This document shows, one piece after another, positions 1-64,000 of a stretch of 64,000 bases of DNA. Where the stretch lies: NCBI RefSeq assembly GCF_900101395.1, contig NZ_FMZO01000001.1, positions 1 through 64,000 of the forward strand, in the 5' to 3' direction. Both the position numbers and the translations under genes were made by a program. The notes under the pieces were generated by a model. It ran no database searches, was not told where the DNA came from, and saw nothing but the letters and a program-made list of their open reading frames with translations. The stretch's first letter is position 1. Each line of letters opens with the position of its first letter. The DNA comes from Niabella drilacis. Its GTDB lineage: Bacteria > Bacteroidota > Bacteroidia > Chitinophagales > Chitinophagaceae.

Positions 1-450
1 ACAGGTCTTTTGCCAGAAACCACAAGTTTAAACGAAAAAATCGCTTTAGTCCCATGTACAAATAAAGCACAATCAGCTGCTGAAAACAGGATCCGCTTTG
101 CCAGAAAAGCCAGAAACCTTAAGGATCAGGCTCATGGTTGTACTATGCCCATTACCTACAATAGTAGCAACCATCGCAGATGCCTGTCTCCCTGGAAGGA
201 CGATCCTGGATACAGACTTTTCTTATTTTAATAGCATTGGTGAGGACACAAACCACTAGTAATTACGCATTTTAATAAAATTGATTCCGGTTCATTATGA
301 AACTGTCTTTGAATCGGTTTGCCGGAAGCATACCCTGCAGGTTAAACCGGCATTAGGGATTGCAGGAGCACTAAGCAGGATCGGGGTTGTAGCTGTGCCT
401 ATGGGCCTTTGTTTTTATAAAATAGCCTTACCCGCCGGCAACAGCAGCTC
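1..450. other. Left-edge region without a supported gene
   Basis: A 75-codon frame on the plus strand is open from the window edge to about position 231. Its product has no signal peptide, membrane segment or motif I recognise and its composition is not protein-like. Other frames are broken by stops. The stretch may hold the tail of a gene beyond the edge or decayed sequence. I see no RNA gene or clear promoter. Confidence 0.4.
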
Positions 451-457
451 ATAAAAA

Positions 458-480
458 AGCCCCCGGTTGGAGCGGGGGCT
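458..480 (-). terminator. Rho-independent terminator after carbonic anhydrase
   Basis: Two perfect 8-bp arms (AGCCCCCG at 458-465, CGGGGGCT at 473-480) enclose a 7-nt loop. On the minus strand a run of six T follows. It sits about 20 bp beyond the stop of the minus-strand carbonic anhydrase gene. Confidence 0.85.
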
Positions 481-501
481 ATAACAGGGACAGACATTCC
501 T

Positions 502-1143
502 TTATTGAAGGTTCTCGTACACGTAGATGGGATCTACCGGGCTGGCGGCCGGTGTGATGGTCTGCAGGGAGTGAAGCAGCCCGTCTTCCAGTCCATACAC
601 CCAGCCATGAAGTATGGGCGCCTGGCGCTCCTGCCAGGCTTTTTGGATAATGGAGGTCTTGGCCAGTTTTTCCACCTGCTCTTTTACATTGAGCTCAACC
701 AGGCGGTTTGCCCGGTCCGTTTCATCTGCGATCCCGCTCAACTCCTCTTTGTGCTTGTAATATACATCTTTGATGACCCGCAGCCACATATTCAGCACCT
801 GGTGAAAATCGCCATTGCTCATGGCTGCCTTTACACCACCGCAGCCATAGTGCCCGCACACAATTACATGTTTTACCTTCAGGTGTGCTACTGCATATTC
901 CAGCACGCTGATGAGGTTGATATCCGTATGCACTACCAGGTTGGCGATGTTCCGGTGCACAAAGATCTCACCGGAAGTGGTTCCGGTTACTTCGTTGGCC
1001 GGTACACGGCTGTCGCTGCAGCCGATCCATAAGAATTCGGGTTTTTGTGTTTCAGCCAGCTGGTCAAAAAAATGAGGATCTGCATTTAATTTTTGTGAAG
1101 CCCACTCTTTATTGTTCTGTAATAACTTTTCGTATGATTGCAT
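502..1143 (-). CDS. can: Beta-class carbonic anhydrase
   Basis: Interconverts CO2 and bicarbonate in the cytoplasm. The 213-residue protein has the full beta-class signature: CSDSR at residues 42-46 (zinc ligand Cys42, Asp44-Arg46 dyad) and the CGHYGCGG block with zinc ligands His98 and Cys101. Length is normal for the family. The ATG at 1143 gives the expected N-terminus. It lies just downstream of a SulP-family anion transporter on the same strand with a 39-bp gap, so the two are probably co-transcribed and may work together on bicarbonate supply. The fold and reaction are near certain; the bicarbonate partnership is inferred from position. Confidence 0.95.
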   Translation of the reverse strand: MQSYEKLLQNNKEWASQKLNADPHFFDQLAETQKPEFLWIGCSDSRVPANEVTGTTSGEIFVHRNIANLVVHTDINLISVLEYAVAHLKVKHVIVCGHYGCGGVKAAMSNGDFHQVLNMWLRVIKDVYYKHKEELSGIADETDRANRLVELNVKEQVEKLAKTSIIQKAWQERQAPILHGWVYGLEDGLLHSLQTITPAASPVDPIYVYENLQ

Positions 1144-1182
1144 AATATTAATATCTGTTGAATGTATTATTTGAAATTAAAT

Positions 1183-2871
1183 TTATTGGGAATGTGATGC
1201 TAAGTTAGACAATTCCGGCGTAACATCCGGTACTGACGTTTGTTTGATGCTTGTGATTACCTTTGTATATGTCCTTCTTAAATGTCCATCCCTGTTGTCA
1301 TTTGCCAGTATTTTATGAGAGAAACCGTGATCTATGAACCCGCTGGTCTCCAGCTGTACATCAATGTCTTTTAACGGTGCGTGGATGATGAAGTCTTCAA
1401 TCACTTCAACAATGTCTTTGTCAATATAGTCTGCGCGCATAGCATCGATGATCACCCTGGCACCGTCGGGTACTTTCTCCAGGTTCTGCTTAATGATCGC
1501 TTTATTCAGAAAGGAAACATCCTTACGGAGGCGGAACAGGTATTTGGAATCGTCCTTTACCACGAACACGGCCTTCCGGAAATTGGAGCGGAAGGCGAAG
1601 AACAGGCCCACACCGATCCCTACGATCACCCCCTTCAGCAGGTCGGTTGCCAGGATCGCTATGATTGTGATCACGAAGGGCAGGAACTGATCCCAGCCTT
1701 TACGGTAGTAAAGTTTGAAGAGCGCCGGCTTGGCCAGCTTGTAACCGGTAAAGATCAGGATGGCAGCCAGAGCCGTTTTGGGGATCATGTTCAGCAGGAA
1801 AGGAATGAAGGCAACCGAGCCCAGCAGCAGCAGCCCGTGCAGGATAGCCGACATTTTTGTTTTGGCCCCGGCATTCACATTGGCCGAGGAGCGTACAATA
1901 ACACTGGTTACAGGGATACCGCCGATGAGCCCGGAAACGATATTGCCAATACCCTGGGCCTTCAGCTCGCGGTTGGTAGGGCTGGCGCGCTGATAAGGAT
2001 CCATGTCGTCAATTGCTTCAAGGCTTAACAGGCTTTCCAGGCTGGCTACCAGTGCAATGGTGAGCGCCAGCACCCAAACCTGGGAGTTTCCGATGGCGCT
2101 CCAGTCGGGGCTTGTAAAGAACGATGCAAACTCCCCGGCAGAACCGGCCATGGGAATGCTGACCAGGTAACTGCCTGTTAAAGCCGGCATCAGCCCGGTG
2201 CCGGCAAATAATGCATTTAACCCCACACCGATAAAAACGATCAGCAATGGTGCCGGAATCAGCTTAATAAACCCTTTTTTGCCGGCCACCAGCTTTTCCC
2301 AAACAAAGTGAATGACCAGGCAGAGGATACCGATCAGCAGTGCAGCGGGAGTAATATGCCCGAAGGCTTTAAAGAAATTGACAAAAATATTGCCTGTGGC
2401 AGCGATGGATTCTTCATCATTGGCGGGCAATGCCGATTTATCCCCGAGCAATTGCGGCACCTGGTTAATGATCAGGATCAGGCCAATGGCGGCAAGCATA
2501 CCCTTGATTACGCTGTTAGGAATATAATCCCCGATAACGCCGGCTTTAACAAAGCCCAGGATCACCTGCATGATACCTGCCAGTACTACCACTACCAGGA
2601 ACGCCTCAAAAGACTGCAGGGTAATGATCGCTGAGGCAACTATGGCTGTAAGCCCCGCTGCGGGCCCGCTTACGCTAAGCTGGGACCCACTCATGATACC
2701 GACAATGATCCCTCCGCAGACGCCGGCAATGATGCCGCTGAACAAGGGTGCATTGGAGGCTAATGCCACACCCAAACATAAGGGCAATGCTACCAGGAAT
2801 ACCACTACGGAGGAGGGGATATCCGCGGCCAGGTTGGAAAATATATTTTTTGTTTTTGAATTTGTATTCAT
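1183..2871 (-). CDS. SulP family anion transporter, candidate bicarbonate carrier
   Basis: A polytopic inner-membrane carrier of about 562 residues. The core starts with FLVALPLCLGVALASNAP, GIIAGVCGGI and SGSQLSVSGPAAGL, hallmarks of the SulP/SLC26 transmembrane domain, followed by roughly a dozen hydrophobic segments. The last 120 residues (around KVPDGARVIIDAMRADYIDKD) look like a STAS domain. I chose the ATG at 2871 because it gives MNTNSKTKN directly before the conserved core; the frame stays open to 2973 but that extension looks unrelated to the family. The downstream carbonic anhydrase suggests bicarbonate rather than sulfate as substrate, as in other SulP and carbonic anhydrase pairs. 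Substrate is inference. Confidence 0.9.
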   Translation of the reverse strand: MNTNSKTKNIFSNLAADIPSSVVVFLVALPLCLGVALASNAPLFSGIIAGVCGGIIVGIMSGSQLSVSGPAAGLTAIVASAIITLQSFEAFLVVVVLAGIMQVILGFVKAGVIGDYIPNSVIKGMLAAIGLILIINQVPQLLGDKSALPANDEESIAATGNIFVNFFKAFGHITPAALLIGILCLVIHFVWEKLVAGKKGFIKLIPAPLLIVFIGVGLNALFAGTGLMPALTGSYLVSIPMAGSAGEFASFFTSPDWSAIGNSQVWVLALTIALVASLESLLSLEAIDDMDPYQRASPTNRELKAQGIGNIVSGLIGGIPVTSVIVRSSANVNAGAKTKMSAILHGLLLLGSVAFIPFLLNMIPKTALAAILIFTGYKLAKPALFKLYYRKGWDQFLPFVITIIAILATDLLKGVIVGIGVGLFFAFRSNFRKAVFVVKDDSKYLFRLRKDVSFLNKAIIKQNLEKVPDGARVIIDAMRADYIDKDIVEVIEDFIIHAPLKDIDVQLETSGFIDHGFSHKILANDNRDGHLRRTYTKVITSIKQTSVPDVTPELSNLASHSQ

Positions 2872-3011
2872 AAAAATATCATTAAGGAAATGATCATACA
2901 TGCTATGAGTATAGCAGATATCAGAAATAAAAAATGCATGGGAGTAACTGTAGTCAGCAAGTGACTGCAGCAAAAATTACCCGCAGCGGGAGGCGCCGGA
3001 GTATACGGTGG

Positions 3012-3368
3012 TTACAGCATTGTGTTGGGGGGAGGGGCGTGTAGCTCTGCATGAAAAGCAATATAAGTGCCTTCATGTGCATGCAGGTAAGCATTGTCTT
3101 TTTGAAGCCTGGTCAGCGAAAAATCGTACATACCATGATGAAGATATTCTTCTGTAATGGTGATGGTCGGATTGGAGGGTACTTTTTCTTCGGTTGCTCC
3201 GGCCAGGGGATTAGAGCGGTCTTTGCTCCTGGTCTCGGTTCGTTCGGCCAGCCGGATTTTAGCTTCATATACAAAAGGGAGGCTTACGGTAAGCCACAAT
3301 AAAGCAACTCCCAGCATTACAGCAAGGGCCCTGTATATTGTTCTGTTGTATAATAAACCGGATACCAC
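3012..3368 (-). CDS. Small single-pass membrane protein, unknown function
   Basis: A 118-residue product. Residues 12-35 form one transmembrane helix (ALAVMLGVALLWLTVSLPFVY). A charged segment rich in Arg, Glu and Lys follows (ERTETRSKDRSN), then a soluble tail ending in a Pro-rich APPPNT. The start is a GTG; no upstream ATG is in frame. I do not recognise a family. It lies upstream of the SulP gene on the same strand with a 140-bp gap, so it may be a separate unit. The codon choice and hydrophobic pattern make it a plausible gene, but without homology it stays hypothetical. Confidence 0.6.
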   Translation of the reverse strand: MVSGLLYNRTIYRALAVMLGVALLWLTVSLPFVYEAKIRLAERTETRSKDRSNPLAGATEEKVPSNPTITITEEYLHHGMYDFSLTRLQKDNAYLHAHEGTYIAFHAELHAPPPNTML

Positions 3369-3528
3369 GTAGTGCGAAAATAGCAGATTGTTTTTTTTCA
3401 GACAAAAAAACGGGAGAATATTACAATTCTTTAACGAAGCAGCCCCCGAAAGGGAAAATACAGGAAAGCGTTTCCAGGCATTGCAGTACCCCCGGAAACG
3501 TTATTGCCGGAAGACCGGTCTTACCGGT

Positions 3529-3765
3529 TTACTGATCGGATATCTTTCTGGAATACTCACCCTTCAAAGCATACCACCCAAAGATCATGAGACCTATGGC
3601 AATAGGCAGGAAGATGGTAATAATGATGATCCAGATCACCGGGTTATTAATATCCTTTTTGCCCCCGGGATCAATATTGTGTATAGCACCGGTTACCAGG
3701 AAGTAAATGATAACGGGCCCTAACAGTAACCACAGTATGCCCAGGAGTTTTTTTATTTGGTCCAT
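3529..3765 (-). CDS. Small two-helix membrane protein (DUF6814-like)
   Basis: A 78-residue protein with two predicted transmembrane helices, about residues 7-26 (LLGILWLLLGPVIIYFLVTG) and 44-67 (VIWIIIITIFLPIAIGLMIFGWYAL), joined by a short charged loop, and a basic tail (KGEYSRK). The pattern fits the small Bacteroidota family I know as DUF6814, whose members often sit beside sugar or carboxylate MFS transporters. Here it follows an MHS-type transporter and an S41 peptidase on the same strand. It may be an accessory subunit of the transporter. The family name is from memory and the role is inference. Confidence 0.75.
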   Translation of the reverse strand: MDQIKKLLGILWLLLGPVIIYFLVTGAIHNIDPGGKKDINNPVIWIIIITIFLPIAIGLMIFGWYALKGEYSRKISDQ

Positions 3766-3803
3766 ATTTTTTTATTAATGAGGTCGGTGATTGTGTTATG
3801 ATT

Positions 3804-4817
3804 TTAGGGTGTTGACTGCTTTGTACCTGGTCCTTTTGCACTGGTTGACCCGATAATGTTGATGGTTTCCTCAAGCCAGTCGCCGGATGTTAAGAGAATA
3901 TCCGGGATCACGCCAATGGCTTCAATAGACTTTCCCGCCTTTGTTTGTATCTGGCAGGTGGGAACAAAAATAAAGAACCCGATATCGGAACCTCCCCGCA
4001 TAAAAGCGACACCCTGCCCGGGGTTCCCGGCTCCGGCAGTTGTATCGCCGAGGATAACAGCCCTCCCCGTTTCCTGGGCAATAAAAGCAAAATACTCCGC
4101 AGCCGAGAACGTGTTTTTAGAAGTGATGATATATACCGGCGTTTTATAAAACCGGGGGCCTTCCGTATTGTTGTAGGGAACTTCACTTTGATGCCACCTC
4201 GTTTCGCCATTGCATTTTTTTACAAGCAATTGCTGATAATCTTTCGATTGATAAAGATGGTCATTCATAAAACCTCCTGCTTCGCCATTGCCGCCGGCAT
4301 TATTGCTGATATCGATAATGAGCGCGCGGCTTCCCTTTAACCGTTCTAATGCCTGTACTGTTTTTTTAAATGCATCGGGGCCTGCCCTAAACTCGGTCCA
4401 TTTTAAATAACCGATATTATTTTTAAGTTTCCGTATTTCTGCAATCCCGCCATTATCGGCCGCCTGGTTTTGCTGCTGATTATTGGCTGCCTTTGTGCTG
4501 AAGTGTGTTACCTTGAAATGTATGTCGTTGGTTTCTTTTCTCAATAACTGCGTTATCTTTTCTGTAGTATGCTCCGGGCTGAGGTTTTTAAAATCGCCAT
4601 TGGCAAATTTCTCTGTGAGGATTTTATTTAGTGAGGCCGCTTTTTCTTTATCAAAATAGTTTTTTTCTATGATCGTTTTTAATTGGAAGATGAGGTTGGA
4701 AAGATCGCCGGGTTTTACAAACAGGGAGTCTGTTGGGGCGCTCTGAGCACACAGCAGGCCATCAGCGGGCAGGATCGCTGTAAAGAATAACACGGATATG
4801 ATGATGCGGATATTCAT
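3804..4817 (-). CDS. S41 family serine peptidase, exported
   Basis: A 337-residue protein with an N-terminal signal peptide (IIISVLFFTAILPADGLLCAQ). An N-terminal helical region of about 90 residues is followed by the S41 tail-specific/IRBP-type domain. Characteristic elements are IGYLKWTEF, the ALIIDISNNAGGNGE strand-turn and TSKNTFSAAEYFAF, where the Ser of TFSAAE is the expected nucleophile. No PDZ domain is obvious, as in IRBP-like members. It begins 26 bp after the MHS transporter stop and is followed by the small two-helix membrane protein, so the three are likely co-transcribed. It probably cleaves peptides or damaged proteins in the periplasm; the natural substrate is unknown. Confidence 0.85.
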   Translation of the reverse strand: MNIRIIISVLFFTAILPADGLLCAQSAPTDSLFVKPGDLSNLIFQLKTIIEKNYFDKEKAASLNKILTEKFANGDFKNLSPEHTTEKITQLLRKETNDIHFKVTHFSTKAANNQQQNQAADNGGIAEIRKLKNNIGYLKWTEFRAGPDAFKKTVQALERLKGSRALIIDISNNAGGNGEAGGFMNDHLYQSKDYQQLLVKKCNGETRWHQSEVPYNNTEGPRFYKTPVYIITSKNTFSAAEYFAFIAQETGRAVILGDTTAGAGNPGQGVAFMRGGSDIGFFIFVPTCQIQTKAGKSIEAIGVIPDILLTSGDWLEETINIIGSTSAKGPGTKQSTP

Positions 4818-4843
4818 GGTGTGCCATTGAATGAAGCGGCTGA

Positions 4844-6424
4844 TTATTCCAATGCGGCAGATCTTTTATTAGAGAGGTATACCATTCCGATCAAAAAGCT
4901 CAGTGCCGCAATGCCGATCGGGTACCAGAGCCCCACCAGCGGATCTTCCGTAAAAGTGGTTTGCAACAATACTCCAATGAACGGAACCAGTCCTCCGAAT
5001 ACTCCGTTACCGATATGATAGGGCAGCGACATGGATGTGTACCGGATATGAACCGGGAACATTTCCACGAGGAAGGCGGCTACCGGGCCATATACCATGG
5101 TTACAAAAATGATCATCGTCCAAACCAGGAAAATGAATTTGTAATACAATGATGCCGGCAGGGTAACATCTGAGTAAACCGGCCTGGCCCTGGCCAGTGC
5201 TGCGGTTATGCCTGCATCGCCATCCAGTGCGCTTAATGGGGGATATAATGTAGACTCTTTTACACCCGGGGCCAGGGTGTCATACCTGCTTTCAGTGACC
5301 GTGATGCCATTAATATGCAATTTGTTTTTTTGTATTACAATCAGCTGGTCGTTGTATTTTTTGGTTTCTATCTTCGCTTTTTCCTGCGCTGCCGGTACGC
5401 CATCGGCGATCCAGCTTTTGATATCTGTGGTTTTCAGGAATTCATTAAAAATCGGTCTGTAAAAAATGACCCCCAGCAGCATACCGGCCAGCATGATCCA
5501 TTTCCTGCCCACTTTGTCGCTCAGCCAGCCAAAGACGATAAAGAAGGGGGTGGCAAATAAAATAGCCCAGAGCATGATGGTACGGCTTTGTTCAAAATTG
5601 AGCAATGCCTTTGTTTCGAGAAAACTCTGCGCGTAAAACTGGCCGGTATACCAGATAACACCCTGGCCCATCACGGCACCAAATAAGGCCAGCAGCACCA
5701 TTTTAAAATTAGCTTTTTTCCGGAAGCTTTCCTTCAGCGGATTTTTGGCTACTTTGCCTTCACTCTTTAAACGCGCGAATAAAGGGGATTCCTCCATCTT
5801 CAGCCGTATATAAACTGATACGACCACCAGCACGATCGAAAACCAGAAAGGATAACGCCAACCGCCCCATTCGGTATTAAACTGCTGGTCGCTCATATTC
5901 ATTTTCACCAGCATAATAACACCCAATGCAAGGAATAGCCCCAGGGTTGCGGTGGTCTGTATCCAGCTGGTATAATAACCTCTTTTCCCGGGTGGCGCAT
6001 GTTCGGCTACATAGGTGGCTGCACCACCATATTCGCCGCCCAGGGCAAGGCCCTGCAGCAGGCGCAGGAGCAGCACGATAAGCGGGGCCGCTATTCCGAT
6101 CGTATGATATCCGGGTACGAGCCCGATCAGGAACGTTGATCCTCCCATTAAAATAAGTGTCAGTAAAAAAGTGGATTTTCTCCCCAGCAGATCGCCCAGC
6201 CGTCCAAAGAACAAAGCGCCAAAAGGACGCACAATAAAACCGGCAGCAAATATAGCCAGCGTACTTAACAAGGCAGCGGTACTGTTACCTTCCGGGAAAA
6301 ACTCAGTGGAGATGGTTTTGGCCAGCATCCCGAAAATGTAAAAATCGTACCACTCAATCATGGTGCCCAGTGACGAAGCCCCGATGACTTTCCGAAGCAC
6401 ACCGGCTTCACTCACTTGTTTCAT
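4844..6424 (-). CDS. MFS transporter, metabolite:H+ symporter (MHS) type
   Basis: An inner-membrane carrier of 526 residues. The start MKQVSEAGVLRKVIGASSLGTMIEWYDFYIFG is typical of the MHS group (ProP, KgtP, ShiA). MFS motif A is present as GRLGDLLGRKS, and RLLQGLALGGEYGGAATYVAEHAP follows. I chose the ATG at 6424; 22 further open codons upstream do not match the family. It is about 80-100 residues longer than typical MHS carriers because of a hydrophilic insertion before the last helices (roughly residues 330-430). It is divergent from acetyl-CoA synthetase, so a monocarboxylate such as acetate is a reasonable guess. An S41 peptidase and a two-helix membrane protein follow in the same direction. 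Confidence 0.88.
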   Translation of the reverse strand: MKQVSEAGVLRKVIGASSLGTMIEWYDFYIFGMLAKTISTEFFPEGNSTAALLSTLAIFAAGFIVRPFGALFFGRLGDLLGRKSTFLLTLILMGGSTFLIGLVPGYHTIGIAAPLIVLLLRLLQGLALGGEYGGAATYVAEHAPPGKRGYYTSWIQTTATLGLFLALGVIMLVKMNMSDQQFNTEWGGWRYPFWFSIVLVVVSVYIRLKMEESPLFARLKSEGKVAKNPLKESFRKKANFKMVLLALFGAVMGQGVIWYTGQFYAQSFLETKALLNFEQSRTIMLWAILFATPFFIVFGWLSDKVGRKWIMLAGMLLGVIFYRPIFNEFLKTTDIKSWIADGVPAAQEKAKIETKKYNDQLIVIQKNKLHINGITVTESRYDTLAPGVKESTLYPPLSALDGDAGITAALARARPVYSDVTLPASLYYKFIFLVWTMIIFVTMVYGPVAAFLVEMFPVHIRYTSMSLPYHIGNGVFGGLVPFIGVLLQTTFTEDPLVGLWYPIGIAALSFLIGMVYLSNKRSAALE

Positions 6425-6528
6425 GTAATTTTGTTTTGTGCAATAAAATAAATACAATCGTTCGCTAACGTTCTTGTTAACAGCAGTCAAGATAATATTT
6501 CTTTCAATAAAATATTAATAAATTTGAA

Positions 6529-6536
6529 TAATTTTT
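6529..6536 (+). promoter_or_regulatory. Candidate -7 element for acs
   Basis: TAAATTTG matches the Bacteroidota -7 consensus TAnnTTTG exactly, 41 bp before the acs ATG. No clear TTG lies about 20 bp upstream, so the -33 element is weak. The 152-bp region between the divergent transporter and acs is strongly AT-rich. Confidence 0.45.
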
Positions 6537-6576
6537 ATTGCCTATTTTTAAGGCCGCAAAAAAAAACGTTTTAGTT

Positions 6577-8523
6577 ATGTCATATTCATTTCAGGTAAAG
6601 ACGATTGAAGAATATCAGGAAGCGTACAAAAAAAGTGTGGAGGACCCCGAGGGTTTTTGGTCGGAAGTGGCTGATACATTTGAGTGGAGAAAGAAACAGC
6701 CTTTCAGCAGCCGGGTGCTTGACTGGAATTTTGTAGAGCCGAAAGTGAAATGGTTTGAAGGCGCGAAGCTGAATATTACTGAAAATTGTCTTGACCGTCA
6801 TTTGAAAACCTCCGGAGACACACCGGCCATCGTTTGGGAGCCGAACGATCCTAATGAAAAAGTTAGAACGCTCACCTATAAAGTACTGCACCGCAAAGTG
6901 TGCGAGTTTGCCCAGGTATTGCGCAATAATGGCGTAAAAAAAGGGGACCGTGTTTGTATATATATGGGAATGATCCCCGAGCTGGTGATTGCGGTGCTGG
7001 CCTGCGCCCGTATCGGAGCCATTCACTCCGTTATATTCGGAGGTTTTTCGGCGCAAAGTATCGCCGACCGCCTGGCTGATGCCGGATCGGAGTTTATTAT
7101 TACCTGCGATGGCGCATACAGGGGGGCAAAGGATATCCCGTTAAAATCGATCATTGATGATGCGCTGATCGGCAATACCGTGGTAAAGCGCGTTATTGTG
7201 CATACACGCACCCGTACTCCGGTGAGTATGATCAAAGGACGCGATGTTTGGTGGCGCGATGAAGTAGAGGATGTGATCGAAACAATGCATGATGATGTGC
7301 TGAATATTCCTGCAGAAGAAATGGATGCTGAAGATCCGCTATTTATCCTGTATACTTCCGGCAGCACGGGTAAGCCCAAGGGTGTGGTGCATACCTGTGC
7401 CGGTTATATGCTTTGGACAACGTATACCTTTGTGAATGTGTTCCAGTATCAGCCAAAGGAGGTTTTCTTTTGCACGGCCGATATCGGCTGGATCACCGGT
7501 CATAGCTATATTGTATACGGCCCCCTTTCGGCGGGCGCTACCTGCCTGATGTTTGAAGGGGTACCTACCTGGCCGGATGCGGGAAGATTCTGGGAAATTG
7601 TGGACAAGCATAAGGTAAATATATTGTATACGGCGCCAACGGCCATCCGTTCGCTGATGAGCTATGGATTGGATCCGGTGAAGGATAAGGACCTGTCGTC
7701 CCTGCGGGTGCTGGGCACCGTGGGGGAACCCATCAATGAAGAAGCATGGCATTGGTATAATGAAAATATCGGAAAAAAGAGATGCCCCATCGTGGATACC
7801 TGGTGGCAGACCGAAACCGGCGGTATCCTCATCTCCAATCTCGCCGGTGTTACACCGTCGCGCCCAAGCTGGGCCACACTGCCGCTTCCGGGGGTACAGC
7901 CTTTGCTGGTAGATGAAAAAGGAGCGGAGATTACAGAGTTTACCGATGAAGTGATGAGCGGGAATCTTTGTATGCGCGCACCCTGGCCGGGCATTCTCAG
8001 AACAACCTATGGCGATCATGAGCGTTGCCGCCAAACCTATTTCAGCGCCTATAAGGATCTTTATTTTACCGGCGACGGGGCCTGGAAAGATGAAAATGGG
8101 AACTATAAGATTACGGGACGTGTAGATGATGTGTTGAATGTGAGTGGGCACAGGCTGGGAACAGCAGAAGTGGAAAACGCGATCAATATGCATGCAAGCG
8201 TAATTGAAAGTGCCGTGGTGGGGTACCCGCACGAGGTAAAGGGGCAGGGCGTTTACGCTTACGTGGTGCTGGATGAAAAACGGCATAAGGATGAGGATGA
8301 TCTTACCCGGAAAGATATACTGGCTACTGTAAGCCGTATCATTGGCCCCATTGCAAAACCGGATAAGATCCAGTTTGTAAGCGGTCTTCCGAAAACAAGA
8401 AGCGGGAAGATCATGCGGCGGATCCTGCGAAAAGTGGCAGAAGGGGAGCTGGCAAACCTGGGTGATACCACTACACTGCTGGATCCTGCAATCGTTGATG
8501 AGATCAAAGAAGGACGGCTTTAA
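6577..8523 (+). CDS. acs: Acetyl-CoA synthetase, AMP-forming
   Basis: Activates acetate to acetyl-CoA via acetyl-AMP in the cytoplasm. The 648-residue length is typical. The N-terminal ACAS domain (YQEAYKKSVEDPEGFW, KVKWFEGAKLNITENCLDRH) leads into the AMP-binding domain, with the P-loop YTSGSTGKPKG at residues 259-269, the TWWQTETGG adenine motif and TGD before the hinge. The C-terminal domain carries PKTRSGKIMRR with the conserved Lys611, which is acetylated to silence the enzyme in other species. The ATG at 6577 is chosen because MSYSF gives the family N-terminus. It is divergent from an MHS carboxylate transporter and followed by a strong terminator. Confidence 0.96.
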   Translation: MSYSFQVKTIEEYQEAYKKSVEDPEGFWSEVADTFEWRKKQPFSSRVLDWNFVEPKVKWFEGAKLNITENCLDRHLKTSGDTPAIVWEPNDPNEKVRTLTYKVLHRKVCEFAQVLRNNGVKKGDRVCIYMGMIPELVIAVLACARIGAIHSVIFGGFSAQSIADRLADAGSEFIITCDGAYRGAKDIPLKSIIDDALIGNTVVKRVIVHTRTRTPVSMIKGRDVWWRDEVEDVIETMHDDVLNIPAEEMDAEDPLFILYTSGSTGKPKGVVHTCAGYMLWTTYTFVNVFQYQPKEVFFCTADIGWITGHSYIVYGPLSAGATCLMFEGVPTWPDAGRFWEIVDKHKVNILYTAPTAIRSLMSYGLDPVKDKDLSSLRVLGTVGEPINEEAWHWYNENIGKKRCPIVDTWWQTETGGILISNLAGVTPSRPSWATLPLPGVQPLLVDEKGAEITEFTDEVMSGNLCMRAPWPGILRTTYGDHERCRQTYFSAYKDLYFTGDGAWKDENGNYKITGRVDDVLNVSGHRLGTAEVENAINMHASVIESAVVGYPHEVKGQGVYAYVVLDEKRHKDEDDLTRKDILATVSRIIGPIAKPDKIQFVSGLPKTRSGKIMRRILRKVAEGELANLGDTTTLLDPAIVDEIKEGRL

Positions 8524-8546
8524 TTTGCCGCATCCTTTCCCTTTCG

Positions 8547-8624
8547 GGGACTGTCATAAAAGCCCGTCATTTCACCAGTCATTATTGAAACGATGTGCGG
8601 GCTTTTAAGACGGTCCCGTTTTTT
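8547..8624 (+). terminator. Long-stem terminator after acs
   Basis: An outer stem (GGGACTGTC at 8547-8555 with GACGGTCCC at 8609-8617, one G-U pair) continues into a perfect inner 9-bp stem (AAAAGCCCG at 8558-8566, CGGGCTTTT at 8598-8606). A run of six T follows at 8619-8624. The rest of the acs-deoR gap holds nothing else I can support. Confidence 0.8.
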
Positions 8625-8740
8625 ATAGATCAACGCTGATAACAGGGATGCCGTATCGTACTGTAGTTGCTGTAACCGTTCTGGAAAGATATTGGCAAAG
8701 GCGATCCCTGGCGGGTGAAGAACCATATGGCAGGTATACC

Positions 8741-9505
8741 TCAGGCCAGGATCACTTTTATCCCTTTTTCCTGCAGCGCAAATACGGTTTTTTCTGATAT
8801 GCGCTTATCCGTTACAATATATTCAACCTGGTCGAGGTTGCAGATCTTACCCAATCCCCGCTTATTAAATTTAGAGCTGTCGGCCAGCAGGATCAGCTTT
8901 TGAGATACTTCGATCATTTTCCGGTTCAGTGCTGCTTCGGCAATATTGGAAATGGATACGCCATGCTCCAGATCGATGCCGTCTACACCTAAAAATAACA
9001 GGTCGCAGGAGATCTCGTCCAGCACCTGCAGGGCCTGGGTGCCGGCCACGGATGAAGAATTAGGGCGGATCAGTCCCCCCAGCTGCAATACCTCAATATT
9101 CGGCCGGTTATTTAACTCAAGTCCCACTTTAAGGGCCGGGGTAATGGCCGTCATTTTATGATCGGGGTAAAGTATGCGGGCCAGTTCAAAGACCGTACTT
9201 CCCGAACCGATCATGATCGAATCGGTCTGGCCGATCACAGACAGCGCCACCCTGGCAATTCTCCTTTTTTCATCAGAATTGATCAGCTCTTTTTCGTTTA
9301 TGGGTTTATCAACCGCATAAGGATTGGTAAGCGACCCGCCTCCCTTGGTTCGAAACAGCAGGTTTTTCTCTTCCAGCATTTTCAGGTCCTTCCGGATGGT
9401 TACGCTGGATATATTGATCTCTTCCGCAAGGTCCAAAATAGCCACCTTGCCCTCTTTTTTCAGTTTGCCTAATATAAACTCGTGCCGTTCCGTAATATTT
9501 TTCAT
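8741..9505 (-). CDS. DeoR family sugar-responsive repressor
   Basis: A 254-residue cytoplasmic transcription factor. The N-terminal DeoR winged helix-turn-helix is clear (ERHEFILGKLKKEGKVAIL, then INISSVTIRKDLKMLEEKNL at about residues 30-50). A DeoRC sensor domain follows with GSGSTVFELARIL, AITPALKVGLEL, VLQLGGLIRPNSSSVAG and FLGVDGIDLEHGV, where phosphorylated sugars usually bind. The ATG at 9505 starts MKNITERHEFI; two further codons reach a TTG at 9511. It is transcribed away from the permease, dehydrogenase and kinase operon, which it most likely represses. The inducer is probably a phosphorylated intermediate of that pathway (inference). Confidence 0.92.
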   Translation of the reverse strand: MKNITERHEFILGKLKKEGKVAILDLAEEINISSVTIRKDLKMLEEKNLLFRTKGGGSLTNPYAVDKPINEKELINSDEKRRIARVALSVIGQTDSIMIGSGSTVFELARILYPDHKMTAITPALKVGLELNNRPNIEVLQLGGLIRPNSSSVAGTQALQVLDEISCDLLFLGVDGIDLEHGVSISNIAEAALNRKMIEVSQKLILLADSSKFNKRGLGKICNLDQVEYIVTDKRISEKTVFALQEKGIKVILA

Positions 9506-9550
9506 TCCCAAGTATTCAATGCTACAAAGAAATGAAAAAGAAGTGTATAT

Positions 9551-9560
9551 AAAACGTTTT
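9551..9560. promoter_or_regulatory. Candidate DeoR operator palindrome
   Basis: A perfect 10-bp palindrome AAAACGTTTT lies 46 bp upstream of the deoR start and about 90 bp upstream of the permease start, in the AT-rich divergent region. A short palindrome can arise by chance in such sequence, so this is a weak candidate. Confidence 0.3.
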
Positions 9561-9627
9561 CGTTAGTGTTTATTTAATTTTTTAACTTTTTTTGATTTAA
9601 TTTAGTTTAATTATGTTTTATTACATT

Positions 9628-9635
9628 TACTTTTG
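9628..9635 (+). promoter_or_regulatory. Candidate -7 element of the polyol operon
   Basis: TACTTTTG fits TAnnTTTG exactly and lies 18 bp before the permease ATG. No TTG is seen at about 20 bp spacing, which suits a promoter needing help from an activator or one held weak. Confidence 0.4.
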
Positions 9636-9652
9636 TTTTAAATTATTGCCAT

Positions 9653-10915
9653 ATGAATCAATTAAATGATGAAAAGGGTTTCATCGGGAAAATGGGTCTT
9701 CCTCCCAACCTGGTATGGGGGTACCTGGGTATCCTGATCTTTATGATGGGGGATGGTGTGGAGCAGGGTTGGCTGAGCCCCTATCTTATCCATGACCGTG
9801 GGCTGACAATTGAACAGTCGGCCACACTTTTTAGCGTATATGGGCTTACCGTGGCCATTTCCTCCTTTCTCTCGGGGATACTGGCGGAAGGGATGGGGGT
9901 GCGCAAGGCCATGTGGGCGGGCTTTTTACTTTTTGTGGCGGGTACCTTCGGATTTGTGGGACTGGGACTTAAAGACCTGGATTTTAGCATGATGTTGCTG
10001 ACATATGCCATCCGTGGGTTTGGTTACCCCTTATTTGCATATACCTTCCTGGTGTGGATCACCTACCGCACACCACAGAACAAACTGGGTACTGCAGTAG
10101 GATGGTTCTGGTTTGTATTTACCGGTGGCCTCAATGTTTTTGGTGCGTATTATTCCAGCTGGGCTATTAACCGGCTGGGACATATCAATACCTTATGGAC
10201 CTCGCTTTTCTGGGTAGCCCTGGGGGCCTTGTTGGCGTTGCTGATCAATCGCGACCGGATCCAGAGAACGGGCGCGCAGGATAAGCTCCGGGAGCTGGCG
10301 GATGGCATTAGAATAGCAGTAAATGAGCCAAAGGTATTTTTGGGAGGCATTGTACGTACCATTAATACAACGGCCCAGTTCGCGTTCCCGGTATTTATGC
10401 CTATTTATTTTGAAAAGTATGGATTTACCACCGCTGATTGGCTGAAGATCTGGGGAACCATTTTTACCGCCAATATCATTTTTAACCTCATATTCGGGTT
10501 TGTGGGCGACCGGTTCGGGTGGCGCAGGACCATTTCGCTTTTCGGGGGGATCGGCTGTGGTCTCACTACCCTGCTGTTTTATTATTCGCCGCAATTGTTT
10601 GACGGCAGTTTTTTTATGGTACTGCTGAGTGGTATACTATGGGGAGCGTTGCTGGCGGGATATGTGCCGTTGTCGGCGCTTGTTCCTTCCCTGGTTCCCA
10701 AAGGAAAAGGAGCTGCTATGGCATTTCTGAACCTGGGCGCCGGCCTGTCGGTGTTTGTGGGGCCGCTGATCGTGCGGCTTTTTATCGGGCCGGCCGGCAA
10801 TGCTGGTGTGATCTGGATCCTGGCGATCCTGTATTTTATCAGTGCCCTGCTTACCCGTTTTATTACGTTACCTGAAACGGTTGCAGAGGCGGAGGCGAGC
10901 CCATCAACTATTTAA
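9653..10915 (+). CDS. MFS permease of the RbtT/DalT/CsbX polyol type
   Basis: A 420-residue inner-membrane carrier with about 12 hydrophobic segments. The N-terminal GYLGILIFMMGDGVEQGWLSPYL and FGYPLFAYTFLVWITYRTP are features of the RbtT/DalT/CsbX group, whose known members import ribitol, D-arabitol and related compounds. It is the first gene of the operon controlled by the divergent DeoR repressor and is followed after 18 bp by a 2-hydroxyacid dehydrogenase and two FGGY kinases. It most likely imports the substrate of that pathway. The family call is fairly secure; the exact substrate cannot be read from the sequence. Confidence 0.87.
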   Translation: MNQLNDEKGFIGKMGLPPNLVWGYLGILIFMMGDGVEQGWLSPYLIHDRGLTIEQSATLFSVYGLTVAISSFLSGILAEGMGVRKAMWAGFLLFVAGTFGFVGLGLKDLDFSMMLLTYAIRGFGYPLFAYTFLVWITYRTPQNKLGTAVGWFWFVFTGGLNVFGAYYSSWAINRLGHINTLWTSLFWVALGALLALLINRDRIQRTGAQDKLRELADGIRIAVNEPKVFLGGIVRTINTTAQFAFPVFMPIYFEKYGFTTADWLKIWGTIFTANIIFNLIFGFVGDRFGWRRTISLFGGIGCGLTTLLFYYSPQLFDGSFFMVLLSGILWGALLAGYVPLSALVPSLVPKGKGAAMAFLNLGAGLSVFVGPLIVRLFIGPAGNAGVIWILAILYFISALLTRFITLPETVAEAEASPSTI

Positions 10916-10933
10916 TAAGAATTCAATTGATAT

Positions 10934-11914
10934 ATGACTATTTTAATTACAGCACCGTATCATGAAGCAGGACGCCGGGAACTGGAATCCCGTTTTGGAA
11001 ATGTGATCTACAGGGTTTGGAAGGAAAACGGGCGTGCTTTTAATGCAGCAGAGCTGGACCGGTTGCTGGATGAAACCCGGGCCGATGCATTGATTACGGA
11101 GCACGATGAAATTACAGAAACGGTGATCCGGAACCATCCGCAGCTGAAATTTATTGGTGTATGCCGGGGAACGCCGTCTAATGTTGCTGTAGAAACAGCT
11201 GCAGAACTGGGTATCGAAGTGTTTCACACTCCTGCAAGAAATGCACAGGCCGTAGCAGAGCTGTTTGTAGCCAACGTGATCACATTTTTGCGGAAGACCC
11301 TGCCGGCTATGGAATGGCTGAAACAACGGAACTGGCAAAAAGGAGCGCATGCTTCCTACCTGCAGTTTAAAGGAAATGAACTGGCGGGCAAAACCATCGG
11401 GATGGTGGGGTTTGGTGCCGTAGGGCAGCGGATCGCAGCCCTGGTGCAGGCCTTTCCCTGCGTTGTAAAGTTTTATGATCCTTATCAGGACGCGCCCGGA
11501 CCGGCCTATGAACAAATAAGCCTTGAAGCGATATTTGAAACCTGCGATATTGTTTCCATACACCTGCCGGTGAACCCCTCCACTATTGGGATGATCGATG
11601 AAAAGCTTATCAACAGAATGAAGCCGGGGGCGATCTTTGTCAATACCGCAAGAGCCAGTGTGGTCGACCGCCTTGCATTATTGCAGGCTATCGAAAATAA
11701 CAGCATCCGTGGTGCCATACTGGATGTGTTTGATCATGAGCCGCCGGATGCTACCGATTACCGGCTGATCGATCATCCGAACGTGTTGGCTACACCACAT
11801 ACTGCCGGCGCAACTGACGAAGTGGAAGATCATCATGTTTCCATTCTTAATGAAAAATTATTGAACTGGGCAAAGGGCCAGCCGTCTAATTCCCTACATT
11901 TATCCAATCTGTAG
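10934..11914 (+). CDS. D-isomer specific 2-hydroxyacid dehydrogenase
   Basis: A 326-residue NAD(P)-dependent oxidoreductase of the phosphoglycerate dehydrogenase superfamily. The nucleotide-binding GFGAVG is at residues 159-164, with an acidic Asp182 at the end of the second strand, which favours NAD. The catalytic triad is complete: Arg240 (NTARASVVD), Glu269 (FDHEPP) and His289 (TPHTAG). The region before the Rossmann fold is the split catalytic domain. It sits between the polyol-type permease (18-bp gap) and the first FGGY kinase (2-bp gap), so it is surely part of the operon. The reaction may be reduction or oxidation of a small sugar acid or hydroxyketone; the substrate is unknown. Confidence 0.9.
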   Translation: MTILITAPYHEAGRRELESRFGNVIYRVWKENGRAFNAAELDRLLDETRADALITEHDEITETVIRNHPQLKFIGVCRGTPSNVAVETAAELGIEVFHTPARNAQAVAELFVANVITFLRKTLPAMEWLKQRNWQKGAHASYLQFKGNELAGKTIGMVGFGAVGQRIAALVQAFPCVVKFYDPYQDAPGPAYEQISLEAIFETCDIVSIHLPVNPSTIGMIDEKLINRMKPGAIFVNTARASVVDRLALLQAIENNSIRGAILDVFDHEPPDATDYRLIDHPNVLATPHTAGATDEVEDHHVSILNEKLLNWAKGQPSNSLHLSNL

Positions 11915-11916
11915 TC

Positions 11917-13362
11917 ATGGCTTTAACAAACGCACATCTAATCATCGACTTTGGCACCGGTAACCTGCGTGCAGCGGTTATCTCTGTTAATGGTGCCGTC
12001 CTGGGAGTAGCCCGTGAAGATATCCCTTATATACGGGATACGCAATATGAAGACTCCATTTATTTTGACCCGCAGGTATTATGGGGCCGGATCCTGGAGC
12101 TGACGGCGATCGCATTAAAGCAAGCCGGTTCTGTACGCATCCTGGCCATTACCGCTACCAGTCAGCGGGAAGGGATCGTGGTATTGGACCCCGCAGGTAC
12201 CCCGGTGGTGGGCATGCCCAATATTGATCATCGCGGAAGGAACCGGGAACCTGTCATCAGCGATAAAGAGCAGGTATACCGTTTGGCAGGGCGTTATCCC
12301 GGCTCCTTGTTTTCGGCATTCAAGCTGGTCGGTTTGAGGGAAGGAAGAAAGGAATGGTGGAATCAGCTGGATACCTTTCTCAGCATCAGCGACTGGATCG
12401 AATATATGTTTTGCGGAGTGGAACATTATGAACATTCGCAGGCATCGGAAACCTTGCTGTATGATGTGGCACAGCAAACCTGGTCGGAAACATTGTGTGC
12501 ATTATTTTCTTTCCCGTTGTCGTTATTGCCGCCGCTCACCCGCTCCGGTACGGTACTGGGAAAGATCCGGCCGCCGCTTGCAGAAGCGCTGTCCATCGAC
12601 GCGGATGCAAAAGTGATCGTAGGCGGGGCGGATACACAGCTGGCTGTATTGAGCACCCGCGCACATGCAGGGGATGTGGTGATCGTGTCCGGTACCACTA
12701 CACCGATCATAAAGCTTTCCGCATCCTATGATCTGGATGAGCAGCAGCGGACCTGGACGGGTAGGTACATCGATGCGAATAGCTATATGGTGGAAGCCAA
12801 TGCCGGTGTGACCGGTTTGAATTATCAGCGGCTGAAAAAAATATTTTATCCCAATGAAGGATACGAGGTCATTGAAGAAGAGTTGCGGTCTGTTACCGAC
12901 TTTCAATGTGTGGCATCCCTGGGATCGCTGGTGGCCGATGAGAAAAAGCCACTGATCAAAGGAGGGTTTATCTTTAATACGCCGGTGAATCACGAACTGT
13001 CCAGGGCCGGGATGGTCTGGGCCACATTGTGGGATATCGCCTGCAGTATCTTTGAAAACTATAAAACCCTGGTTTCCGTAACGCCCAATGCGCATTCCTA
13101 TATCTGGACCTGCGGTGGTGGCATGGAAAGCAGGATGCTCCGGCAGTTTATTGCCGACCTTACCGGCAAAGAGATCCGGATCCGTGACAATTACCGGCAC
13201 GCTTCGGTTATCGGAGGCATGATGATCTGCAATACAGCATTGGGCATTACTGCCGGGCAAAAGGAACTGTATGAGGCGGTACAACCGGAAGCAGGTACAC
13301 AACCGTCCCTTTTTTATAACAGCTGGAAGGAGCACCGTGAATTGTTAAAGAAGATCTTTTAG
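11917..13362 (+). CDS. FGGY family kinase, LsrK-like
   Basis: A 481-residue cytoplasmic carbohydrate kinase. The ATP-binding DFGTGNLR is at residues 11-18 and the expected catalytic Asp is Asp239 (GGADTQ). A CGGGMESRM nucleotide-binding segment lies near the C-terminus. By eye several stretches resemble the autoinducer-2 kinase LsrK: SQREGIV followed by the PNIDHRGR block (residues 82-108), and ISDWIEYMFCG followed by the SQASETLLYD block. It starts 2 bp after the dehydrogenase stop and its own stop touches the next kinase's start. The substrate is probably a four- or five-carbon polyol, ketose or hydroxyketone. I cannot tell which of the two kinases acts first. Confidence 0.88.
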   Translation: MALTNAHLIIDFGTGNLRAAVISVNGAVLGVAREDIPYIRDTQYEDSIYFDPQVLWGRILELTAIALKQAGSVRILAITATSQREGIVVLDPAGTPVVGMPNIDHRGRNREPVISDKEQVYRLAGRYPGSLFSAFKLVGLREGRKEWWNQLDTFLSISDWIEYMFCGVEHYEHSQASETLLYDVAQQTWSETLCALFSFPLSLLPPLTRSGTVLGKIRPPLAEALSIDADAKVIVGGADTQLAVLSTRAHAGDVVIVSGTTTPIIKLSASYDLDEQQRTWTGRYIDANSYMVEANAGVTGLNYQRLKKIFYPNEGYEVIEEELRSVTDFQCVASLGSLVADEKKPLIKGGFIFNTPVNHELSRAGMVWATLWDIACSIFENYKTLVSVTPNAHSYIWTCGGGMESRMLRQFIADLTGKEIRIRDNYRHASVIGGMMICNTALGITAGQKELYEAVQPEAGTQPSLFYNSWKEHRELLKKIF

Positions 13363-14805
13363 ATGAATGATGCATATTTTATAGGGATAGACCTGGGTAC
13401 CCAGGGATTGCGTGTGGTAGTGCTGGATGTAAGGGGCTCCATTGTGGCTGGTGCGGAACAGGGTTTCCCATTATCGCCCGGGATGCGCATGGAGCAGGAT
13501 CCGGACGAATGGTGGAGGATCTGCCGGCATTGCCTGGATAAAGCCATTGGCCGGTTGTCTGCGGAACAACGCGCCCGGGTACTTGCGATAGCCGTTGATT
13601 CCACCTCCGGTACGGTGATCCCCATGGACAAAACATACCGCCCGCTGCATCCCGCTATCATGTACAGCGATCAGCGCTCCGGTATCCAGGCTAAAAAGTG
13701 CACGGCAGCGGCACAGCAATACCATCCCCAGGGGTTTACCGGTTTCAGTACTTCTACCGGGTTGGCCAAAATGGTATGGTTCGCGGAAACCTTTCCTGAA
13801 AAAGCAGCACAGATCTTTCAATGGATCCATGCAGCCGATTTTATTACCGGTAAACTGTGTGGTGTATGGAATGTTACGGACTATACCAATGTGCTCAAAT
13901 CCGGCTACGACCTGACCTTACTGAACTGGCCGGATTATATTCATGATGTCCTGGGGGTAAGAAAAGAATGGCTGCAGGAGGTACAGCCGTCCGGAACGGT
14001 TATCGGAACGTTGAAAGCAGACCTGGTGCGTGACCTGGAGCTTCCGGATCATGTGGCGGTTACGACCGGCATCACCGATGGTTGTGCTTCGCAGGTAGCA
14101 TCGGGCGCTATGAAGCCAGGCCAGTGGAATACGACCATAGGCACTACCCTCGTTATAAAGGGCGTGTCTGTAAAAGAAATAAACGATCCTTTAAACCGCT
14201 TATATAATCACCGGCACCCGGCCGGCTACTGGATGCCGGGTGGTGCAGGAAATATTGGTGCCGACTGGGTTGCGGCGGGTTTCAGGGACGCACTGGAACA
14301 TTACAATACTGCTGCGGCTGCTTTAACACCTACGGGTAAGATCGCCTACCCGCTGATTCAGAAAGGTGAACGGTTCCCGTTTGTGGCACCGGAGGCGGAG
14401 GGCTTTGCCCCGGATGGAGTATCGGGGGAAGTATTGTACACGGCCAATATGGAAGGGGTGGCGTTTGCAGAACGCTACGCTTATGAAATGATCCGGTCTT
14501 TGTCGGGAGAAAATGTGGAAGCCATTTATACCGCAGGAGGAGCCAGTAACAGCGATACCTGGCTGCAGATCCGCAGTGATATATTGCAGAAGCCGGTATG
14601 TAAAATGAAATACGTATCAGGTGCAGTGGGGGCGGCTATCGTTGCAGCGTCGACGACCTGTTTCAATGATATCAGTGAAGCAACTGCTGCGCTCACTCAG
14701 GCAGAAAAATGGGTGACTCCGGGGGAGAACCTGAAACAGCAGTACGAGGATCAATATGGTTTATTCCTGAAAACGATGAAGGCGCGGGGCTTTATAAATG
14801 AATAA
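13363..14805 (+). CDS. FGGY family kinase, xylulokinase-like
   Basis: A 480-residue carbohydrate kinase, distinct from its neighbour. IGIDLGTQGLR (residues 7-17) is the ATP-binding loop, and Asp239 in GITDGCASQV is the expected catalytic base. Further family blocks are MYSDQRS, IHAADFITGKLCG and YTAGGASNSDTWLQIRSD. The ATG directly follows the TAG of the first kinase, implying translational coupling. It is the last gene of the tight permease, dehydrogenase and kinase run. Two kinases in one operon suggest either two substrates feeding one route or successive steps. No aldolase, epimerase or isomerase is encoded nearby, so later steps must lie elsewhere. Confidence 0.9.
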   Translation: MNDAYFIGIDLGTQGLRVVVLDVRGSIVAGAEQGFPLSPGMRMEQDPDEWWRICRHCLDKAIGRLSAEQRARVLAIAVDSTSGTVIPMDKTYRPLHPAIMYSDQRSGIQAKKCTAAAQQYHPQGFTGFSTSTGLAKMVWFAETFPEKAAQIFQWIHAADFITGKLCGVWNVTDYTNVLKSGYDLTLLNWPDYIHDVLGVRKEWLQEVQPSGTVIGTLKADLVRDLELPDHVAVTTGITDGCASQVASGAMKPGQWNTTIGTTLVIKGVSVKEINDPLNRLYNHRHPAGYWMPGGAGNIGADWVAAGFRDALEHYNTAAAALTPTGKIAYPLIQKGERFPFVAPEAEGFAPDGVSGEVLYTANMEGVAFAERYAYEMIRSLSGENVEAIYTAGGASNSDTWLQIRSDILQKPVCKMKYVSGAVGAAIVAASTTCFNDISEATAALTQAEKWVTPGENLKQQYEDQYGLFLKTMKARGFINE

Positions 14806-15035
14806 GGACCGGCAGGGGTACAATGGTTTGTGGAATGAGTGTAGGCATTTTGCCCCGACGCTGCGGTAATTGCTGTTTCGCTCCGGGAAATATGCCGTAC
14901 CTGCCTGGGCCCAACCACTAAGCAATGAAGATTAGGGAGGCCTTCGAAACTGCTGGGTGTTTCTTTTGATGTGAATAATTTGATTTTGGATTCCGGGCAA
15001 AGAAAAAACGAACTTTGGATAAATAATAAGAAAAA

Positions 15036-15638
15036 ATGCTAAAAGTAATTTTATTGAGGCATGGTGAAACAGCGTATAATGCTGATGGCAACCGGTATTG
15101 CGGCAGAACGGATATAGGACTTACAGAGAAGGGAACCGCACAGGCCGGTAAGGTATTGGAAGCGCTGAAAGGCGTAAAGGTTGATGCCGTTTATGCATCG
15201 CCCTTGCAGCGTGCCCGTGAAACGGCAGCGATCGCTTCCGGCAACCAGGCTGTTATAACGGATGAACGGCTGATAGAAGCGGATTTCGGATTGTGGGAAG
15301 GAAAAACAAAAGAAGAATTCAATGCGGAGGATCCAACGCTTTGGGCCGCATGGATGAAGGACCCCGAGATAGCAAGGGCAGGAGGTACGGGAGAAACGGG
15401 CGGGGAAATTGTAAGGCGGGTGAGTGATTTTTTTGAAGAGCTGCACCGCAAACATAGCGGGCAGCGGGTAATGGTGGTAGCGCATAACGGCATCAACCGG
15501 TTGTACCTGGCATCGAAACTGGGTATGCCATTATCGAACTACCGCCGCTTTGATATGGAAAACTCCGCCGTGTCGTATTTTGAGCTGGATGATGAAAATG
15601 TGCTGGTCCTTAAAAAACTGAACGCAACCGCATTATAA
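15036..15638 (+). CDS. Histidine phosphatase family protein
   Basis: A 200-residue phosphatase of the phosphoglycerate mutase-like superfamily. LLRHGET gives Arg8, the phospho-accepting His9 and Glu11. Arg59 (SPLQRARET), Glu81 and His150 (VVAHNGINR) complete the active site. The long 2,3-bisphosphoglycerate mutase insertions are absent, so a phosphatase acting on a small phosphoester is likelier. It lies 230 bp after the second FGGY kinase. A near-consensus promoter (TTTTG at 14984-14988, GAACTTTG at 15010-15017) precedes it, so it may be transcribed separately. A role in dephosphorylating a product of the upstream kinases is possible but unproven. Confidence 0.9.
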   Translation: MLKVILLRHGETAYNADGNRYCGRTDIGLTEKGTAQAGKVLEALKGVKVDAVYASPLQRARETAAIASGNQAVITDERLIEADFGLWEGKTKEEFNAEDPTLWAAWMKDPEIARAGGTGETGGEIVRRVSDFFEELHRKHSGQRVMVVAHNGINRLYLASKLGMPLSNYRRFDMENSAVSYFELDDENVLVLKKLNATAL

Positions 15639-15666
15639 TAGTTTACAACCATAAGCGTTTCCACCC

Positions 15667-16857
15667 ATGAGTATTCGGAATTTCCTGGTCTTGTTTACGG
15701 TCCTTTTTGTTTTATGGAGCTGTAAAACCGCCCGGCTGGGCGGTTCCCCCGGTAATGAAAAAGCATCGCTTTCTCCAAACGGCCTTCCGCGCACTATTTA
15801 CCGGGAAGAGGGCAATTTTCATGTGCAGGGCGTGGTAGTGGATGTGCAACGCGGGTATGCTTATTTTTCATTTACAACAAAGCTGGTAAAAACCAATTTG
15901 AAAGGCGAACTCATCGGGAGCGTGGATGGGCTCATCGGGCACCTGGGTTGCCTGGATGTAAACCCGGAGGATGGCCGCATCTATGCTTCGCTGGAATATA
16001 AAAATGATAACATCGGCAAAGGGATTTTAAAAGGACTTGGAAAGGAAACGAAGGATCCGGATGCGGAAAGCTCTTTCTATATTGCCATTTTTGATGGGGA
16101 AAAGATTACCCGGCCTGGTATGAGCGCTGAAAAAGATCATATCATTCATACGGTTTACCTGAAAGAAGTGGCCGATGATTATAAGGCAACGGTGATGAAC
16201 AGGGGAAAACAAGTGGAGCACCGTTATGGATGCAGTGGTATTGATGGTATTGCTTTTGGTCCGCAGTTCGGGCAAAAAGGGGGAAAGAATTTCCTCAACC
16301 TGGCTTATGGCATATATGGCGATACCTCCCGTACAGACAACGATTACCAGGTGATCCTGCAATATGATGCAAAAGACCTGCGCCGGTACGAACGGCCATT
16401 GTCGCAAAACGGGTTTAATAAAACAGGGCCGGTCAAACCTTTGAATAAATATTTCCTGTATACCGGCAATAGCACTTATGGCATTCAGAATCTGGAATAC
16501 GATGCGCATACCGGGTATTGGCTGGCGGCGGTTTATGCAGGCAAAAAAAAGCAGTTTCCCAATTATAGCCTGTTCGCAATAGACGGGGCTAAAAGCCCGG
16601 CACAAGAGGTGTTAAAAGGGTTTGATAGCCATGAAAAAGGAAATGTGTTGCAACTGGCCGCCACGGGCATGTATGATCAAAAGAGCGGGGTGCATGGATG
16701 GTATTATCCATGGGGCGCTACCGGCATACATGCATTGGGCAACGGCTATTTTTATATTGCCCGGAACGGGGTTACCAAAGATAAGAAACAATACGGCGAC
16801 CTCCGGTTGTATCACTGGACGGGGCAGGATGCGGAGCCGTTTGAAGAGGTGAAATGA
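15667..16857 (+). CDS. Putative lipoprotein, beta-propeller-like, unknown function
   Basis: A 396-residue secreted protein. The N-terminal hydrophobic stretch ends in a lipobox-like LWSCKT with Cys19 as the lipidation site. The mature part has repeated strands rich in Gly, Tyr and Asp (GVVVDVQRGYAYFSF, GHLGCLDVNPEDGRIYASLEY, YGIQNLEYDAHTGYWLAAVY), a spacing that suggests a beta-propeller fold. I recognise no named family. It starts 28 bp after the histidine phosphatase and probably shares its transcript. It may bind or act on a ligand outside the inner membrane; nothing in the sequence says which. Confidence 0.8.
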   Translation: MSIRNFLVLFTVLFVLWSCKTARLGGSPGNEKASLSPNGLPRTIYREEGNFHVQGVVVDVQRGYAYFSFTTKLVKTNLKGELIGSVDGLIGHLGCLDVNPEDGRIYASLEYKNDNIGKGILKGLGKETKDPDAESSFYIAIFDGEKITRPGMSAEKDHIIHTVYLKEVADDYKATVMNRGKQVEHRYGCSGIDGIAFGPQFGQKGGKNFLNLAYGIYGDTSRTDNDYQVILQYDAKDLRRYERPLSQNGFNKTGPVKPLNKYFLYTGNSTYGIQNLEYDAHTGYWLAAVYAGKKKQFPNYSLFAIDGAKSPAQEVLKGFDSHEKGNVLQLAATGMYDQKSGVHGWYYPWGATGIHALGNGYFYIARNGVTKDKKQYGDLRLYHWTGQDAEPFEEVK

Positions 16858-16971
16858 TCGTTGTGCTGCCAGGGCATCGCTGTACTCCCGTAGCGGATAA
16901 AAGATACGGGTCAATTGGAACCAGGTATCCGTGATATCTGCATTGAAGTGATCCGGCTCTGGCCCGGCTGC

Positions 16972-17005
16972 CTGATCGGGGAATGCGGGGCTGTTCCCCG
17001 ATCAG
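16972..17005. repeat. Perfect 12-bp hairpin between convergent genes
   Basis: CTGATCGGGGAA (16972-16983) pairs perfectly with TTCCCCGATCAG (16994-17005) around a 10-nt loop. It lies between the plus-strand lipoprotein and the minus-strand outer membrane factor. No T run follows directly on either strand, so it is not a classical terminator, though it could stop transcription with help. The rest of this 244-bp gap holds no gene. Confidence 0.6.
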
Positions 17006-17101
17006 TACAGATCAAGCGCCTGTTATCCTTTTTAAAAAAGGGCCTGGTGTTGCCATCTGCGTTGCCGGAGCTGGTAATGCTTATTGCTTTTCCTGATATG
17101 T

Positions 17102-18550
17102 CTACCCGGCCCCGCCGCCCAGGGCTTTATATAATTGGATCAGTACATGTGCCTGGTTCCTTTCTGCTTTGATAAGATCAAGGTCTGCGGTGATCTTGCT
17201 TTTCTGTGCTGCGATGATCTCCAGGTACGTGGCATAGGCCGTTACGTAAAGGTCGTTGGAAACTTCGATGCCTTTGTCGAGCGCTGCTACCTCCCTGTTT
17301 TTCTCAGCCCGTATTTTTTCATTCTGATCGATATAGCTCAATAAGGTCTTTACTTCCTGGAAGGCCTTGTTGATGATTTTCTGATAATTCAGAAAGGCGA
17401 TCTCCTGTTCGGCTGTGGCAATATTGAAATGAGCGTTTAATTGTTTTTTCTGGAATACGGGTGCTGTAATGCCACCCAGCAGCTGGGCAGCCAGTGATGT
17501 GGGATTGAAAAGCTTTGCCGCGTTAAAAGCCTGTGGTCCTGCGGATACAGCCAGGTTAACGGCAGGGAAAAAGGCTGCACGTGCGGCCTTTGCATCTGCA
17601 TGGCTGGCCTGAAGCTCATGGTAGGCGGCCCGGATATCGGGGCGGTATTGTAACAGCTGCTGCGGCTGGCCGTGTTCGGCCAGGTAACGGAGCGCTGATA
17701 TATCAATAGAAGCGCTGCGCTCAATAGTTCCGGTATAGTTGCCGCTCAGTTCCAGTAACTGGTTCTCTGTGGCCGTAATTTCCTGCTGTACTCCATAAAG
17801 GGCAGCCCTGGTATTGGCCAGCTGGGCGTCAAATTGCTGAACGGCCAGTTCTGTGGCCCTTCCCACTTCTTTATGGATCTTTACGATCTCAAGTGCCCGG
17901 TCCTGTAATGCTATATTCTCGTTCAGGGTACCTACTTCTTTGTCGAGCATGATCAGCTCATAATAAAGGGTAGCGGTATGCGTAATGAGGGCTGCTGTTA
18001 ACAGGTCTCTTCCCTGCCGGGTGGCCAGGAACCGTTCCCGGGCTGCGTGCTGCAGGTTGCCGAGTTTTCCCCAAAGATCAATTTCCCAGGAAGCACTTAA
18101 TCCCAGCCAGTAATCGGGCGTAATAACAGTAGGAATGCGCTGACTGCGGTCAATATTGGGGGATAGGTTGGTATCAAAATTACCTACTCCTTCCATTGTA
18201 TGCTTCCCGTAATGCGTGCCGGAGGCGCGTAATCCTGCGGTGACGGATGGAAGCAAGGCTGTCTTACGCGCCTCCAGGTAGGCTTCTGCTATCTTTATCT
18301 GCGCCGCAGCGATTTGTCCGTCGATGTTATTGTCCAGGACCTTGCCGATAAGCGTTACGAGGGGTTTGTCGCTGAAGAAGTCCCTGAATTGCAGCCGGGC
18401 AACGGACAGACTGTCCCCGGCAACAGCGGTATATTGTTCCGGAAGTAGTGCCGCCTGTTTAATGGCAGTTGTTTTTGGAGCAGCACAGCCAATGGATAAC
18501 AGGGATGCGGTGAATACTGCCAGGAATGGATGGTCGATATTAATTTTCAT
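17102..18550 (-). CDS. Outer membrane efflux factor (OprM/NodT type)
   Basis: The outer-membrane channel of an RND efflux system, about 482 residues. The signal peptide ends at a lipobox-like SIGCAA, so it is probably lipid-anchored. Two repeats of the OEP domain follow, with QIAAAQIKIAEAYLEARKTALLPSV, the conserved YWLGLSASWEIDLWGKL and, in the second half, YRPDIRAAYHELQASHADAKAARAAFFPAVNL. The ATG at 18550 (MKINID) is preferred over a TTG six bases upstream. It overlaps the end of the pump gene by 11 bp. It is the last gene of the efflux operon. Confidence 0.93.
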   Translation of the reverse strand: MKINIDHPFLAVFTASLLSIGCAAPKTTAIKQAALLPEQYTAVAGDSLSVARLQFRDFFSDKPLVTLIGKVLDNNIDGQIAAAQIKIAEAYLEARKTALLPSVTAGLRASGTHYGKHTMEGVGNFDTNLSPNIDRSQRIPTVITPDYWLGLSASWEIDLWGKLGNLQHAARERFLATRQGRDLLTAALITHTATLYYELIMLDKEVGTLNENIALQDRALEIVKIHKEVGRATELAVQQFDAQLANTRAALYGVQQEITATENQLLELSGNYTGTIERSASIDISALRYLAEHGQPQQLLQYRPDIRAAYHELQASHADAKAARAAFFPAVNLAVSAGPQAFNAAKLFNPTSLAAQLLGGITAPVFQKKQLNAHFNIATAEQEIAFLNYQKIINKAFQEVKTLLSYIDQNEKIRAEKNREVAALDKGIEVSNDLYVTAYATYLEIIAAQKSKITADLDLIKAERNQAHVLIQLYKALGGGAG

Positions 18551-21500
18551 TCTCAATGATTTTTATTTCAGAAATCTGCAGGGGTGTTTCCGTAGGCTTC
18601 TTTTTTTTGCCTTCAGACAATGAGGCAAAGAGCACATACAGACCGGGTATGATCAGCAGGCCAAACACGGTTCCGGTGAGCATACCACCTGCAGCCGCCA
18701 CACCAATGGAGCGGTTGCCTACCGCCCCCGCACCGGTAGCCAAACACAGGGGGATAAGCCCCGCAATAAAAGCAAAGGAAGTCATCAGGATGGGACGCAG
18801 CCGTTGGGTGGCGCCCTCAATGGCTGCCTGCAATACCGTATAGCCTTCTTTTCGCCGCTGAATGGCAAATTCGATGATCAGGATGGCATTCTTACCAAGC
18901 AACCCGATCAGCATGACCAATGCGACCTGCGCATAGATATTGTTGTCTAACCCGGCCAGCTTCAGAAAAAAGAAGGATCCGAATATGCCCGCGGGTAAGC
19001 CAAGTATAACGGGAAGCGGTAATAAAAAGCTTTCATATTGCGCGGCGAGCAACAGGTATACAAACAACAGGCAAAGTGCAAAAATATATATAGCCTGGTT
19101 GCCGGAAAGGATCTCTTCCCGTGTCATACCGCTCCAGTCAAAGGTATAGCCGCGGGGCAGTTTTTCGGCAGCCGCTTTTTCTACCGCTTTGATCGCATCA
19201 CTGCTGCTGTAGCCGGGTGCGGCCTCACCATTGATCATGGCAGAAGTATACATGTTATAGCGGGTTAATTGTTCCGGTCCATATACCCGCTCCATGCGTA
19301 TGAAGGAAGAAAAAGGAACCATTTCCCCATTAGCGTTTTTTACATACTGGCTGAGTACATCCGCCGGTTCAGCCCGGAACCCGGGTGCAGCCTGTACCAT
19401 TACCTTATACATCTGGTTAAAGCGGATGAAATTGGTAGCGTAGTAGCTGCCCAGCAGGGTTTGCAGGGTGTTCATGGCGTTGTCTACCGTTACATTCTTT
19501 TTGGCTGCCATATCATAGTCCACATGGATGAGGTATTGCGGAAAGGAGGCGTCAAAGCTGGTGAATACATTTGTTACTTCTTTTGTGCTGTCAATGGCGG
19601 CTACAAAGGCTTTTGTGATCTCCGATGTTTCAGTGATGTCATCACCGCTTCTGTTGAGTAATCGCAGCTCAAATCCACTGGTGTTCCCAAAGCCCGGAAC
19701 AGTAGGCGGTGCAAACACTTCAATCTTTGCATCGGTGAGTTTTCCGGTCCTCATTTCGATCTCATCAATGATCGCTTCCACATTTCTCTTTCGCTCCTTC
19801 CAGGACTTCAGGTTGATCATGCCCATGCCGTAAGAGGCCCCTGCGATTTCGTTTGTCAGACTATAACCCGCCAGGGTGGTTACACTTTCTACACCTTCGA
19901 TATCCCGGGTCACTGTATTCAGTTCGTCCAGCACTTTTTCAGTGCGTTCTACCGTGGCGCCCTGGGGGGTAGTTACATTCACATAGATCATGCCCTGGTC
20001 CTCAGTTGGGATAAATCCTCCGGGCAGGATCCTGCCGGCGCCCCAGGTAGCGAGGAAGAAAAAAAACAGCATTCCCAGGGTAATGATACGCCGTCCTGCA
20101 ATACGGCCAAGTATGTGTCGGTATCGGTTGGTCGTTTTATCAAACCCGTTGTTAAACGTAATAAAGCATTTGCCCAGCCATCCCTTTTTCCGGGGCGCCG
20201 TGTGTTTCAGCATCAGGGCGCAAAGCGCGGGCGTGAGCGTTAATGCATTGATGCCTGAGATCACGATAGAAAATGCCAGTGTTAATGAGAACTGGCGGTA
20301 AAACACACCCACCGGGCCGCTTAAAAAAGCAACGGGTATAAATACCGCCGACATCACCAGGGTAATAGCAATGATGGCGCCGGTAATTTCTTTCATGGCC
20401 GCAATAGTGGCTTCCAGCGGAGGCAGGTGCTCTTCCGCCATTTTTACGTGGACGGCCTCCACAACAACAATGGCATTGTCTACCACAATACCAATGGCCA
20501 GTACCAGGGCAAATAAAGTAAGCAGGTTGATGGAAAAACCCAGCAGCAGCATAAAGGCGAGGGTACCCACGAGCGCCACCGGAACAGCCAGCACCGGTAT
20601 GAGTGTAGACCTCCAGTCCTGTAGGAAAATAAATACTACCAGGGCTACCAGAACAAATGCTTCCACCAGTGTGGTGAGCACGGCACTGATTGACGCATCG
20701 AGGAACCGCGATACGTCATAAGCCATGCTATAGTTCATGCCGGGAGGGAAAGTGGTGTTTTTTAATTCCTCCATTTTCAGCTTGATATTGTCGATCACGT
20801 CGCTGGCATTGGAGCCGGGGCGTTGTTTGATCATAATGGAGGCTGCCGGTTTGCCATCGCTTTTGGAAACCATGCTGTAGCTCATGGCACCAAATTCCAC
20901 ATCAGCAACATCTTTTAACTTGAGGATCGAACCATCACTGTTGGAGCGGATTGCAATATTTTCGTACTGCCTGGGTTCAGAAAATTTTCCGGTATAACGC
21001 AATACATATTGCAGTGCATTTTTTGTTTTACCTGAACTTTCACCCGTTTTTCCCGGTGCAGCAGAAACGTTCTGGCTGCGCAGGGCAGTGATCACCTCAT
21101 CGGTTGAAACGCTGTAGGCAAATAGCTTTTGGGGATTCAGCCACACGCGCATGGCATAATCTTTATAGCCCATGATCTCCGCGCGGCCCACACCGTCGAT
21201 CCGTTTCAGTTCTTTAAGAATGTTGATATCCGTAAAATTGTAAATAAAATCCTCATCGGCGGCTTCGTCTGTGCTGGTGATATTGAGGTACATCAGCATG
21301 CTGTTGACCTCTTTTTCGGTGGTTACCCCTGCCTTGATTACTTCTTCGGGCAATTCATCCAGCACCGTGGTGACGCGGTTCTGTACATTTACTGCAGCTA
21401 CATCCGGATCGGTGCCTACTTTAAAGTAGACCGTGATCATCGTAACTCCATCGTTACCGGATACGGTAGACATATAAGTCATGCCCGGCACCCCGTTGAT

Positions 21501-21704
21501 AGCGCGTTCCAGCGGAACGGCAACGGCATCTACAGACACTTCGGCATTGGCGCCGGTATAGCGCGCTGTTACGGAAACAGAGGGGGGAACGATATCGGGA
21601 AATTGGGTGATGGGCAAACTGAATAAGGCCAGCACACCAATGAGCGTGATAAAAATAGAGAGTACCAAAGAAAGGACGGGCCTTCTTATAAATGTTTCAA
21701 CCAT
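18540..21704 (-). CDS. RND efflux pump, HAE1 (AcrB-like) permease
   Basis: A 1054-residue inner-membrane proton-driven drug exporter. The N-terminus METFIRRPVLSLVLSIFI-like start, GVPGMTYMSTVSGNDG, VRWLNP-type region, SGVFYRQF-like segment and GRSIGVAAAGGMLTGT-like end follow AcrB closely. The transmembrane motif LALVLAIGIVVDNAIVVVEAV carries the paired Asp residues of the proton relay. Two large periplasmic loops are in the usual places and the length is normal. It lies between the adaptor (81-bp gap with a hairpin) and the outer membrane factor (overlapping). Substrates are probably hydrophobic drugs, dyes or plant compounds. No dedicated regulator is adjacent. Confidence 0.96.
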   Translation of the reverse strand: MVETFIRRPVLSLVLSIFITLIGVLALFSLPITQFPDIVPPSVSVTARYTGANAEVSVDAVAVPLERAINGVPGMTYMSTVSGNDGVTMITVYFKVGTDPDVAAVNVQNRVTTVLDELPEEVIKAGVTTEKEVNSMLMYLNITSTDEAADEDFIYNFTDINILKELKRIDGVGRAEIMGYKDYAMRVWLNPQKLFAYSVSTDEVITALRSQNVSAAPGKTGESSGKTKNALQYVLRYTGKFSEPRQYENIAIRSNSDGSILKLKDVADVEFGAMSYSMVSKSDGKPAASIMIKQRPGSNASDVIDNIKLKMEELKNTTFPPGMNYSMAYDVSRFLDASISAVLTTLVEAFVLVALVVFIFLQDWRSTLIPVLAVPVALVGTLAFMLLLGFSINLLTLFALVLAIGIVVDNAIVVVEAVHVKMAEEHLPPLEATIAAMKEITGAIIAITLVMSAVFIPVAFLSGPVGVFYRQFSLTLAFSIVISGINALTLTPALCALMLKHTAPRKKGWLGKCFITFNNGFDKTTNRYRHILGRIAGRRIITLGMLFFFFLATWGAGRILPGGFIPTEDQGMIYVNVTTPQGATVERTEKVLDELNTVTRDIEGVESVTTLAGYSLTNEIAGASYGMGMINLKSWKERKRNVEAIIDEIEMRTGKLTDAKIEVFAPPTVPGFGNTSGFELRLLNRSGDDITETSEITKAFVAAIDSTKEVTNVFTSFDASFPQYLIHVDYDMAAKKNVTVDNAMNTLQTLLGSYYATNFIRFNQMYKVMVQAAPGFRAEPADVLSQYVKNANGEMVPFSSFIRMERVYGPEQLTRYNMYTSAMINGEAAPGYSSSDAIKAVEKAAAEKLPRGYTFDWSGMTREEILSGNQAIYIFALCLLFVYLLLAAQYESFLLPLPVILGLPAGIFGSFFFLKLAGLDNNIYAQVALVMLIGLLGKNAILIIEFAIQRRKEGYTVLQAAIEGATQRLRPILMTSFAFIAGLIPLCLATGAGAVGNRSIGVAAAGGMLTGTVFGLLIIPGLYVLFASLSEGKKKKPTETPLQISEIKIIENEN

Positions 21705-21740
21705 ATTGTTTAGTTATACTGCTGTATAATAGCATTTCAG

Positions 21741-21763
21741 CAGCCGGGGCCTCGGCCCGGCTG
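21741..21763. repeat. Hairpin between adaptor and pump genes
   Basis: CAGCCGGG (21741-21748) pairs with CCCGGCTG (21756-21763) around a 7-nt loop, in the 81-bp gap within the efflux operon. No T run follows, so it more likely affects mRNA stability or partial read-through than full termination. Confidence 0.45.
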
Positions 21764-21785
21764 TAAATAGTAAGGAAATGTTTGT

Positions 21786-22880
21786 TTAACCCTTGGGACT
21801 GATCCTGTCGCCTTCGCGAATGGTTTGTATGCCTTCGTATACAATGCGGTCATTGGCGCTGAGCCCTCCGGAAACCACGTAATAATCAGCCAGGCGCTGA
21901 TCGACCCGGATATGCTTCATCCGCGCAATATTACCCTGGTCCACAACAAAGACGTAATTTTTGTCCTGTATTTCAAAAACGGTCTTTTGCGGAAGCAGGA
22001 TCACATTCTGCAGTGGTCTTGTGATCAGCAGTTTGCCGGAAGCACCGTGGCGGAGCATTTTTTCAGGATTGCCGAACCTGGCTTTATAGGCTATGTTCCC
22101 GGTGCGCTCATCAATTTCGCTTTCCGCGCTTTCCAGCACACCGTTATGCGGATAGCTGGTTCCATCCGGTAATACCAGGCTTATAGACGTGATCTGTTGT
22201 GCATTGTTGCCGTTGAGGAGGGTTTGGAAATATTCGTTTTCCGAGATGTTGAAATAGGCAAATACCGTGCTGATATCAGATATGGTGGTAAGCAGCGATG
22301 CGGTGGTGATGAGGCTGCCTTCCTTTAAAGGGATCCGGTCTACAATACCGTCAAATGGCGCCGTAATGTTGGTATAGGAGATCCTTTGCTGTACCGCATT
22401 TTTATCTGCCAGGGCTACGTCTGCTTTCGCCAGCAACGCTCTGTATTTTGCGGTAACCAGGTCCAGCTCTGTTTTGGTAATAACCTTTTTGTCTACCAGT
22501 ACCTGAACCCGTTCTGTTTCTACCTGGGCTACTTTTGCATCTGCCACGGCGCTTTTGTAAGCTGCCGCAGCTTTGTTGAGCTCGATCCTCAGCTCACTGT
22601 CGTTCATCTTGAACAACAGCTGTCCTTTGCGCACCTGCTGCCCTTCTTTGATATAGATCTTGTCCAGCAATCCCTCTGTACGGGAATGGATCTCGATGTT
22701 GCGGCCTGCCTGTAAATGGGCTACATAGGGAATGCTGAGCAGTGTGTCCCTGGGCGTTACGCTGAGTACGGGATATTCTTTACCCCTGGTTGTTGCGGGG
22801 TTGTGCTGCTGGCTGTTTCCCTTGCAGGCAGCAATGAAAATAACAATAAATATAAATTGAACAATAGTTCTTTTTGTCAT
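21786..22880 (-). CDS. RND efflux periplasmic adaptor (MFP) lipoprotein
   Basis: A 364-residue adaptor linking the pump to the outer membrane channel. The signal peptide (IVQFIFIVIFIAACKG) ends in a lipobox with Cys. A barrel-sandwich lipoyl half (AGRNIEIHSRTEGLLDKIYIKEGQQVRKGQLLFKM), a coiled-coil hairpin (ELNKAAAAYKSAVADAKVAQVE) and the second lipoyl half (ITAPFDGIVDRIPLKEGSLI) follow in order, then the beta-barrel and membrane-proximal domains. The ATG at 22880 (MTKRTIVQ) is chosen because the 14 upstream codons spoil the signal peptide. It is the first of the three core efflux genes on this strand. Confidence 0.94.
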   Translation of the reverse strand: MTKRTIVQFIFIVIFIAACKGNSQQHNPATTRGKEYPVLSVTPRDTLLSIPYVAHLQAGRNIEIHSRTEGLLDKIYIKEGQQVRKGQLLFKMNDSELRIELNKAAAAYKSAVADAKVAQVETERVQVLVDKKVITKTELDLVTAKYRALLAKADVALADKNAVQQRISYTNITAPFDGIVDRIPLKEGSLITTASLLTTISDISTVFAYFNISENEYFQTLLNGNNAQQITSISLVLPDGTSYPHNGVLESAESEIDERTGNIAYKARFGNPEKMLRHGASGKLLITRPLQNVILLPQKTVFEIQDKNYVFVVDQGNIARMKHIRVDQRLADYYVVSGGLSANDRIVYEGIQTIREGDRISPKG

Positions 22881-23014
22881 AAGTAAATAGATTGAAAAGG
22901 CAGGATTGCCGGTTGCCGGCAATACGGACAGGATACCGGCAAGGCATGTTGCCGGTTTTTAAAATATAGAAGTGCAGAACAGATACGTTCTGTGAAGAAA
23001 AAGGCAGTGTGGTA

Positions 23015-23347
23015 TCAGAAGAGATAATAACGGAAGAGGGTGCCATAGCCTGGCTGTTGTTTGGCCATTGACGTTACGGGAGGAGGCAGTTGCCGTAACA
23101 ACGCGCCCGGAGGAAGATACAGCGGATGCTGTTTTAATGATTGCCTGGCTGCTGTTACAGACAATTGATGTGCGCTTCTGCTAATGATCAGCTCATCATT
23201 TACCAGTTCCCGCTGGCTGCTTTTACCCTGTTGATTCTTTTCTGCGGAAGCACCGGTTTTCTGGGCAGGAACCAGGAGTTCCAGCGTGTCGAAGCTGCTG
23301 CCGATCAGTAAAATCAATAAAGCCAGTATGTGGGCAAATTTTCTCAT
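23015..23347 (-). CDS. Small membrane-anchored protein upstream of the efflux operon
   Basis: A product of about 110 residues. The start MRKFAHILALLILLIGSSFDTLELL gives a signal peptide or membrane anchor at residues 5-20. The rest is hydrophilic, with a Lys/Gln/Ser-rich middle (EKNQQGKSSQRELVNDE) and a Pro-rich stretch (YLPPGALLRQLPPPV). I recognise no family. It precedes the adaptor by 134 bp on the same strand. The gap carries hairpins built on TTGCCGG/CCGGCAA. It may be a separate stress-response peptide or an operon leader gene. Confidence 0.5.
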   Translation of the reverse strand: MRKFAHILALLILLIGSSFDTLELLVPAQKTGASAEKNQQGKSSQRELVNDELIISRSAHQLSVTAARQSLKQHPLYLPPGALLRQLPPPVTSMAKQQPGYGTLFRYYLF

Positions 23348-23613
23348 CTCCCCGGGAACCGTAATCATTTAGAGTTTTGCAAAAGCGTTGCTGAAGGCGC
23401 GAAGTAAAGAAATAATCAAATAAAATACAACAAATACTATTGGAATTTATAGCGCATTATTGTTACCGCACGCCAGCCGCCGCTGTGCATTTTAGAACAA
23501 AGAAGTATCGGAAAAGTTCAGTACAGGTAAAAAAATAAATGCAGCCTGCAGATCATACCTGCAGCATCCCGGTGGGCAGCACCGGCAACCAGGATGTTTT
23601 AACGGGCGGCAAT

Positions 23614-23823
23614 TCAGCTTGCCAGGGCCTGGTTGGCTTTTTCAAGATCTTTGGAGAAGATCTTTACTTCGATGCCGGCCAGGGGGGTGATGCCCACCAC
23701 GTCCATATCGTCAATAGTAGCCGTAATACCGGCCTCTTCCAGTTTTTCTTTAGCAGAAACAGCCGCTGCAATATCATTATACGTTCTTACAACAATAATG
23801 GCATCCTGGGTATGATCGGTCAT
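23614..23823 (-). CDS. DUF2007-type small signal-transducing-like protein
   Basis: A 69-residue soluble protein. IIVVRTYNDIAAAVSAKEKLEEAGITATIDDMD and GIEVKIFSKDLEKANQAL match the short beta-alpha-beta layout of the DUF2007 family (putative signal transducing protein, GlnB-like fold). The family has no established biochemical role. It stands alone, with a 245-bp gap before the membrane protein upstream of the efflux operon and no clear partner. The ATG at 23823 is the only reasonable start. Confidence 0.82.
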   Translation of the reverse strand: MTDHTQDAIIVVRTYNDIAAAVSAKEKLEEAGITATIDDMDVVGITPLAGIEVKIFSKDLEKANQALAS

Positions 23824-24198
23824 AAGAAAAATTTCTTTTAAAGTTACAACAAATAACGGATACCCGTGGCGGGTTGGCCTGCTGGGGAGGCATAAATTTT
23901 AGGCCTGTTATTGATAACGTGGAACCCGAAATTAGTTTATCTCACCCATTACACGGGTTTGCACGGAAGGCTTTAACCCCTGTGCCGGAGTTTCGGATAT
24001 GTATCAGTATAAAGATGGGATGGCGGGGTAAAATATGCTAAGAGCCGATGCTTCCTGTTTTACCTTGGATCTGCTTTTGTTTAGACGCTTTTTTTCCGCA
24101 GATCTTTGTAGCCAGGAGCGCTTCCTGATCACCCCAGCAGCAGTGCGGCGGTTGTCTTATACCCCGGCCTGTATAGATTATGCGCTATGACCGGTGCG

Positions 24199-24366
24199 CT
24201 ACACCTTCATCAGCTGTTGGAGGTATTTGCTAAAAGGATCAACATTGCCCTGCAGCTTTTTGATCGCGGAAATAACCTTACGCCTATGCGTTCGTTCAAA
24301 ACGGAAAAATGTCGTGTATCCGTTGCCAATGATGTGCCGGACTTTGCCTGGCCAGCCGTTAGTCAT
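24199..24366 (-). CDS. Short basic protein, 55 residues, unknown
   Basis: An ATG at 24366 opens a 55-codon frame ending in TAG at 24199. The product begins MTNGWPGKVRHIIGNGYTTF, continues with a basic stretch (FRFERTHRRKVISAIKKL) and ends FSKYLQQLMKV. Its balanced mix of Lys, Arg, aromatic and aliphatic residues and an amphipathic C-terminal half look like a real protein rather than chance translation. A purine-rich AAGGGGTG lies about 10 bases before the start on the minus strand. It lies in an otherwise empty 616-bp stretch between the DUF2007 gene and the TMEM175-like gene; I see nothing else in that stretch. No family is recognised. Confidence 0.42.
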   Translation of the reverse strand: MTNGWPGKVRHIIGNGYTTFFRFERTHRRKVISAIKKLQGNVDPFSKYLQQLMKV

Positions 24367-24439
24367 TAAAACGGATCACCCCTTAACCGGGTCGGACGTC
24401 TTTCGGGTGTCATTATAATAAGAAGGGGCCCCGTACCCG

Positions 24440-25105
24440 TTATTCCATATTATCGTGAATGGCCCGGCGGGAACTTTTTTTTCTTTGTGACAGGAATGCA
24501 AATGCATAGTTCATTTGTACCAGAATAATAAATGCGATGCTTAAAAAGGGACTTATGAAACATAACAGTGCCCCGATAAGGTAGAGCGATTGCGCAATGA
24601 TAATTCTCCTGCGCAGCGGAAGATCAACCAACGCCTTTATGTTTTCATCAACAAAATGACGCCGGCAGGCATAAGCCCAGTTAATGTACAGCATGGCACC
24701 CATTAAAAGCAGGTTGCACCAATACACGGCAATTGGAAATTTAAAGTGCGTATAATCTCCCAGGAATGCAGTGGTAAAAGGAAGCATGCTTACGGACAGG
24801 AGAAAAAGCAGGTTGATCCAGTTTAAATTCCTGTCGCTCCCTTCAATATATTTGTATTGGGACGAGTGACCTACCCAAAAGATCCCGGTGGTCATAAATG
24901 CAAGAAAATAGACCAGGAATTTAGATTTCAATCCCAAAAAAGCCTGTATCAGATCCTGTTCGGAACGGATGGAGTCCATAAAAGGTACCCGGATCTCCAG
25001 TACCAGTAACGTCAGTGCAACGCCAAAAACGCCGTCGCTTATAGCCAGAATGCGGCCGGTATCCTGCCCGGCAATCTTATTATAGGTGTTAGTTTCCTTT
25101 GTCAT
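24440..25105 (-). CDS. TMEM175/DUF1211 family membrane protein
   Basis: A 221-residue protein with six predicted transmembrane segments. The signature RILAISDGVFGVALTLLVLEI at about residues 18-38 matches the FSDGVFAIA-type selectivity segment of bacterial TMEM175 potassium channels. The second half contains the weaker repeat typical of the family. The ATG shares a base with the stop of the upstream SnoaL-like gene (TAATG), so the two are translationally coupled. It may conduct K+; bacterial members are poorly studied. It is the last gene of this two-gene unit. Confidence 0.87.
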   Translation of the reverse strand: MTKETNTYNKIAGQDTGRILAISDGVFGVALTLLVLEIRVPFMDSIRSEQDLIQAFLGLKSKFLVYFLAFMTTGIFWVGHSSQYKYIEGSDRNLNWINLLFLLSVSMLPFTTAFLGDYTHFKFPIAVYWCNLLLMGAMLYINWAYACRRHFVDENIKALVDLPLRRRIIIAQSLYLIGALLCFISPFLSIAFIILVQMNYAFAFLSQRKKSSRRAIHDNME

Positions 25106-25515
25106 TATTGATGCGCTTGTCCGATGTCTAACCGGTCCAGCTTACCATTGGTATGCTGGTGAAATTTAAAAAATACCCGGAAGGTTCCCCATTGTCCTGC
25201 ATAAAAATTTCCATAAATATCTTTTCCATTGTTCTCTATGGCATCAATATCCAGAAATTTTTCTTTTTTATCGAATGCATTGTCGAAAAAGGACCTGAGA
25301 TCCAGGGGCCTTCCATCATCCGTAAACGAAGCGTCATCCGTAAAGCAGGCGTACCAGGTATCCCTGTTGTTTGCCTGTAAAGCGTTTATGGCGGTTCTTA
25401 CGGTTTCGTTCTCAATTTTTGATAAATCCATTTTATTTTTGGTTTTACTGTTTTTTGTTTGCCCGAAAACGGTTATTGAAAATAGCAAAAATAAAAAGAG
25501 GAAATATATTTTCAT
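25105..25515 (-). CDS. Secreted SnoaL/NTF2-like protein
   Basis: About 136 residues with a signal peptide (MKIYFLFLFLLFSITVFGQ). The mature part has the order of an NTF2-like/SnoaL fold: MDLSKIENETVRTAINALQANNRDTWYACFTDDASFTDDG, then FFDNAF, and YGNFYAGQWGTFRVFFKFHQ near the end. Such domains bind small ligands or catalyse simple isomerisations; no catalytic set can be assigned. I chose the ATG at 25515 because it starts a clean signal peptide; 43 more codons are open upstream but have no such feature. It is coupled to the TMEM175-like gene through an overlapping stop and start. Confidence 0.78.
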   Translation of the reverse strand: MKIYFLFLFLLFSITVFGQTKNSKTKNKMDLSKIENETVRTAINALQANNRDTWYACFTDDASFTDDGRPLDLRSFFDNAFDKKEKFLDIDAIENNGKDIYGNFYAGQWGTFRVFFKFHQHTNGKLDRLDIGQAHQ

Positions 25516-25844
25516 CAGACTTGTTTGCAGGGCATACACGGTTAAAAGAACCTGTAAACAGGCAGGGCTCTTTATACGGTTCTTCCTGCCTGGGTATAGC
25601 ATGGTTTTAAAATCATCCAATCCTGATGGCTCAAAGATGATCATTTCTGTTGCATTAAACGTGGTGAACTTTTCGGAATTTTTAAACGGCGTTTGTTTTA
25701 TGGGAAAACATTCGGGGATGTTTTAAATGACCGGGGAAAGCATCCCGCCCCGCGTACCGGTATTAAAAAAGAGGATGTTTTTAAAAAATCGAGTAGCTTT
25801 ACAATCATGTAATAATTTTTTGCTTTACCCATAAGTCTATAACC

Positions 25845-27266
25845 ATGAATCGTAAAACATTTCTGCAACATACCGGTGTGCTGGGTACCGGGCTGGCCAT
25901 GAGCCCTTTTTCTTTTGCCCAAAGCAAAAACGATTTTCCTGTGGTGCGGGTCCCGGCGGGCGAACGGCATTTTAAAAGCGCCGTCATTGAAGAGGCGATA
26001 AGAGCGTTCCAGTCAAAAGTGAAGAACAAGGAGTTGGGATGGCTGTTCAATAACTGTTTTCCCAATACGCTGGACACAACGGTTTATTATACCGAAAGAG
26101 AAGGGAAGCCGGATACCTATGTCATTACAGGAGATATTGATGCCATGTGGCTGCGCGACAGCTCGGCACAGGTATATCCTTATCTGCAGTTCACCAGGAG
26201 GGATCAGGCGCTGCACCGGCTGATAGCGGGGGTGATACGCAAACAAACCCATTTCATTTTAAAGGATCCTTATGCCAATGCTTTTTACAATGATGATAGC
26301 AAGGTAAGCGAATGGAAGGAGACCGATAACACGGATATGAAGCCGGGGATCCATGAACGGAAATGGGAGATCGATTCGCTCTGTTATCCTATCCGGCTGG
26401 CATACCGTTTCTGGAAGGAAACCGGCGATACGGCTCCCTTTGATGCAACCTGGAAAGAGGGGATCGCGCGCACGCTGAAAACCTTCAAAGAGCAGCAGCG
26501 CAAGGATAGCCCGGGGCCGTATAAATTTGAACGGAAGACTTCCTGGGCTACCGATGGTATTCCGATGGGCGGTTATGGCTACCCGGTAAAGCCTGTGGGG
26601 TTGATCTGCTCTATGTTCCGGCCCAGCGATGATGCCACCATTTTTGCCTACCTGGTGCCCTCCAACCTGTTTGCCGTGGTAAGCCTGCGGCAGGCTTCGG
26701 ACATGGTGGATAAGATCTCCGGCGATGCAGGACTGGCCAATGAACTGATGCAGCTGGCAGGCGAAGTGGAGACCGCCGTAAAAAAATATGCAGTGATCAC
26801 GCACCCGCAATATGGCAAAATGTATGCCTATGAGGTTAATGGCTATGGCAGCCATGTATTGATGGATGATGCCAATGTTCCCAGCCTGCTGGGCCTGCCT
26901 TACCTGGGTGCGGTGGCAGCGGGGGATCCCCTGTATAAAGCTACCCGCAGTTATGTATGGTCTCCGGAGAACCCGTTTTTCTTTAAAGGGGCAGCGGCTG
27001 AGGGGATCGGCGGGCCGCATATCGGCAAAGACATGATCTGGCCTATGAGTATTACTATGAAGGCCCTTACCTCCGGTGATGATCAGGAAATACGGTGGTG
27101 CATCGATACGCTGCAGAAAACACATGGAGGTACCGGTTTTATGCACGAATCTTTTCACAAGGATGCTCCGGAGAAGTTTACCCGCAAGTGGTTTGCATGG
27201 TCCAATACCCTGTTTGGAGAGCTGCTCTGGAAAACCTTTAAGGAACGGCCGGCGTTGCTGGGATAG
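25845..27266 (+). CDS. GH125 exo-alpha-1,6-mannosidase, exported
   Basis: A 473-residue glycoside hydrolase of family 125, which removes non-reducing alpha-1,6-linked mannose. An N-terminal signal (MNRKTFLQHTGVLGTGLAMSPFSFAQ) points to export, with some Tat-like character. The alpha/alpha-barrel shows the family blocks TGDIDAMWLRDSSAQVYPYL (residues 96-115), KWEIDSLCYPIRLAYRFW and the catalytic region LMDDANVPSLLGLPYL; GGTGFMHESFHKDAPEKFTRKWFAWSN closes the protein. It stands alone, with no SusC/SusD or other glycosidase beside it. It probably trims mannan or N-glycan fragments in the periplasm. Confidence 0.92.
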   Translation: MNRKTFLQHTGVLGTGLAMSPFSFAQSKNDFPVVRVPAGERHFKSAVIEEAIRAFQSKVKNKELGWLFNNCFPNTLDTTVYYTEREGKPDTYVITGDIDAMWLRDSSAQVYPYLQFTRRDQALHRLIAGVIRKQTHFILKDPYANAFYNDDSKVSEWKETDNTDMKPGIHERKWEIDSLCYPIRLAYRFWKETGDTAPFDATWKEGIARTLKTFKEQQRKDSPGPYKFERKTSWATDGIPMGGYGYPVKPVGLICSMFRPSDDATIFAYLVPSNLFAVVSLRQASDMVDKISGDAGLANELMQLAGEVETAVKKYAVITHPQYGKMYAYEVNGYGSHVLMDDANVPSLLGLPYLGAVAAGDPLYKATRSYVWSPENPFFFKGAAAEGIGGPHIGKDMIWPMSITMKALTSGDDQEIRWCIDTLQKTHGGTGFMHESFHKDAPEKFTRKWFAWSNTLFGELLWKTFKERPALLG

Positions 27267-27288
27267 GGCCTGTTGACCAGGCAGATTG

Positions 27289-27427
27289 TTACCGCACAAC
27301 AGTACCGTCGGCGTTTAGCAGCTGTATCCGGGGCTGTTTGTTTTTGTCGATAAAGATCTTGATACGCGGTTTGCCATCCTGGTCTTTAATAAAAAGACCC
27401 ATCTCTTTTTCGTAGGTCTGGCCAATG
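27289..27427 (-). pseudogene. C-terminal coding remnant
   Basis: A minus-strand frame ending in TAA at 27289 reads QTYEKEMGLFIKDQDGKPRI, then KIFIDKNKQPRIQLLNADGT and VVR. It is clearly protein-like, with a strand-turn repeat (KDQDGKPRIKIFID, KNKQPRIQLLNADG) resembling the C-terminus of small Bacteroidota proteins I cannot name. The only ATG gives 37 residues (start 27402). Upstream the frame runs through a hairpin and into the end of the next gene without a start. I read it as the tail of a gene truncated by a past rearrangement; a genuine 37-residue peptide is the alternative. Confidence 0.45.
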
Positions 27428-27460
27428 AACAAGGCAGTTATGCTATTTGCCTGCCTTGTT
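27428..27460 (-). terminator. Hairpin after the NmrA-like gene
   Basis: AACAAGGCAG (27428-27437) and CTGCCTTGTT (27451-27460) form a perfect 10-bp stem with a 13-nt loop, 26 bp beyond the stop of the minus-strand NmrA-like gene. A T run is poor, so it is a probable but weak terminator. Confidence 0.5.
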
Positions 27461-27485
27461 ATGATGTGCTCTTGGGGCTGTGCTT

Positions 27486-28241
27486 CTAACGCTGATTTTC
27501 AGGAAGGGAAATCCAGTCTGCATACTTCGTAGGACCAAGATATACCGCAGCCTCGGGTGCCAGCGTATCGGTTTCCAGTGGTGCGCCGGAATAAAGTGCC
27601 CCTGCATCGGAAACGGCTTCATAAGTTTTATGGGTTGCCTGCATATACTGACGGATCCATGCCGTCATATTGAATTTTTCCGGCCCGCCTATTTCCAGGA
27701 TCTTATTGGCAGGTGCCGCCAGCGCGGTTGCTGCTACAAAAGCGGCCACGTCCCTGCTGGCAATGGGCTGTATATTGGCATCGGGCAATACAACGGTATC
27801 GCCCTCAAGGCTCATCTGTGTAATGCCACCGGCAAATTCAAAGAATTGTGTGGCATGTACAATGGTGTAGGGGATACCCGATGCTTTGATCATATCTTCC
27901 TGTACCTGCTTGGCACGGAAGTAGCCGCTGGCCTGTAGTTTTTGGGTGCCTACCACCGAAAGGGCAATATGATGCAGTACGCCTGCTGCTTTTGCTGCCG
28001 GCAGCAGGTTCTCATTTGAGGTTTTGAAAAAATGCATCACGGGCTCATCTGCAAAAGAGGGTGAATTGGATACATCCACCACTGCCTGCGCACCCTGTAA
28101 AACTTCTTTCAATCCCTCGCCGGTGAGCGTATTTACACCGGTATTGGGTGATGCAGCAATCGCTTCATGTCCTGCCTGCTGCAACTGGTGAACTACCTGG
28201 CTACCTATAAGGCCGGTACCGCCGATAACAACTATTTTCAT
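27486..28241 (-). CDS. NmrA-like atypical SDR, NAD(P)-binding
   Basis: A 251-residue cytoplasmic protein. MKIVVIGGTGLIGSQVVHQL is a classical nucleotide-binding Rossmann loop (GGTGLIG, residues 7-13). The rest follows the NmrA/atypical SDR pattern, with VDVSNSPSF, HHIALSVVGTQKLQASGYFRAKQVQEDMI and SGIPYTIVHATQFFEF. The Tyr-x-x-x-Lys of active SDRs appears only in the altered form YFRAK. Members act as quinone reductases or redox-sensing regulators. It lies 58 bp downstream of two tandem Crp-like regulator genes on the same strand, which probably control or co-express it. Confidence 0.88.
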   Translation of the reverse strand: MKIVVIGGTGLIGSQVVHQLQQAGHEAIAASPNTGVNTLTGEGLKEVLQGAQAVVDVSNSPSFADEPVMHFFKTSNENLLPAAKAAGVLHHIALSVVGTQKLQASGYFRAKQVQEDMIKASGIPYTIVHATQFFEFAGGITQMSLEGDTVVLPDANIQPIASRDVAAFVAATALAAPANKILEIGGPEKFNMTAWIRQYMQATHKTYEAVSDAGALYSGAPLETDTLAPEAAVYLGPTKYADWISLPENQR

Positions 28242-28299
28242 CTTGTACTATTTATACCGCAAAGATGAAACACAGCGGAACCGGAAAACTTAAGCTGGT

Positions 28300-28872
28300 T
28301 TAAGAAATGAACGCCTGCTTCAGGGCGCTCAGCTCTTCCGGTGAAACTCCCATGTATGAAGCGAAAACAGGATCAGGTATGCGCCGGACTACGGAAGGAT
28401 ACGTTGTCCGGAAGTATCGGTAAAAATCTTCTTTGGATAACGTGGCATAGGTTTTTTGTTTAAATAGAGCAGCGCCATAGGCCCGTTCATGGATCTTGTT
28501 AAAATACAGGGCCATTGAAGGTACCTGTAACAGCAGTGTTTCATAATCTTTGCGGCTGATACAGGAGATCTCTGAGTCTTCCAAAGCCGCTATGGCATAA
28601 ACGGCAGGAGTGCCGTCACAAAATGTTTTGTAGTCCGTCAGCCACCAGTTCTCGAGTGCAAAGTGGATCACCTCTTCCCGGCTATTGCGGGTATAGAACA
28701 GATACAGGCATCCTTTATTTACGAAGTAGATATGGTTGCAGGGCGCCGCTTCTTCTAAAAGCAGTTCCCCCTTTTTTACAGCATACGAACGGAAGAAGGG
28801 GGCCATTGTTTCCTGTGGTATGCTCAAACCCGGAAGTAGCCCTCGGATATGTGCTGATAATTGTTCGGTCAT
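28300..28872 (-). CDS. Crp/Fnr family regulator (second of tandem pair)
   Basis: A 190-residue protein. Residues 20-120 form a cNMP-binding-type beta-roll (KKGELLLEEAAPCNHIYFVNKGCLYLFY, FALENWWLTD). The C-terminal part ends in a short DNA-binding motif, VFASYMGVSPEELSALKQ, as in the many Bacteroidota Crp-like proteins with an abbreviated helix-turn-helix. Its ATG overlaps the stop of the upstream paralogue by 4 bp. The two share FALENWWLTD and the general layout. Effector unknown; the consensus cAMP-binding residues are not evident. Confidence 0.87.
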   Translation of the reverse strand: MTEQLSAHIRGLLPGLSIPQETMAPFFRSYAVKKGELLLEEAAPCNHIYFVNKGCLYLFYTRNSREEVIHFALENWWLTDYKTFCDGTPAVYAIAALEDSEISCISRKDYETLLLQVPSMALYFNKIHERAYGAALFKQKTYATLSKEDFYRYFRTTYPSVVRRIPDPVFASYMGVSPEELSALKQAFIS

Positions 28873-29447
28873 TTCTTTTTAATCTTCTTTTTACGCAGTT
28901 CGCTCAGGTACTCCGGCGTAAAGCCCAGGAAGGAGGCCAGGATCTTTTGGGGCACCCGCTGGATAAAATCCGGGTATTTGGATGCAAATAATTCATAAAA
29001 CTCGTTTTTAGGCATGCGCGAGATCATCTGCACCCGAAGGAGCGTGGCGGCATAGGCACGCTCATATATGCGGCGGAAGTATTTTTCCAACAGTGGCATT
29101 TGCTCCAGGAGCAAAGTGTGGTTTTTTGCAGTAAGGGTCAATACCTCGGTTGTCTCCAGTGCCTGGATGGAGTACGCCGAGTTTTTACCCGAGCGAAAGG
29201 CATCGAGGTCTGTGAGCCACCAGTTCTCCAGCGCAAACTGAAGGGTTTGTTCCGCCCCGTTGTGGTCTGTAAAGAACAACCGTATGCATCCTTTTATTAC
29301 AAAGAAATAAGAAAGGCAACGCTTGTCTTCTTCCTGTAAGAGCTCTTTTTTCCGGAACGAGCGGGTCTCAAAAAATGAAAGCAGCTCCTCTTCTGGAATA
29401 TTGGAGTGTGCTGTGATCTTCCGGATGTGTTGGATGAGCGGATGCAT
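28869..29447 (-). CDS. Crp/Fnr family regulator (first of tandem pair)
   Basis: A 192-residue regulator paralogous to the next gene. The sensor domain carries FRKKELLQEEDKRCLSYFFVIKGCIRLFF and FALENWWLTDLDAFRSG; the C-terminal helix-turn-helix is ILASFLGFTPEYLSELRKKK followed by a lysine-rich end. It heads a probable three-gene operon (two regulators, then the NmrA-like reductase). Tandem duplicated regulators with a 4-bp overlap suggest that they form a heteromer or sense two related signals. Confidence 0.87.
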   Translation of the reverse strand: MHPLIQHIRKITAHSNIPEEELLSFFETRSFRKKELLQEEDKRCLSYFFVIKGCIRLFFTDHNGAEQTLQFALENWWLTDLDAFRSGKNSAYSIQALETTEVLTLTAKNHTLLLEQMPLLEKYFRRIYERAYAATLLRVQMISRMPKNEFYELFASKYPDFIQRVPQKILASFLGFTPEYLSELRKKKIKKK

Positions 29448-29833
29448 GATGCTGATAACCGGGGCAAGATATAAAAAAACAGGGAAGAACGTGCAGGTGT
29501 GTTGCTGGACAAACGCATCGGATTTAAGCGTTGGTCAGTCTTGGAGGAGCGTAATGTTTATAGCAACGGTGTCGGTTTAATCAGCCAGGCTCTAAAGGGA
29601 CCTCGTGTTTGTCTGGCGCCGACAATTTTACGCGGTTCCTGCAGGAGCCGGGTTGATGCTCTTTAACGCCGTGCGGGAACCCCCTGGGCGCTTACAGTGC
29701 CGGATAGCGTTCCTGCTTCCGTTCTTTCACCCGGTTTAGATGCGTTTGCCCGGAAGTGTGTCCCTGTAAACCTGTGGCGTACAGACCTGGCGCAATTTTA
29801 TAGGGGCCGGCATAGAAAAAAAGCAAAAAACTA
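29448..29833. other. Intergenic stretch before the ArsR operon
   Basis: About 390 bp lie between two divergent units. A 56-codon plus-strand frame with a GTG start (29499-29666) reads plausibly at first but ends in a poor composition, so I do not call it. No RNA gene or repeat is clear. The ArsR promoter and operators follow. Confidence 0.4.
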
Positions 29834-29864
29834 TTGTGTAGTTAAATAACTACATGTATATTTG
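29834..29864 (+). promoter_or_regulatory. Promoter of the ArsR operon
   Basis: TTG at 29834-29836 and TATATTTG at 29857-29864 give an exact Bacteroidota promoter with a 20-bp spacer. The predicted start of transcription is near 29871, only about a dozen bases before the arsR ATG. Operator palindromes overlap both elements. Confidence 0.75.
29838..29853. promoter_or_regulatory. ArsR operator 1
   Basis: GTAGTTAAATAACTAC has perfect 6-bp arms around AAAT. It fills the spacer between the -33 and -7 elements, so a bound repressor would block RNA polymerase. Confidence 0.65.
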
Positions 29865-29879
29865 TAGTCAAATGGCTAC
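29864..29879. promoter_or_regulatory. ArsR operator 2
   Basis: GTAGTCAAATGGCTAC matches operator 1 in its left arm and centre and keeps five of six paired bases. It begins exactly 26 bp after operator 1, at the last base of the -7 element, and covers the likely transcription start. Confidence 0.6.
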
Positions 29880-29882
29880 ACA

Positions 29883-30206
29883 ATGAATTTGAGACGCGAT
29901 GTTTTTCAGGCGATAGCGGATCCTACAAGAAGGGCCATCCTGCTATTGGTGGCGGCGCAATCCATGACGGCAGGTGCCATCGCCGCAAATTTTGATACCG
30001 CAAGGCCAACGGTGTCGAAACACCTGCAGATCCTTACCGAATGCGAATTGTTGCAGCAGGAACAGCATGGCCGGGAAATTTATTACCATTTTAATGCAAA
30101 AAAAATGAAAGAGGTAGCCGACTTTATTGAGCCCTTCCGCAAGATGTGGGATGACCGGTTTAACAAGCTGGAAGCAGTTATGAAAAAATACAAAACAAAA
30201 AAATAA
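29883..30206 (+). CDS. ArsR family winged-helix repressor
   Basis: A 107-residue regulator. The N-terminal [22 protein letters not shown], the recognition region [18 protein letters not shown] (helix-turn-helix, residues 40-57) and the wing [14 protein letters not shown] define the family. It lacks the CxC metal ligands of ArsR/SmtB metal sensors. It belongs to the group usually found next to an AHSA1/SRPBCC protein, as here (5 bp downstream). It most likely represses its own operon through the two palindromes in its promoter. The signal that relieves repression is unknown; a hydrophobic ligand bound by the neighbouring SRPBCC protein is a guess. Confidence 0.92.
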
Positions 30207-30211
30207 AAATT

Positions 30212-30679
30212 ATGGAACGGAAAACAAAGATCCATGCCGAAGAAGGCAGACAGGACCTGGTGATTACCCGGGAGTTTGATTTACCGCTGGACCTCCTGTT
30301 CAGGGCATATGCTGAGCCTGAAATTGTGGAGCAATGGATGGGGACCAACGTACTGAAGCTGGAGAATAAACAGCATGGCGGCTACCGGTTCGAAACCCGC
30401 GATGGCAAAGGAAATGTGGTATTCAGTGCCAACGGGGCCATTCATGAATTTGTTCCGGAAAAAAGGATCACCCGCACGTTTGAAATGGAGAACGCGCCCT
30501 TTGGTATCCAGCTGGAGTTCCTGGAATTTGAGCCGCTGTCGGAAGATACCAGCCGGCTCATTATGCAGATCGTATACCGCTCAGCCGCAGCCAGGGAGGA
30601 GCAGTTAAAGCTGCCATTTTCGTACGGGATCAATATGGCACACGACCGGCTGGAGCAGGTTGTAAGTAAATTAAGATAA
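30212..30679 (+). CDS. SRPBCC/AHSA1 domain protein
   Basis: A 155-residue protein of the START-like helix-grip fold. ITREFDLPLDLLFRAYAEPEIVEQWMG is the family's N-terminal strand and helix, and FSANGAIHEFVPEKRITRTFEM with LEFEPLSEDTSRLIMQIVY gives the sheet that surrounds a hydrophobic ligand pocket. It starts 5 bp after the ArsR stop. Pairing of ArsR and AHSA1 genes is very common in bacteria, and the protein may hold a hydrophobic ligand sensed by the system. Precise ligand unknown. Confidence 0.9.
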   Translation: MERKTKIHAEEGRQDLVITREFDLPLDLLFRAYAEPEIVEQWMGTNVLKLENKQHGGYRFETRDGKGNVVFSANGAIHEFVPEKRITRTFEMENAPFGIQLEFLEFEPLSEDTSRLIMQIVYRSAAAREEQLKLPFSYGINMAHDRLEQVVSKLR

Positions 30680-30689
30680 ATAGTAAACC

Positions 30690-31079
30690 ATGGTTATGAA
30701 AAAGAGAAACAATATTATTTACTGGATCGCTACCGCATGGCTGGCCCTGGGGATGCTCTCTACCGGTATTGTACAGCTGATCAAAATGAAGGAGGAAACG
30801 GAAATGATGGAACATTTGGGCTATCCCGTTTACCTGCTTACATGGCTGGGTGCCTGGAAGATACTGGGCGTCATAGCCATACTGGTCCCCCGCCGTCCCT
30901 TGCTGAAAGAATGGGCCTATGCCGGCTTTTTCTTTGCGATGACGGGGGCTGTTTTTTCCCACCTGGCCAGCGGCGACGGGGGGCAGGGGCTTTTTGGGCC
31001 ATCCTTGCTTATCGTTCTTACCGTTGTATCCTGGTATTTCCGGCCAGCAGACCGGAGAATCCGCCCGGTTATTCAATAA
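30690..31079 (+). CDS. DoxX-like four-helix membrane protein
   Basis: A 129-residue protein with four hydrophobic segments (IIYWIATAWLALGMLSTGIVQL, YLLTWLGAWKILGVIAILV, WAYAGFFFAMTGAVFSHLA and LLIVLTVVSWYF). The order and the GAWKILG motif match DoxX-like proteins. It follows the SRPBCC gene by 10 bp. An alternative ATG two codons inside gives the same protein. Related proteins are linked to oxidative or thiol stress, but this member's task is unknown. Confidence 0.87.
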   Translation: MVMKKRNNIIYWIATAWLALGMLSTGIVQLIKMKEETEMMEHLGYPVYLLTWLGAWKILGVIAILVPRRPLLKEWAYAGFFFAMTGAVFSHLASGDGGQGLFGPSLLIVLTVVSWYFRPADRRIRPVIQ

Positions 31080-31120
31080 GCCTTCCTAACTTTAGGGTAA
31101 GCTATCAATGATTGAACGTT

Positions 31121-31696
31121 ATGAATCCAAAGGTTGACTTTTATTTTGATAAAGGAAAATGGCAGGAAGCAATTACATTGCTGCGGGATATCGTGCTCAA
31201 ATGCGGTTTGGCCGAGGAACTGAAATGGGGGTGCCCCTGTTATATCTTTGAGGGCCGGAACATCGTGCTGATACATGTATTCAGGGATTACTGTGCCCTG
31301 CTGCTTTTTAAGGGCGCCCTGTTGCAGGACCCCGCGGGGATACTTATTCAGCAGACCGCAAACGTGCAATCGGCACGACAGCTCCGTTTTACAGGTATAA
31401 AGGAAATCAAAAGCCGGGCAGCGGTCATTAAATCCTATATTTATGAGGCGATAGAGGTAGAGCGTGCCGGGTTAAAAGTGCCGTTGAAGAAGACAAAGGA
31501 TTATGCCGTGCCCGAAGAGTTTCAAAAGCGGCTCAGTAAGAGCCCCGCTTTGAAAAAGGCCTTTGAAGCGCTGACCCCGGGCCGGCAAAGAGGGTACCTG
31601 TTTTATTTTACCCAGGCCAAACAATCTAAAACGAGGGAGGCCCGGGTAGAGAAATATATACCGAAGATCCTGGAAGGAAAAGGGTTGGAGGATTAA
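31121..31696 (+). CDS. YdeI/OmpD-associated (OmdA) family protein
   Basis: About 191 residues. The first 110 look like a DUF1801-type domain (EELKWGCPCYIFEGRNIVLIHVFRDYCALLLFKGALL), a small fold binding unknown ligands. The rest is the OmdA-like helical tail with KRLSKSPALKKAFEALTPGRQRGYLFYFTQAKQSKTREARVEKYIPKILEGKG. I chose the ATG at 31121 (MNPKVDFYF); a TTG three codons upstream is possible. It follows the DoxX gene by about 40 bp and probably belongs to the same transcript. Confidence 0.85.
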   Translation: MNPKVDFYFDKGKWQEAITLLRDIVLKCGLAEELKWGCPCYIFEGRNIVLIHVFRDYCALLLFKGALLQDPAGILIQQTANVQSARQLRFTGIKEIKSRAAVIKSYIYEAIEVERAGLKVPLKKTKDYAVPEEFQKRLSKSPALKKAFEALTPGRQRGYLFYFTQAKQSKTREARVEKYIPKILEGKGLED

Positions 31697-31753
31697 TAGG
31701 TATTTGAGGGAAAGCTGAACTCAATGAAGCATACCTTGTTAAAATGATTACGA

Positions 31754-32218
31754 ATGAACCGGGTTACATCTGATACGGCACGTGGATCCATACATGTTGA
31801 AAAAAGATTCAATGCCCCCATAGACCGCGTCTGGCAGGTTTGGACCCGGCCGGAAGAGATCGCATATTGGTGGGGCCCCTCGGGGTTCACCAGTACCATC
31901 CATCAAATGGAAGTGACAGAGGGTGGGGAATGGAGGTTGACGATGCAGGGCCCCGATGGAAAACATTATCCCAATAAAAGCCGGTACCTGGAAGTAGTGC
32001 CATTGCAGAAAATCGTGTTTCAGCATTTTAACCCCGGTTATACAGCAACTGTTCTTTTTAAAGCCCGGGAAGGCGGCACGTTGCTGGATTGGACCATGGT
32101 ATTTGAAACGCCGGAGCTGTTTGAAACAGTGGTAAAGGTTTTTAAAGCAGATGAGGGCCTGCAGCAGAATGTTGAAAAACTGGAACATTACCTGGAACAA
32201 AAATTGCAGGACCCATAA
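31754..32218 (+). CDS. SRPBCC domain protein, second copy
   Basis: A 154-residue START-like protein, distinct from the one at 30212. SIHVEKRFNAPIDRVWQVWTRPEEIAYWWGP is the classic AHSA1 start, and MEVTEGGEWRLTMQGPDGKHYPNKSRYLEV with LDWTMVFETPELFETVVK gives the rest. It lies 57 bp after the YdeI-like gene and 9 bp before the DUF4256 gene, so the ArsR run continues. Two SRPBCC proteins in one operon suggest two hydrophobic ligands or a pair of related handling steps. Confidence 0.9.
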   Translation: MNRVTSDTARGSIHVEKRFNAPIDRVWQVWTRPEEIAYWWGPSGFTSTIHQMEVTEGGEWRLTMQGPDGKHYPNKSRYLEVVPLQKIVFQHFNPGYTATVLFKAREGGTLLDWTMVFETPELFETVVKVFKADEGLQQNVEKLEHYLEQKLQDP

Positions 32219-32227
32219 ACAAATAGT

Positions 32228-32794
32228 ATGACAACAAGTAAACGACAATTGCCGGCTTCGCAACAGGATACTTTATTGGACGTATTGAAAAAACGCTTTG
32301 AGAAGAACAGGGCGCGGCATAAAGGCATAGAATGGAAGGATGTGCAGGCCAAACTGGATGCCAACCCGGAAAAACTCTGGTCGCTGGATGAGATGGAGCG
32401 CACCGGGGGAGAACCGGATGTAATAGGTTATGATAAAAAAACAGCAGCATATATTTTTGCTGACTGCGCTCCCGAAAGTCCGAAAGGCCGCAGGAGTCTT
32501 TGCTTTGACGGTGATGCACTGGCTTCAAGAAAAGAACATAAACCTGCAGACAGTGCCATGGAGATGGCAAAAGCCATGGGCATTGAACTGCTGAATGAAG
32601 AACAGTACCGGGAACTGCAGCTACTGGAGCCCTTTGATCTTAAAACATCGAGCTGGATACAAACGCCTGCTGCTGTTAGAAAACTGGGCGGTGCCCTCTT
32701 TTGCGACCGGCGTTACGATCATGTATTCACGTATCATAACGGCGCAGAATCTTATTATGCCGCCAGGGGGTTCCGGGGAATATTGCGGGTATAA
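32228..32794 (+). CDS. DUF4256 family protein
   Basis: A 188-residue protein of the DUF4256 family: RFEKNRARHKGIEWKDVQAKLDANPEKLWSLDEMERTGGEPDVIG, DCAPESPKGRRSLCFDGDALASRKEHKP and LLNEEQYRELQLLEPFDLKTSSWIQTP are typical. It is soluble, without a signal peptide. The function of the family is unknown. It starts 9 bp after the second SRPBCC gene, at the end of the ArsR run. Confidence 0.88.
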   Translation: MTTSKRQLPASQQDTLLDVLKKRFEKNRARHKGIEWKDVQAKLDANPEKLWSLDEMERTGGEPDVIGYDKKTAAYIFADCAPESPKGRRSLCFDGDALASRKEHKPADSAMEMAKAMGIELLNEEQYRELQLLEPFDLKTSSWIQTPAAVRKLGGALFCDRRYDHVFTYHNGAESYYAARGFRGILRV

Positions 32795-32878
32795 GTAACA
32801 GCGGTGTACTTATTAACCAATTATGTATTGTCACCGGAGTAGCCCGGCACGCCGTTTGAGGAATAAAACCGGGGATAC

Positions 32879-33958
32879 ATGCTATTAAAGAATGATTTTT
32901 TATTTTTTGGCAGGTTTTGTTTGCTGTTATTTTTATTGACCTGCAACTTTCCGGGCGGAAGCGCTTTGAATGCCCAGGACCATATTACCCACTACAGGGA
33001 GCAGGAAGTACATTTTACATATAATGGGGACACCCTTTTTGGTAAGCTCATCACTCCCGGGGTATTTAAGGGTAAATTACCTGTTATTGTTTTTGTTCAT
33101 GGGTCCGGTCCGGAGGATTACAGCTCTTCAGGAAATTACCGGTACCTGTGGGAAGTGTTTACAAAAATGGGTTTTGCCTGTTATTCCTGGAACCGGCCGG
33201 GTGTAGCACCTTCCGGAGGGAAATGGTTTCAGATGTCCGTTGCGGACCGCGCCAGGGAAGTGGTTGAAGCCATACGCCGGGTTAAGAAAATGAAGGAGGT
33301 TGATTCTTTAAGGCTGGGGCTTTGGGGGATCAGTCAGGCCGGGTGGGTGATCCCGGAAGTTGCCGGAATAATGGCGCCTGCATTTGTTATCACCGTTTCC
33401 TCACCGGTAACAACGGCATTCCGGCAGGAAGGTTACCGGGTAAGGGCAGAAATGAGGGCGGATGGCCTTGCCCGGAAGGAGCAGCGCCAGGCAGCTGCTT
33501 ATAACAGGAAGCTCCGGAAGATGATAAAGACCGGGCGGGCATATCAACAGTTTTCGGAACTGCAGAACAAAACGGGTCATGAAAAATGGTCGGGCTATGT
33601 TATCCGGGGGGATGAGATGGTATATGATTATTTAAGTGTCGTATTTAAGGAAGACCATCCGCCGGATATTGACCGCCTTCGCTGCCCGGTACTGGCCATT
33701 TGGGGTGCGAACGACCTGGCGGTGCCTCCTCGGAAAAGTGCCCGCGTATACCGGAAAGCATTGAAACGGGCAGGTAACAGCAATGTCCTGGTCCGGATTA
33801 TCCCTGATGCTGACCATACACTTACATTTAACCGCACGGGTAAACGGGCCGAAACCATTAAACGCAGGGAACAGTATAGCAAAAGCCCTGCGGCTGTTTT
33901 TGCCCCCGGCTATATACAGTTAATGACAGACTGGTTAGCCGGACTGGAGTTAGAATAA
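32879..33958 (+). CDS. Secreted alpha/beta hydrolase
   Basis: A 359-residue exported hydrolase. The signal peptide (FFGRFCLLLFLLTCNFPGGSALNAQ) is followed by an alpha/beta fold with an oxyanion strand LPVIVFVHGSGPEDYSS, the nucleophile elbow GISQAGW (Ser), an acid in WGANDLAVPP (Asp) and the catalytic His in PDADHTLTF. Overall layout resembles the S9-like/dienelactone esterases. It lies 84 bp after DUF4256, so may or may not be part of that run. Substrate unknown; esters or small peptides are possible. Confidence 0.85.
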   Translation: MLLKNDFLFFGRFCLLLFLLTCNFPGGSALNAQDHITHYREQEVHFTYNGDTLFGKLITPGVFKGKLPVIVFVHGSGPEDYSSSGNYRYLWEVFTKMGFACYSWNRPGVAPSGGKWFQMSVADRAREVVEAIRRVKKMKEVDSLRLGLWGISQAGWVIPEVAGIMAPAFVITVSSPVTTAFRQEGYRVRAEMRADGLARKEQRQAAAYNRKLRKMIKTGRAYQQFSELQNKTGHEKWSGYVIRGDEMVYDYLSVVFKEDHPPDIDRLRCPVLAIWGANDLAVPPRKSARVYRKALKRAGNSNVLVRIIPDADHTLTFNRTGKRAETIKRREQYSKSPAAVFAPGYIQLMTDWLAGLELE

Positions 33959-33965
33959 AAACACC

Positions 33966-34853
33966 CTAAAGCAATTGTGTCTTAAAAAAGACGATAGTCC
34001 GTTTCCATGCGAGGTCGGCGGCTTCTTTATCGTAGCGGGGTGTGGTGTTATTATGAAACCCATGGTTGGCATTGGCATAAGTATAGGCTGTATACTTTTT
34101 GTGATGGCGCTTCAGCGCTGCTTCATAAGCAGGCCAGCCTTCATTAACCCGCGTGTCCAGGGCGGCATAGTGTAGCTGGAGCGGGGCCTGTATTTTGGGA
34201 ACCTCCGCATCTGCGGGTTGTGTGCCATAAAACGGTACTGCTGCCGACAGGTCCGGCATCCGGACTGCCATCATATTGGCGATCCATCCGCCAAAGCAAA
34301 AGCCCACAACGCCAACCTTTCCATTGCAATCCGGCTGGGTCCTGAGATAGCCGGCTGCAGCAATAAAATCTTCAAGCATTTCGTCTTTGTTCCGTTTTGC
34401 CTGGAGTGCGCGCCCTTCATCATCGTTGCCGGGGTAGCCGCCAAGCGGGGATAAAGCATCCGGGGCAAGGGCTATAAATCCTTCCAGTGCAGCCCTTCGC
34501 GCTACGTCTTCTATATAGGGGTTGAGCCCACGGTTTTCATGTACCACCACAATGCCCCCGGTCTTCTTTTTCAGGCCCTCCGGCCATGCCAGTAAAGCCT
34601 TAATGGAGCCTCCGCCTTTGGGTGAATTATAGTGAATGTATTTTGTCTGCACCCTTGCATCACCCGGTACCACCTGTGCGGTGGTTGCATAATCGGGCAT
34701 TAAAAAACTCATCAGTGCCGGAACCGTAAGTCCGCCAATGGCATAGGCCGAAAGTTTTTGAACAAAATTCCTGCGGTCGATGCGGTTGTGTGCATAGTCA
34801 TCATAAAGATCAAATACTTCCTGGCGGATATCTTCTTTTTTGATGGGATTCAT
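33966..34853 (-). CDS. Dienelactone hydrolase family protein, Tat-type signal
   Basis: About 295 residues. The N-terminus has a twin-arginine segment ([22 protein letters not shown]), suggesting Tat export. The hydrolase domain has the Cys nucleophile in VGFCFGGW, the Asp in [13 protein letters not shown] and His in NANHGFHN, the usual Cys-Asp-His triad of the family. The first block [28 protein letters not shown] is also characteristic. I chose the ATG at 34853; 32 upstream codons are open without support. It is convergent with the alpha/beta hydrolase. Likely acts on lactones or esters in the periplasm. Confidence 0.9.
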
Positions 34854-35005
34854 GTTTGCTGTTTTACTAATTGAAAGAGGGACATATCCCGGGGTGGCGC
34901 GTTCCTCAAATTTAGCTGATTTTTTTGTATTCCCGGTAGCCCGGTGCATAGCATTTACCCGGTTTTTTATGTTTGCCGTTGTACGTTATTTTGTAACTTA
35001 GGCAG

Positions 35006-35767
35006 ATGAAACCGGGAGCCATTCTTCTATTACTGCTTACAATTATGCCGCAGGCGTTGTATGCCCAAACAAACGGATTAACCCTCGCTCAGCAAAGCGC
35101 TGTTCTCCAGCTGGTGCATGCGGCAAAAACCGGTAATAAACAGCAGATCGCCTCCCGGGTGGCGTATCCCTTAAAAAGAATCTATCCCCTCGGTGATATA
35201 AAAAATAAAGCAGCTATGCTGGACCGTTTTGATGTGGTATTTGACGGGAAACTGCTGAAGCCGCTTGCCCGGTCAGGTGCAGGAGATTGGACAGCTATGG
35301 GCTGGAGAGGCGCGATGCTGGGCAATGGCGTGCTCTGGATGGATGATGCAGGCAACATAACAGCGGTGAACCATCAATCGGAAAAAGAAAAACGATTGCT
35401 GGAAAATGCCATCCGGGAAGACCGGCAGCAACTGCCGCCCTCTTTGCGCTCGTTTGATAAACCCCTTTATAGTATTATTACGAACCACTACCGGATCCGG
35501 ATCGATGAAAGCGCAGGCGATCAGCTGCGTTATGCGTCCTGGGGGCTCCAGCGCGGGAAGAAAGAACCGGACCTTGTGCTGTATAACGGGGTTTATGAAG
35601 CACAGGGAAGCGGAGGAAATCATACCATCAGCTTTACAAACGATGTATACCGGTATGTAGTGGCCGTTAACCGCCTGGGAAGCAGTGAAACACCTGAAGT
35701 ATTGCTGACCGTATATAAAAACGAAAAGATCCTGCTGAATGATGCTGGTAAAATCATAAGGCATTAA
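35006..35767 (+). CDS. Secreted protein of unknown function
   Basis: A 253-residue protein with a clear signal peptide (ILLLLLTIMPQALYAQ). The first domain (residues 25-140) resembles an NTF2-like pocket (LVHAAKTGNKQQIASRVAYPLKRIYPLGDIKNKAAMLDRFDVVFDG, VLWMDDAGNITAVNHQ). The second is beta-rich (HYRIRIDESAGDQLRYASWG, VYRYVVAVNRLGSSETPEVLLTVYKNEKILL). Neither half matches a named family from memory. It stands alone, with about 240 bp on its 3' side before GH78 in which I see no gene. Confidence 0.72.
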   Translation: MKPGAILLLLLTIMPQALYAQTNGLTLAQQSAVLQLVHAAKTGNKQQIASRVAYPLKRIYPLGDIKNKAAMLDRFDVVFDGKLLKPLARSGAGDWTAMGWRGAMLGNGVLWMDDAGNITAVNHQSEKEKRLLENAIREDRQQLPPSLRSFDKPLYSIITNHYRIRIDESAGDQLRYASWGLQRGKKEPDLVLYNGVYEAQGSGGNHTISFTNDVYRYVVAVNRLGSSETPEVLLTVYKNEKILLNDAGKIIRH

Positions 35768-36011
35768 AAAAAGGATGATAACCGGCATTGCGAATAGCCC
35801 GTACCCCATCAGGACAAAAGTATTGACATCTCTTCGGGAATATCCCCTCCGGGCCTTAAGATCTCTTAAGGAAGCGCTTGCAACAGCCCGGGGTCACAAC
35901 CGTTGTGCCGGCGCCTGGCGGTACAGGAGACCGCAGGACGGTTGAACAACAGATTCCTCTTACATTTACCCGGTTCTGCAAAATAGAACATTCAATAAAC
36001 ATGGTTTGCAT

Positions 36012-38699
36012 ATGAAAAAATGGTTTTTTTTCGGTCTGCTGTTTATGACCGGTCTGTGGAGCAATGCCCAGCTAAAAGCCCGGTACCTGCGCTGTGAGTA
36101 CCTGCAAAACCCTCTTGGAGTAGAGGACCCCCATCCGAGGCTGAGCTGGGAGCTTACCAGCAGCCAGAAAAATATGCGGCAGTCGGCCTATCGTATCCTG
36201 GTGGCCGATGATCCGGAACTGCTGGGAAAGGGAACGGGTAATGTATGGGATTCGCGTAAAGTGTCCTCCGATGCATCTATCCAGATCCGCTACTCCGGTA
36301 AACAACTGGCTTCCGGTAAAAGATATTACTGGAAAGTGATGACCTGGGATGCCGGTGGCAGGCCCTCTTCCTTCAGTGAGCCGGCATTGTGGCAGATGGG
36401 GCTGCTGGATAAGGCTGATTGGTCTGGTGCGCAGTGGATCGCAAGGGAGGTGCTGCCTCAGGCCGGTGTGATCGTTCCCTTTGCACATGGTGGCGGGCAG
36501 GATGAATGGGGCCGGCGGCCGGATGTATTGCCGCTGCTGCGTAAGCACTTTGAGATCGCAAAACCGGTAAAGCAGGCAACTGCTTTTATCAGCGGGCTCG
36601 GGCATTTTGAGATGCATGTGAACGGGGAAAAAACAGGAGATCATTTCCTGGATCCGGGGTGGACGCAGTATGCCAAACATGCACAATATGTAACTTTTGA
36701 TATAACGGATCAGCTGAAAAAGGGTGAAAATGTACTGGGGGTGATGCTGGGCAATGGGTTTTATTATATACCGGGAGAACGCTACCGGAAACTGACCGGT
36801 GCCTACGGGTTTCCGAAGATGATCGCAAAGCTGCTGATCGAGTATAAGGATGGTTCTTCAGAAACGGTGGTATCCGACAACAGCTGGAAAACTGCGGAGT
36901 CGCCCATCTGGTTTTCCAGTATTTACGGTGGTGAAGATTATGATGCCAACCGTGAAAAAGCAGGCTGGGACGGGCCGCGTTACAATGATGCAGGCTGGAC
37001 CGCTGCAGTGGTAACTGATGGCCCGCCGCAATTGCAGGCGCAACCGGCAGAGCCGGTACGGGTGCTGCAAACCTTTCAGCCGGTTTCAAAAAAAGAATTG
37101 AGCAGGGGTACCTGGCTGTATGACCTGGGCCAGAACTTTTCAGGCATTCCGGCAATAAAGGTTTCCGGCAAAAAGGGAGATACCATCCGGCTCCGTCCTG
37201 CGGAACTGATCACCAAAGAAGGGGCAGCCAACCAGGGAGCCACAGGATCTCCACATATTTATACGTATGTGCTCAAAGGCAACGGGGTGGAAGAATGGCA
37301 GCCGCGCTTTACTTATTACGGTTTCCGGTATGTGCAGGTAGAGGGCGCGGCACCGGAAGGCAACGCCTCCGGCCTGCCGGTGATCCGGGAGCTGAAAGGG
37401 CTGCATATCCGCAACAGCGCGCCGGAGATCGGTTCATTCAGCAGCTCAAACGAATTGTTCAACAAAACCAACGATCTCATCCGCTGGGCCATCCGCAGCA
37501 ATATGGTAAGTGTATTTACGGATTGTCCGCACCGCGAAAAACTGGGCTGGCTGGAGGAAACACACCTGATGGGTAGCTCGGTGCAATACAATTATGACAT
37601 CGCTGCGCTTTGCAAAAAAGTGGTAAGAGATATGATCAATGCTCAAACGGCAGAAGGGCTGATCCCGGATATTGCACCGGAGTATGTACATTTTGACGGT
37701 GGCTTCCGCGATTCGCCGGAATGGGGAAGCGCCGGCGTGATCTTTACCTGGTATGCATTTCAATGGTATGGCGATACAGCCCTGCTGAAGGAGGCCTACC
37801 CGATGATGAAGAAATACGTATCGTACCTGAAAGCCCGGTCAAAGAACCATATCCTTGAGTTTGGTCTGAGCGACTGGTATGATATTGGTCCGCAACACCC
37901 CGGTGTTTCGCAGCTGACGCCGATGGGAGTTACGGCTACAGCCACTTATTATTACAATCTGACCATTCTTTCAAAAGTGGCGGCATTACTGGGTATAAAA
38001 GCAGATTTGCCTTTATTTCAAAACTGGGCTAAAGAAGTAAAGACAGCATTCAATAAAAAATTCTTTAACCCGCAAACCAGGCAGTATGCTACCGGTAGCC
38101 AGGCCGCCAACGCAATGGCCTTATACATGAACCTGGTAGAACCGGAATACCGCAATGCAGTAGTACAAAACCTGGTAAAGGATATCCGTGGCCGTAACAA
38201 CGCGCTCACGGGCGGGGATGTGGGTTACCGCTACGTATTGCGTGCATTGGAAGATGCCGGGTATAGTGACGTGATCTATGATATGAATAACCGCAGTGAT
38301 GTTCCGGGATATGGTTACCAGCTGGCACATGGGGCTACCGCCCTTACAGAATCATGGGCGGCGCTGCCTTCCGTATCCAATAACCATTTTATGCTGGGGC
38401 ACCTGATGGAGTGGTTCTACTCCGGGCTTTGCGGCATCCGGCAGGCCGAAGGCTCCGTCGGGTTCAGGGACATCGAGATCAGGCCGCACCCCGCAGGCAC
38501 CATCAATAATGCAAAGGCAAGCTATCATTCTGTACGGGGTATGATAAAAGTTGACTGGAAAAAAGAAGGCAGCCGGCTTACCGTAAATGTGGAGATCCCG
38601 GCTAATACCAGGGCTACCATTTACTTTCCGCCAGGATATGATCGGGCACCCGTAAAAACGGGATCGGGCCGTTACAGTTTTTCGGCAATAAAAAAATAA
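36012..38699 (+). CDS. GH78 alpha-L-rhamnosidase
   Basis: An 895-residue secreted enzyme cleaving terminal alpha-L-rhamnose. The signal peptide (MKKWFFFGLLFMTGLWSNAQ) is followed by an Ig-like module starting LRCEYLQNPLGVEDPHPRLSWEL, the N-terminal beta-sandwich with WIARE, SGLGHFEMHVNGEKTGDHFLDPGWTQY, and the central (alpha/alpha)6 barrel with FTDCPHREKLGWLEETHLMG and DWYDIGP-type motifs. The C-terminal beta-sandwich ends in GMIKVDWKKEGSRLTVNVEIPANT. The ATG at 36012 is chosen over a TTG two codons upstream. Its neighbour is an FMN-dependent 2-hydroxyacid oxidase. No SusC/SusD pair is nearby. Confidence 0.96.
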   Translation: MKKWFFFGLLFMTGLWSNAQLKARYLRCEYLQNPLGVEDPHPRLSWELTSSQKNMRQSAYRILVADDPELLGKGTGNVWDSRKVSSDASIQIRYSGKQLASGKRYYWKVMTWDAGGRPSSFSEPALWQMGLLDKADWSGAQWIAREVLPQAGVIVPFAHGGGQDEWGRRPDVLPLLRKHFEIAKPVKQATAFISGLGHFEMHVNGEKTGDHFLDPGWTQYAKHAQYVTFDITDQLKKGENVLGVMLGNGFYYIPGERYRKLTGAYGFPKMIAKLLIEYKDGSSETVVSDNSWKTAESPIWFSSIYGGEDYDANREKAGWDGPRYNDAGWTAAVVTDGPPQLQAQPAEPVRVLQTFQPVSKKELSRGTWLYDLGQNFSGIPAIKVSGKKGDTIRLRPAELITKEGAANQGATGSPHIYTYVLKGNGVEEWQPRFTYYGFRYVQVEGAAPEGNASGLPVIRELKGLHIRNSAPEIGSFSSSNELFNKTNDLIRWAIRSNMVSVFTDCPHREKLGWLEETHLMGSSVQYNYDIAALCKKVVRDMINAQTAEGLIPDIAPEYVHFDGGFRDSPEWGSAGVIFTWYAFQWYGDTALLKEAYPMMKKYVSYLKARSKNHILEFGLSDWYDIGPQHPGVSQLTPMGVTATATYYYNLTILSKVAALLGIKADLPLFQNWAKEVKTAFNKKFFNPQTRQYATGSQAANAMALYMNLVEPEYRNAVVQNLVKDIRGRNNALTGGDVGYRYVLRALEDAGYSDVIYDMNNRSDVPGYGYQLAHGATALTESWAALPSVSNNHFMLGHLMEWFYSGLCGIRQAEGSVGFRDIEIRPHPAGTINNAKASYHSVRGMIKVDWKKEGSRLTVNVEIPANTRATIYFPPGYDRAPVKTGSGRYSFSAIKK

Positions 38700-38849
38700 G
38701 GAACGTTTATTTTATTGGTAAACCATTTTTACCAATTATAAAACAATTTATTCAGGAAGGGCTGCTACCGGATGGCGCAGGACAGAGATCTGGATTTTAT
38801 TTGTTAATCTTGCTGCATTCTATAAACGGTTTTCTTTGCAAAAAGAGTT

Positions 38850-40007
38850 ATGAGCACAAATTTACTGCAGTATAATCCGCAATATCCTTCTGTAGCAGAC
38901 CTGAAAAGGAAGGCTAAGAAACGGATCCCGAAATTTGCTTTCGACTACCTGGAGGGCGGGTGTAATGATGAACTGAATGTATGGAGGAACGAGGAGGACT
39001 TTAAGCATATTTTCCTGATGCCCCAGTATCTGAAAAAACATAAGGGGGTAGATATGCGGACAGAACTATTCGGCCATACTTATGATGCCCCCTTTGGCAT
39101 TGCCCCGGTTGGGCTGCAGGGGCTTATGTGGCCCAACGCCCCGGAGATCCTGGCCAGGGCAGCATTACAACACAATATTCCCTATATCCTGAGCACGGTT
39201 TCTACCAGCAGCATCGAGCGGATCGCCGAACTTTCAGAAAGTAAATTCTGGTTCCAGTTATACCATCCCACCGAAAATGAATTGCGGGATGATATCCTGC
39301 GGAGGCTGGAAGCCGTAAATTGTCCTGTTCTGGTGGTGCTGATCGATGTGCCTTCTTTTGGATTGCGGTATCGTGAAATAAAAGCGGGGCTTTCCATGCC
39401 GCCAAAGAACACCATCAGCAACTTTGTACAGGCTGCAATGCACCCGGTATGGGGATTGGAAACCCTGCGGGTTGGTATTCCCTCCTTTGCTACATTAAAG
39501 CCTTATATGAAAAAGGGAATGGACATGAAGCAATTGGGCAAGTTCATGAATGCCACGTTTACCGGAAGGGTAGATGCGGATAAAGTGGCGGCTATAAGGG
39601 ATAAGTGGAAAGGAAAACTCGTGGTAAAGGGTGTGGTGAGTGAGCAGGATGCGGATCTTTGTGCGAAGATCGGGGTGGATGGGATCATTGTTTCCAACCA
39701 TGGCGGCCGGCAGATCGATGCGGGTGAATCCACCATCCGGCCGTTAAAAGGACTGGCGGAAAAATACGGCGATAAATACAAAGTAATGATCGATAGCGGC
39801 CTCCGCTCGGGGCCGGATATCGGCCGGTCACTGGCCTGCGGCGCTGATTTTACATTTATGGGAAGACCTTTTATGTATGGAGTAGGCGCCCTGGGGAAGG
39901 CAGGCGGTAATCATACCATTGCCATGCTGAAGGCACAGCTGAAGCAGGTAATGGAGCAGCTTTGCTGCGAGACCATTCACGATTTTCCGGGAGCACTGAT
40001 ACAGTAA
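38850..40007 (+). CDS. FMN-dependent alpha-hydroxy acid oxidase/L-lactate dehydrogenase
   Basis: A 385-residue flavoenzyme oxidising L-2-hydroxyacids. The family blocks are clear: FAFDYLEGGCNDELNVWRNEEDF at the start, FGIAPVGLQGLMWPNAPEILARAA, the FMN-binding KGVVSEQDADLCAKIGVDGIIVSNHGGRQID with the catalytic His and Arg, and MIDSGLRSGPDIGRSLACGADFTFMGRPFMYG. No signal peptide or membrane anchor is seen. It follows GH78 after 150 bp. The likely substrate is L-lactate or a close homologue; whether it serves rhamnose catabolism, which yields lactaldehyde and lactate, is inference. Confidence 0.92.
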   Translation: MSTNLLQYNPQYPSVADLKRKAKKRIPKFAFDYLEGGCNDELNVWRNEEDFKHIFLMPQYLKKHKGVDMRTELFGHTYDAPFGIAPVGLQGLMWPNAPEILARAALQHNIPYILSTVSTSSIERIAELSESKFWFQLYHPTENELRDDILRRLEAVNCPVLVVLIDVPSFGLRYREIKAGLSMPPKNTISNFVQAAMHPVWGLETLRVGIPSFATLKPYMKKGMDMKQLGKFMNATFTGRVDADKVAAIRDKWKGKLVVKGVVSEQDADLCAKIGVDGIIVSNHGGRQIDAGESTIRPLKGLAEKYGDKYKVMIDSGLRSGPDIGRSLACGADFTFMGRPFMYGVGALGKAGGNHTIAMLKAQLKQVMEQLCCETIHDFPGALIQ

Positions 40008-40090
40008 GTTTCATTTTTTGGAAGAACTCTTTGACCGCGGTGAGACGATGCAATGTACCGGCGGAATACTATAATGAGTTCATAAGCTGA

Positions 40091-40118
40091 ACTCCGGGAT
40101 CCGTTCCGGAGTTTTTTT
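40091..40118 (+). terminator. Terminator after the 2-hydroxyacid oxidase
   Basis: ACTCCGG (40091-40097) and CCGGAGT (40106-40112) form a 7-bp stem with an 8-nt loop, followed by a run of T. It lies about 80 bp after the oxidase stop. Confidence 0.85.
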
Positions 40119-40317
40119 ATGATAAACCGGCATCAGCATTGCCCTTTTGCCACTTGCCTTATGGATAGTGCAGACCCTGACCAGGCCCGGTAGAAGTTCG
40201 AGCCCGCAGATGCCTTTTGAAAATATTTCAATAAAATTGACAGCAACTGGTTGTTATGAGAAGAATCCGGTTATCTTTCATAATAATAATGTAGCACCGA
40301 ATGTGACCGCATCCGCT

Positions 40318-40539
40318 TTATAGAACACCGCCACCGATCATCAGCCGGAAAATGCCCACCAGGATAACAATGATACTAAGTGTTTTACCGGTAGAAGAAC
40401 CTCCTACAACCGAAACGATAAGAGAGAGGATGCCAATGGGGATCACCAGCCAGTACAGCCAGCCCAATAAAGGAATGAACGCAACAACAGCCAGTATGCT
40501 TGCAATAAGGGCGAATAAAACGCAGATTATTTTCATCAT
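40318..40539 (-). CDS. Small hydrophobic membrane protein
   Basis: A 73-residue protein that is almost entirely hydrophobic, with two or three transmembrane helices (IICVLFALIASILAVVAFIPLL, LYWLVIPIGILSLIVSVVGG, LSIIVILVGIFRLMIGGG). The ATG at 40539 starts MMKIICV. It resembles small stress-related membrane proteins but matches no named family that I can recall. It stands alone between the oxidase and a secreted protein. Function unknown. Confidence 0.7.
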   Translation of the reverse strand: MMKIICVLFALIASILAVVAFIPLLGWLYWLVIPIGILSLIVSVVGGSSTGKTLSIIVILVGIFRLMIGGGVL

Positions 40540-40660
40540 GTTTGCTTCATTTAAGAATACAAAGATGGCGCTTTGCAAACCTGCCGGCCAATGAAGATCG
40601 GTAAGTCCGGAGAAGCTGCCGGTAAACAGCCGGGGGGCGCCCTTTAATATCCTACGCCTG

Positions 40661-40862
40661 TTTCAGGTTTAACGTGGTTTATTATTGTTTAATGAAGTCT
40701 GACAGCTCTTATGTTTGTTTAAAGTTTCAGGTTTCACGTTAGATCCGTTTTTATCCCTCAAAGATCACAGGAGGGTTCCTGGTCTCATATGATCGAACAT
40801 TGTTGAATGTGGTTTAATATTGTTTAAGGTTGACACTGAAAACTGACGGCTGACAACTGACC
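40661..40862. repeat. Intergenic tract of degenerate short repeats
   Basis: TTTCAGGTTT occurs at 40661-40670 and 40725-40734, each followed by a near-identical ACGT context. A 19-bp unit, GTGGTTTATTATTGTTTAA (40674-40692), recurs at 40809-40827 with one change. TGAC-containing words close the tract (CTGACGGCTGACAACTGACC). Open frames are absent. It looks like a decayed repetitive element or a regulatory spacer. Confidence 0.6.
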
Positions 40863-40863
40863 A

Positions 40864-41574
40864 CTACTTATTTTTGGGACGTATAAACTCTTTGTACCGG
40901 TCGTTGATATAGGCCGTCATATTGGAGCGGTCAAGATCCCTGGCCTGTTTATAGGAAGGGCGGTAAAGATACATGAACTGGCGCAGCGAGTCGTTTTTTA
41001 AACCGGTGAGCTTGGTTACCCAGGCGGGGGAAAAAACATAGTCGATATAGGCCTCTTCCTCGTTTTTGAGCAGCTGTTTCCTGAACTTTCGTTGTTCGCG
41101 GGACTTTTTGGAAAAATGACTGATGGGGCTCACGGAGATCCCGAATCCATCGGAAGGCCGGTTTCCCCCGGTGATGCCCGGTCCTTTTTCAAAATAACGG
41201 CCATATTCCTCCCTCCGTCTTAAAGAGTCCAGCTGGTAGTTACTGGTTACGGTCACATTCCGGAGCGTATGAGGATCTTCTGTCAGGCCGACATCATAGC
41301 CGGTCTTTAACAGTTGTGACTCTACCTTTACGGTATCACTGGTGAGGCCGGTAAAAGAAAAGACAACGATGTCTTTGTTCTTCGCTTCAATAGTATAGGA
41401 CCCCGAAGGTGTAGCCAGTGTTGTTTTACCACTGGTAAGATTGGTGACGGATGCCCCGGGGACCGGAGTATCGTTCGTATACATAAAAATGTTCCCCCGC
41501 AGGTAGGTTTGGCCCGATGTTATTGCCGGCAGCAGCACAAAACCCAGGATCAATATGGAAATGCTTCGTTGCAT
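40864..41574 (-). CDS. Secreted protein with carboxypeptidase-like regulatory domain
   Basis: A 236-residue protein with signal peptide (SISILILGFVLLPAITSGQ). Residues 22-95 form a CarboxypepD_reg-like beta-sandwich (YLRGNIFMYTNDTPVPGASVTNLTSGKTTLATPSGSYTIEAKNKDIVVFSFTGL), as seen at the start of TonB-dependent receptors but here without a receptor. The rest is charged and helical (RREEYGRYFEKGPG, SKKSREQRKFRKQLLKNEEEAYIDYVF). Similar stand-alone proteins are frequent in Bacteroidota and unexplained. It is convergent with the plus-strand region of short repeats. Confidence 0.83.
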   Translation of the reverse strand: MQRSISILILGFVLLPAITSGQTYLRGNIFMYTNDTPVPGASVTNLTSGKTTLATPSGSYTIEAKNKDIVVFSFTGLTSDTVKVESQLLKTGYDVGLTEDPHTLRNVTVTSNYQLDSLRRREEYGRYFEKGPGITGGNRPSDGFGISVSPISHFSKKSREQRKFRKQLLKNEEEAYIDYVFSPAWVTKLTGLKNDSLRQFMYLYRPSYKQARDLDRSNMTAYINDRYKEFIRPKNK

Positions 41575-41672
41575 ATAGAATGAAAGATGTTATTAAAATT
41601 AAGCAGGCTTTCTCTTCCGGCATTTGCGGTACATCCAATGTTTTGTTAAATAGCCCCCTGAAGCCCGGGGTA

Positions 41673-42173
41673 TTATCGGGTCATACCGGGTTCAAAGAGG
41701 CCCAGCGTATAGGTCTTAAGAAGGTCGCCTGAATTCTTTTTTGTGACCGACCATGAGGCCTCATTAAAAATGTTGGAAGGGTCTTTCCCGCAATCAGGTA
41801 TTGCAGTGCCGGAAGAAACAAGGTTACAGTTGATGTCTGTTCTTTGTTTGTCACCGATCGTAATATGGGCCATATTAAAAACCGGTGGTATGCGGCTGGG
41901 AGCACAATCTTTTAAACAGATGACCTCAACAACCTGGGTACTCGAGTTGGCGTCTACAAGGATCTTTTCTCCCGAGAAAAGGATGGTGGTATCCCCGTTG
42001 GGATTGACGCGGGCATTGAAATATTGTATGGATACGGACTCCGGCAGGGGGTTCTCAAAAATAGTGGTCAGGGTGTACTGGCCGGGCGCAGAGTCCCCGT
42101 TCTTCTGGCAACCGGCTACTAGCCCGGCAATGCTCAGAAGCACCAACAGCTTTATATACCTGGAACCACTCAT
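41673..42173 (-). CDS. Putative lipoprotein, unknown function
   Basis: A 166-residue lipoprotein with a clear lipobox (LSIAGLVAGCQKNG, Cys22). The mature part is beta-rich and contains paired cysteines (EVICLKDCAPS, TDINCNLVSSGTAIPDCGKD), perhaps disulfides in the periplasm. No family is recognised. It lies upstream of the carboxypeptidase-like domain protein on the same strand with a 100-bp gap. Confidence 0.75.
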   Translation of the reverse strand: MSGSRYIKLLVLLSIAGLVAGCQKNGDSAPGQYTLTTIFENPLPESVSIQYFNARVNPNGDTTILFSGEKILVDANSSTQVVEVICLKDCAPSRIPPVFNMAHITIGDKQRTDINCNLVSSGTAIPDCGKDPSNIFNEASWSVTKKNSGDLLKTYTLGLFEPGMTR

Positions 42174-42352
42174 TTACTTCGTTTAACAGTAGACGCATTG
42201 GTTTTTCGAAATGAAACAGGTAACTTCTTATCATAATATAGAAACAGAACCCGGCAGCCTGGAACCCGATAACCGACCGTCCGGATACAAATTTCCGAAA
42301 ATTTGAACTAATTTGGCCGGAAATTTTTGAGACAGGTTTAATTGTTTTGTTT

Positions 42353-44491
42353 ATGAAGAAATACTTCCTGCTGGCGGGCCTTGCCCAGATGGTGCTTGGA
42401 CTGGCTGCGCAGCAAAAAAGCGTATTTACCCCTGCCGACTACGACCGGGCTGTAAGTGTAATGAGTGGCGGTAAAGCAGCTAAAGCCTATAGCAGTCAAT
42501 CCATTAACCCGCAGTGGCTGCCCGGCGACAAATTGTGGTACCGGTTGCCGGCAACAGGGCAGTACCTGATTATAGACCCTTCTGTAAAAAAAGGAGGACA
42601 AACAGTAGCGGAGCAATCACCGGCTCCTGCCAGGCCGGCTCCTGTTAAGGTTTCGGGAGGGCCGGGTGTGGTATCGCCTGATGGAACAAAGGTTGTTTAT
42701 ATCAGGGACTGGAATCTTTGGGTAAAGGAGATTGCAACAGGAAAGGAACGCCCGCTGACGACGGACGGGGTGAAGGATTTTGGCTATGCCACTGATAATG
42801 CGGGTTGGACACATTCGGACCGCCCCATTGTATTGTGGTCGCCGGATAGTAAAAAAATTGCCACTTTCCAGCAGGATCAGCGCCATATAAAGGACATGTA
42901 CCTGGTTCGTACAAAAGTGGGGGCACCGGAACTGGAGCAATGGAAATACCCGCTTCCCGGCGATAGCGCCATTATTAAGATACACCGGCTGGTACTGGAT
43001 GTGGAAACAACGGCGATGATCCGTTTTAAGATGAAACCGGATGACCGGAGGGGCACGCTTTGTGACGATATTGCATGCGATGGCAGTTTTGGCGATAATG
43101 ACTGGAGTGCTGATGGAAAACAGCTGGCTTTTGTATCCGTAAGCAGGGATCACAAAACAGCGCAGTTCCGGGTGGCTAATACAGGAACCGGGGATATCCG
43201 TACCGTGTTTGAGGAAAAAGTACCCACACAATACGAATCCGGTCAGGGAATGGCCAACTGGAAATTTTTGCCGGAGACCAACGAAGTGATCTGGTACTCG
43301 GAACGGAGCGGGTGGGGACACCTGTACCTGTATGACCTGTTAACGGGCAACGTAAAGCAACAGATCACCCGGGGTGATTTTGTAGTAACAAAAATGTTGC
43401 AGGTAGATGCAAAGAAACGGCAGATCCTTTTTGAAGCAAAAGGAAGAGAGCCGGGAGAAAACCCTTATTTCAGCCATTTTTATACCACTGATTTTGGTGG
43501 AAAGCGTATGGTGGCGCTCACGCCGGAACCAGGAAATCATTCAATGACCCTTTCTCCGGGAGGGCGGTATTTTGTGGACCGGTATTCAACTCCCGTTGTA
43601 CCCCCGGTTATAAAGCTGAAGGACCTTTCGGGGAAAACCATCCGTGAGCTGGGCGCTACTGATCTTTCCGGGCTAAAAGATGCCGGCTGGCAGGCCCCGG
43701 AAATGTTCAGCGTGAAATCGGCCAATCAGCAGTTTGATCTCTATGGATTATTATATAAACCTCAAAACCTGGATCCGTCAAAGAAATACCCCGTAGTGGT
43801 GTATATCTACCCGGGACCACAGGGCGGCAGCGTGGGCAACTGGTCTTTTAATATTGCCGCCGGTGACTTTCAGGCACTGGCAGAGCTTGGGTTTATTGTA
43901 GTACGGCTGGAAGGTAGCTGTAACCCCAACCGTTCCAAAGCGTTCCACGATGCCTGCTATGGTCATATGGGAGAAAATACATTGCCGGATCAGATCGCGG
44001 GACTCCGGCAACTGGCAGCAAAGAACAGCTTTATGGACCTGGACCGCGTGGGTATCTGGGGGCATTCCGGTGGTGGTTTTGCAACAGCCGCCGCTATGTT
44101 CAGATATCCGGAGTTTTTCAAAGTAGGCATCGCGGAATCAGGTAATCATGATAACCGCAATTATGAAGATGACTGGGGCGAGCGGTATATCGGCCTGCTG
44201 GAAGGCGATAATTACGAAAAACAGGCCAACCAGGGCTATGCAAAAAACCTTCAGGGAAAATTAATGCTGGTAACCGGTGGAATGGATGATAATGTACCTC
44301 CCTATAACACCTACCTGGTTGCCGACGCGCTCATTAAAGCCAATAAGTCCTTCGACCTGGTGGTAGTACCGAACGCGCGCCATGGATATGGAGCGGACTC
44401 TTATTATATGATGCGCCGGAGATGGGATTATTTCGTAGAATACCTGTTAGGTGCCCGGCCTCCTAAAGACTATAAGATCAATATACCGTAA
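42353..44491 (+). CDS. DPP-IV-like S9 family peptidase
   Basis: A 712-residue exported exopeptidase removing dipeptides, often X-Pro. The signal peptide ends at AAQQ. An N-terminal beta-propeller (GPGVVSPDGTKVVYIRDWNLWVKEI, WSPDSKKIATFQQDQRHIKDMYLV, GWGHLYLYDLLTG) precedes the alpha/beta hydrolase domain, with nucleophile Ser572 (GHSGGG), acid Asp645 or Asp646 (GGMDDNV) and His677 (ARHGYG). The ATG at 42353 is chosen over a TTG two codons upstream. It is convergent with the DUF6263-like gene across a bidirectional terminator. It likely scavenges peptides in the periplasm. Confidence 0.94.
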   Translation: MKKYFLLAGLAQMVLGLAAQQKSVFTPADYDRAVSVMSGGKAAKAYSSQSINPQWLPGDKLWYRLPATGQYLIIDPSVKKGGQTVAEQSPAPARPAPVKVSGGPGVVSPDGTKVVYIRDWNLWVKEIATGKERPLTTDGVKDFGYATDNAGWTHSDRPIVLWSPDSKKIATFQQDQRHIKDMYLVRTKVGAPELEQWKYPLPGDSAIIKIHRLVLDVETTAMIRFKMKPDDRRGTLCDDIACDGSFGDNDWSADGKQLAFVSVSRDHKTAQFRVANTGTGDIRTVFEEKVPTQYESGQGMANWKFLPETNEVIWYSERSGWGHLYLYDLLTGNVKQQITRGDFVVTKMLQVDAKKRQILFEAKGREPGENPYFSHFYTTDFGGKRMVALTPEPGNHSMTLSPGGRYFVDRYSTPVVPPVIKLKDLSGKTIRELGATDLSGLKDAGWQAPEMFSVKSANQQFDLYGLLYKPQNLDPSKKYPVVVYIYPGPQGGSVGNWSFNIAAGDFQALAELGFIVVRLEGSCNPNRSKAFHDACYGHMGENTLPDQIAGLRQLAAKNSFMDLDRVGIWGHSGGGFATAAAMFRYPEFFKVGIAESGNHDNRNYEDDWGERYIGLLEGDNYEKQANQGYAKNLQGKLMLVTGGMDDNVPPYNTYLVADALIKANKSFDLVVVPNARHGYGADSYYMMRRRWDYFVEYLLGARPPKDYKINIP

Positions 44492-44500
44492 GGAGAAAAT

Positions 44501-44534
44501 AAAAAACGGTCCGCATTTGCACGGACCGTTTTTT
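44501..44534. terminator. Bidirectional terminator between convergent genes
   Basis: AAAAAACGGTCCG (44501-44513) and CGGACCGTTTTTT (44522-44534) are perfect arms around an 8-nt loop. Both strands then carry a T run, so it serves the peptidase and the opposing DUF6263-like gene. Confidence 0.92.
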
Positions 44535-44565
44535 ATACAGGTCTTGGATAAAACCGTGCTGTTCC

Positions 44566-45447
44566 TTAACGTTGCTGCATACCGATCTTTGTGTCTACCG
44601 TTGCCTCCATCGGAACTTCCATTCCCTGAACTTTTACGATCCCTTTTAATTGCTGTACCAGATTCAGCACCTCGGTTACGCCGGTGGCATTGTCCATCGT
44701 TATAGTACCAGCCACTGTTCCATCCAGGTTTATTTCCATTTCCATGCCCTGCTGCATCATTTTTGTAAGGCCATCAGTGCCTATTTTTCCGGCTACGGTG
44801 ACCAGGCTTTTCCCGTTCTCTATTTTTTTTAGTGTATAGTTGTTCTGCAGGGTCAGGGTGTACGGTTTTTCGATCCGGATATTGGCAGTCCAGGTACTTC
44901 CGGGCGATACCGGATCTTTGGGGTACATTTTAAAGCTCTGCTCCAGCAAGCTTTTTATAGTAGCTTCGGAAAAAAGCTCTTCTGCCATCTTTTTGGCCTC
45001 ACTGTCTGATGTGTTAATGCTGCCGGCCAGATCCTCAAATCCTTCTGTTTTTTTTACCGTGCCGTCAGCGGCTATGAGGATCTTTATTTTTTTCCCGCGG
45101 ATAGACCGGAACATGCTGTTGGCGGCATTGGTTGTATCGGGGCTTTCACTATCCATAACCAGCTCCTGGCCCATGAAGTCAATGTTCATTTTTGAAGGGC
45201 CGTAGGTCAGGGTCAGGTCCTTATCCGCACCTGCATCTGCAATATCATAATGCATGTTTACAGTACTGCCGAACTTCATGTTCACGGGTTGTCCCATGAG
45301 CGTTTGCTGGATACTGATGGTATTATTATTGATTACATCATACCGGCTGCCGTTTGCAGGATTGAATTTCAGCGTAACCGTTTGGGCATGCAGCATGGAA
45401 GCCGCTGATGCGGCCATACAGAACAATGCCAGGATGGTTTTTTTCAT
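44566..45447 (-). CDS. DUF6263-type secreted protein
   Basis: A 293-residue protein with signal peptide (ILALFCMAASAASMLHAQ). Long beta-strands dominate (VTLKFNPANGSRYDVINNNTISIQQTLMGQPVNMKFGSTVNMHYDI, TYTLTLQNNYTLKKI, VTVAGKIG, EINLDGTVAGTITMDNATGVT). The layout fits the family I know as DUF6263, secreted beta-rich proteins of unknown role in Bacteroidota. It lies 23 bp downstream of the DUF2911 gene and is probably co-transcribed with it. Confidence 0.82.
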   Translation of the reverse strand: MKKTILALFCMAASAASMLHAQTVTLKFNPANGSRYDVINNNTISIQQTLMGQPVNMKFGSTVNMHYDIADAGADKDLTLTYGPSKMNIDFMGQELVMDSESPDTTNAANSMFRSIRGKKIKILIAADGTVKKTEGFEDLAGSINTSDSEAKKMAEELFSEATIKSLLEQSFKMYPKDPVSPGSTWTANIRIEKPYTLTLQNNYTLKKIENGKSLVTVAGKIGTDGLTKMMQQGMEMEINLDGTVAGTITMDNATGVTEVLNLVQQLKGIVKVQGMEVPMEATVDTKIGMQQR

Positions 45448-45470
45448 GATCGTGTTTTAAATATGGGCGA

Positions 45471-46301
45471 TTACAGCGTGGCGATCAGCTTTTGATTGTT
45501 CCGGACATAATCATCGTTGTGATTTTCTTTGGCCAGCTGCATGGATGCTTCTGCTGCAGCCCGGGCTTCTTTTTTCCGCCCGGTCTTTGCCAGCGCCTTT
45601 GCATATTGATACTGGATCCAATAAGCCTTTGGCTGGGCTTCTGCTGCCTTGGCAAACCACCCGATCGCCTTATTCAGGTCTTTGTTGTTTTCCAGGTAGT
45701 AGGTTGCTGCCTGGAAATATGCCGGTTTGTCAGACTGCATAGAAGCATCGATCGATGCCATGATCCGCGCATCAAGTTCTGTTTTTATCGGAACGGGAAC
45801 CAATATATTACCCCAGGAGAGCTGCAGATCAGCGGTGGTAGGTGTAACATTCGCCAGCTGAATGGTGAAGGTTTCCGTATTTGTTTTTGTAGTTACCGGG
45901 GTTACTTGTATCCTTACTACATCGTCCGCTTCTTTATAGGCGGTAGGATCACTGGTTACATCGGTCTGTTGGGTAAGGATCACGGTCCAGGACTTTTGCC
46001 CGGGAATGGTGAGCAGCCCGTATTTACCTGCAGGGATCGTTTTTCCGCCAACGATGATCTCATCGCTTACGGTGAGTGTGGTGGCGCCGTTGGCCCCCGT
46101 GCGCCAGAGTTTCCCGGCAGGAGCAAGATCAGCGTATAGCCGGCGGCCTTTGAGGCTGGGGCGGCTATAAGACCACTCCAGTGTGCCAAGCCCGAAATCC
46201 TGTTTGATAGTCTGGGCCGGACTTGCGGCCGGTATTTTTACCTGAGCCTGGCTGGCTGAAAGTACGCCTGCAAGAAGAAAGGAAAATAAGATACGTTTCA
46301 T
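45471..46301 (-). CDS. DUF2911 family secreted protein
   Basis: A 276-residue protein with signal peptide (FSFLLAGVLSASQAQ). The DUF2911 domain is recognised by SPAQTIKQDFGLGTLEWSYSRPSLKGRRLY, GKLWRTGANGATTLTVSDEIIVGGKTIPAGKYGLLTIPG, and LQLSWGNILVPVPI. The C-terminal part contains TPR-like helices (AIGWFAKAAEAQPKAYWIQYQYAKALAKTGRKKEARAAAEASMQLAKEN). Members are common in Bacteroidota without known function. It precedes the DUF6263-like gene on the same strand. Confidence 0.9.
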   Translation of the reverse strand: MKRILFSFLLAGVLSASQAQVKIPAASPAQTIKQDFGLGTLEWSYSRPSLKGRRLYADLAPAGKLWRTGANGATTLTVSDEIIVGGKTIPAGKYGLLTIPGQKSWTVILTQQTDVTSDPTAYKEADDVVRIQVTPVTTKTNTETFTIQLANVTPTTADLQLSWGNILVPVPIKTELDARIMASIDASMQSDKPAYFQAATYYLENNKDLNKAIGWFAKAAEAQPKAYWIQYQYAKALAKTGRKKEARAAAEASMQLAKENHNDDYVRNNQKLIATL

Positions 46302-46369
46302 TGTTACTTGTTTTTGTTAGTTACGAAAATAGCGTAATATTATAAGTTGCTCCAGCAGCCTAACAACTT

Positions 46370-47278
46370 TCAGCTGTTTTTGTTGAAAAGAGGATGGAAT
46401 TGATGTAAGGTTTTACGGAGGAACTCCCTGTCCAGGTGTGTATAGATCTCAGTGGTGGTGATACTTTCATGTCCCAGCATTTCCTGCACGGCGCGCAGGT
46501 TAGCGCCGCCTTCGATCAGGTGGGTGGCAAAAGAATGGCGGAAGGTATGCGGCGATATGGTCTTGGTGATCCGGGCCTTTGCTGCCAGGTCCTTAATGAT
46601 CAGGAAGATCATTACACGGGTCAGCTGTGCGCCCCGTTTGTTTAAGAAAACAATGTCTTCACTGCCGGGTTTTACGGTTAAATGACAGCGGATCTCCCGG
46701 AGGTAGAGTTTTATATATTTGGCGGCGGAATCACCGATGGGTACCAGCCGCTCTTTATTTCCTTTTCCGATCACCCGGATATAACCCACATCCAGGTAGA
46801 GTTGTGAAATCCGCAATTGTACTACCTCTGTTACCCGCAGCCCGCAGCTGTACATCGTTTCAATAATGGCTTTATTGCGGCCGCCTTCGGGTTTGCTGAG
46901 GTCTATTGCCAGCAGGATTTTTTCCACTTCTTCAAAACTTAGTACATCCGGGAGGGTGCGCCGGGTTTTAGGCGCTTCCAGCAGCAGTGCGGGATCCTGC
47001 TGCACAATATTTTCCAGGAGGCAAAAACGGTAAAAAGCGCGGATGCCGGAGATGACCCTGGCCTGGGAAGCCGGCTGCATTCCCAGCTCCGCTATCCAGC
47101 CAACAAAGGATTGCAGGTGTTCCAGGGTGATATCAGGAGGCGCCAGTGACTGTGGCTGGAGCTGCAGGTAATCCGTAAGCTTATCTACATCCCGCAGATA
47201 GGCCTCCGTTGAATTTCCGGAAAGCGATTTTTCCAGTTTTAAATAAGCCTGGAAACTTTTCTTGTAAGCGTCCCACAT
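46370..47278 (-). CDS. xerD: Tyrosine recombinase XerD
   Basis: A 302-residue site-specific recombinase that resolves chromosome dimers with a XerC partner. The N-terminal SAM-like domain carries YLRDVDKLTDYL and the C-terminal catalytic domain has Arg148 (YSCGLRVTEV), Lys172 (GKGNKERLVP), His244 and Arg247 (HTFRHSFATHL), His270 (LGHESITTTEIYTH) and the nucleophile Tyr279. All catalytic residues are present. No integron or attachment site is nearby, so it is the housekeeping enzyme rather than an element integrase. Confidence 0.95.
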   Translation of the reverse strand: MWDAYKKSFQAYLKLEKSLSGNSTEAYLRDVDKLTDYLQLQPQSLAPPDITLEHLQSFVGWIAELGMQPASQARVISGIRAFYRFCLLENIVQQDPALLLEAPKTRRTLPDVLSFEEVEKILLAIDLSKPEGGRNKAIIETMYSCGLRVTEVVQLRISQLYLDVGYIRVIGKGNKERLVPIGDSAAKYIKLYLREIRCHLTVKPGSEDIVFLNKRGAQLTRVMIFLIIKDLAAKARITKTISPHTFRHSFATHLIEGGANLRAVQEMLGHESITTTEIYTHLDREFLRKTLHQFHPLFNKNS

Positions 47279-47284
47279 AAAAAT

Positions 47285-47314
47285 AAAAGCCTGTCGGAAA
47301 GATAACAGGCTTTT
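47285..47314. terminator. Terminator next to xerD start
   Basis: AAAAGCCTGT (47285-47294) and ACAGGCTTTT (47305-47314) form a perfect 10-bp stem with a 10-nt loop. It lies 14 bp beyond the stop of the upstream lipoprotein gene, on the minus strand, and only 7 bp before the xerD ATG. Confidence 0.8.
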
Positions 47315-47328
47315 TTGATTTTTGTTAA

Positions 47329-48006
47329 TTATTTGAAGGTAAGGGGAACATCATGAACAATGTCTTTTTCTTCATATCGGATCTTGGCATAAAGATGATC
47401 TTTCCGGATGTTTACAGAATCCAGGAAGGAGTGTACATTGTCATGGTCAACACCCTTCACACCGGTATCGGTCAGCAGCGTTTTTGCCACTTTGCCGGTA
47501 TGTACATCTTCTACATAAATAAAAGTATTGTCGTAGTAAGAAACAAGCCCGTCTTCCACTTTGAACTTGGGATCAAAGCTGTTTACGGCGCTGAAATATT
47601 TCATAGGACTGATCCCCTTGCCTACGGGTACTTTTATAAGATATCCCCGCCCGGTGGCGCAATCATTGAATTTGAGCCAGGCGGCCTGCCCGTCTCCGAA
47701 TTCGTAGCCAAAAAGCGATTTGCCGGGTTTAACATTGCGGCCCTGGAAAAAATCGGCAAACCCGATCTTTGCATTACCTGTTTTCCCGTTGTCGAAGAGG
47801 ATGGAATCAATCTGGCAATCTTTAAAACTTACGGTAACAGAAGGCTTGTCCGGTGTAGGGCTGCCCAAACGCAGGGGCTCTGTAATACAGGCAGAGTCGG
47901 TACAAAAAGAGGAGGAGGCCGTTTCGGTTGTTCCCTCAGAACCGCCACAGGAGGCAAGCAGTACCGCCAGTGTGATAGCACTTAGTGAAAGTGAGTTTAG
48001 TTTCAT
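47329..48006 (-). CDS. Putative lipoprotein, unknown function
   Basis: A 225-residue lipoprotein (AITLAVLLASCGGSEG, lipobox with Cys20). The mature part is beta-rich with several Cys (FCTDSACITEP, FKDCQID, FNDCATGRGYLI). I recognise no family. It lies immediately upstream of xerD but is separated from it by a strong hairpin, so the two are probably not co-expressed. Confidence 0.78.
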   Translation of the reverse strand: MKLNSLSLSAITLAVLLASCGGSEGTTETASSSFCTDSACITEPLRLGSPTPDKPSVTVSFKDCQIDSILFDNGKTGNAKIGFADFFQGRNVKPGKSLFGYEFGDGQAAWLKFNDCATGRGYLIKVPVGKGISPMKYFSAVNSFDPKFKVEDGLVSYYDNTFIYVEDVHTGKVAKTLLTDTGVKGVDHDNVHSFLDSVNIRKDHLYAKIRYEEKDIVHDVPLTFK

Positions 48007-48085
48007 TCTAGTTGTTTAAGATCGTTATAAAATAAATGCAGATCGCTAATTTACAGATTAACGATGAGTTATCAGCTATTCGGCG

Positions 48086-48187
48086 TTGAGAATTGAGATT
48101 TCAGACAGAATCATCTCAATACTCGACTCCTTTCTCTGGAGGCTCATCGCTCCATTCACGGTTCTCATGTTCTCAATACTCAATACT
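48086..48187. repeat. Intergenic tract of short repeated words
   Basis: The gap before yraN contains TTGAGAATTGAGA (48086-48098) and CTCAATACTC at 48115-48124 and again at 48172-48181, continuing as CTCAATACTCAATACT. No coding frame is present. The tract is similar in style to that at 40661-40862. Confidence 0.5.
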
Positions 48188-48542
48188 ACAAAAACACATC
48201 TTCGATCAGAAAATATTCAGGCGGCCGGCCTGCTTCAATGGTAATGGATAAAATATCATACTGGATGCGATAGTGCCCCGGGTACTGGCAAAGGAACTCA
48301 TCGGCAGCCTGCTGTAAATACCGGAATTTCCTTTTGGTAACGCTTTCCTCCGGATAGCCTGACCGGTTACTGCTGCGGGTTTTTACTTCTACAAAATGCA
48401 ATTTGTTGCTTTTGGTGGCAATAATGTCAATTTCATAATGCGAGTAGCGCCAGTTCCGGAACAGGATGGTATAATGTTCCTGCGCCAGGTAGGCTGCGGC
48501 AAGCTGCTCTCCCTGTTTTCCCAATTGATTATGTGTTCCCAT
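48186..48542 (-). CDS. yraN: YraN/UPF0102 family nuclease-like protein
   Basis: A 118-residue protein. GKQGEQLAAAYLAQEHYTILFRNWRYSHYEIDIIATKSNKLHFVEVKTRSS is the complete UPF0102 signature, with Glu (EID) and the ExK pair (VEVKTR) of a restriction-endonuclease-like fold. The role is unproven. It is divergent from manA with 37 bp between the start codons, so the two promoters overlap. Confidence 0.94.
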   Translation of the reverse strand: MGTHNQLGKQGEQLAAAYLAQEHYTILFRNWRYSHYEIDIIATKSNKLHFVEVKTRSSNRSGYPEESVTKRKFRYLQQAADEFLCQYPGHYRIQYDILSITIEAGRPPEYFLIEDVFL

Positions 48543-48579
48543 TCAGTTATCTTTACCCCCAAGTTAATCTATTTTTTTT

Positions 48580-49788
48580 ATGCAGAAACTGGCATTAGTA
48601 AAAGGTGCTATCAAGCATTATGACTGGGGTGGCGTGTCGTTCATACCCTCCCTGCTTCAGGTGGAAAATCCGCAAATGAAGCCCTTTGCTGAATATTGGA
48701 TGGGTGTGCACCCGGGGGCGAACTGTGTATTGACGATGGACGACGGGAGGGAGATACTGCTCCGGGAGTATATCAGCACATCCCCCGGGGCGTTACTGGG
48801 CGCTTCCGTAAATGCTGCATTCGGCCAGATGCCTTATTTGTTAAAAGTGCTGGATGTAAAGGATATGCTTTCCATCCAGGTGCACCCCTCTAAATCCCAG
48901 GCTGCATTGGATTTTGAAGCAGAGAACCGCAAAGGGGTTCCGTTGGATGCACCCCACCGCAACTACAGGGACGCTAACCATAAGCCCGAACTGATGGTAG
49001 CACTCAGCGGGTTTTATCTGTTGCATGGCTTTAAACCGGAAGCGCAGCTGTTACAAACGCTGGAAGCCGTGCCGGAGCTGCATGTTTTTATACCGGTATT
49101 TAAGCAGGGAGGCTATAAAAGCCTGTATAAGATGGCAATGGAAATGGCCCAGGAAGAAGTGAATGCGCTGTTGCAGCCTCTGATCAACCGGATCATTCCG
49201 CTATACCTGCAGGAAAAGCTGGACCCCTCCGCGGAGGATTTCTGGGCAGCCCGGGCCGCGCAAACCTTTATCCGGCCCGGCTCCATCGATCGCGGAATTT
49301 TTTCGATCTATTTTTTTAATATTGTTCATCTGAAAACGGGAGAAGCCATTTTCCAGGACGCAGGTGTGCCCCATGCTTACCTGGAGGGATATAATGTAGA
49401 GATCATGGCCAGCTCTGATAATGTGCTGCGTGGCGGGCTTACCTCCAAACATATTGACACGGCGGAGTTGCTGAAACATACGAAATGCGAAGCCACGCAT
49501 CCGCAGATCATTCCCGCAGGAGGCAACAAAAAAGCAAAGGTATACCCGGCGCCCGTTCCGGATTTTGAACTGCATTCCTATGAGCTGAAAACGGGTGATG
49601 AAACCGTATTGCAGCCGGTAACGGCCGAGTTGTTTTTGCTTACAGAAGGGGAGGTGGAGCTTACCTCCGGGGATATCCGGGTAGTATTAAAGGCCGGTAG
49701 CATTGCTGCCGCAGCTTTTCCGGGTGCGGCTGTAAAAGTACTGGCCGGCGCTCCTTCGCTCTTGTTCCGTGCTACTGTTCCGTTATAG
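48580..49788 (+). CDS. manA: Mannose-6-phosphate isomerase, class I
   Basis: A 402-residue zinc enzyme interconverting fructose 6-phosphate and mannose 6-phosphate. The start GAIKHYDWGG and the zinc-site region SIQVHPSKSQA with HKPELMVALSGF are typical. A C-terminal cupin closes the fold (AGVPHAYLEGYNVEIMASSDNVLRGGLTSKHID). It is followed 30 bp later by pyrF. It would connect mannose released by the GH125 enzyme to glycolysis, or supply GDP-mannose; neither can be told apart here. Confidence 0.95.
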   Translation: MQKLALVKGAIKHYDWGGVSFIPSLLQVENPQMKPFAEYWMGVHPGANCVLTMDDGREILLREYISTSPGALLGASVNAAFGQMPYLLKVLDVKDMLSIQVHPSKSQAALDFEAENRKGVPLDAPHRNYRDANHKPELMVALSGFYLLHGFKPEAQLLQTLEAVPELHVFIPVFKQGGYKSLYKMAMEMAQEEVNALLQPLINRIIPLYLQEKLDPSAEDFWAARAAQTFIRPGSIDRGIFSIYFFNIVHLKTGEAIFQDAGVPHAYLEGYNVEIMASSDNVLRGGLTSKHIDTAELLKHTKCEATHPQIIPAGGNKKAKVYPAPVPDFELHSYELKTGDETVLQPVTAELFLLTEGEVELTSGDIRVVLKAGSIAAAAFPGAAVKVLAGAPSLLFRATVPL

Positions 49789-49818
49789 ATTTTTTAGATT
49801 TAATAAATTAGTATAAAG

Positions 49819-50634
49819 ATGACCCGGGAAAAATTGGTTGCACTGATCCGCGAGAAAGGATCTTATTTATGTGTGGGATTGGACACTGACCCTGCGAAGC
49901 TGCCGGCGCATTTATCCGGGGATGCAGACGCCGTGTTCCGTTTTAATAAAGCCATTATTGACGCTACCCGTGCTGCCTGTGTTTCCTACAAGATCAATAC
50001 TGCGTTTTACGAGGCATTGGGAACAAAAGGCTGGGAGGTGATGGAGAAAACCGTTCACTACATAGGGGCGGATCATTTTAAGATCGCTGATGCCAAGCGT
50101 GGCGACATTGGTAATACCAGTACCCAGTACGCCCGCGCTTTTTTTGAAGCACTACCCTTTGATGCGGTCACCGTAGCGCCTTATATGGGGGAAGACAGTG
50201 TAAGACCTTTCCTGGAGTATGAAGGGAAATGGGCGATCGTGCTGGGGCTCACCTCCAATAAGGGGGCGCAGGATTTTGAGTTGCAGGCCAGTGGGGAAGG
50301 ACTTTTATATGAGCGGGTATTAAAAACCGTATCCGGGTGGGGCACTGATCAAAACCTCATGTTTGTGGTGGGGGCCACACAGGCGGATGCATTTATCCGC
50401 ATCCGCGAGTTGGTTCCGGGCCATTTTCTGTTGGTGCCCGGGGTGGGGGCACAGGGTGGCAGTCTGGAACAGGTTTCTGAAAAGGCCATGAATAAAGACT
50501 GCGGATTGCTGGTAAATGCCAGCAGGGCGGTTATTTATGCTTCAGGCAAAGAGGATTTTGCAGATGCCGCGGCTGCGGTGGCCGGTCAGTACCAGGCCGA
50601 AATGGCAGCATATCTGCAACGGTTTAATGGATAG
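49819..50634 (+). CDS. pyrF: Orotidine 5'-phosphate decarboxylase, type 2
   Basis: A 271-residue TIM-barrel enzyme that makes UMP. The active-site block DAKRGDIGNTSTQYARAFF carries the catalytic Asp and Lys residues, and LCVGLDTDPAKLP with the VPGVGAQGGSL phosphate loop completes it. The longer length marks the type 2 group of many Bacteroidota and actinobacteria. It follows manA closely; no other pyrimidine genes are near. No clear terminator follows, though a 10-bp inverted repeat lies at 50645-50654 and 50725-50734. Confidence 0.96.
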   Translation: MTREKLVALIREKGSYLCVGLDTDPAKLPAHLSGDADAVFRFNKAIIDATRAACVSYKINTAFYEALGTKGWEVMEKTVHYIGADHFKIADAKRGDIGNTSTQYARAFFEALPFDAVTVAPYMGEDSVRPFLEYEGKWAIVLGLTSNKGAQDFELQASGEGLLYERVLKTVSGWGTDQNLMFVVGATQADAFIRIRELVPGHFLLVPGVGAQGGSLEQVSEKAMNKDCGLLVNASRAVIYASGKEDFADAAAAVAGQYQAEMAAYLQRFNG

Positions 50635-50818
50635 GTCGATGGCAGAAGGGGCATGAACCTTATGCAGCGCTAAATGATTTTTGGAGATTGTTTTGAAATA
50701 AATTCCCTATAAACAGCAATGAGAATGCCCCTTCAGCCTGCCTGCGGGTCGGGGGGCTATCAGTACGCAGCAATATTTGCTTCAGGTCAGCAGGAAGGGG
50801 AAAGCGCTTGCGGTATAT

Positions 50819-51391
50819 TTACCGGGAACAGGAATCTACCGGCTGCCAGATCGTAAGCAGCCCGGCTCCCGGACCGAGGATCGGGTCGTTATCGGGAGTG
50901 GGAATGTTGGCAATGCTGCGGTTGGCGTGAACACGGTTGCCGCTTTGCCTTCTCTGGAGCTCCGGGCTCACGTTTACAGAACAGGCCCCTGCCAGGTTCA
51001 GATCAGTGCCTGAGCCAAGATGCCGGAGCGCCACTCCCGCAGGGATCACCATCACGTCCCCTTTTTCAAGAACGGTGATAATACCCAGTGTGCCGCCCAG
51101 CTGCCATTGAGCCTCCCCCGCGCAAACCCCCAGGACAATATGCGTGTTAATATAGTAATGGGTAAAGTTGAACGCCCCGAGTGCAGGGGAGGGGAACCAT
51201 TTATTGGAACGGAATTTTTTTATCAGCCAATCCTCGCAGGCATCATATTCCTTGTCGAAAAATCCCCTGTAAACCAGCAACGGAAGCGGGCTGCTGGGAA
51301 TTTGCGGGTCTTCTTTAAAATAAAAAATATCAGGATTGATCCTTCTTAGCTCCCAGGGGACCCATTCTTGTGGTTTGATTTTTTTGGGCAT
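50819..51391 (-). CDS. Cupin protein, YjlB-like
   Basis: About 190 residues with a single cupin barrel. HYYINTHIVLGVCAGEAQWQLGGTLGIITVLEKGDVMVIPAGVALRHLG covers both cupin motifs, with His and Glu/Asp-type ligand positions only partly conserved. The end IPTPDNDPILGPGAGLLTIW is typical of the YjlB group. I chose the ATG at 51391 (MPKKIKPQEW); the frame stays open 14 codons to a TTG. It stands alone. Function unknown. Confidence 0.85.
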   Translation of the reverse strand: MPKKIKPQEWVPWELRRINPDIFYFKEDPQIPSSPLPLLVYRGFFDKEYDACEDWLIKKFRSNKWFPSPALGAFNFTHYYINTHIVLGVCAGEAQWQLGGTLGIITVLEKGDVMVIPAGVALRHLGSGTDLNLAGACSVNVSPELQRRQSGNRVHANRSIANIPTPDNDPILGPGAGLLTIWQPVDSCSR

Positions 51392-51509
51392 GCTATTATC
51401 CTTACAAGTCACATGCCAGTAACCCTCCTGCAATGGATTTATACCAATACTTTTTGAAAAACCGGCAACAAACGCTGTATGGCAGGAAACGGAAGGTTAA
51501 AACATATAT

Positions 51510-51537
51510 AAAAAAGCCGTTCCGGGAAAGGAACGGC
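51510..51537 (-). terminator. Terminator after the lipocalin-like gene
   Basis: GCCGTTCC (51516-51523) and GGAACGGC (51530-51537) pair perfectly around a 6-nt loop. On the minus strand a run of six T follows. It lies 26 bp beyond the stop of the lipocalin-like lipoprotein gene. Confidence 0.88.
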
Positions 51538-51562
51538 CTTTTGTTATTTGGATGGTTAATGG

Positions 51563-52060
51563 TTATTTCTTTTCAAAATTGTAAACGATATAAATAGTTT
51601 TTCCCTCAAAAGATATGGGCGATTGCGCTATGAACTGATTGTCTCCTGCAGAAGTTACTTCCAGCGAATATCCTTCGGCCACATTTTTAGACTGGTTCTT
51701 TTTTAACCCGTCTACCCGTTTGAAATTAAGATGCGTAACGCCGTTATAGTTCCGGGTCGACCATAAGATCTCACGGGCTCCTGCCGAACAATCCTGTCCG
51801 TTAATCGTATAGCTTCCATAACCGTTATTGGGAAAAACCCAGACACTGCCTTCAAAACATGAAAGGGCCACATCATCAAAAGCTTCCACCTTAAGGTTCT
51901 TGGTATTGGTTCCTTCAATGCTGACGCCGGTTACAACCCAGGTACCTTTAAAATCCTGCCGAGGAACAGTGGAAGATGCGCTTTTTTTACTATTGGAGCA
52001 GGCAACGCCTATAACAGAAACGGTCATCAGAAGCAGAGCGATTTGTGAAATTCTTTTCAT
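51563..52060 (-). CDS. Lipocalin-like lipoprotein
   Basis: About 165 residues with a lipobox (MTVSVIGVACSNSK). The mature part starts DFKGTWVVTGVSIEGTNTKNLKVEAFDDVALSCFEGSVWVFPNNGYGSYTI, which fits a lipocalin-like domain (the GTW motif of the first strand), and continues with a row of beta-strands to TIYIVYNF. It likely binds a small hydrophobic ligand at the outer membrane. The ATG at 52060 is chosen over a TTG two codons upstream. It is a single-gene unit with its own terminator. Confidence 0.85.
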   Translation of the reverse strand: MKRISQIALLLMTVSVIGVACSNSKKSASSTVPRQDFKGTWVVTGVSIEGTNTKNLKVEAFDDVALSCFEGSVWVFPNNGYGSYTINGQDCSAGAREILWSTRNYNGVTHLNFKRVDGLKKNQSKNVAEGYSLEVTSAGDNQFIAQSPISFEGKTIYIVYNFEKK

Positions 52061-52197
52061 AATCAATGTTTTTATGCTTTATGCAATTGAAATGCCAAAT
52101 TTTGAGGATAGACGGCTTGTTGCAAAGAAAGGTTCGATGCCGGGTGTTAAAAACAGGCGCAAAGCAGCAGGTTCAGCTATTACTTAATGAGGATCAA

Positions 52198-52536
52198 TCA
52201 GATTTTGAAGATCGATTCCATCAATATCCATTTTTCGCCCGGCTTTGCAGCCGGCAACCCCTGCTGGTACTTCCACATCAGCGCTTCCCATTCCTGCACT
52301 TTGGGATTTTGTGCATCAGCAGCCTGCTTTTTCTCAAAGGAGAAGCCCGGGGCGGTTTCCATGATCATAAACAGGCGGTTTTCCACGCGAAAAATTTCCA
52401 TGTGCCGGATACCGGAATCAAGAATACTCTGCAGGATCTCCGGCCATACGGCCCGGTGATAGGCTTCGTATTCTGCAATAAGCGCCGGGTCGTTTTTTAA
52501 ATCCAGCGCGAGACAATATCTTTTTAATGGTTCCAT
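52198..52536 (-). CDS. rhaM: L-rhamnose mutarotase
   Basis: A 112-residue protein of the RhaM family, which interconverts the anomers of L-rhamnose (some members act on L-fucose). RYCLALDLKNDPALIAEYEAYHRAVWPEILQSILDSGIRHMEIFRVENRLFMIMET is the whole family signature, with the conserved His and Tyr. The C-terminus LMWKYQQGLPAAKPGEKWILMESIFKI agrees. It is separate from other rhamnose genes here, though a GH78 rhamnosidase lies 14 kb away. Expected to work in the cytoplasm on free sugar. Confidence 0.9.
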   Translation of the reverse strand: MEPLKRYCLALDLKNDPALIAEYEAYHRAVWPEILQSILDSGIRHMEIFRVENRLFMIMETAPGFSFEKKQAADAQNPKVQEWEALMWKYQQGLPAAKPGEKWILMESIFKI

Positions 52537-52742
52537 TTCTGATTTCTGATTAACCTGCTAATATACGAAGGACCCGGTTAGTGCTGAACTTTAAACTTCT
52601 TCCGAAGGTTCGGAACGTTAAACGGTGAATTGTAAAATTTCTCACTATGGACTATGCACGCTTCACTCCCGGCTTAAAACGGCGGACAGCTCATCGGGCA
52701 TGAACCGGATCTGATGTGCAACTTCAAACCTGGAACAAAAAA

Positions 52743-55130
52743 TTATTCCCGCATCATATCGATCAGCACAGCAGCGATCTCTTCTGCATTGGGTTTGCTG
52801 AAGTAGTCCCCGTCGCTGCCGTAGCCGGGCCGGTGCTCCTTTGCTGTAACGGTGCGCGGTGCTACATCCAGGTACCGGTAACCGCCCTGCTCTTCCATTA
52901 CCTTGTTAAACATAAACGCAGCAGCGCCTCCTGGTACATCTTCATCTATAAAAACAATACGGTTGGTCTTTTTGAGTGAGTCCAGGATACGATGGTGGAT
53001 GTCAAAAGGTAACAGGGTCTGCACGTCGATCAGGTCGCAGCTGATGCCCAGCGGGGCGATCTTGTTTAACGCGTCCTGGATGATGCGCAGGGTAGAGCCA
53101 TAGCTTACGATGGTAATGTCGGAGCCCTCCTGCAGCAGTTCAGGCACGCCCAGGGGAACCGTCATCGTTTCCAGGTTTTCCGGCAGCCGCTCTTTCAGCC
53201 GGTAGCCGTTCAAACTTTCCACTATCAGCCCCGGATCATTACTCTGCAATAAGGTATTGTACATGCCTGCCGCCTGTACCATATTCCTGGGCACACAAAT
53301 ATGAATCCCTCTCAGGGAGTTGATGATCATTCCCATAGGAGATCCGCTATGCCAGATACCCTCCAGCCGGTGTCCCCGGCTCCTGATAATAAGCGGGCAG
53401 AACTGCTGGCCGCCGGTACGGTATTGAAGGGAGGCCACATCATCTGTAAGCGGCTGCAACCCGTAAACCAGGTAATCGAGGTATTGAATTTCAGCAATAG
53501 GTCTTAGCCCCCTTAATGCCAGTCCGATACCACGCCCCATGATACTGAGTTCATGAATGCCGGTATCGGAGATCCGTTCTGCACCATGTTTCTTCTGCAG
53601 GCCTGCAAACCCCTGGTTTACATCCCCGATCTGCCCGAGATCTTCTCCGAATGCCAGTACCTTGGGGTTACTGGCAAAAAGCCGGTCAAAGTAGTGGTTC
53701 AGGATCTCGTAGCCGTTGATCAGCGGGGATTCACCGGTTATAACGGGTGCCACCGGGGGCACTTTTAAAGCGCTTTTAGCTCCTTCATTTAACAAATTTG
53801 AATTATAGATAGCTGCATTTTCCTTGCAGAGCTCATCATAATAAGCAGCTACCTGTCCGGCTTTGTCGCCGCATATAAGGATGGCCTTATACAAGGTCTG
53901 CAAAACGTTTTTTCTTAGGGGTTCCCGGTTGGTGACCAGGTCCGGGATCAGCTTTTTCAGTTCCGCGCTTTTTTCCGGCACATCAAGGACCAGCTGGTTC
54001 AGCAGGTTCCTGGTAGCTTCTACCTGTTCCTTTATTGGCGTCAGGTAGGCCTTCCAGGCATTATCCCGGCCTTCCTTTACATTGCTGCGGGCATCTGTTT
54101 CAATCTTCTCAAGCGTCGATTCATCAGTTAGCCCGTTCTTCAGGATCCACTCTTTCATTTTTTTCAGGCAGTCCCGTTCCCGCTCCCATTCCAGGCGTTC
54201 GGTAGATTTGTACCGCTCATGACTGCCGGAAGTGCTGTGGCCCTGGGGCTGCGTCAGCTCGTCTACATGAAAAAGAACAGGGGTATGTGTCTCCCGTGCC
54301 AGGCTGATACCTTCTTCAAAAGCTTCGATCATGCCCATATAGTCCCAGCCCTTTACCTTGGAAATATAAAAACCGTTGGTCCCTTCTTCTTTCTCAAAGC
54401 CTTTTAACGCGGCAGAGATGGAGCCTTTTGTGGTCTGCATTTCCCGGGGAACGGAGATCCCGTACCCGTCGTCCCAGACAAAGATAACCAGTGGTACCTG
54501 CGCCACTCCCGCAGCATTAACGGTTTCCCAGAAATGCCCTTCGCTCGTGGATGCATCGCCGATAGTGCAGAAGCAGACTTCGTTCCCGTTGTGGGACAGG
54601 TTTGTGAATTGCCGAAGTTCCGGCACTTCCCGGAAGCTTTTGGATGCATAGGCCAGTCCAAAGGAGCGGGGCATCTGGGCGGCTGTGGGGGCCATATCCG
54701 TGGCCGTGTTTTTGATCTCTGCCAGGTTCAGCCAGTTGCCTTCTGCATCTACATTCCTGCTGGTATAATGACTGTTCATTTGCCGCCCCACGCTAAATGG
54801 TTCATGATCCGGGTTGGGGTCTGCATACAGCTGCGCAAAATATTGTTGGGGAGTACCTACTCCTATGGCAAACATAAAGGTCTGGTCGCGGTAGTACCCG
54901 CTGCGCCAGTCGCCGGGTTTAAAAAATTTGGCCATCGCAACCTGCGCCACTTCCTTCCCGTCTCCAAAGATGCCAAATTTTGCTTTGCCGGTCAATACCT
55001 CCCTCCGGCCCAGTAAGCTGGTTTCACGACTCAGGCAGGCAATATAGTAGTCGTGCAGGATGCCGTCTTTGAACTTATCAAAAGAAAGCATTTCACCAGG
55101 GGTAGTAAGGTTGGAAGTTTGATTCTCCAT
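52743..55130 (-). CDS. Branched-chain 2-oxoacid dehydrogenase E1, alpha-beta fusion
   Basis: A 795-residue thiamine-diphosphate enzyme with both E1 subunits in one chain. The alpha half (residues 1-400) has YYRDQTFMFAIGVG, and GDASTSEGHFWETVNAAGVAQVPLVIFVWDDGYGIS for cofactor binding. The beta half (from about 460) has FGEDLGQIGDVNQGFAGLQKKHGAERISDTGIHELSIMGRGIGLALRGLRPIAEIQYLDYL and the closing LRIIQDALNKIAPLGISCDLIDVQTLLPFD. It starts the breakdown of branched-chain 2-oxoacids, or makes starters for branched fatty acids. Fusion is usual in this phylum. E2 and E3 are not in the window. Confidence 0.94.
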   Translation of the reverse strand: MENQTSNLTTPGEMLSFDKFKDGILHDYYIACLSRETSLLGRREVLTGKAKFGIFGDGKEVAQVAMAKFFKPGDWRSGYYRDQTFMFAIGVGTPQQYFAQLYADPNPDHEPFSVGRQMNSHYTSRNVDAEGNWLNLAEIKNTATDMAPTAAQMPRSFGLAYASKSFREVPELRQFTNLSHNGNEVCFCTIGDASTSEGHFWETVNAAGVAQVPLVIFVWDDGYGISVPREMQTTKGSISAALKGFEKEEGTNGFYISKVKGWDYMGMIEAFEEGISLARETHTPVLFHVDELTQPQGHSTSGSHERYKSTERLEWERERDCLKKMKEWILKNGLTDESTLEKIETDARSNVKEGRDNAWKAYLTPIKEQVEATRNLLNQLVLDVPEKSAELKKLIPDLVTNREPLRKNVLQTLYKAILICGDKAGQVAAYYDELCKENAAIYNSNLLNEGAKSALKVPPVAPVITGESPLINGYEILNHYFDRLFASNPKVLAFGEDLGQIGDVNQGFAGLQKKHGAERISDTGIHELSIMGRGIGLALRGLRPIAEIQYLDYLVYGLQPLTDDVASLQYRTGGQQFCPLIIRSRGHRLEGIWHSGSPMGMIINSLRGIHICVPRNMVQAAGMYNTLLQSNDPGLIVESLNGYRLKERLPENLETMTVPLGVPELLQEGSDITIVSYGSTLRIIQDALNKIAPLGISCDLIDVQTLLPFDIHHRILDSLKKTNRIVFIDEDVPGGAAAFMFNKVMEEQGGYRYLDVAPRTVTAKEHRPGYGSDGDYFSKPNAEEIAAVLIDMMRE

Positions 55131-55238
55131 ATTGGCAAAAATAGGGATATCACAATATACTCATTACTGAATAATTTTTCAAAGAAGCATGCAACTTTTG
55201 AAAACTGTTGAACATCTATACCGTAATTTTGTTGTTTT

Positions 55239-55246
55239 TATATTTG
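55239..55246 (+). promoter_or_regulatory. -7 element upstream of the DUF1573 gene
   Basis: TATATTTG matches TAnnTTTG exactly, 22 bp before the ATG at 55268. A TTG lies at 55208-55210, but the 28-bp spacing is too long for a good -33 element. Confidence 0.5.
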
Positions 55247-55267
55247 TTGTCAATAAAAAATAGGATT

Positions 55268-55657
55268 ATGAAGCAATTTTACCTTTTAGCAGTTTTGTTT
55301 TTTATGGGTCTTGCTGTTACTGCAAATGCACAGGAAGCAGTACCGGCAGACAAGGTGATCAAAATGGCAAAAGAAGAATACAACGTGGGTAAATTGAAAT
55401 TTAAAAAAGGGACTTCCTTTTTTATGGAGTTTACCAATATTAGCAAAAAACCGGTGATCGTGGAAAGTGTATTGGTGGGATGCGGCTGCACCGTTGCAGA
55501 AAAACCATCTGCTCCTGTTATGCCGGGCAAAGTGGGCAAGATAAAAGTAGGCTATGATGCTACAGCTGCTGCAGGCAGTACGTTTAAAAAAGATGTGACC
55601 ATTAAGATAAAAGGCGCCCAGCCTAAAACGGTATATTTTACCGGGGAGATTATCTAA
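55268..55657 (+). CDS. DUF1573 family secreted protein
   Basis: A 129-residue protein with signal peptide (MKQFYLLAVLFFMGLAVTANAQ). The rest is an immunoglobulin-like DUF1573 domain: VGKLKFKKGTSFFMEFTNISKKPVIVESVLVGCGCTVAEKPSAPVMPGKVGKIKVGYDATAAAG, with the paired cysteines in GCGCT. I chose the ATG at 55268; 20 codons upstream are open but give no signal peptide. It is common in Bacteroidota and probably structural or assembly-related. It lies 93 bp ahead of the aminotransferase on the same strand. Confidence 0.92.
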   Translation: MKQFYLLAVLFFMGLAVTANAQEAVPADKVIKMAKEEYNVGKLKFKKGTSFFMEFTNISKKPVIVESVLVGCGCTVAEKPSAPVMPGKVGKIKVGYDATAAAGSTFKKDVTIKIKGAQPKTVYFTGEII

Positions 55658-55749
55658 GAGTTTAGTTTTTTTTAGTTTTATTGAACAGTTTCAACTTATT
55701 CCATCTGCAAAGGTGGAATTTTTTTATTTTTGCCCTCTTATTTTTCTGT

Positions 55750-56949
55750 ATGATTAGAATTTCTCAAAGAGGAGTGGAAATGCCGGCTTCACCCATCCGG
55801 AAGCTGGTCCCTTATGCCGAGGCTGCCAAGCAAAGGGGGGTGATGGTGTACCATCTGAATATCGGACAGCCGGATATTGAAACACCGCCTGCTATTATGC
55901 AGGCCGTAAGAGATGTGCATATGCGGGTGCTGGAATACAGCCACAGCGCCGGAAATGAAAGTTACCGCCGTAAGCTGGTGGAATATTATAAGCGGATCGG
56001 GATTGCGGTAACGCATGAAGAGATCCTGATTACGACCGGTGGCAGCGAAGCGATCCTGTTTGCCTTTTTTGCCTGTTTGAATCCCGGGGATGAGGTGATC
56101 ATTCCGGAGCCATTTTATGCCAACTATAATGGTTTTGCCTGCACGGCCGGCATCAGGGTAATTCCTATTCCCTCCGGTATCGATACCGGGTTTGCCCTGC
56201 CGCCGGTTGAGGACTTTGAACGGGCGATCACTGCCAGGACCAGGGCCATCCTGATCTGCAACCCGAATAATCCTACCGGCTACCTGTATAGCACTGCCGA
56301 AGTGGAGGCGCTGGGCAATATTTGCAGGAAACATGAACTGTTCCTGTTTTCAGATGAGGCCTACCGGGAGTTCCGGTATGAGGACGACAGTGATTACCTG
56401 AGCCCGTTGCAGCTGCCGGGGCTGGAGGAGCATGTGGTGGTGATGGACACGATCAGCAAACGGTATAGTGCCTGCGGTGCACGGATAGGCGCCCTGGTCA
56501 CCCGTAATAAAGAGGTTTACCAGACCGCACTGAAATTTGGCCAGGCGCGGCTGAGCCCTCCGGGACTGGCCCAGGTATTGGGAGAGGCCGCGGTGGATCT
56601 TCCTGAAAATTATTTTGATGGCACGCGTGAAGAATATCGCAGGCGGCGTAATCTCCTGGTACAGCGGTTAAACGCAATGGAGGGTGTATTTTGCCCTAAC
56701 CCGGGGGGCGCCTTTTATGCCATTGCAAGGTTGCCTATAGACGATTGCGACCGGTTTTGCCAATGGCTCCTGGAATCGTTTACACACAATAATCAAACCC
56801 TGATGCTGGCCCCCGCAACGGGCTTTTATGCAACACCAGGATTGGGGGTCAATGAGGTACGGTTAGCTTATGTGTTAAATACGGATGCCATAAATGCGGC
56901 GATGGACTGTCTGGAACAGGCGCTGAAAGTATACCCGGGAAGGCGATAA
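55750..56949 (+). CDS. Aminotransferase class I/II, PLP-dependent
   Basis: About 399 residues. The fold-type I signature is clear: YHLNIGQPDIETPPAIMQAV, ITTGGSEAILFAFFACLNPGDEVIIPEPFY, the ICNPNNPTGYLYS block, SDEAYREFRY, and the PLP Lys in TISKRYSACGARIG. The C-terminal Arg that binds the substrate carboxylate is in LGVNEVRLAYVL. I start it at the ATG 55750 (MIRISQRGVEMPASPIRKL), the family's usual N-terminus; 23 earlier codons are hydrophobic and unlikely. TATTTTTG at 55725-55732 is a matching -7 element. Probably an aspartate- or alanine-type aminotransferase; the amino donor cannot be fixed from sequence. Confidence 0.92.
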   Translation: MIRISQRGVEMPASPIRKLVPYAEAAKQRGVMVYHLNIGQPDIETPPAIMQAVRDVHMRVLEYSHSAGNESYRRKLVEYYKRIGIAVTHEEILITTGGSEAILFAFFACLNPGDEVIIPEPFYANYNGFACTAGIRVIPIPSGIDTGFALPPVEDFERAITARTRAILICNPNNPTGYLYSTAEVEALGNICRKHELFLFSDEAYREFRYEDDSDYLSPLQLPGLEEHVVVMDTISKRYSACGARIGALVTRNKEVYQTALKFGQARLSPPGLAQVLGEAAVDLPENYFDGTREEYRRRRNLLVQRLNAMEGVFCPNPGGAFYAIARLPIDDCDRFCQWLLESFTHNNQTLMLAPATGFYATPGLGVNEVRLAYVLNTDAINAAMDCLEQALKVYPGRR

Positions 56950-56973
56950 ACAGGACCATAAAAAAAAATATAT

Positions 56974-57006
56974 AAAAGGGGCGCTGTAATCAGAGCTCCT
57001 TTTTTT
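56974..57006 (+). terminator. Terminator after the aminotransferase
   Basis: AAAAGGGGCGCTG and CAGAGCTCCTTTT form a 13-position stem with one G-U pair and one mismatch around the loop TAAT, ending in a T run at 57000-57006. It lies about 25 bp after the aminotransferase stop. Confidence 0.72.
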
Positions 57007-57165
57007 ATGTCCGATCCTGCGATTTTGTCAAAAGAGCTCCTATAAAATTAACATTATATATAATAGTAATATTTATTAAAAGCGTGTAAATCGCTGATAA
57101 TGGATCAAAAAGATCTAATTTTATATATTATAAAAAATAATATATATATTATTTTTTATGGAGTC

Positions 57166-57197
57166 TTGACTTTTTATCTCTTTAAACACTATTTTTG
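57166..57197 (+). promoter_or_regulatory. Promoter of the ammonium transporter gene
   Basis: TTG at 57166-57168 and TATTTTTG at 57190-57197 are 21 bp apart, an exact Bacteroidota promoter. Transcription would start near 57204, leaving a leader of about 68 nt. The surrounding 200 bp are very AT-rich and include a run of alternating A and T around 57120-57160. No other gene is present in the gap. Confidence 0.65.
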
Positions 57198-57271
57198 GTA
57201 TGAGATTTAGCTAAATCAATTTTACATTATTGTTTTTTTATCTATAATTTAAAATATAAAATATATACAAT

Positions 57272-58597
57272 ATGTCAATGACTCGAAAACTAGCTATCAT
57301 TCCTTTTGCCTTATTAATTCTTATTGTAATCTTAAGTCTTTTGTTTGGTCATAATCCTACAGAAATAAAGCAGTTCGCGGAGATCAATTCCGGTGATACG
57401 GCCTGGATGCTGACCTCAGCGGCCCTGGTTCTGATCATGACACCGGGACTGGCCTTCTTTTATGGTGGTATGGTAAAAAAGAAAAATGTGATATCTACCA
57501 TGCTGCAAAGTTTTATCTGTATGGCAATTGTTTCGATCATCTGGGTGGTTTTCGGGTTTAGCCTGGCCTTTGGGGATTCCATCGGTGGTGTAATTGGGAA
57601 TCCCGGAACCTTTTTCCTGATGAATGGAGTGCTGGAGAGCAAGCCCTGGCCCCTGGCTCCCACGGTACCATTGGTGGTTTTTGCCTTTTTTCAGTTAAAG
57701 TTTGCCATCATTACCCCGGCCCTGGTAACGGGGGCATTTTCTGAACGCATCCGGTTTACTTCGTATATTTTCTTTATATGCCTGTTTATTGTCTTCATCT
57801 ATTGCCCGCTGGCGCATGCCACCTGGCACCCGGATGGGATGCTGGCCAAATTGGGGGTACTCGATTTTGCCGGTGGAACCGTGGTTCATATGAGCGCTGG
57901 CCTGGCTGCCCTGGCCGGGGCTATCTATCTGAAGAAACGTACGGATACCAGCGAAAATAAACCGGCCCGTATTACCTATGTATTATTAGGTACCGGCTTG
58001 CTTTGGTTTGGCTGGTTTGGTTTCAACGGTGGTTCTGCAATGGCTGCCAATGCCCTGGCGGCATCGGCCCTGGCTACAACAGCCGTGGCTTCCGGAGCAG
58101 CAGCTTTCGCATGGATTATTTTTGATGCATTAAGAGGGAAAAAGCCATCTGCAATGGGCACCAGCATTGGTGCTGTGGTGGGCCTGGTGGCCATTACCCC
58201 GGCGGCGGGCTTTGTAAGTCTTCCGCATGCATTGGTAATTGGTGTGGTAGCCGCTATTATCAGCAACATGATGGTAGAATGGAGAACAAAAACCGGTATT
58301 GATGATACGCTGGATGTATTTCCCTGCCATGGTGTAGGAGGAATGGTTGGAATGTTGCTTACGGGTGTTTTTGCCAACAAGGCGATCAATACCGCCAACG
58401 CCACCGGCAACGGGCTCTTCTTTGGCGAAACCAAATTGTTTACCACCCATGTGCTGGTATTGCTGGGAGTGATTGTTTTTGTATTGGTGATGTCCTTTAT
58501 ACTTTTGAAAGTGACCGACCTGATCACGCCGCTGCGGGCCAGCGAGGATGAAGAACTGGAGGGGCTGGACCGGTCGCAACACGGGGAAAGTTTATAA
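57272..58597 (+). CDS. amt: Ammonium transporter Amt
   Basis: A 441-residue inner-membrane ammonium channel. An extra N-terminal hydrophobic segment (MTRKLAIIPFALLILIVILSLLFG) may be a signal peptide, as in Escherichia coli AmtB. The core follows with MLTSAALVLIMTPGLAFFYGGMVKKKN, the SERIRFTSYIFF block, the pore His region LAHATWHPDGM and FNGGSAMAANA, and the second pore His in FPCHGVGGMVGMLLTG. No GlnK gene follows, unlike the common amt-glnK arrangement, so PII control, if any, comes from elsewhere. The promoter is unusually AT-rich. Likely used when ammonium is scarce. Confidence 0.96.
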   Translation: MSMTRKLAIIPFALLILIVILSLLFGHNPTEIKQFAEINSGDTAWMLTSAALVLIMTPGLAFFYGGMVKKKNVISTMLQSFICMAIVSIIWVVFGFSLAFGDSIGGVIGNPGTFFLMNGVLESKPWPLAPTVPLVVFAFFQLKFAIITPALVTGAFSERIRFTSYIFFICLFIVFIYCPLAHATWHPDGMLAKLGVLDFAGGTVVHMSAGLAALAGAIYLKKRTDTSENKPARITYVLLGTGLLWFGWFGFNGGSAMAANALAASALATTAVASGAAAFAWIIFDALRGKKPSAMGTSIGAVVGLVAITPAAGFVSLPHALVIGVVAAIISNMMVEWRTKTGIDDTLDVFPCHGVGGMVGMLLTGVFANKAINTANATGNGLFFGETKLFTTHVLVLLGVIVFVLVMSFILLKVTDLITPLRASEDEELEGLDRSQHGESL

Positions 58598-58738
58598 ACA
58601 CCCTTTTAATAATACTGCTGCAAGGATGCAGGAGTACCGTAGGAGGCCACAGGGTCTCCTACAACTATTTCAGGACAATGCAATTTCATAGCAGGGATAC
58701 CGATTATTTTCCCTATTTTCCTGAAAAATTATTTGCGG

Positions 58739-61700
58739 ATGAAAAAATTGTTGTTGCTCCTGGGGCTGCTCCCGGGACTGATAGCTGTAGCTCAAACCAC
58801 CTTCCCGGTAAATGGGGTTGCAGATCCCCGCTCCGGGAGTTTTGCCCTGACCAATGCCACCATCGTAAAAGATCCCTCCACCACCATTCAGAATGCCACA
58901 CTGGTGATCAGGGAAGGAAAGATCGTCAGCGTGGGTAGTGGCAATATACCCCCCGATGCCGTGGTGATCGATTGCAAGGGTAAATATATTTATCCGTCGC
59001 TGATCGACATCTACAGCGACTATGGCATTGCACAACGCACAGTGGACCTGGCATTTGATTACGGGAGGCCGCAGCAGTTTAACAGTGCAACAAAAGGCGC
59101 TTATAATTGGAACCAGGCCATTAAAAGTGAGGTGAATGCTGCCGATCTTTTCAGTACAGACGACGCAAAGGCACAGCCACTGCGTGAAATGGGTTTTGGA
59201 ACTGTATTGGTGCATGAAAAGGACGGGATTGCAAGGGGGACGGGTTTGGTAGCGACCTTATCTGCAAAGAAAGAGAACCTGGCGATTATAAAAGAAAGGG
59301 CAGCTGCCTTTTATTCTTTTAAAAAAGGATCATCGAAGCAAAGTTATCCTACCAGCATGATGGGCGCTGTAGCATTGTTGCGGCAGAATTACCTGGATGC
59401 GCAGTGGTATAAGACCCGCCCCCCAAAAGAAGGGGTTAATAAAACACTGGAAGCCTGGAATGCCCTGCAATCCTTGCCCCAGATCTTCGAAACAACCGAC
59501 AAATGGAGTGGTTTGAGGGCAGACGGGATCGGTGACGAGTTTGGTGTGCAGTACATCATAAAAGGCGGCGGAGATGAGTACCAGCGGATCAGAGAGGTTG
59601 CAGCCACCAAAGCACCCTATATCGTTTCACTGAATTTTCCGGATGCGCAAAAAGTGGAGGACCCGGCCGACGCCCGGTTTATTGCGTGGAGCGACCTGGC
59701 ACATTGGGAGCTTGCGCCTACCAACCCTGCCGCATTTGAAAAAGCAAAGATCCCGTTTGCGCTCACAGCGGCAGATCTTAAAGATACCAAAGCCTTTTGG
59801 CCCAATCTTCGTAAAGCCATTCAGAACGGGCTATCGGAAAGAGCGGCACTGGAAGCATTGACAAAAACGCCGGCCAGCCTTTTGAATATAGCAGATAAAG
59901 TAGGAAGCCTGGAACCGGGATACCTGGCCAACTTCCTGGTTACCACCGGCAACCTGTTTGCGGAAAAAACGAGCATACTCGAAAACTGGATCCAGGGCGA
60001 ACGGTATGATATCAACGCAAAGAACAGTACTGAACTGAAGGGGCAATATGCCCTGGCCATTACCGAAGGAAATACGGTTACGCAATACCAGCTGGAAGTA
60101 AAGAGCAATACGCTGGCCACTGTTAAGACCAAAGAAGCGCTTACCACAAAGTTCAGCGTGGATGGAAGCCTGGTCTCGATCAGCTTTTCGTTAAAACCTA
60201 CAACCAAAGTGATTGGTACAGGACAAAAGGATTCCGTTTTTGAAAACCGGCAGGCGGGGGAACTGGTCCGGCTTAGCGGGGTAAACTACGGAAGCTCCTG
60301 GCAGGGAGTGGGGGCCAATGAAAGAGGTGCCCCGGTAAGCTGGGTCGCCACCCTGACCACCGCAGCAGCAGTAACAAAAGATTCATCCAGACAAACTTTT
60401 GTGAAACCGGAAGCCCAAATGGTTTATCCCTTCAGCATTTATGGAACGGCCGGGCTGCCGCAGCAGGAAACCATCCTGATAAAAAATGCCACTGTATGGA
60501 CCAACGAGGCGGGCGGAAGACAGGAACAGACCGATGTACTGGTAAAAGCCGGGAAGATAGCGCAGGTCGGAAAGTCTCTTTCCGCTGCAGGGGCCCGGGT
60601 GATCGACGGAACCGGCAAACATCTTACGCCCGGCATCATAGATGAGCACTCACATATTGCAACCTTTTCCATCAATGAAGGGGCACAGTCGGTAACCTCA
60701 GAAGTAAGGATCGGCGATAATCTGAACCCGGATGATATCAATATTTACCGGCAGCTAAGTGGCGGCGTAACCACCTCGCAGATATTGCACGGATCGGCGA
60801 ATACGATCGGCGGGCAAAGCCAGCTGATCAAATTACGCTGGGGGGCAGATGCAGAAGGACTTAAATTTAAAGGAGCAGATCCCTTTATCAAATTTGCGTT
60901 GGGCGAAAATGTAAAACGGACCGCTTCCACGCTGGGCAACAACCGCTATCCGGACACACGCATGGGGGTTTATGAAGTATTGAATGATGCATTTCAGCGC
61001 GCCCGCGAATATGAAAAAGCCAAACGATCAGGCGATAAAACGGTGCGGCGGGATCTGGAGCTGGATGCGCTTGTAGAGATCCTGGATCGCAAAAGATTTA
61101 TTACCTGCCATAGTTATGTGCAAAGTGAAATACTGGGACTGATCAACGTGGCCGAAAAATATGGTTTTAAAGTGAATACGTTCACGCATATACTGGAGGG
61201 CTATAAAGTAGCAGACCGGATAAAACAGCATGGAGCTAACGTGTCTACTTTTTCCGACTGGTGGGCCTATAAGAACGAAGTAAAAGATGCCATACCCTAC
61301 AATGCGGCGCTCATGCATCAGCTGGGGCTGAATGTTTGTATTAACAGTGATGATGCAGAGATGGCCCGCCGGCTGAACCAGGAGGCTGCAAAAACGATCC
61401 GGTATGGCGGGGTATCGGAAGAGGATGCCTTTAAAATGGTAACACTGAACCCGGCAAAGGCATTACATATTGATAATCGTGTAGGAAGTATTAAGGCAGG
61501 AAAAGATGCGGACCTGGTATTATGGAGCGATAACCCGCTGAGCATTTATGCCCGGGCATTGTATACATTGGTAGATGGTGCCGTTTATTTTGACCGGCAA
61601 AAGGACAGCGGGAATCAGGAGCACAGGGCTGCAGAACGGAACCGCCTGATACAGAAAATGCTTTCGGCAGCAAAAGGCGGGGCGCCTGTAGTGCCGGCAA

Positions 61701-61783
61701 AACCAACAGCCCAGGTGGTATTACATTGCGAAGACCACGAGCAGGCCGATGGCGTGCTTGCGGCGGATGCATTTGAATTCTAA
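58739..61783 (+). CDS. Secreted two-domain amidohydrolase
   Basis: About 1014 residues with signal peptide (LLLLLGLLPGLIAVAQ). Two amidohydrolase-like halves follow. The first (residues 25-430) has the flanking beta-sandwich NATIVKDPSTTIQNATLVIREGKIVSVGSG, but at the metal site reads YIYPSLIDIYSDYG, without HxH. The second half has ILIKNATVWTNEAGG and a complete site: His637 and His639 (IDEHSHIATF), His791 (ITCHSYVQ), His817 (FTHILEG) and Asp871 (NSDDAE). So the N-terminal half is a degenerate copy and the C-terminal half the likely enzyme. The ATG at 58739 is preferred over a TTG two codons earlier. Substrate unknown; hydrolysis of C-N or C-O bonds is expected. Confidence 0.9.
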   Translation: MKKLLLLLGLLPGLIAVAQTTFPVNGVADPRSGSFALTNATIVKDPSTTIQNATLVIREGKIVSVGSGNIPPDAVVIDCKGKYIYPSLIDIYSDYGIAQRTVDLAFDYGRPQQFNSATKGAYNWNQAIKSEVNAADLFSTDDAKAQPLREMGFGTVLVHEKDGIARGTGLVATLSAKKENLAIIKERAAAFYSFKKGSSKQSYPTSMMGAVALLRQNYLDAQWYKTRPPKEGVNKTLEAWNALQSLPQIFETTDKWSGLRADGIGDEFGVQYIIKGGGDEYQRIREVAATKAPYIVSLNFPDAQKVEDPADARFIAWSDLAHWELAPTNPAAFEKAKIPFALTAADLKDTKAFWPNLRKAIQNGLSERAALEALTKTPASLLNIADKVGSLEPGYLANFLVTTGNLFAEKTSILENWIQGERYDINAKNSTELKGQYALAITEGNTVTQYQLEVKSNTLATVKTKEALTTKFSVDGSLVSISFSLKPTTKVIGTGQKDSVFENRQAGELVRLSGVNYGSSWQGVGANERGAPVSWVATLTTAAAVTKDSSRQTFVKPEAQMVYPFSIYGTAGLPQQETILIKNATVWTNEAGGRQEQTDVLVKAGKIAQVGKSLSAAGARVIDGTGKHLTPGIIDEHSHIATFSINEGAQSVTSEVRIGDNLNPDDINIYRQLSGGVTTSQILHGSANTIGGQSQLIKLRWGADAEGLKFKGADPFIKFALGENVKRTASTLGNNRYPDTRMGVYEVLNDAFQRAREYEKAKRSGDKTVRRDLELDALVEILDRKRFITCHSYVQSEILGLINVAEKYGFKVNTFTHILEGYKVADRIKQHGANVSTFSDWWAYKNEVKDAIPYNAALMHQLGLNVCINSDDAEMARRLNQEAAKTIRYGGVSEEDAFKMVTLNPAKALHIDNRVGSIKAGKDADLVLWSDNPLSIYARALYTLVDGAVYFDRQKDSGNQEHRAAERNRLIQKMLSAAKGGAPVVPAKPTAQVVLHCEDHEQADGVLAADAFEF

Positions 61784-61801
61784 TTCTTAAAACCAAACTC
61801 G

Positions 61802-63079
61802 ATGAAGAGCTTAGCATACGTTATTTTATGGTTCCTCGCGCTGCCGGCAATGGCGCAGGATGATGTGTACCCCGCAAAAAAGCAGGAGGGTGTCCTGGTG
61901 ATCCGCAACGGCATTATTCATACCGGCACCGGGCAGGTGATCCCGCAGGGTGTTATTGTTATTAAAGACGGGAAGATCCAGAGTGTGGGTGCACCAGCTG
62001 CAACGATTCCGGGAGCTACGGTGGTAGATGCTGCCGGTAAACATATTTACCCGGGTTTGATCCTGGCCAGCACAGACCTGGGATTGCGGGAGATCATGAG
62101 TGGCGTAAGAGGCAGCAATGATTTTTATGAGCTGGGTGATTACAATCCGGATGTTCGTTCCATTGTCGCTTACAACACGGATTCACGGATCATCAATACG
62201 CTGCGTTCAAACGGGATCCTGCTGGCAAATATCGTTCCTTCCGGCAGTCTGCTGACGGGATCCTCATCTGTGGTACAACTGGATGCCTGGACCTGGGAAG
62301 ACGCCCTCTACAAGGCAGACAACGGAATGTTCCTGAACTTACCGATGTTGCTGAAGTCACCGCGTTCCGGGGCCTCCGACCCTGTAAAAGAAGGGATAAA
62401 ACGGATCGAGGCATTGAAAGCGTTTTTACAGGAAGCAAAAGCCTACGCCGGGTCCACAGCGCAAAAAGAAGTTAACCTGAAATTTGAAGCATTACGGCCC
62501 TTATTTGCAAAAAAACAGAAATTGTTCGTCAATGCCAATATCTCCCGGCAGATCCTGATGGCGATCGATATTGCAAAAACGTTCGACATCCGGGTGGTGA
62601 TCGTTGGCGGAAGTGATAGCTACCTGCTTGCCAACCTGCTCAGGCAGAACAATATTCCGGTAATCCTGAATGCCATACATGCGCTGCCTACCCTGGAGGA
62701 TGACGATGTGGACCAGCCGTTTAAGACCCCTGCATTATTGCAGAAAGCAGGAGTGCTTTTTGCGCTCAACGACGATGAGAGCTCGTCCCGCTATCGCAAC
62801 CTTTCTTTTTTTGCCGGTACGGCTGCTGCCTACGGGCTTTCAAAGGAGGAAGCCCTGCAGGCCATTACCTTAAATGCCGCCCGTATCCTGGGGATCGACG
62901 ACCGCACGGGATCGCTTGAGGCCGGCAAGGATGCCAATATTGTTATAGCCGCCGGTGATCTCCTGGATATGAAAGAAAGCGCAGTGACCGAAGCCTATAT
63001 CCAGGGCCGGAAGATCGACCTTAATAATAAGCACAAGCAATTGTACGACCGTTACCGGCACCGTTACCAGCTGCAGTAA
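61802..63079 (+). CDS. Secreted amidohydrolase-like protein lacking the HxH metal site
   Basis: A 425-residue protein with signal peptide (LAYVILWFLALPAMAQ). The amidohydrolase frame is evident: VIRNGIIHTGTGQVIPQGVIVIKDGKIQSVG at the start and EALQAITLNAARILGIDDRTGSLEAGKDANIVIAAGDLLDM at the end. At residues 81-93 the metal site reads HIYPGLILASTDL, so HxH is missing, much as in the first half of the preceding protein (YIYPSLIDIYSDYG). It begins 18 bp after that gene and is surely co-expressed. It may be a scaffold or partner subunit rather than an active enzyme. Confidence 0.9.
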   Translation: MKSLAYVILWFLALPAMAQDDVYPAKKQEGVLVIRNGIIHTGTGQVIPQGVIVIKDGKIQSVGAPAATIPGATVVDAAGKHIYPGLILASTDLGLREIMSGVRGSNDFYELGDYNPDVRSIVAYNTDSRIINTLRSNGILLANIVPSGSLLTGSSSVVQLDAWTWEDALYKADNGMFLNLPMLLKSPRSGASDPVKEGIKRIEALKAFLQEAKAYAGSTAQKEVNLKFEALRPLFAKKQKLFVNANISRQILMAIDIAKTFDIRVVIVGGSDSYLLANLLRQNNIPVILNAIHALPTLEDDDVDQPFKTPALLQKAGVLFALNDDESSSRYRNLSFFAGTAAAYGLSKEEALQAITLNAARILGIDDRTGSLEAGKDANIVIAAGDLLDMKESAVTEAYIQGRKIDLNNKHKQLYDRYRHRYQLQ

Positions 63080-63370
63080 CCACCGGGTTATACCAATCCC
63101 CGTTTTCATCAATGGAATAAGCTTCCGCCTTTAGGTGAGCCGGCTTATTGAACCTTGCGTTTGCCGGCTAACGTTTATGCCTGCCGGCAATTTCTTTATT
63201 GGATCATCGGTTGTCAAAACTATGATCCCCAACCCCTGTGTGCGGCGTGCTGAATTTTGTATTTCAATCAAATAGGAAGGATTTTGCTTTTATGACCAAG
63301 TTGGAATTGATATAAGTGTCTGAGCCTCACGGCTTGACATGGGTTAAGATTTTCCTGCTTTTTAATGAAA
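63080..63370. other. Intergenic stretch before tetR
   Basis: Nearly 300 bp without a supported gene. An inverted repeat AATAAGC (63116-63122) and GCTTATT (63143-63149) with a short inner stem may be a weak terminator for the amidohydrolase pair. A minus-strand frame of about 50 codons is open at 63131-63289 but has no ATG start. Nothing else is clear. Confidence 0.4.
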
Positions 63371-63408
63371 ATTAAACAAGTGTTTGATTAATTAAACACT
63401 TGTTTAAT
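63371..63408. promoter_or_regulatory. TetR operator, long palindrome
   Basis: ATTAAACAAGTGTTT (63371-63385) and AAACACTTGTTTAAT (63394-63408) are perfect 15-bp arms around 8 bp. The palindrome covers the promoter and lies 28 bp before the tetR start, as expected for autoregulation by a TetR dimer or pair of dimers. Confidence 0.75.
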
Positions 63409-63415
63409 ATCTTTG
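63384..63415 (+). promoter_or_regulatory. Promoter of the tetR gene
   Basis: TTG at 63384-63386 lies at the inner end of the left palindrome arm, and TATCTTTG at 63408-63415 begins at the last base of the right arm. The spacer is 21 bp, exact for this phylum. Confidence 0.7.
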
Positions 63416-63436
63416 TGAAGGAAAATTTTAAAAAAA

Positions 63437-64000
63437 GTGTCAGCAGCGTTTACACAAAAGCAATTAGAAATTATGGAGGCCGCAGTGCGGCTTTTTGCCG
63501 GCAAAGGGTTCGACAATACATCGGTACGCGATGTTGCAAAAGCTGCCGGGGTCAATGTGGCCATGATCTCCTATTATTTTGGTTCAAAGGAAAAGCTGCT
63601 GGAAGCCATCTTCATCAAGTATATAACCACCATGCGGGCAAAGCTGGAGGAAATTGTTTTTGCCAGCAATGTGACCCCCGCCGAAAAGATTGACCGGATC
63701 CTTGAATCCTATATTGACACAATTGCCGCTAACCGGCATTTTCATTTGCTGATGGTAAGAGAGCAGGGGGTGATGAAAAATAAGATTATGTATGATGGTG
63801 TAAAGAGCCTGAAACTAAAAAATACTTCGTTGATAAAAGGCGCGATAAAGGCAGGTGCCAAGGCGGGCATTTTTAAAAAGAACGTCGATATCACTATTCT
63901 GGGGCTGACTGTGTTCGGGACCATTAACCAGGCCTTTAACACCCAGCGGTTCCTTTGCGAGCAATACCGCATCAACCCGGAAAACGAGGCAGAGTTTTTA
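63437..64000 (+). CDS. TetR/AcrR family regulator (truncated by window end)
   Basis: The first 188 codons of a TetR-type repressor that continues past the edge. The helix-turn-helix domain reads FTQKQLEIMEAAVRLFAGKG, then FDNTSVRDVAKAAGVNVAMI and SYYFGSKEKLLEAI, a complete TetR_N signature. The ligand-binding part begins TPAEKIDRILESYIDTIAANRHFHLLMVRE. The start is a GTG at 63437 (GTG TCA GCA); no in-frame ATG precedes it, and the first ATG downstream would cut into the helix-turn-helix. Its promoter is embedded in a long palindrome, so it is probably autorepressed. Its other targets would lie beyond the window; TetR genes of this kind often control an adjacent efflux operon. Confidence 0.9.
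   Translation, partial: MSAAFTQKQLEIMEAAVRLFAGKGFDNTSVRDVAKAAGVNVAMISYYFGSKEKLLEAIFIKYITTMRAKLEEIVFASNVTPAEKIDRILESYIDTIAANRHFHLLMVREQGVMKNKIMYDGVKSLKLKNTSLIKGAIKAGAKAGIFKKNVDITILGLTVFGTINQAFNTQRFLCEQYRINPENEAEFL

Follow-up and report, generated by a model that had tools for sequence, protein, structure and literature searches.

What would a DeoR-linked operon serve for when it joins a permease of the polyol type with a D-2-hydroxyacid dehydrogenase and two FGGY kinases? This question is raised by a locus of Niabella drilacis, located in the window, which is the whole stretch of 64,000 nucleotides analysed here. A DeoR-family regulator (8741-9511, minus strand; Pfam DeoRC at 157 bits and HTH_DeoR) lies divergent from four genes on the plus strand: an RbtT/DalT/CsbX-family MFS permease (9653-10915; TIGR00897), the D-2-hydroxyacid dehydrogenase (HADH; 10934-11914; PF02826 and PF00389), FGGY kinase K1 (11917-13362; PF00370 and PF02782) and FGGY kinase K2 (13363-14805), which falls on the XylB side of the FGGY kinases. 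The spacing of 18, 2 and 0 bp described in an earlier sequence-only reading agrees with the ORF coordinates, and its statement that the operon holds no aldolase, isomerase or epimerase stands. That reading ended the operon at K2, which is too short, as a histidine phosphatase (branch 1; 15036-15638, plus strand; PF00300 at 193 bits) belongs to it, together with a signal-peptide glycerophosphodiesterase (GDPD) in most relatives. Behind the phosphatase lies h396 (15667-16857, plus strand), an exported protein and possible lipoprotein with no Pfam family, which is probably an operon member as well.

Conservation and regulation of the operon

The survey comprised 88 stretches, namely 80 genome loci picked via K1, the window, six relatives and one Enterococcus plasmid. 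The 80 loci were the best of 168 K1 relatives from a contig scan, and distant contexts such as that of Enterococcus are for this reason under-represented. Two rows are the same contig (L040 and L122), one is not from Bacteroidota (L029), one lacked K1 in the clustering (L093), L039-L044 are relatives selected via K1, and L043 and L045 are decayed copies of the operon, the latter being left out of the counts. In this set, drawn from the best 80 of 168 loci, K1 and K2 were each found in 87 of the 88 stretches, HADH in 84, the histidine phosphatase in 82, the permease family in 79, a DeoR homologue in 70, mainly divergent, and GDPD in 66; the K1 sequences form 36 clusters at 75% identity. Median gaps were 6 bp between HADH and K1, -1 between K1 and K2, -4 between K2 and the phosphatase, and 15 between the phosphatase and GDPD. 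Since the ORFs are the longest open frames, many of the overlaps, chiefly the big ones, are start-site artefacts.

The gene set was thus found again around K1 in 80 other loci, with individual genes absent or cut off in some, so the grouping exceeds chance. Its distribution is patchy: when 395 Bacteroidota genomes were sampled evenly, K1 occurred at E<=1e-60 in only three, this genome among them. A keyword search of the open-access literature, partly aimed at other topics, returned no description of the operon, which seems to be real, shared among Bacteroidota and uncharacterised. In this respect the sequence-only reading was right to propose an uncharacterised DeoR-linked catabolic operon. 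Its free pentitol or tetritol setting is not the best reading, because the partners that recur with the operon, once the gene order is followed through other Bacteroidota, are the histidine phosphatase, GDPD and other phosphoesterases, that is, phosphodiesterases and phosphatases.

The regulator probably starts at ATG 9505 rather than at TTG 9511, since its relatives begin with MKNITERHEF. A motif built from the 63 intergenic regions facing DeoR marks a putative operator at 9596-9638 (plus strand), consisting of 10-bp direct repeats of the GTTTNATTNN type, to which the DeoR protein may bind; among these 63 regions, that of L107 gave nothing over 6 bits. Across the whole genome, the exact long pattern occurs as the three overlapping copies at 9596-9638 and once elsewhere. 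This fourth copy is situated outside the window, some 90 bp ahead of a gene pair (C9) that resembles SusC/SusD by eye. A wider DeoR regulon was considered and set aside, as a search that allowed at most one mismatch returned eight matches in the genome and eight in the reversed control.

The permease, the dehydrogenase and the two kinases

The assignment of the permease to the ribitol/arabitol type is confirmed by a score of 554.7 bits against the TIGR00897 cut-off of 375. HADH has the catalytic and NAD domains of the D-2-hydroxyacid dehydrogenase superfamily and is probably NAD-dependent. The Arg240, Glu269 and His289 pointed out earlier are present, each being kept in 83 of 84 survey sequences with a gap in the remaining one. 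The enzyme is not a phosphoglycerate dehydrogenase by TIGR01327 (192.2 bits, cut-off 454), and its substrate loop is unusual, carrying CRGTPSN (RxxPxN) and TPARNA ([AG]RNA). Arg78, Pro81, Asn83, Arg102, Asn103 and Asp182 are kept in 84/84 sequences, and the two extra invariant arginines, Arg78 and Arg102, may hold a phosphate or a second acid group. The RxxPxN loop and [AG]RNA could define a new subfamily, a tentative proposal that forms part of the wider reading given below and shares its probability.

A dehydrogenase of this class beside sugar kinases had been regarded as odd. While the loop is indeed unusual, the pairing is not unique, as HADH and an FGGY kinase also stand together with a class II aldolase-family protein in records of five other genera (Klebsiella, Streptomyces, Paracoccus, Cereibacter and Enterococcus), and in three other phyla HADHs with the RxxPxN loop adjoin FGGY kinases. 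The class II aldolase-fold protein exceeds the MtnB dehydratase cut-offs in the Klebsiella cluster and none of the cut-offs in the Streptomyces cluster. Common descent of the HADHs from these FGGY/aldolase clusters was not retained, the tree resolving only a Bacteroidota-Enterococcus group; the loop common to the phyla is therefore taken as a resemblance that does not imply kinship.

Both kinases carry the expected catalytic Asp (Asp239 in each, 87/87 in each family). The sequence-only reading would have given way to a standard xylulokinase and ribulokinase pair, which is rejected, as K1 and K2 score too low for all the NCBIfam kinase models that they match and fall far under the cut-offs of XylB, ribulokinase, LsrK, FucK and GlpK. 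For K1 and K2, respectively, the scores were 122.9 and 179.9 bits with xylulokinase TIGR01312 (cut-off 380.25), 23.8 and 121.3 with ribulokinase NF003154 (cut-off 428), and 129.9 and 105.8 with LsrK NF008187 (cut-off 528). The genome has a separate ribulokinase gene (708.5 bits, NF003154), which also speaks against the standard pair, and a standard xylulokinase is likely encoded elsewhere; the other XylB-like kinase of the genome (L002) reaches 302.9 bits, below 380.25. Glycerol kinase was rejected as an identity, since glpK, whose product exceeds its cut-off, sits elsewhere in the genome next to a GDPD gene.

K1 is sister to E. coli LsrK (tree support 86/77; 24% identity), and its best solved structure is the autoinducer-2 kinase 5ya0. 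The solved structures nearest to K2 are AtXK-1 and SePSK (5htr and 5htn). According to PMC4880283, SePSK has D-ribulose kinase activity and AtXK-1 shows little response to D-ribulose. Most of the SePSK contacts to D-ribulose are retained in K2: in an alignment by eye, Asp8, Thr11, Ser72, Lys163 and Asp221 are matched and Ser222 is replaced by Gly (5/6). K2 differs from both proteins in its low identity and longer C-terminus. Its Asp10, Ser82, Lys179 and Asp239 are found in 87/87 sequences and Thr13 in 85/87.

Phosphoesterases around the operon

The histidine phosphatase, whose best solved structure is 4ij5 (phosphoserine phosphatase 1), is regarded as an operon member because it directly follows K2 in 82/88 stretches, with a gap of at most 30 bp in 74 and an overlap in 42; in the window this gap is 230 bp. 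GDPD comes immediately 3' of the phosphatase in 62 stretches, within 30 bp in 49. A signal-peptide-like N-terminus was detected in 64/66 GDPDs versus 2/84 HADHs and 1/82 histidine phosphatases, using a crude test that was also positive for 8/87 K1, 8/87 K2 and 10/23 sequences of an FAD protein. The position of GDPD beside the operon in relatives is not background, as the Niabella genome has just two GDPD genes, one of them about 200 bp from glpK. Other phosphoesterases lie within or beside the operon, among them an EEP family in 24 stretches and metallophosphatases of one family in 10. Another two families, assigned to PF01663 by Pfam on one member each, occur in L088, L108, L109, L123 and L124, second GDPDs in L055 and L083, and a phospholipase C adjoining DeoR in L120. 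At least one of five phosphoesterase families is found anywhere in the stretch in 72/88 cases. The support that families besides GDPD lend to a phosphodiester link is no more than suggestive.

The window operon itself speaks against such a link, since it lacks GDPD, SusCD and any recognised phosphodiesterase, and a close relative of the GDPD of the other operons was not found in its genome. The slot held by GDPD in relatives is occupied by h396, and the eight stretches with h396 are all without GDPD (Fisher 3.5e-6, ignoring relatedness, with seven of the eight from Niabella), which suggests that h396 might stand in for GDPD. Also against the phosphodiester link, neither gene is present in 13/87 Bacteroidota stretches. 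Among 59 genomes, h396 was found in 12, all of which also have K1. Its N-terminus is hydrophobic in 8/8 sequences, with a strict lipobox in 1/8, and Cys19 is invariant in 11/11. The protein is predicted to be a beta-propeller from a model of middling confidence (pLDDT 64) that matched propeller folds; a function could not be taken from the fold, because several different folds tie for the best match, among them WD40, NHL, Yellow-type and phytase. In G034, a relative of h396 and a gene resembling phospholipase C by eye are about 2.6 kb apart.

Possible substrates and a proposed pathway

The leading explanation, given slightly less than an even chance, is that the operon salvages the carbon of a small polyhydroxy compound, a polyol or sugar acid of about C3-C6, delivered in phosphodiester form, for example as part of a glycerophosphodiester, a lipid head group or a teichoic-acid-like polymer. 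In the route that we infer, where the activity of every protein, the substrate and the order of steps are all conditional, the compound would be freed outside the cytoplasm by exported phosphodiesterases or phosphatases, a part played by GDPD in most relatives and perhaps by h396 in Niabella, and imported by the RbtT-type permease. With NAD(H) as cofactor, HADH would interconvert a 2-hydroxy acid and a 2-oxo acid, K1 and K2 would phosphorylate intermediates, the histidine phosphatase would remove phosphate from one of them, and the end products would enter the pentose phosphate or triose phosphate pool, with the DeoR protein as probable repressor. HADH suggests an acid, whereas the permease family and K2 suggest polyols or ketoses, and the proposed route does not reconcile these. 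In Enterococcus, no phosphodiesterase was seen by eye adjoining the HADH-K1 pair.

The acid-binding Arg and the His-Glu pair of HADH, together with the invariant Arg78 and Arg102, would suit an unlikely but serious alternative, in which no phosphodiester is involved and the permease substrate is an aldonate or 2-ketoaldonate in free form. HADH would then be a 2-ketoaldonate or hydroxypyruvate reductase, or work in reverse, K1 and K2 would give phosphorylated acids or ketoses, the phosphatase would remove a dead-end phosphate, and the phosphoesterases would be phosphate-supply neighbours only. The clusters of HADH, FGGY kinase and class II aldolase-family protein in other phyla suit acid-sugar routes, and one gene of the Enterococcus operon encodes an NhaC-like transporter (74 bits against a cut-off of 370), a type that includes acid carriers. 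However, the placing of GDPD right after the phosphatase is tighter than a loose neighbourhood, and the Bacteroidota operons surveyed have no dehydratase or aldolase family in common.

The permease family and the structures nearest to K2, with five of the six SePSK residues considered matched, point instead to ribitol or another pentitol from teichoic-acid-like phosphodiesters, released by phosphodiesterases, imported by RbtT, oxidised to D-ribulose and phosphorylated by K2 as D-ribulokinase. This is rather improbable, as no polyol dehydrogenase is present among the ORFs at 8.7-17 kb or in the ten families met most often in the survey, ribitol oxidation is not expected of a D-2-hydroxyacid dehydrogenase, and K1 and HADH are left unexplained; moreover, K2 is far below the ribulokinase cut-off and AtXK-1 is weakly responsive to D-ribulose. 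Scavenging of autoinducer-2 or a related 1-deoxy-pentulose, with K1 acting like LsrK and HADH reducing a diketone or product, would account for the sister position and the best solved relative of K1, and the Enterococcus HADH-K1 pair adjoins MtnK, MtnA and a FucA-type aldolase, which deal with other SAM by-products. Nonetheless, it is very improbable given the low LsrK score and identity of K1, the lack of LsrF- and LsrG-type genes in the operon, the absence of LuxS from 20 genomes, own included (control positive in 5/14), and that of the MtnA family (PF01008) from 16 genomes, of which 14 have K1 (control positive in 9/14). Uptake of the signal of other species needs no LuxS.

The phosphodiester-salvage reading can be extended, more tentatively, to a hitherto undescribed pathway by which soil and plant Bacteroidota burn phosphodiester-bound polyols or sugar acids, built around the putative new HADH subfamily and the LsrK-sister kinase. 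Were phosphodiester salvage borne out, organic-phosphorus scavenging would be tied to the carbon supply of bacteria from soil and plants, including Niabella, Pedobacter, Sphingobacterium, Dyadobacter, Larkinella and Chitinophaga. Two unassigned FGGY kinase groups and one HADH group would gain a common context, with the substrate narrowed to a short testable list. In the extended reading the chemistry may be widely shared, since three other phyla also have HADHs of this type next to FGGY kinases and class II aldolase-family proteins.

Comparison with known systems

In plant-associated Bacteroidetes, the pairing of exported phosphodiesterases with SusCD importers is an established arrangement (PMC8115612), which favours the salvage reading. 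In the phosphate utilisation systems (PUS) of plant-associated Flavobacterium treated there, exported phosphodiesterases and phosphatases lie by SusCD-type importers; SusCD and phosphoesterases were seen in several relatives of the operon, for example L040/L122. The operon differs in its constant core, in which the permease, HADH, the two kinases and the phosphatase make up a cytosolic carbon route with DeoR, and the window operon is without SusCD.

A resemblance to the DHAP shunt, or 5-deoxyribose salvage (PMC6079011), is given by an Enterococcus raffinosus operon that joins relatives of HADH (41% identity) and K1 (33%) to MtnK, MtnA and a FucA-type aldolase, all three of which are absent from the window operon. 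This route was not retained, being weakened by the PF01008 result above. The class II aldolases of the genome (four matches in three open frames) are not with the operon, as they lie with the ribulokinase, near a different FGGY gene and within the bifunctional rhamnulose-1-phosphate aldolase.

With the Lsr system of E. coli the operon has K1 in common, as sister group of LsrK, whereas other Lsr genes were not seen in it. Enteric ribitol and D-arabitol operons combine a TIGR00897-family permease, an FGGY kinase and a polyol dehydrogenase. The operon described here has the same permease family and an FGGY kinase, and in place of the polyol dehydrogenase it carries HADH, a second kinase and a phosphatase.

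Operon Layout and Conservation

ORF calling placed a DeoR regulator (8741-9511, minus strand) and, on the plus strand, an RbtT-type permease (9653-10915), a D-2-hydroxyacid dehydrogenase (HADH, 10934-11914) and two FGGY kinases, K1 (11917-13362) and K2 (13363-14805), at the positions given by the sequence-only reading; the gaps are 18, 2 and 0 bp. The families it had named were recovered, the permease scoring above the RbtT/DalT/CsbX cut-off, as were the catalytic residues Arg240, Glu269 and His289 of HADH and Asp239 in K1 and in K2, and the window's operon is indeed aldolase-free. The noted genes belong together, but the operon is longer: a histidine phosphatase gene (15036-15638), lying directly 3' of K2 in 82 of 88 stretches, is also a member on the strength of this adjacency in relatives, despite a 230-bp gap in the window.

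For the survey, 16 related loci were retrieved and genome contigs were also scanned with a K1 alignment, from which the best 80 of 168 relatives were taken. ORFs were called and clustered across 88 stretches (these 80 loci, the window, the six relatives L039-L044 and the Enterococcus record L029), family identities being assigned from one member per family. Gene order in other Bacteroidota, a check the earlier reading had proposed, recurs as a rule, with exceptions, as DeoR facing RbtT-HADH-K1-K2-phosphatase-GDPD (glycerophosphodiesterase). Per 88 stretches, K1 and K2 were each found in 87, HADH in 84, the phosphatase in 82, RbtT in 79, DeoR in 70 and GDPD in 66; less frequent were MFS (25), EEP-family (24), FAD oxidoreductase (23) and metallophosphatase (10) proteins. 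K1 formed 36 clusters at 75% identity, and catalytic and loop residues were almost invariant across the surveyed sequences. The window's genome (genus Niabella, 6.1 Mb, 45 contigs) has a K1 89% identical to that of Niabella pedocola.

Two genomes of the genus carry decayed copies, with several genes split into more than one frame (L045 in G003, L043 in G013). A metabolite/H+ symporter and an acetyl-CoA synthetase gene (4844-8523) stand just ahead of the DeoR gene in the window and in Niabella L030-L033 and L037, are absent from the other relatives examined, and are ordinary neighbours. In L056 (10-7347) and L073, from Pedobacter, the operon follows genes that, by eye, resemble a set for L-rhamnose, which includes an FGGY kinase of its own.

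In 63 loci, the AT-rich intergenic regions facing DeoR have in common direct repeats of 10 bp of the type GTTTNATTNN, putative operators that span 9596-9638 in the window; the comparison included no shuffled control. A genome search allowing one mismatch gave 8 matches against 8 for the reversed control, and therefore no wider regulon is claimed. One exact match (L134:8229, contig C9 of the window's genome), about 90 bp ahead of a gene pair reading as SusC/SusD, may be either a second DeoR target or chance.

Kinases and Dehydrogenase

By NCBIfam scores, far under the cut-offs, neither kinase is of a standard type: the LsrK model (cut-off 528) gave K1 129.9 bits, the XylB model (380.25) gave K1 122.9 and K2 179.9, and the ribulokinase model (428) gave K2 121.3. 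Elsewhere in the genome, glycerol kinase and ribulokinase genes exceed their cut-offs, and a further XylB-like gene scores 302.9 bits, under 380.25. A phylogeny that included E. coli kinases, to be taken as a guide only because many branches are long, joined K1 to LsrK (support 86/77) and to an Enterococcus protein of 33% identity (100/100), and placed K2 on the XylB and LyxK side. The solved structures closest to K2 are AtXK-1 and SePSK; aligned by eye, K2 has the same residue as SePSK at Asp8, Thr11, Ser72, Lys163 and Asp221, and Gly at Ser222.

The substrate loop of such dehydrogenases is usually of the RAGTGVDN type; HADH reads CRGTPSN, with TPARNA downstream, and Arg78, Pro81, Asn83, Arg102 and Asn103 occur in all 84 sequences. 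Records from Klebsiella, Streptomyces, Cereibacter, Paracoccus and Enterococcus raffinosus also show dehydrogenases with RxxPxN and [AG]RNA next to an FGGY kinase and a protein of the class II aldolase family; the latter is of MtnB type in Klebsiella and above no cut-off in Streptomyces. Their partner kinases, Enterococcus excepted, lie outside the K1 group, and the HADH tree leaves kinship among these dehydrogenases unsettled; an acid-sugar chemistry may be common to the clusters. In the first four genera the trio is plasmid-borne (L138:6887-10029, L139:7211-10555, L140:8776-12029 and L142:8779-12001), adjoining CoA transferases, a ThDP enzyme and an S/N-oxide reductase in L140 and L142. The Enterococcus raffinosus plasmid p1_Er676 (L029:5658-14690) carries an unannotated operon joining HADH and K1 relatives to an NhaC-like transporter, a FucA-type aldolase, an iron alcohol dehydrogenase, MtnK and MtnA, possibly a DHAP-shunt variant.

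Phosphoesterases and h396

K2 and phosphatase genes are same-strand neighbours in 82 of the 88 stretches, at most 30 bp apart in 74 and overlapping in 42; phosphatase and GDPD genes are neighbours in 62, of which 49 are within 30 bp. By a crude hydrophobicity test, 64 of 66 GDPD N-termini resemble signal peptides, and the closest solved structure, 3mz2, is itself a GDPD. The 6.1-Mb Niabella genome has two GDPD genes, one adjoining glpK, and no close relative of the operon GDPD was found in it.

In Niabella the phosphatase is followed by h396 (15667-16857), an exported protein for which no Pfam family or solved relative was found; its AlphaFold model is a beta-propeller (pLDDT 64) with numerous, tied fold matches. 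It occurs in 12 of 59 genomes, the window's included, all with K1, which is present at E≤1e-140 in 16 of the 59, one of them (G013) with the decaying copy. In G034, one of the twelve, a long distance separates h396 from the K1 operon, and a phospholipase C-like gene lies in the h396 stretch. GDPD is present in 0 of 8 h396 stretches vs 66 of 79 other Bacteroidota stretches, counts that ignore kinship; h396 may do the work of GDPD outside the cytoplasm.

Further phosphoesterases lie within or beside the operon in various genera: EEP proteins (relatives of 3g6s and of a mannosyl-6-phosphatase), metallophosphatases, a purple acid phosphatase, PF01663 phosphodiesterases, second GDPDs and a phospholipase C that includes its C-terminal domain. 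At least one of five phosphoesterase families is present in 72 of the 88 stretches; the other 16 comprise L029, all eight stretches with h396, among them the window, and seven more. The families other than GDPD are no more than suggestive of a phosphodiester theme. In L055 (1200-3218) FG-GAP repeats are fused to an EEP-type phosphatase domain, and the TcdB-midN Pfam match there in all likelihood reflects cross-matching by these repeats.

Proposed Function and Relation to Known Systems

We tentatively favour a salvage function, in which the operon would recover a small phosphodiester-bound molecule, either a polyol or a sugar acid, as the recurrent GDPD and phosphatase genes suggest. A route for a free sugar acid ranks second and is rather unlikely; ribitol drawn from teichoic-acid-like material, consistent with the permease type, ranks third and is improbable. 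Autoinducer-2-like compounds, to which the grouping of K1 with LsrK might point, rank fourth and are a very remote prospect: a search of 20 genomes found no LuxS, which weakens this reading, just as a DHAP shunt is weakened by the MtnA family being found in 0 of 16 genomes, 14 of them with K1. A small share of the probability goes to functions outside these four.

The operon that we favour as a phosphodiester salvage route is a conserved, undescribed combination of ordinary enzyme families, and keyword searches of the open-access literature found no account of this gene set. Conceptually, it comes closest to the phosphate utilisation system described for plant-associated Flavobacterium (PMC8115612), in a paper whose text lacks the term 'carbohydrate kinase'.
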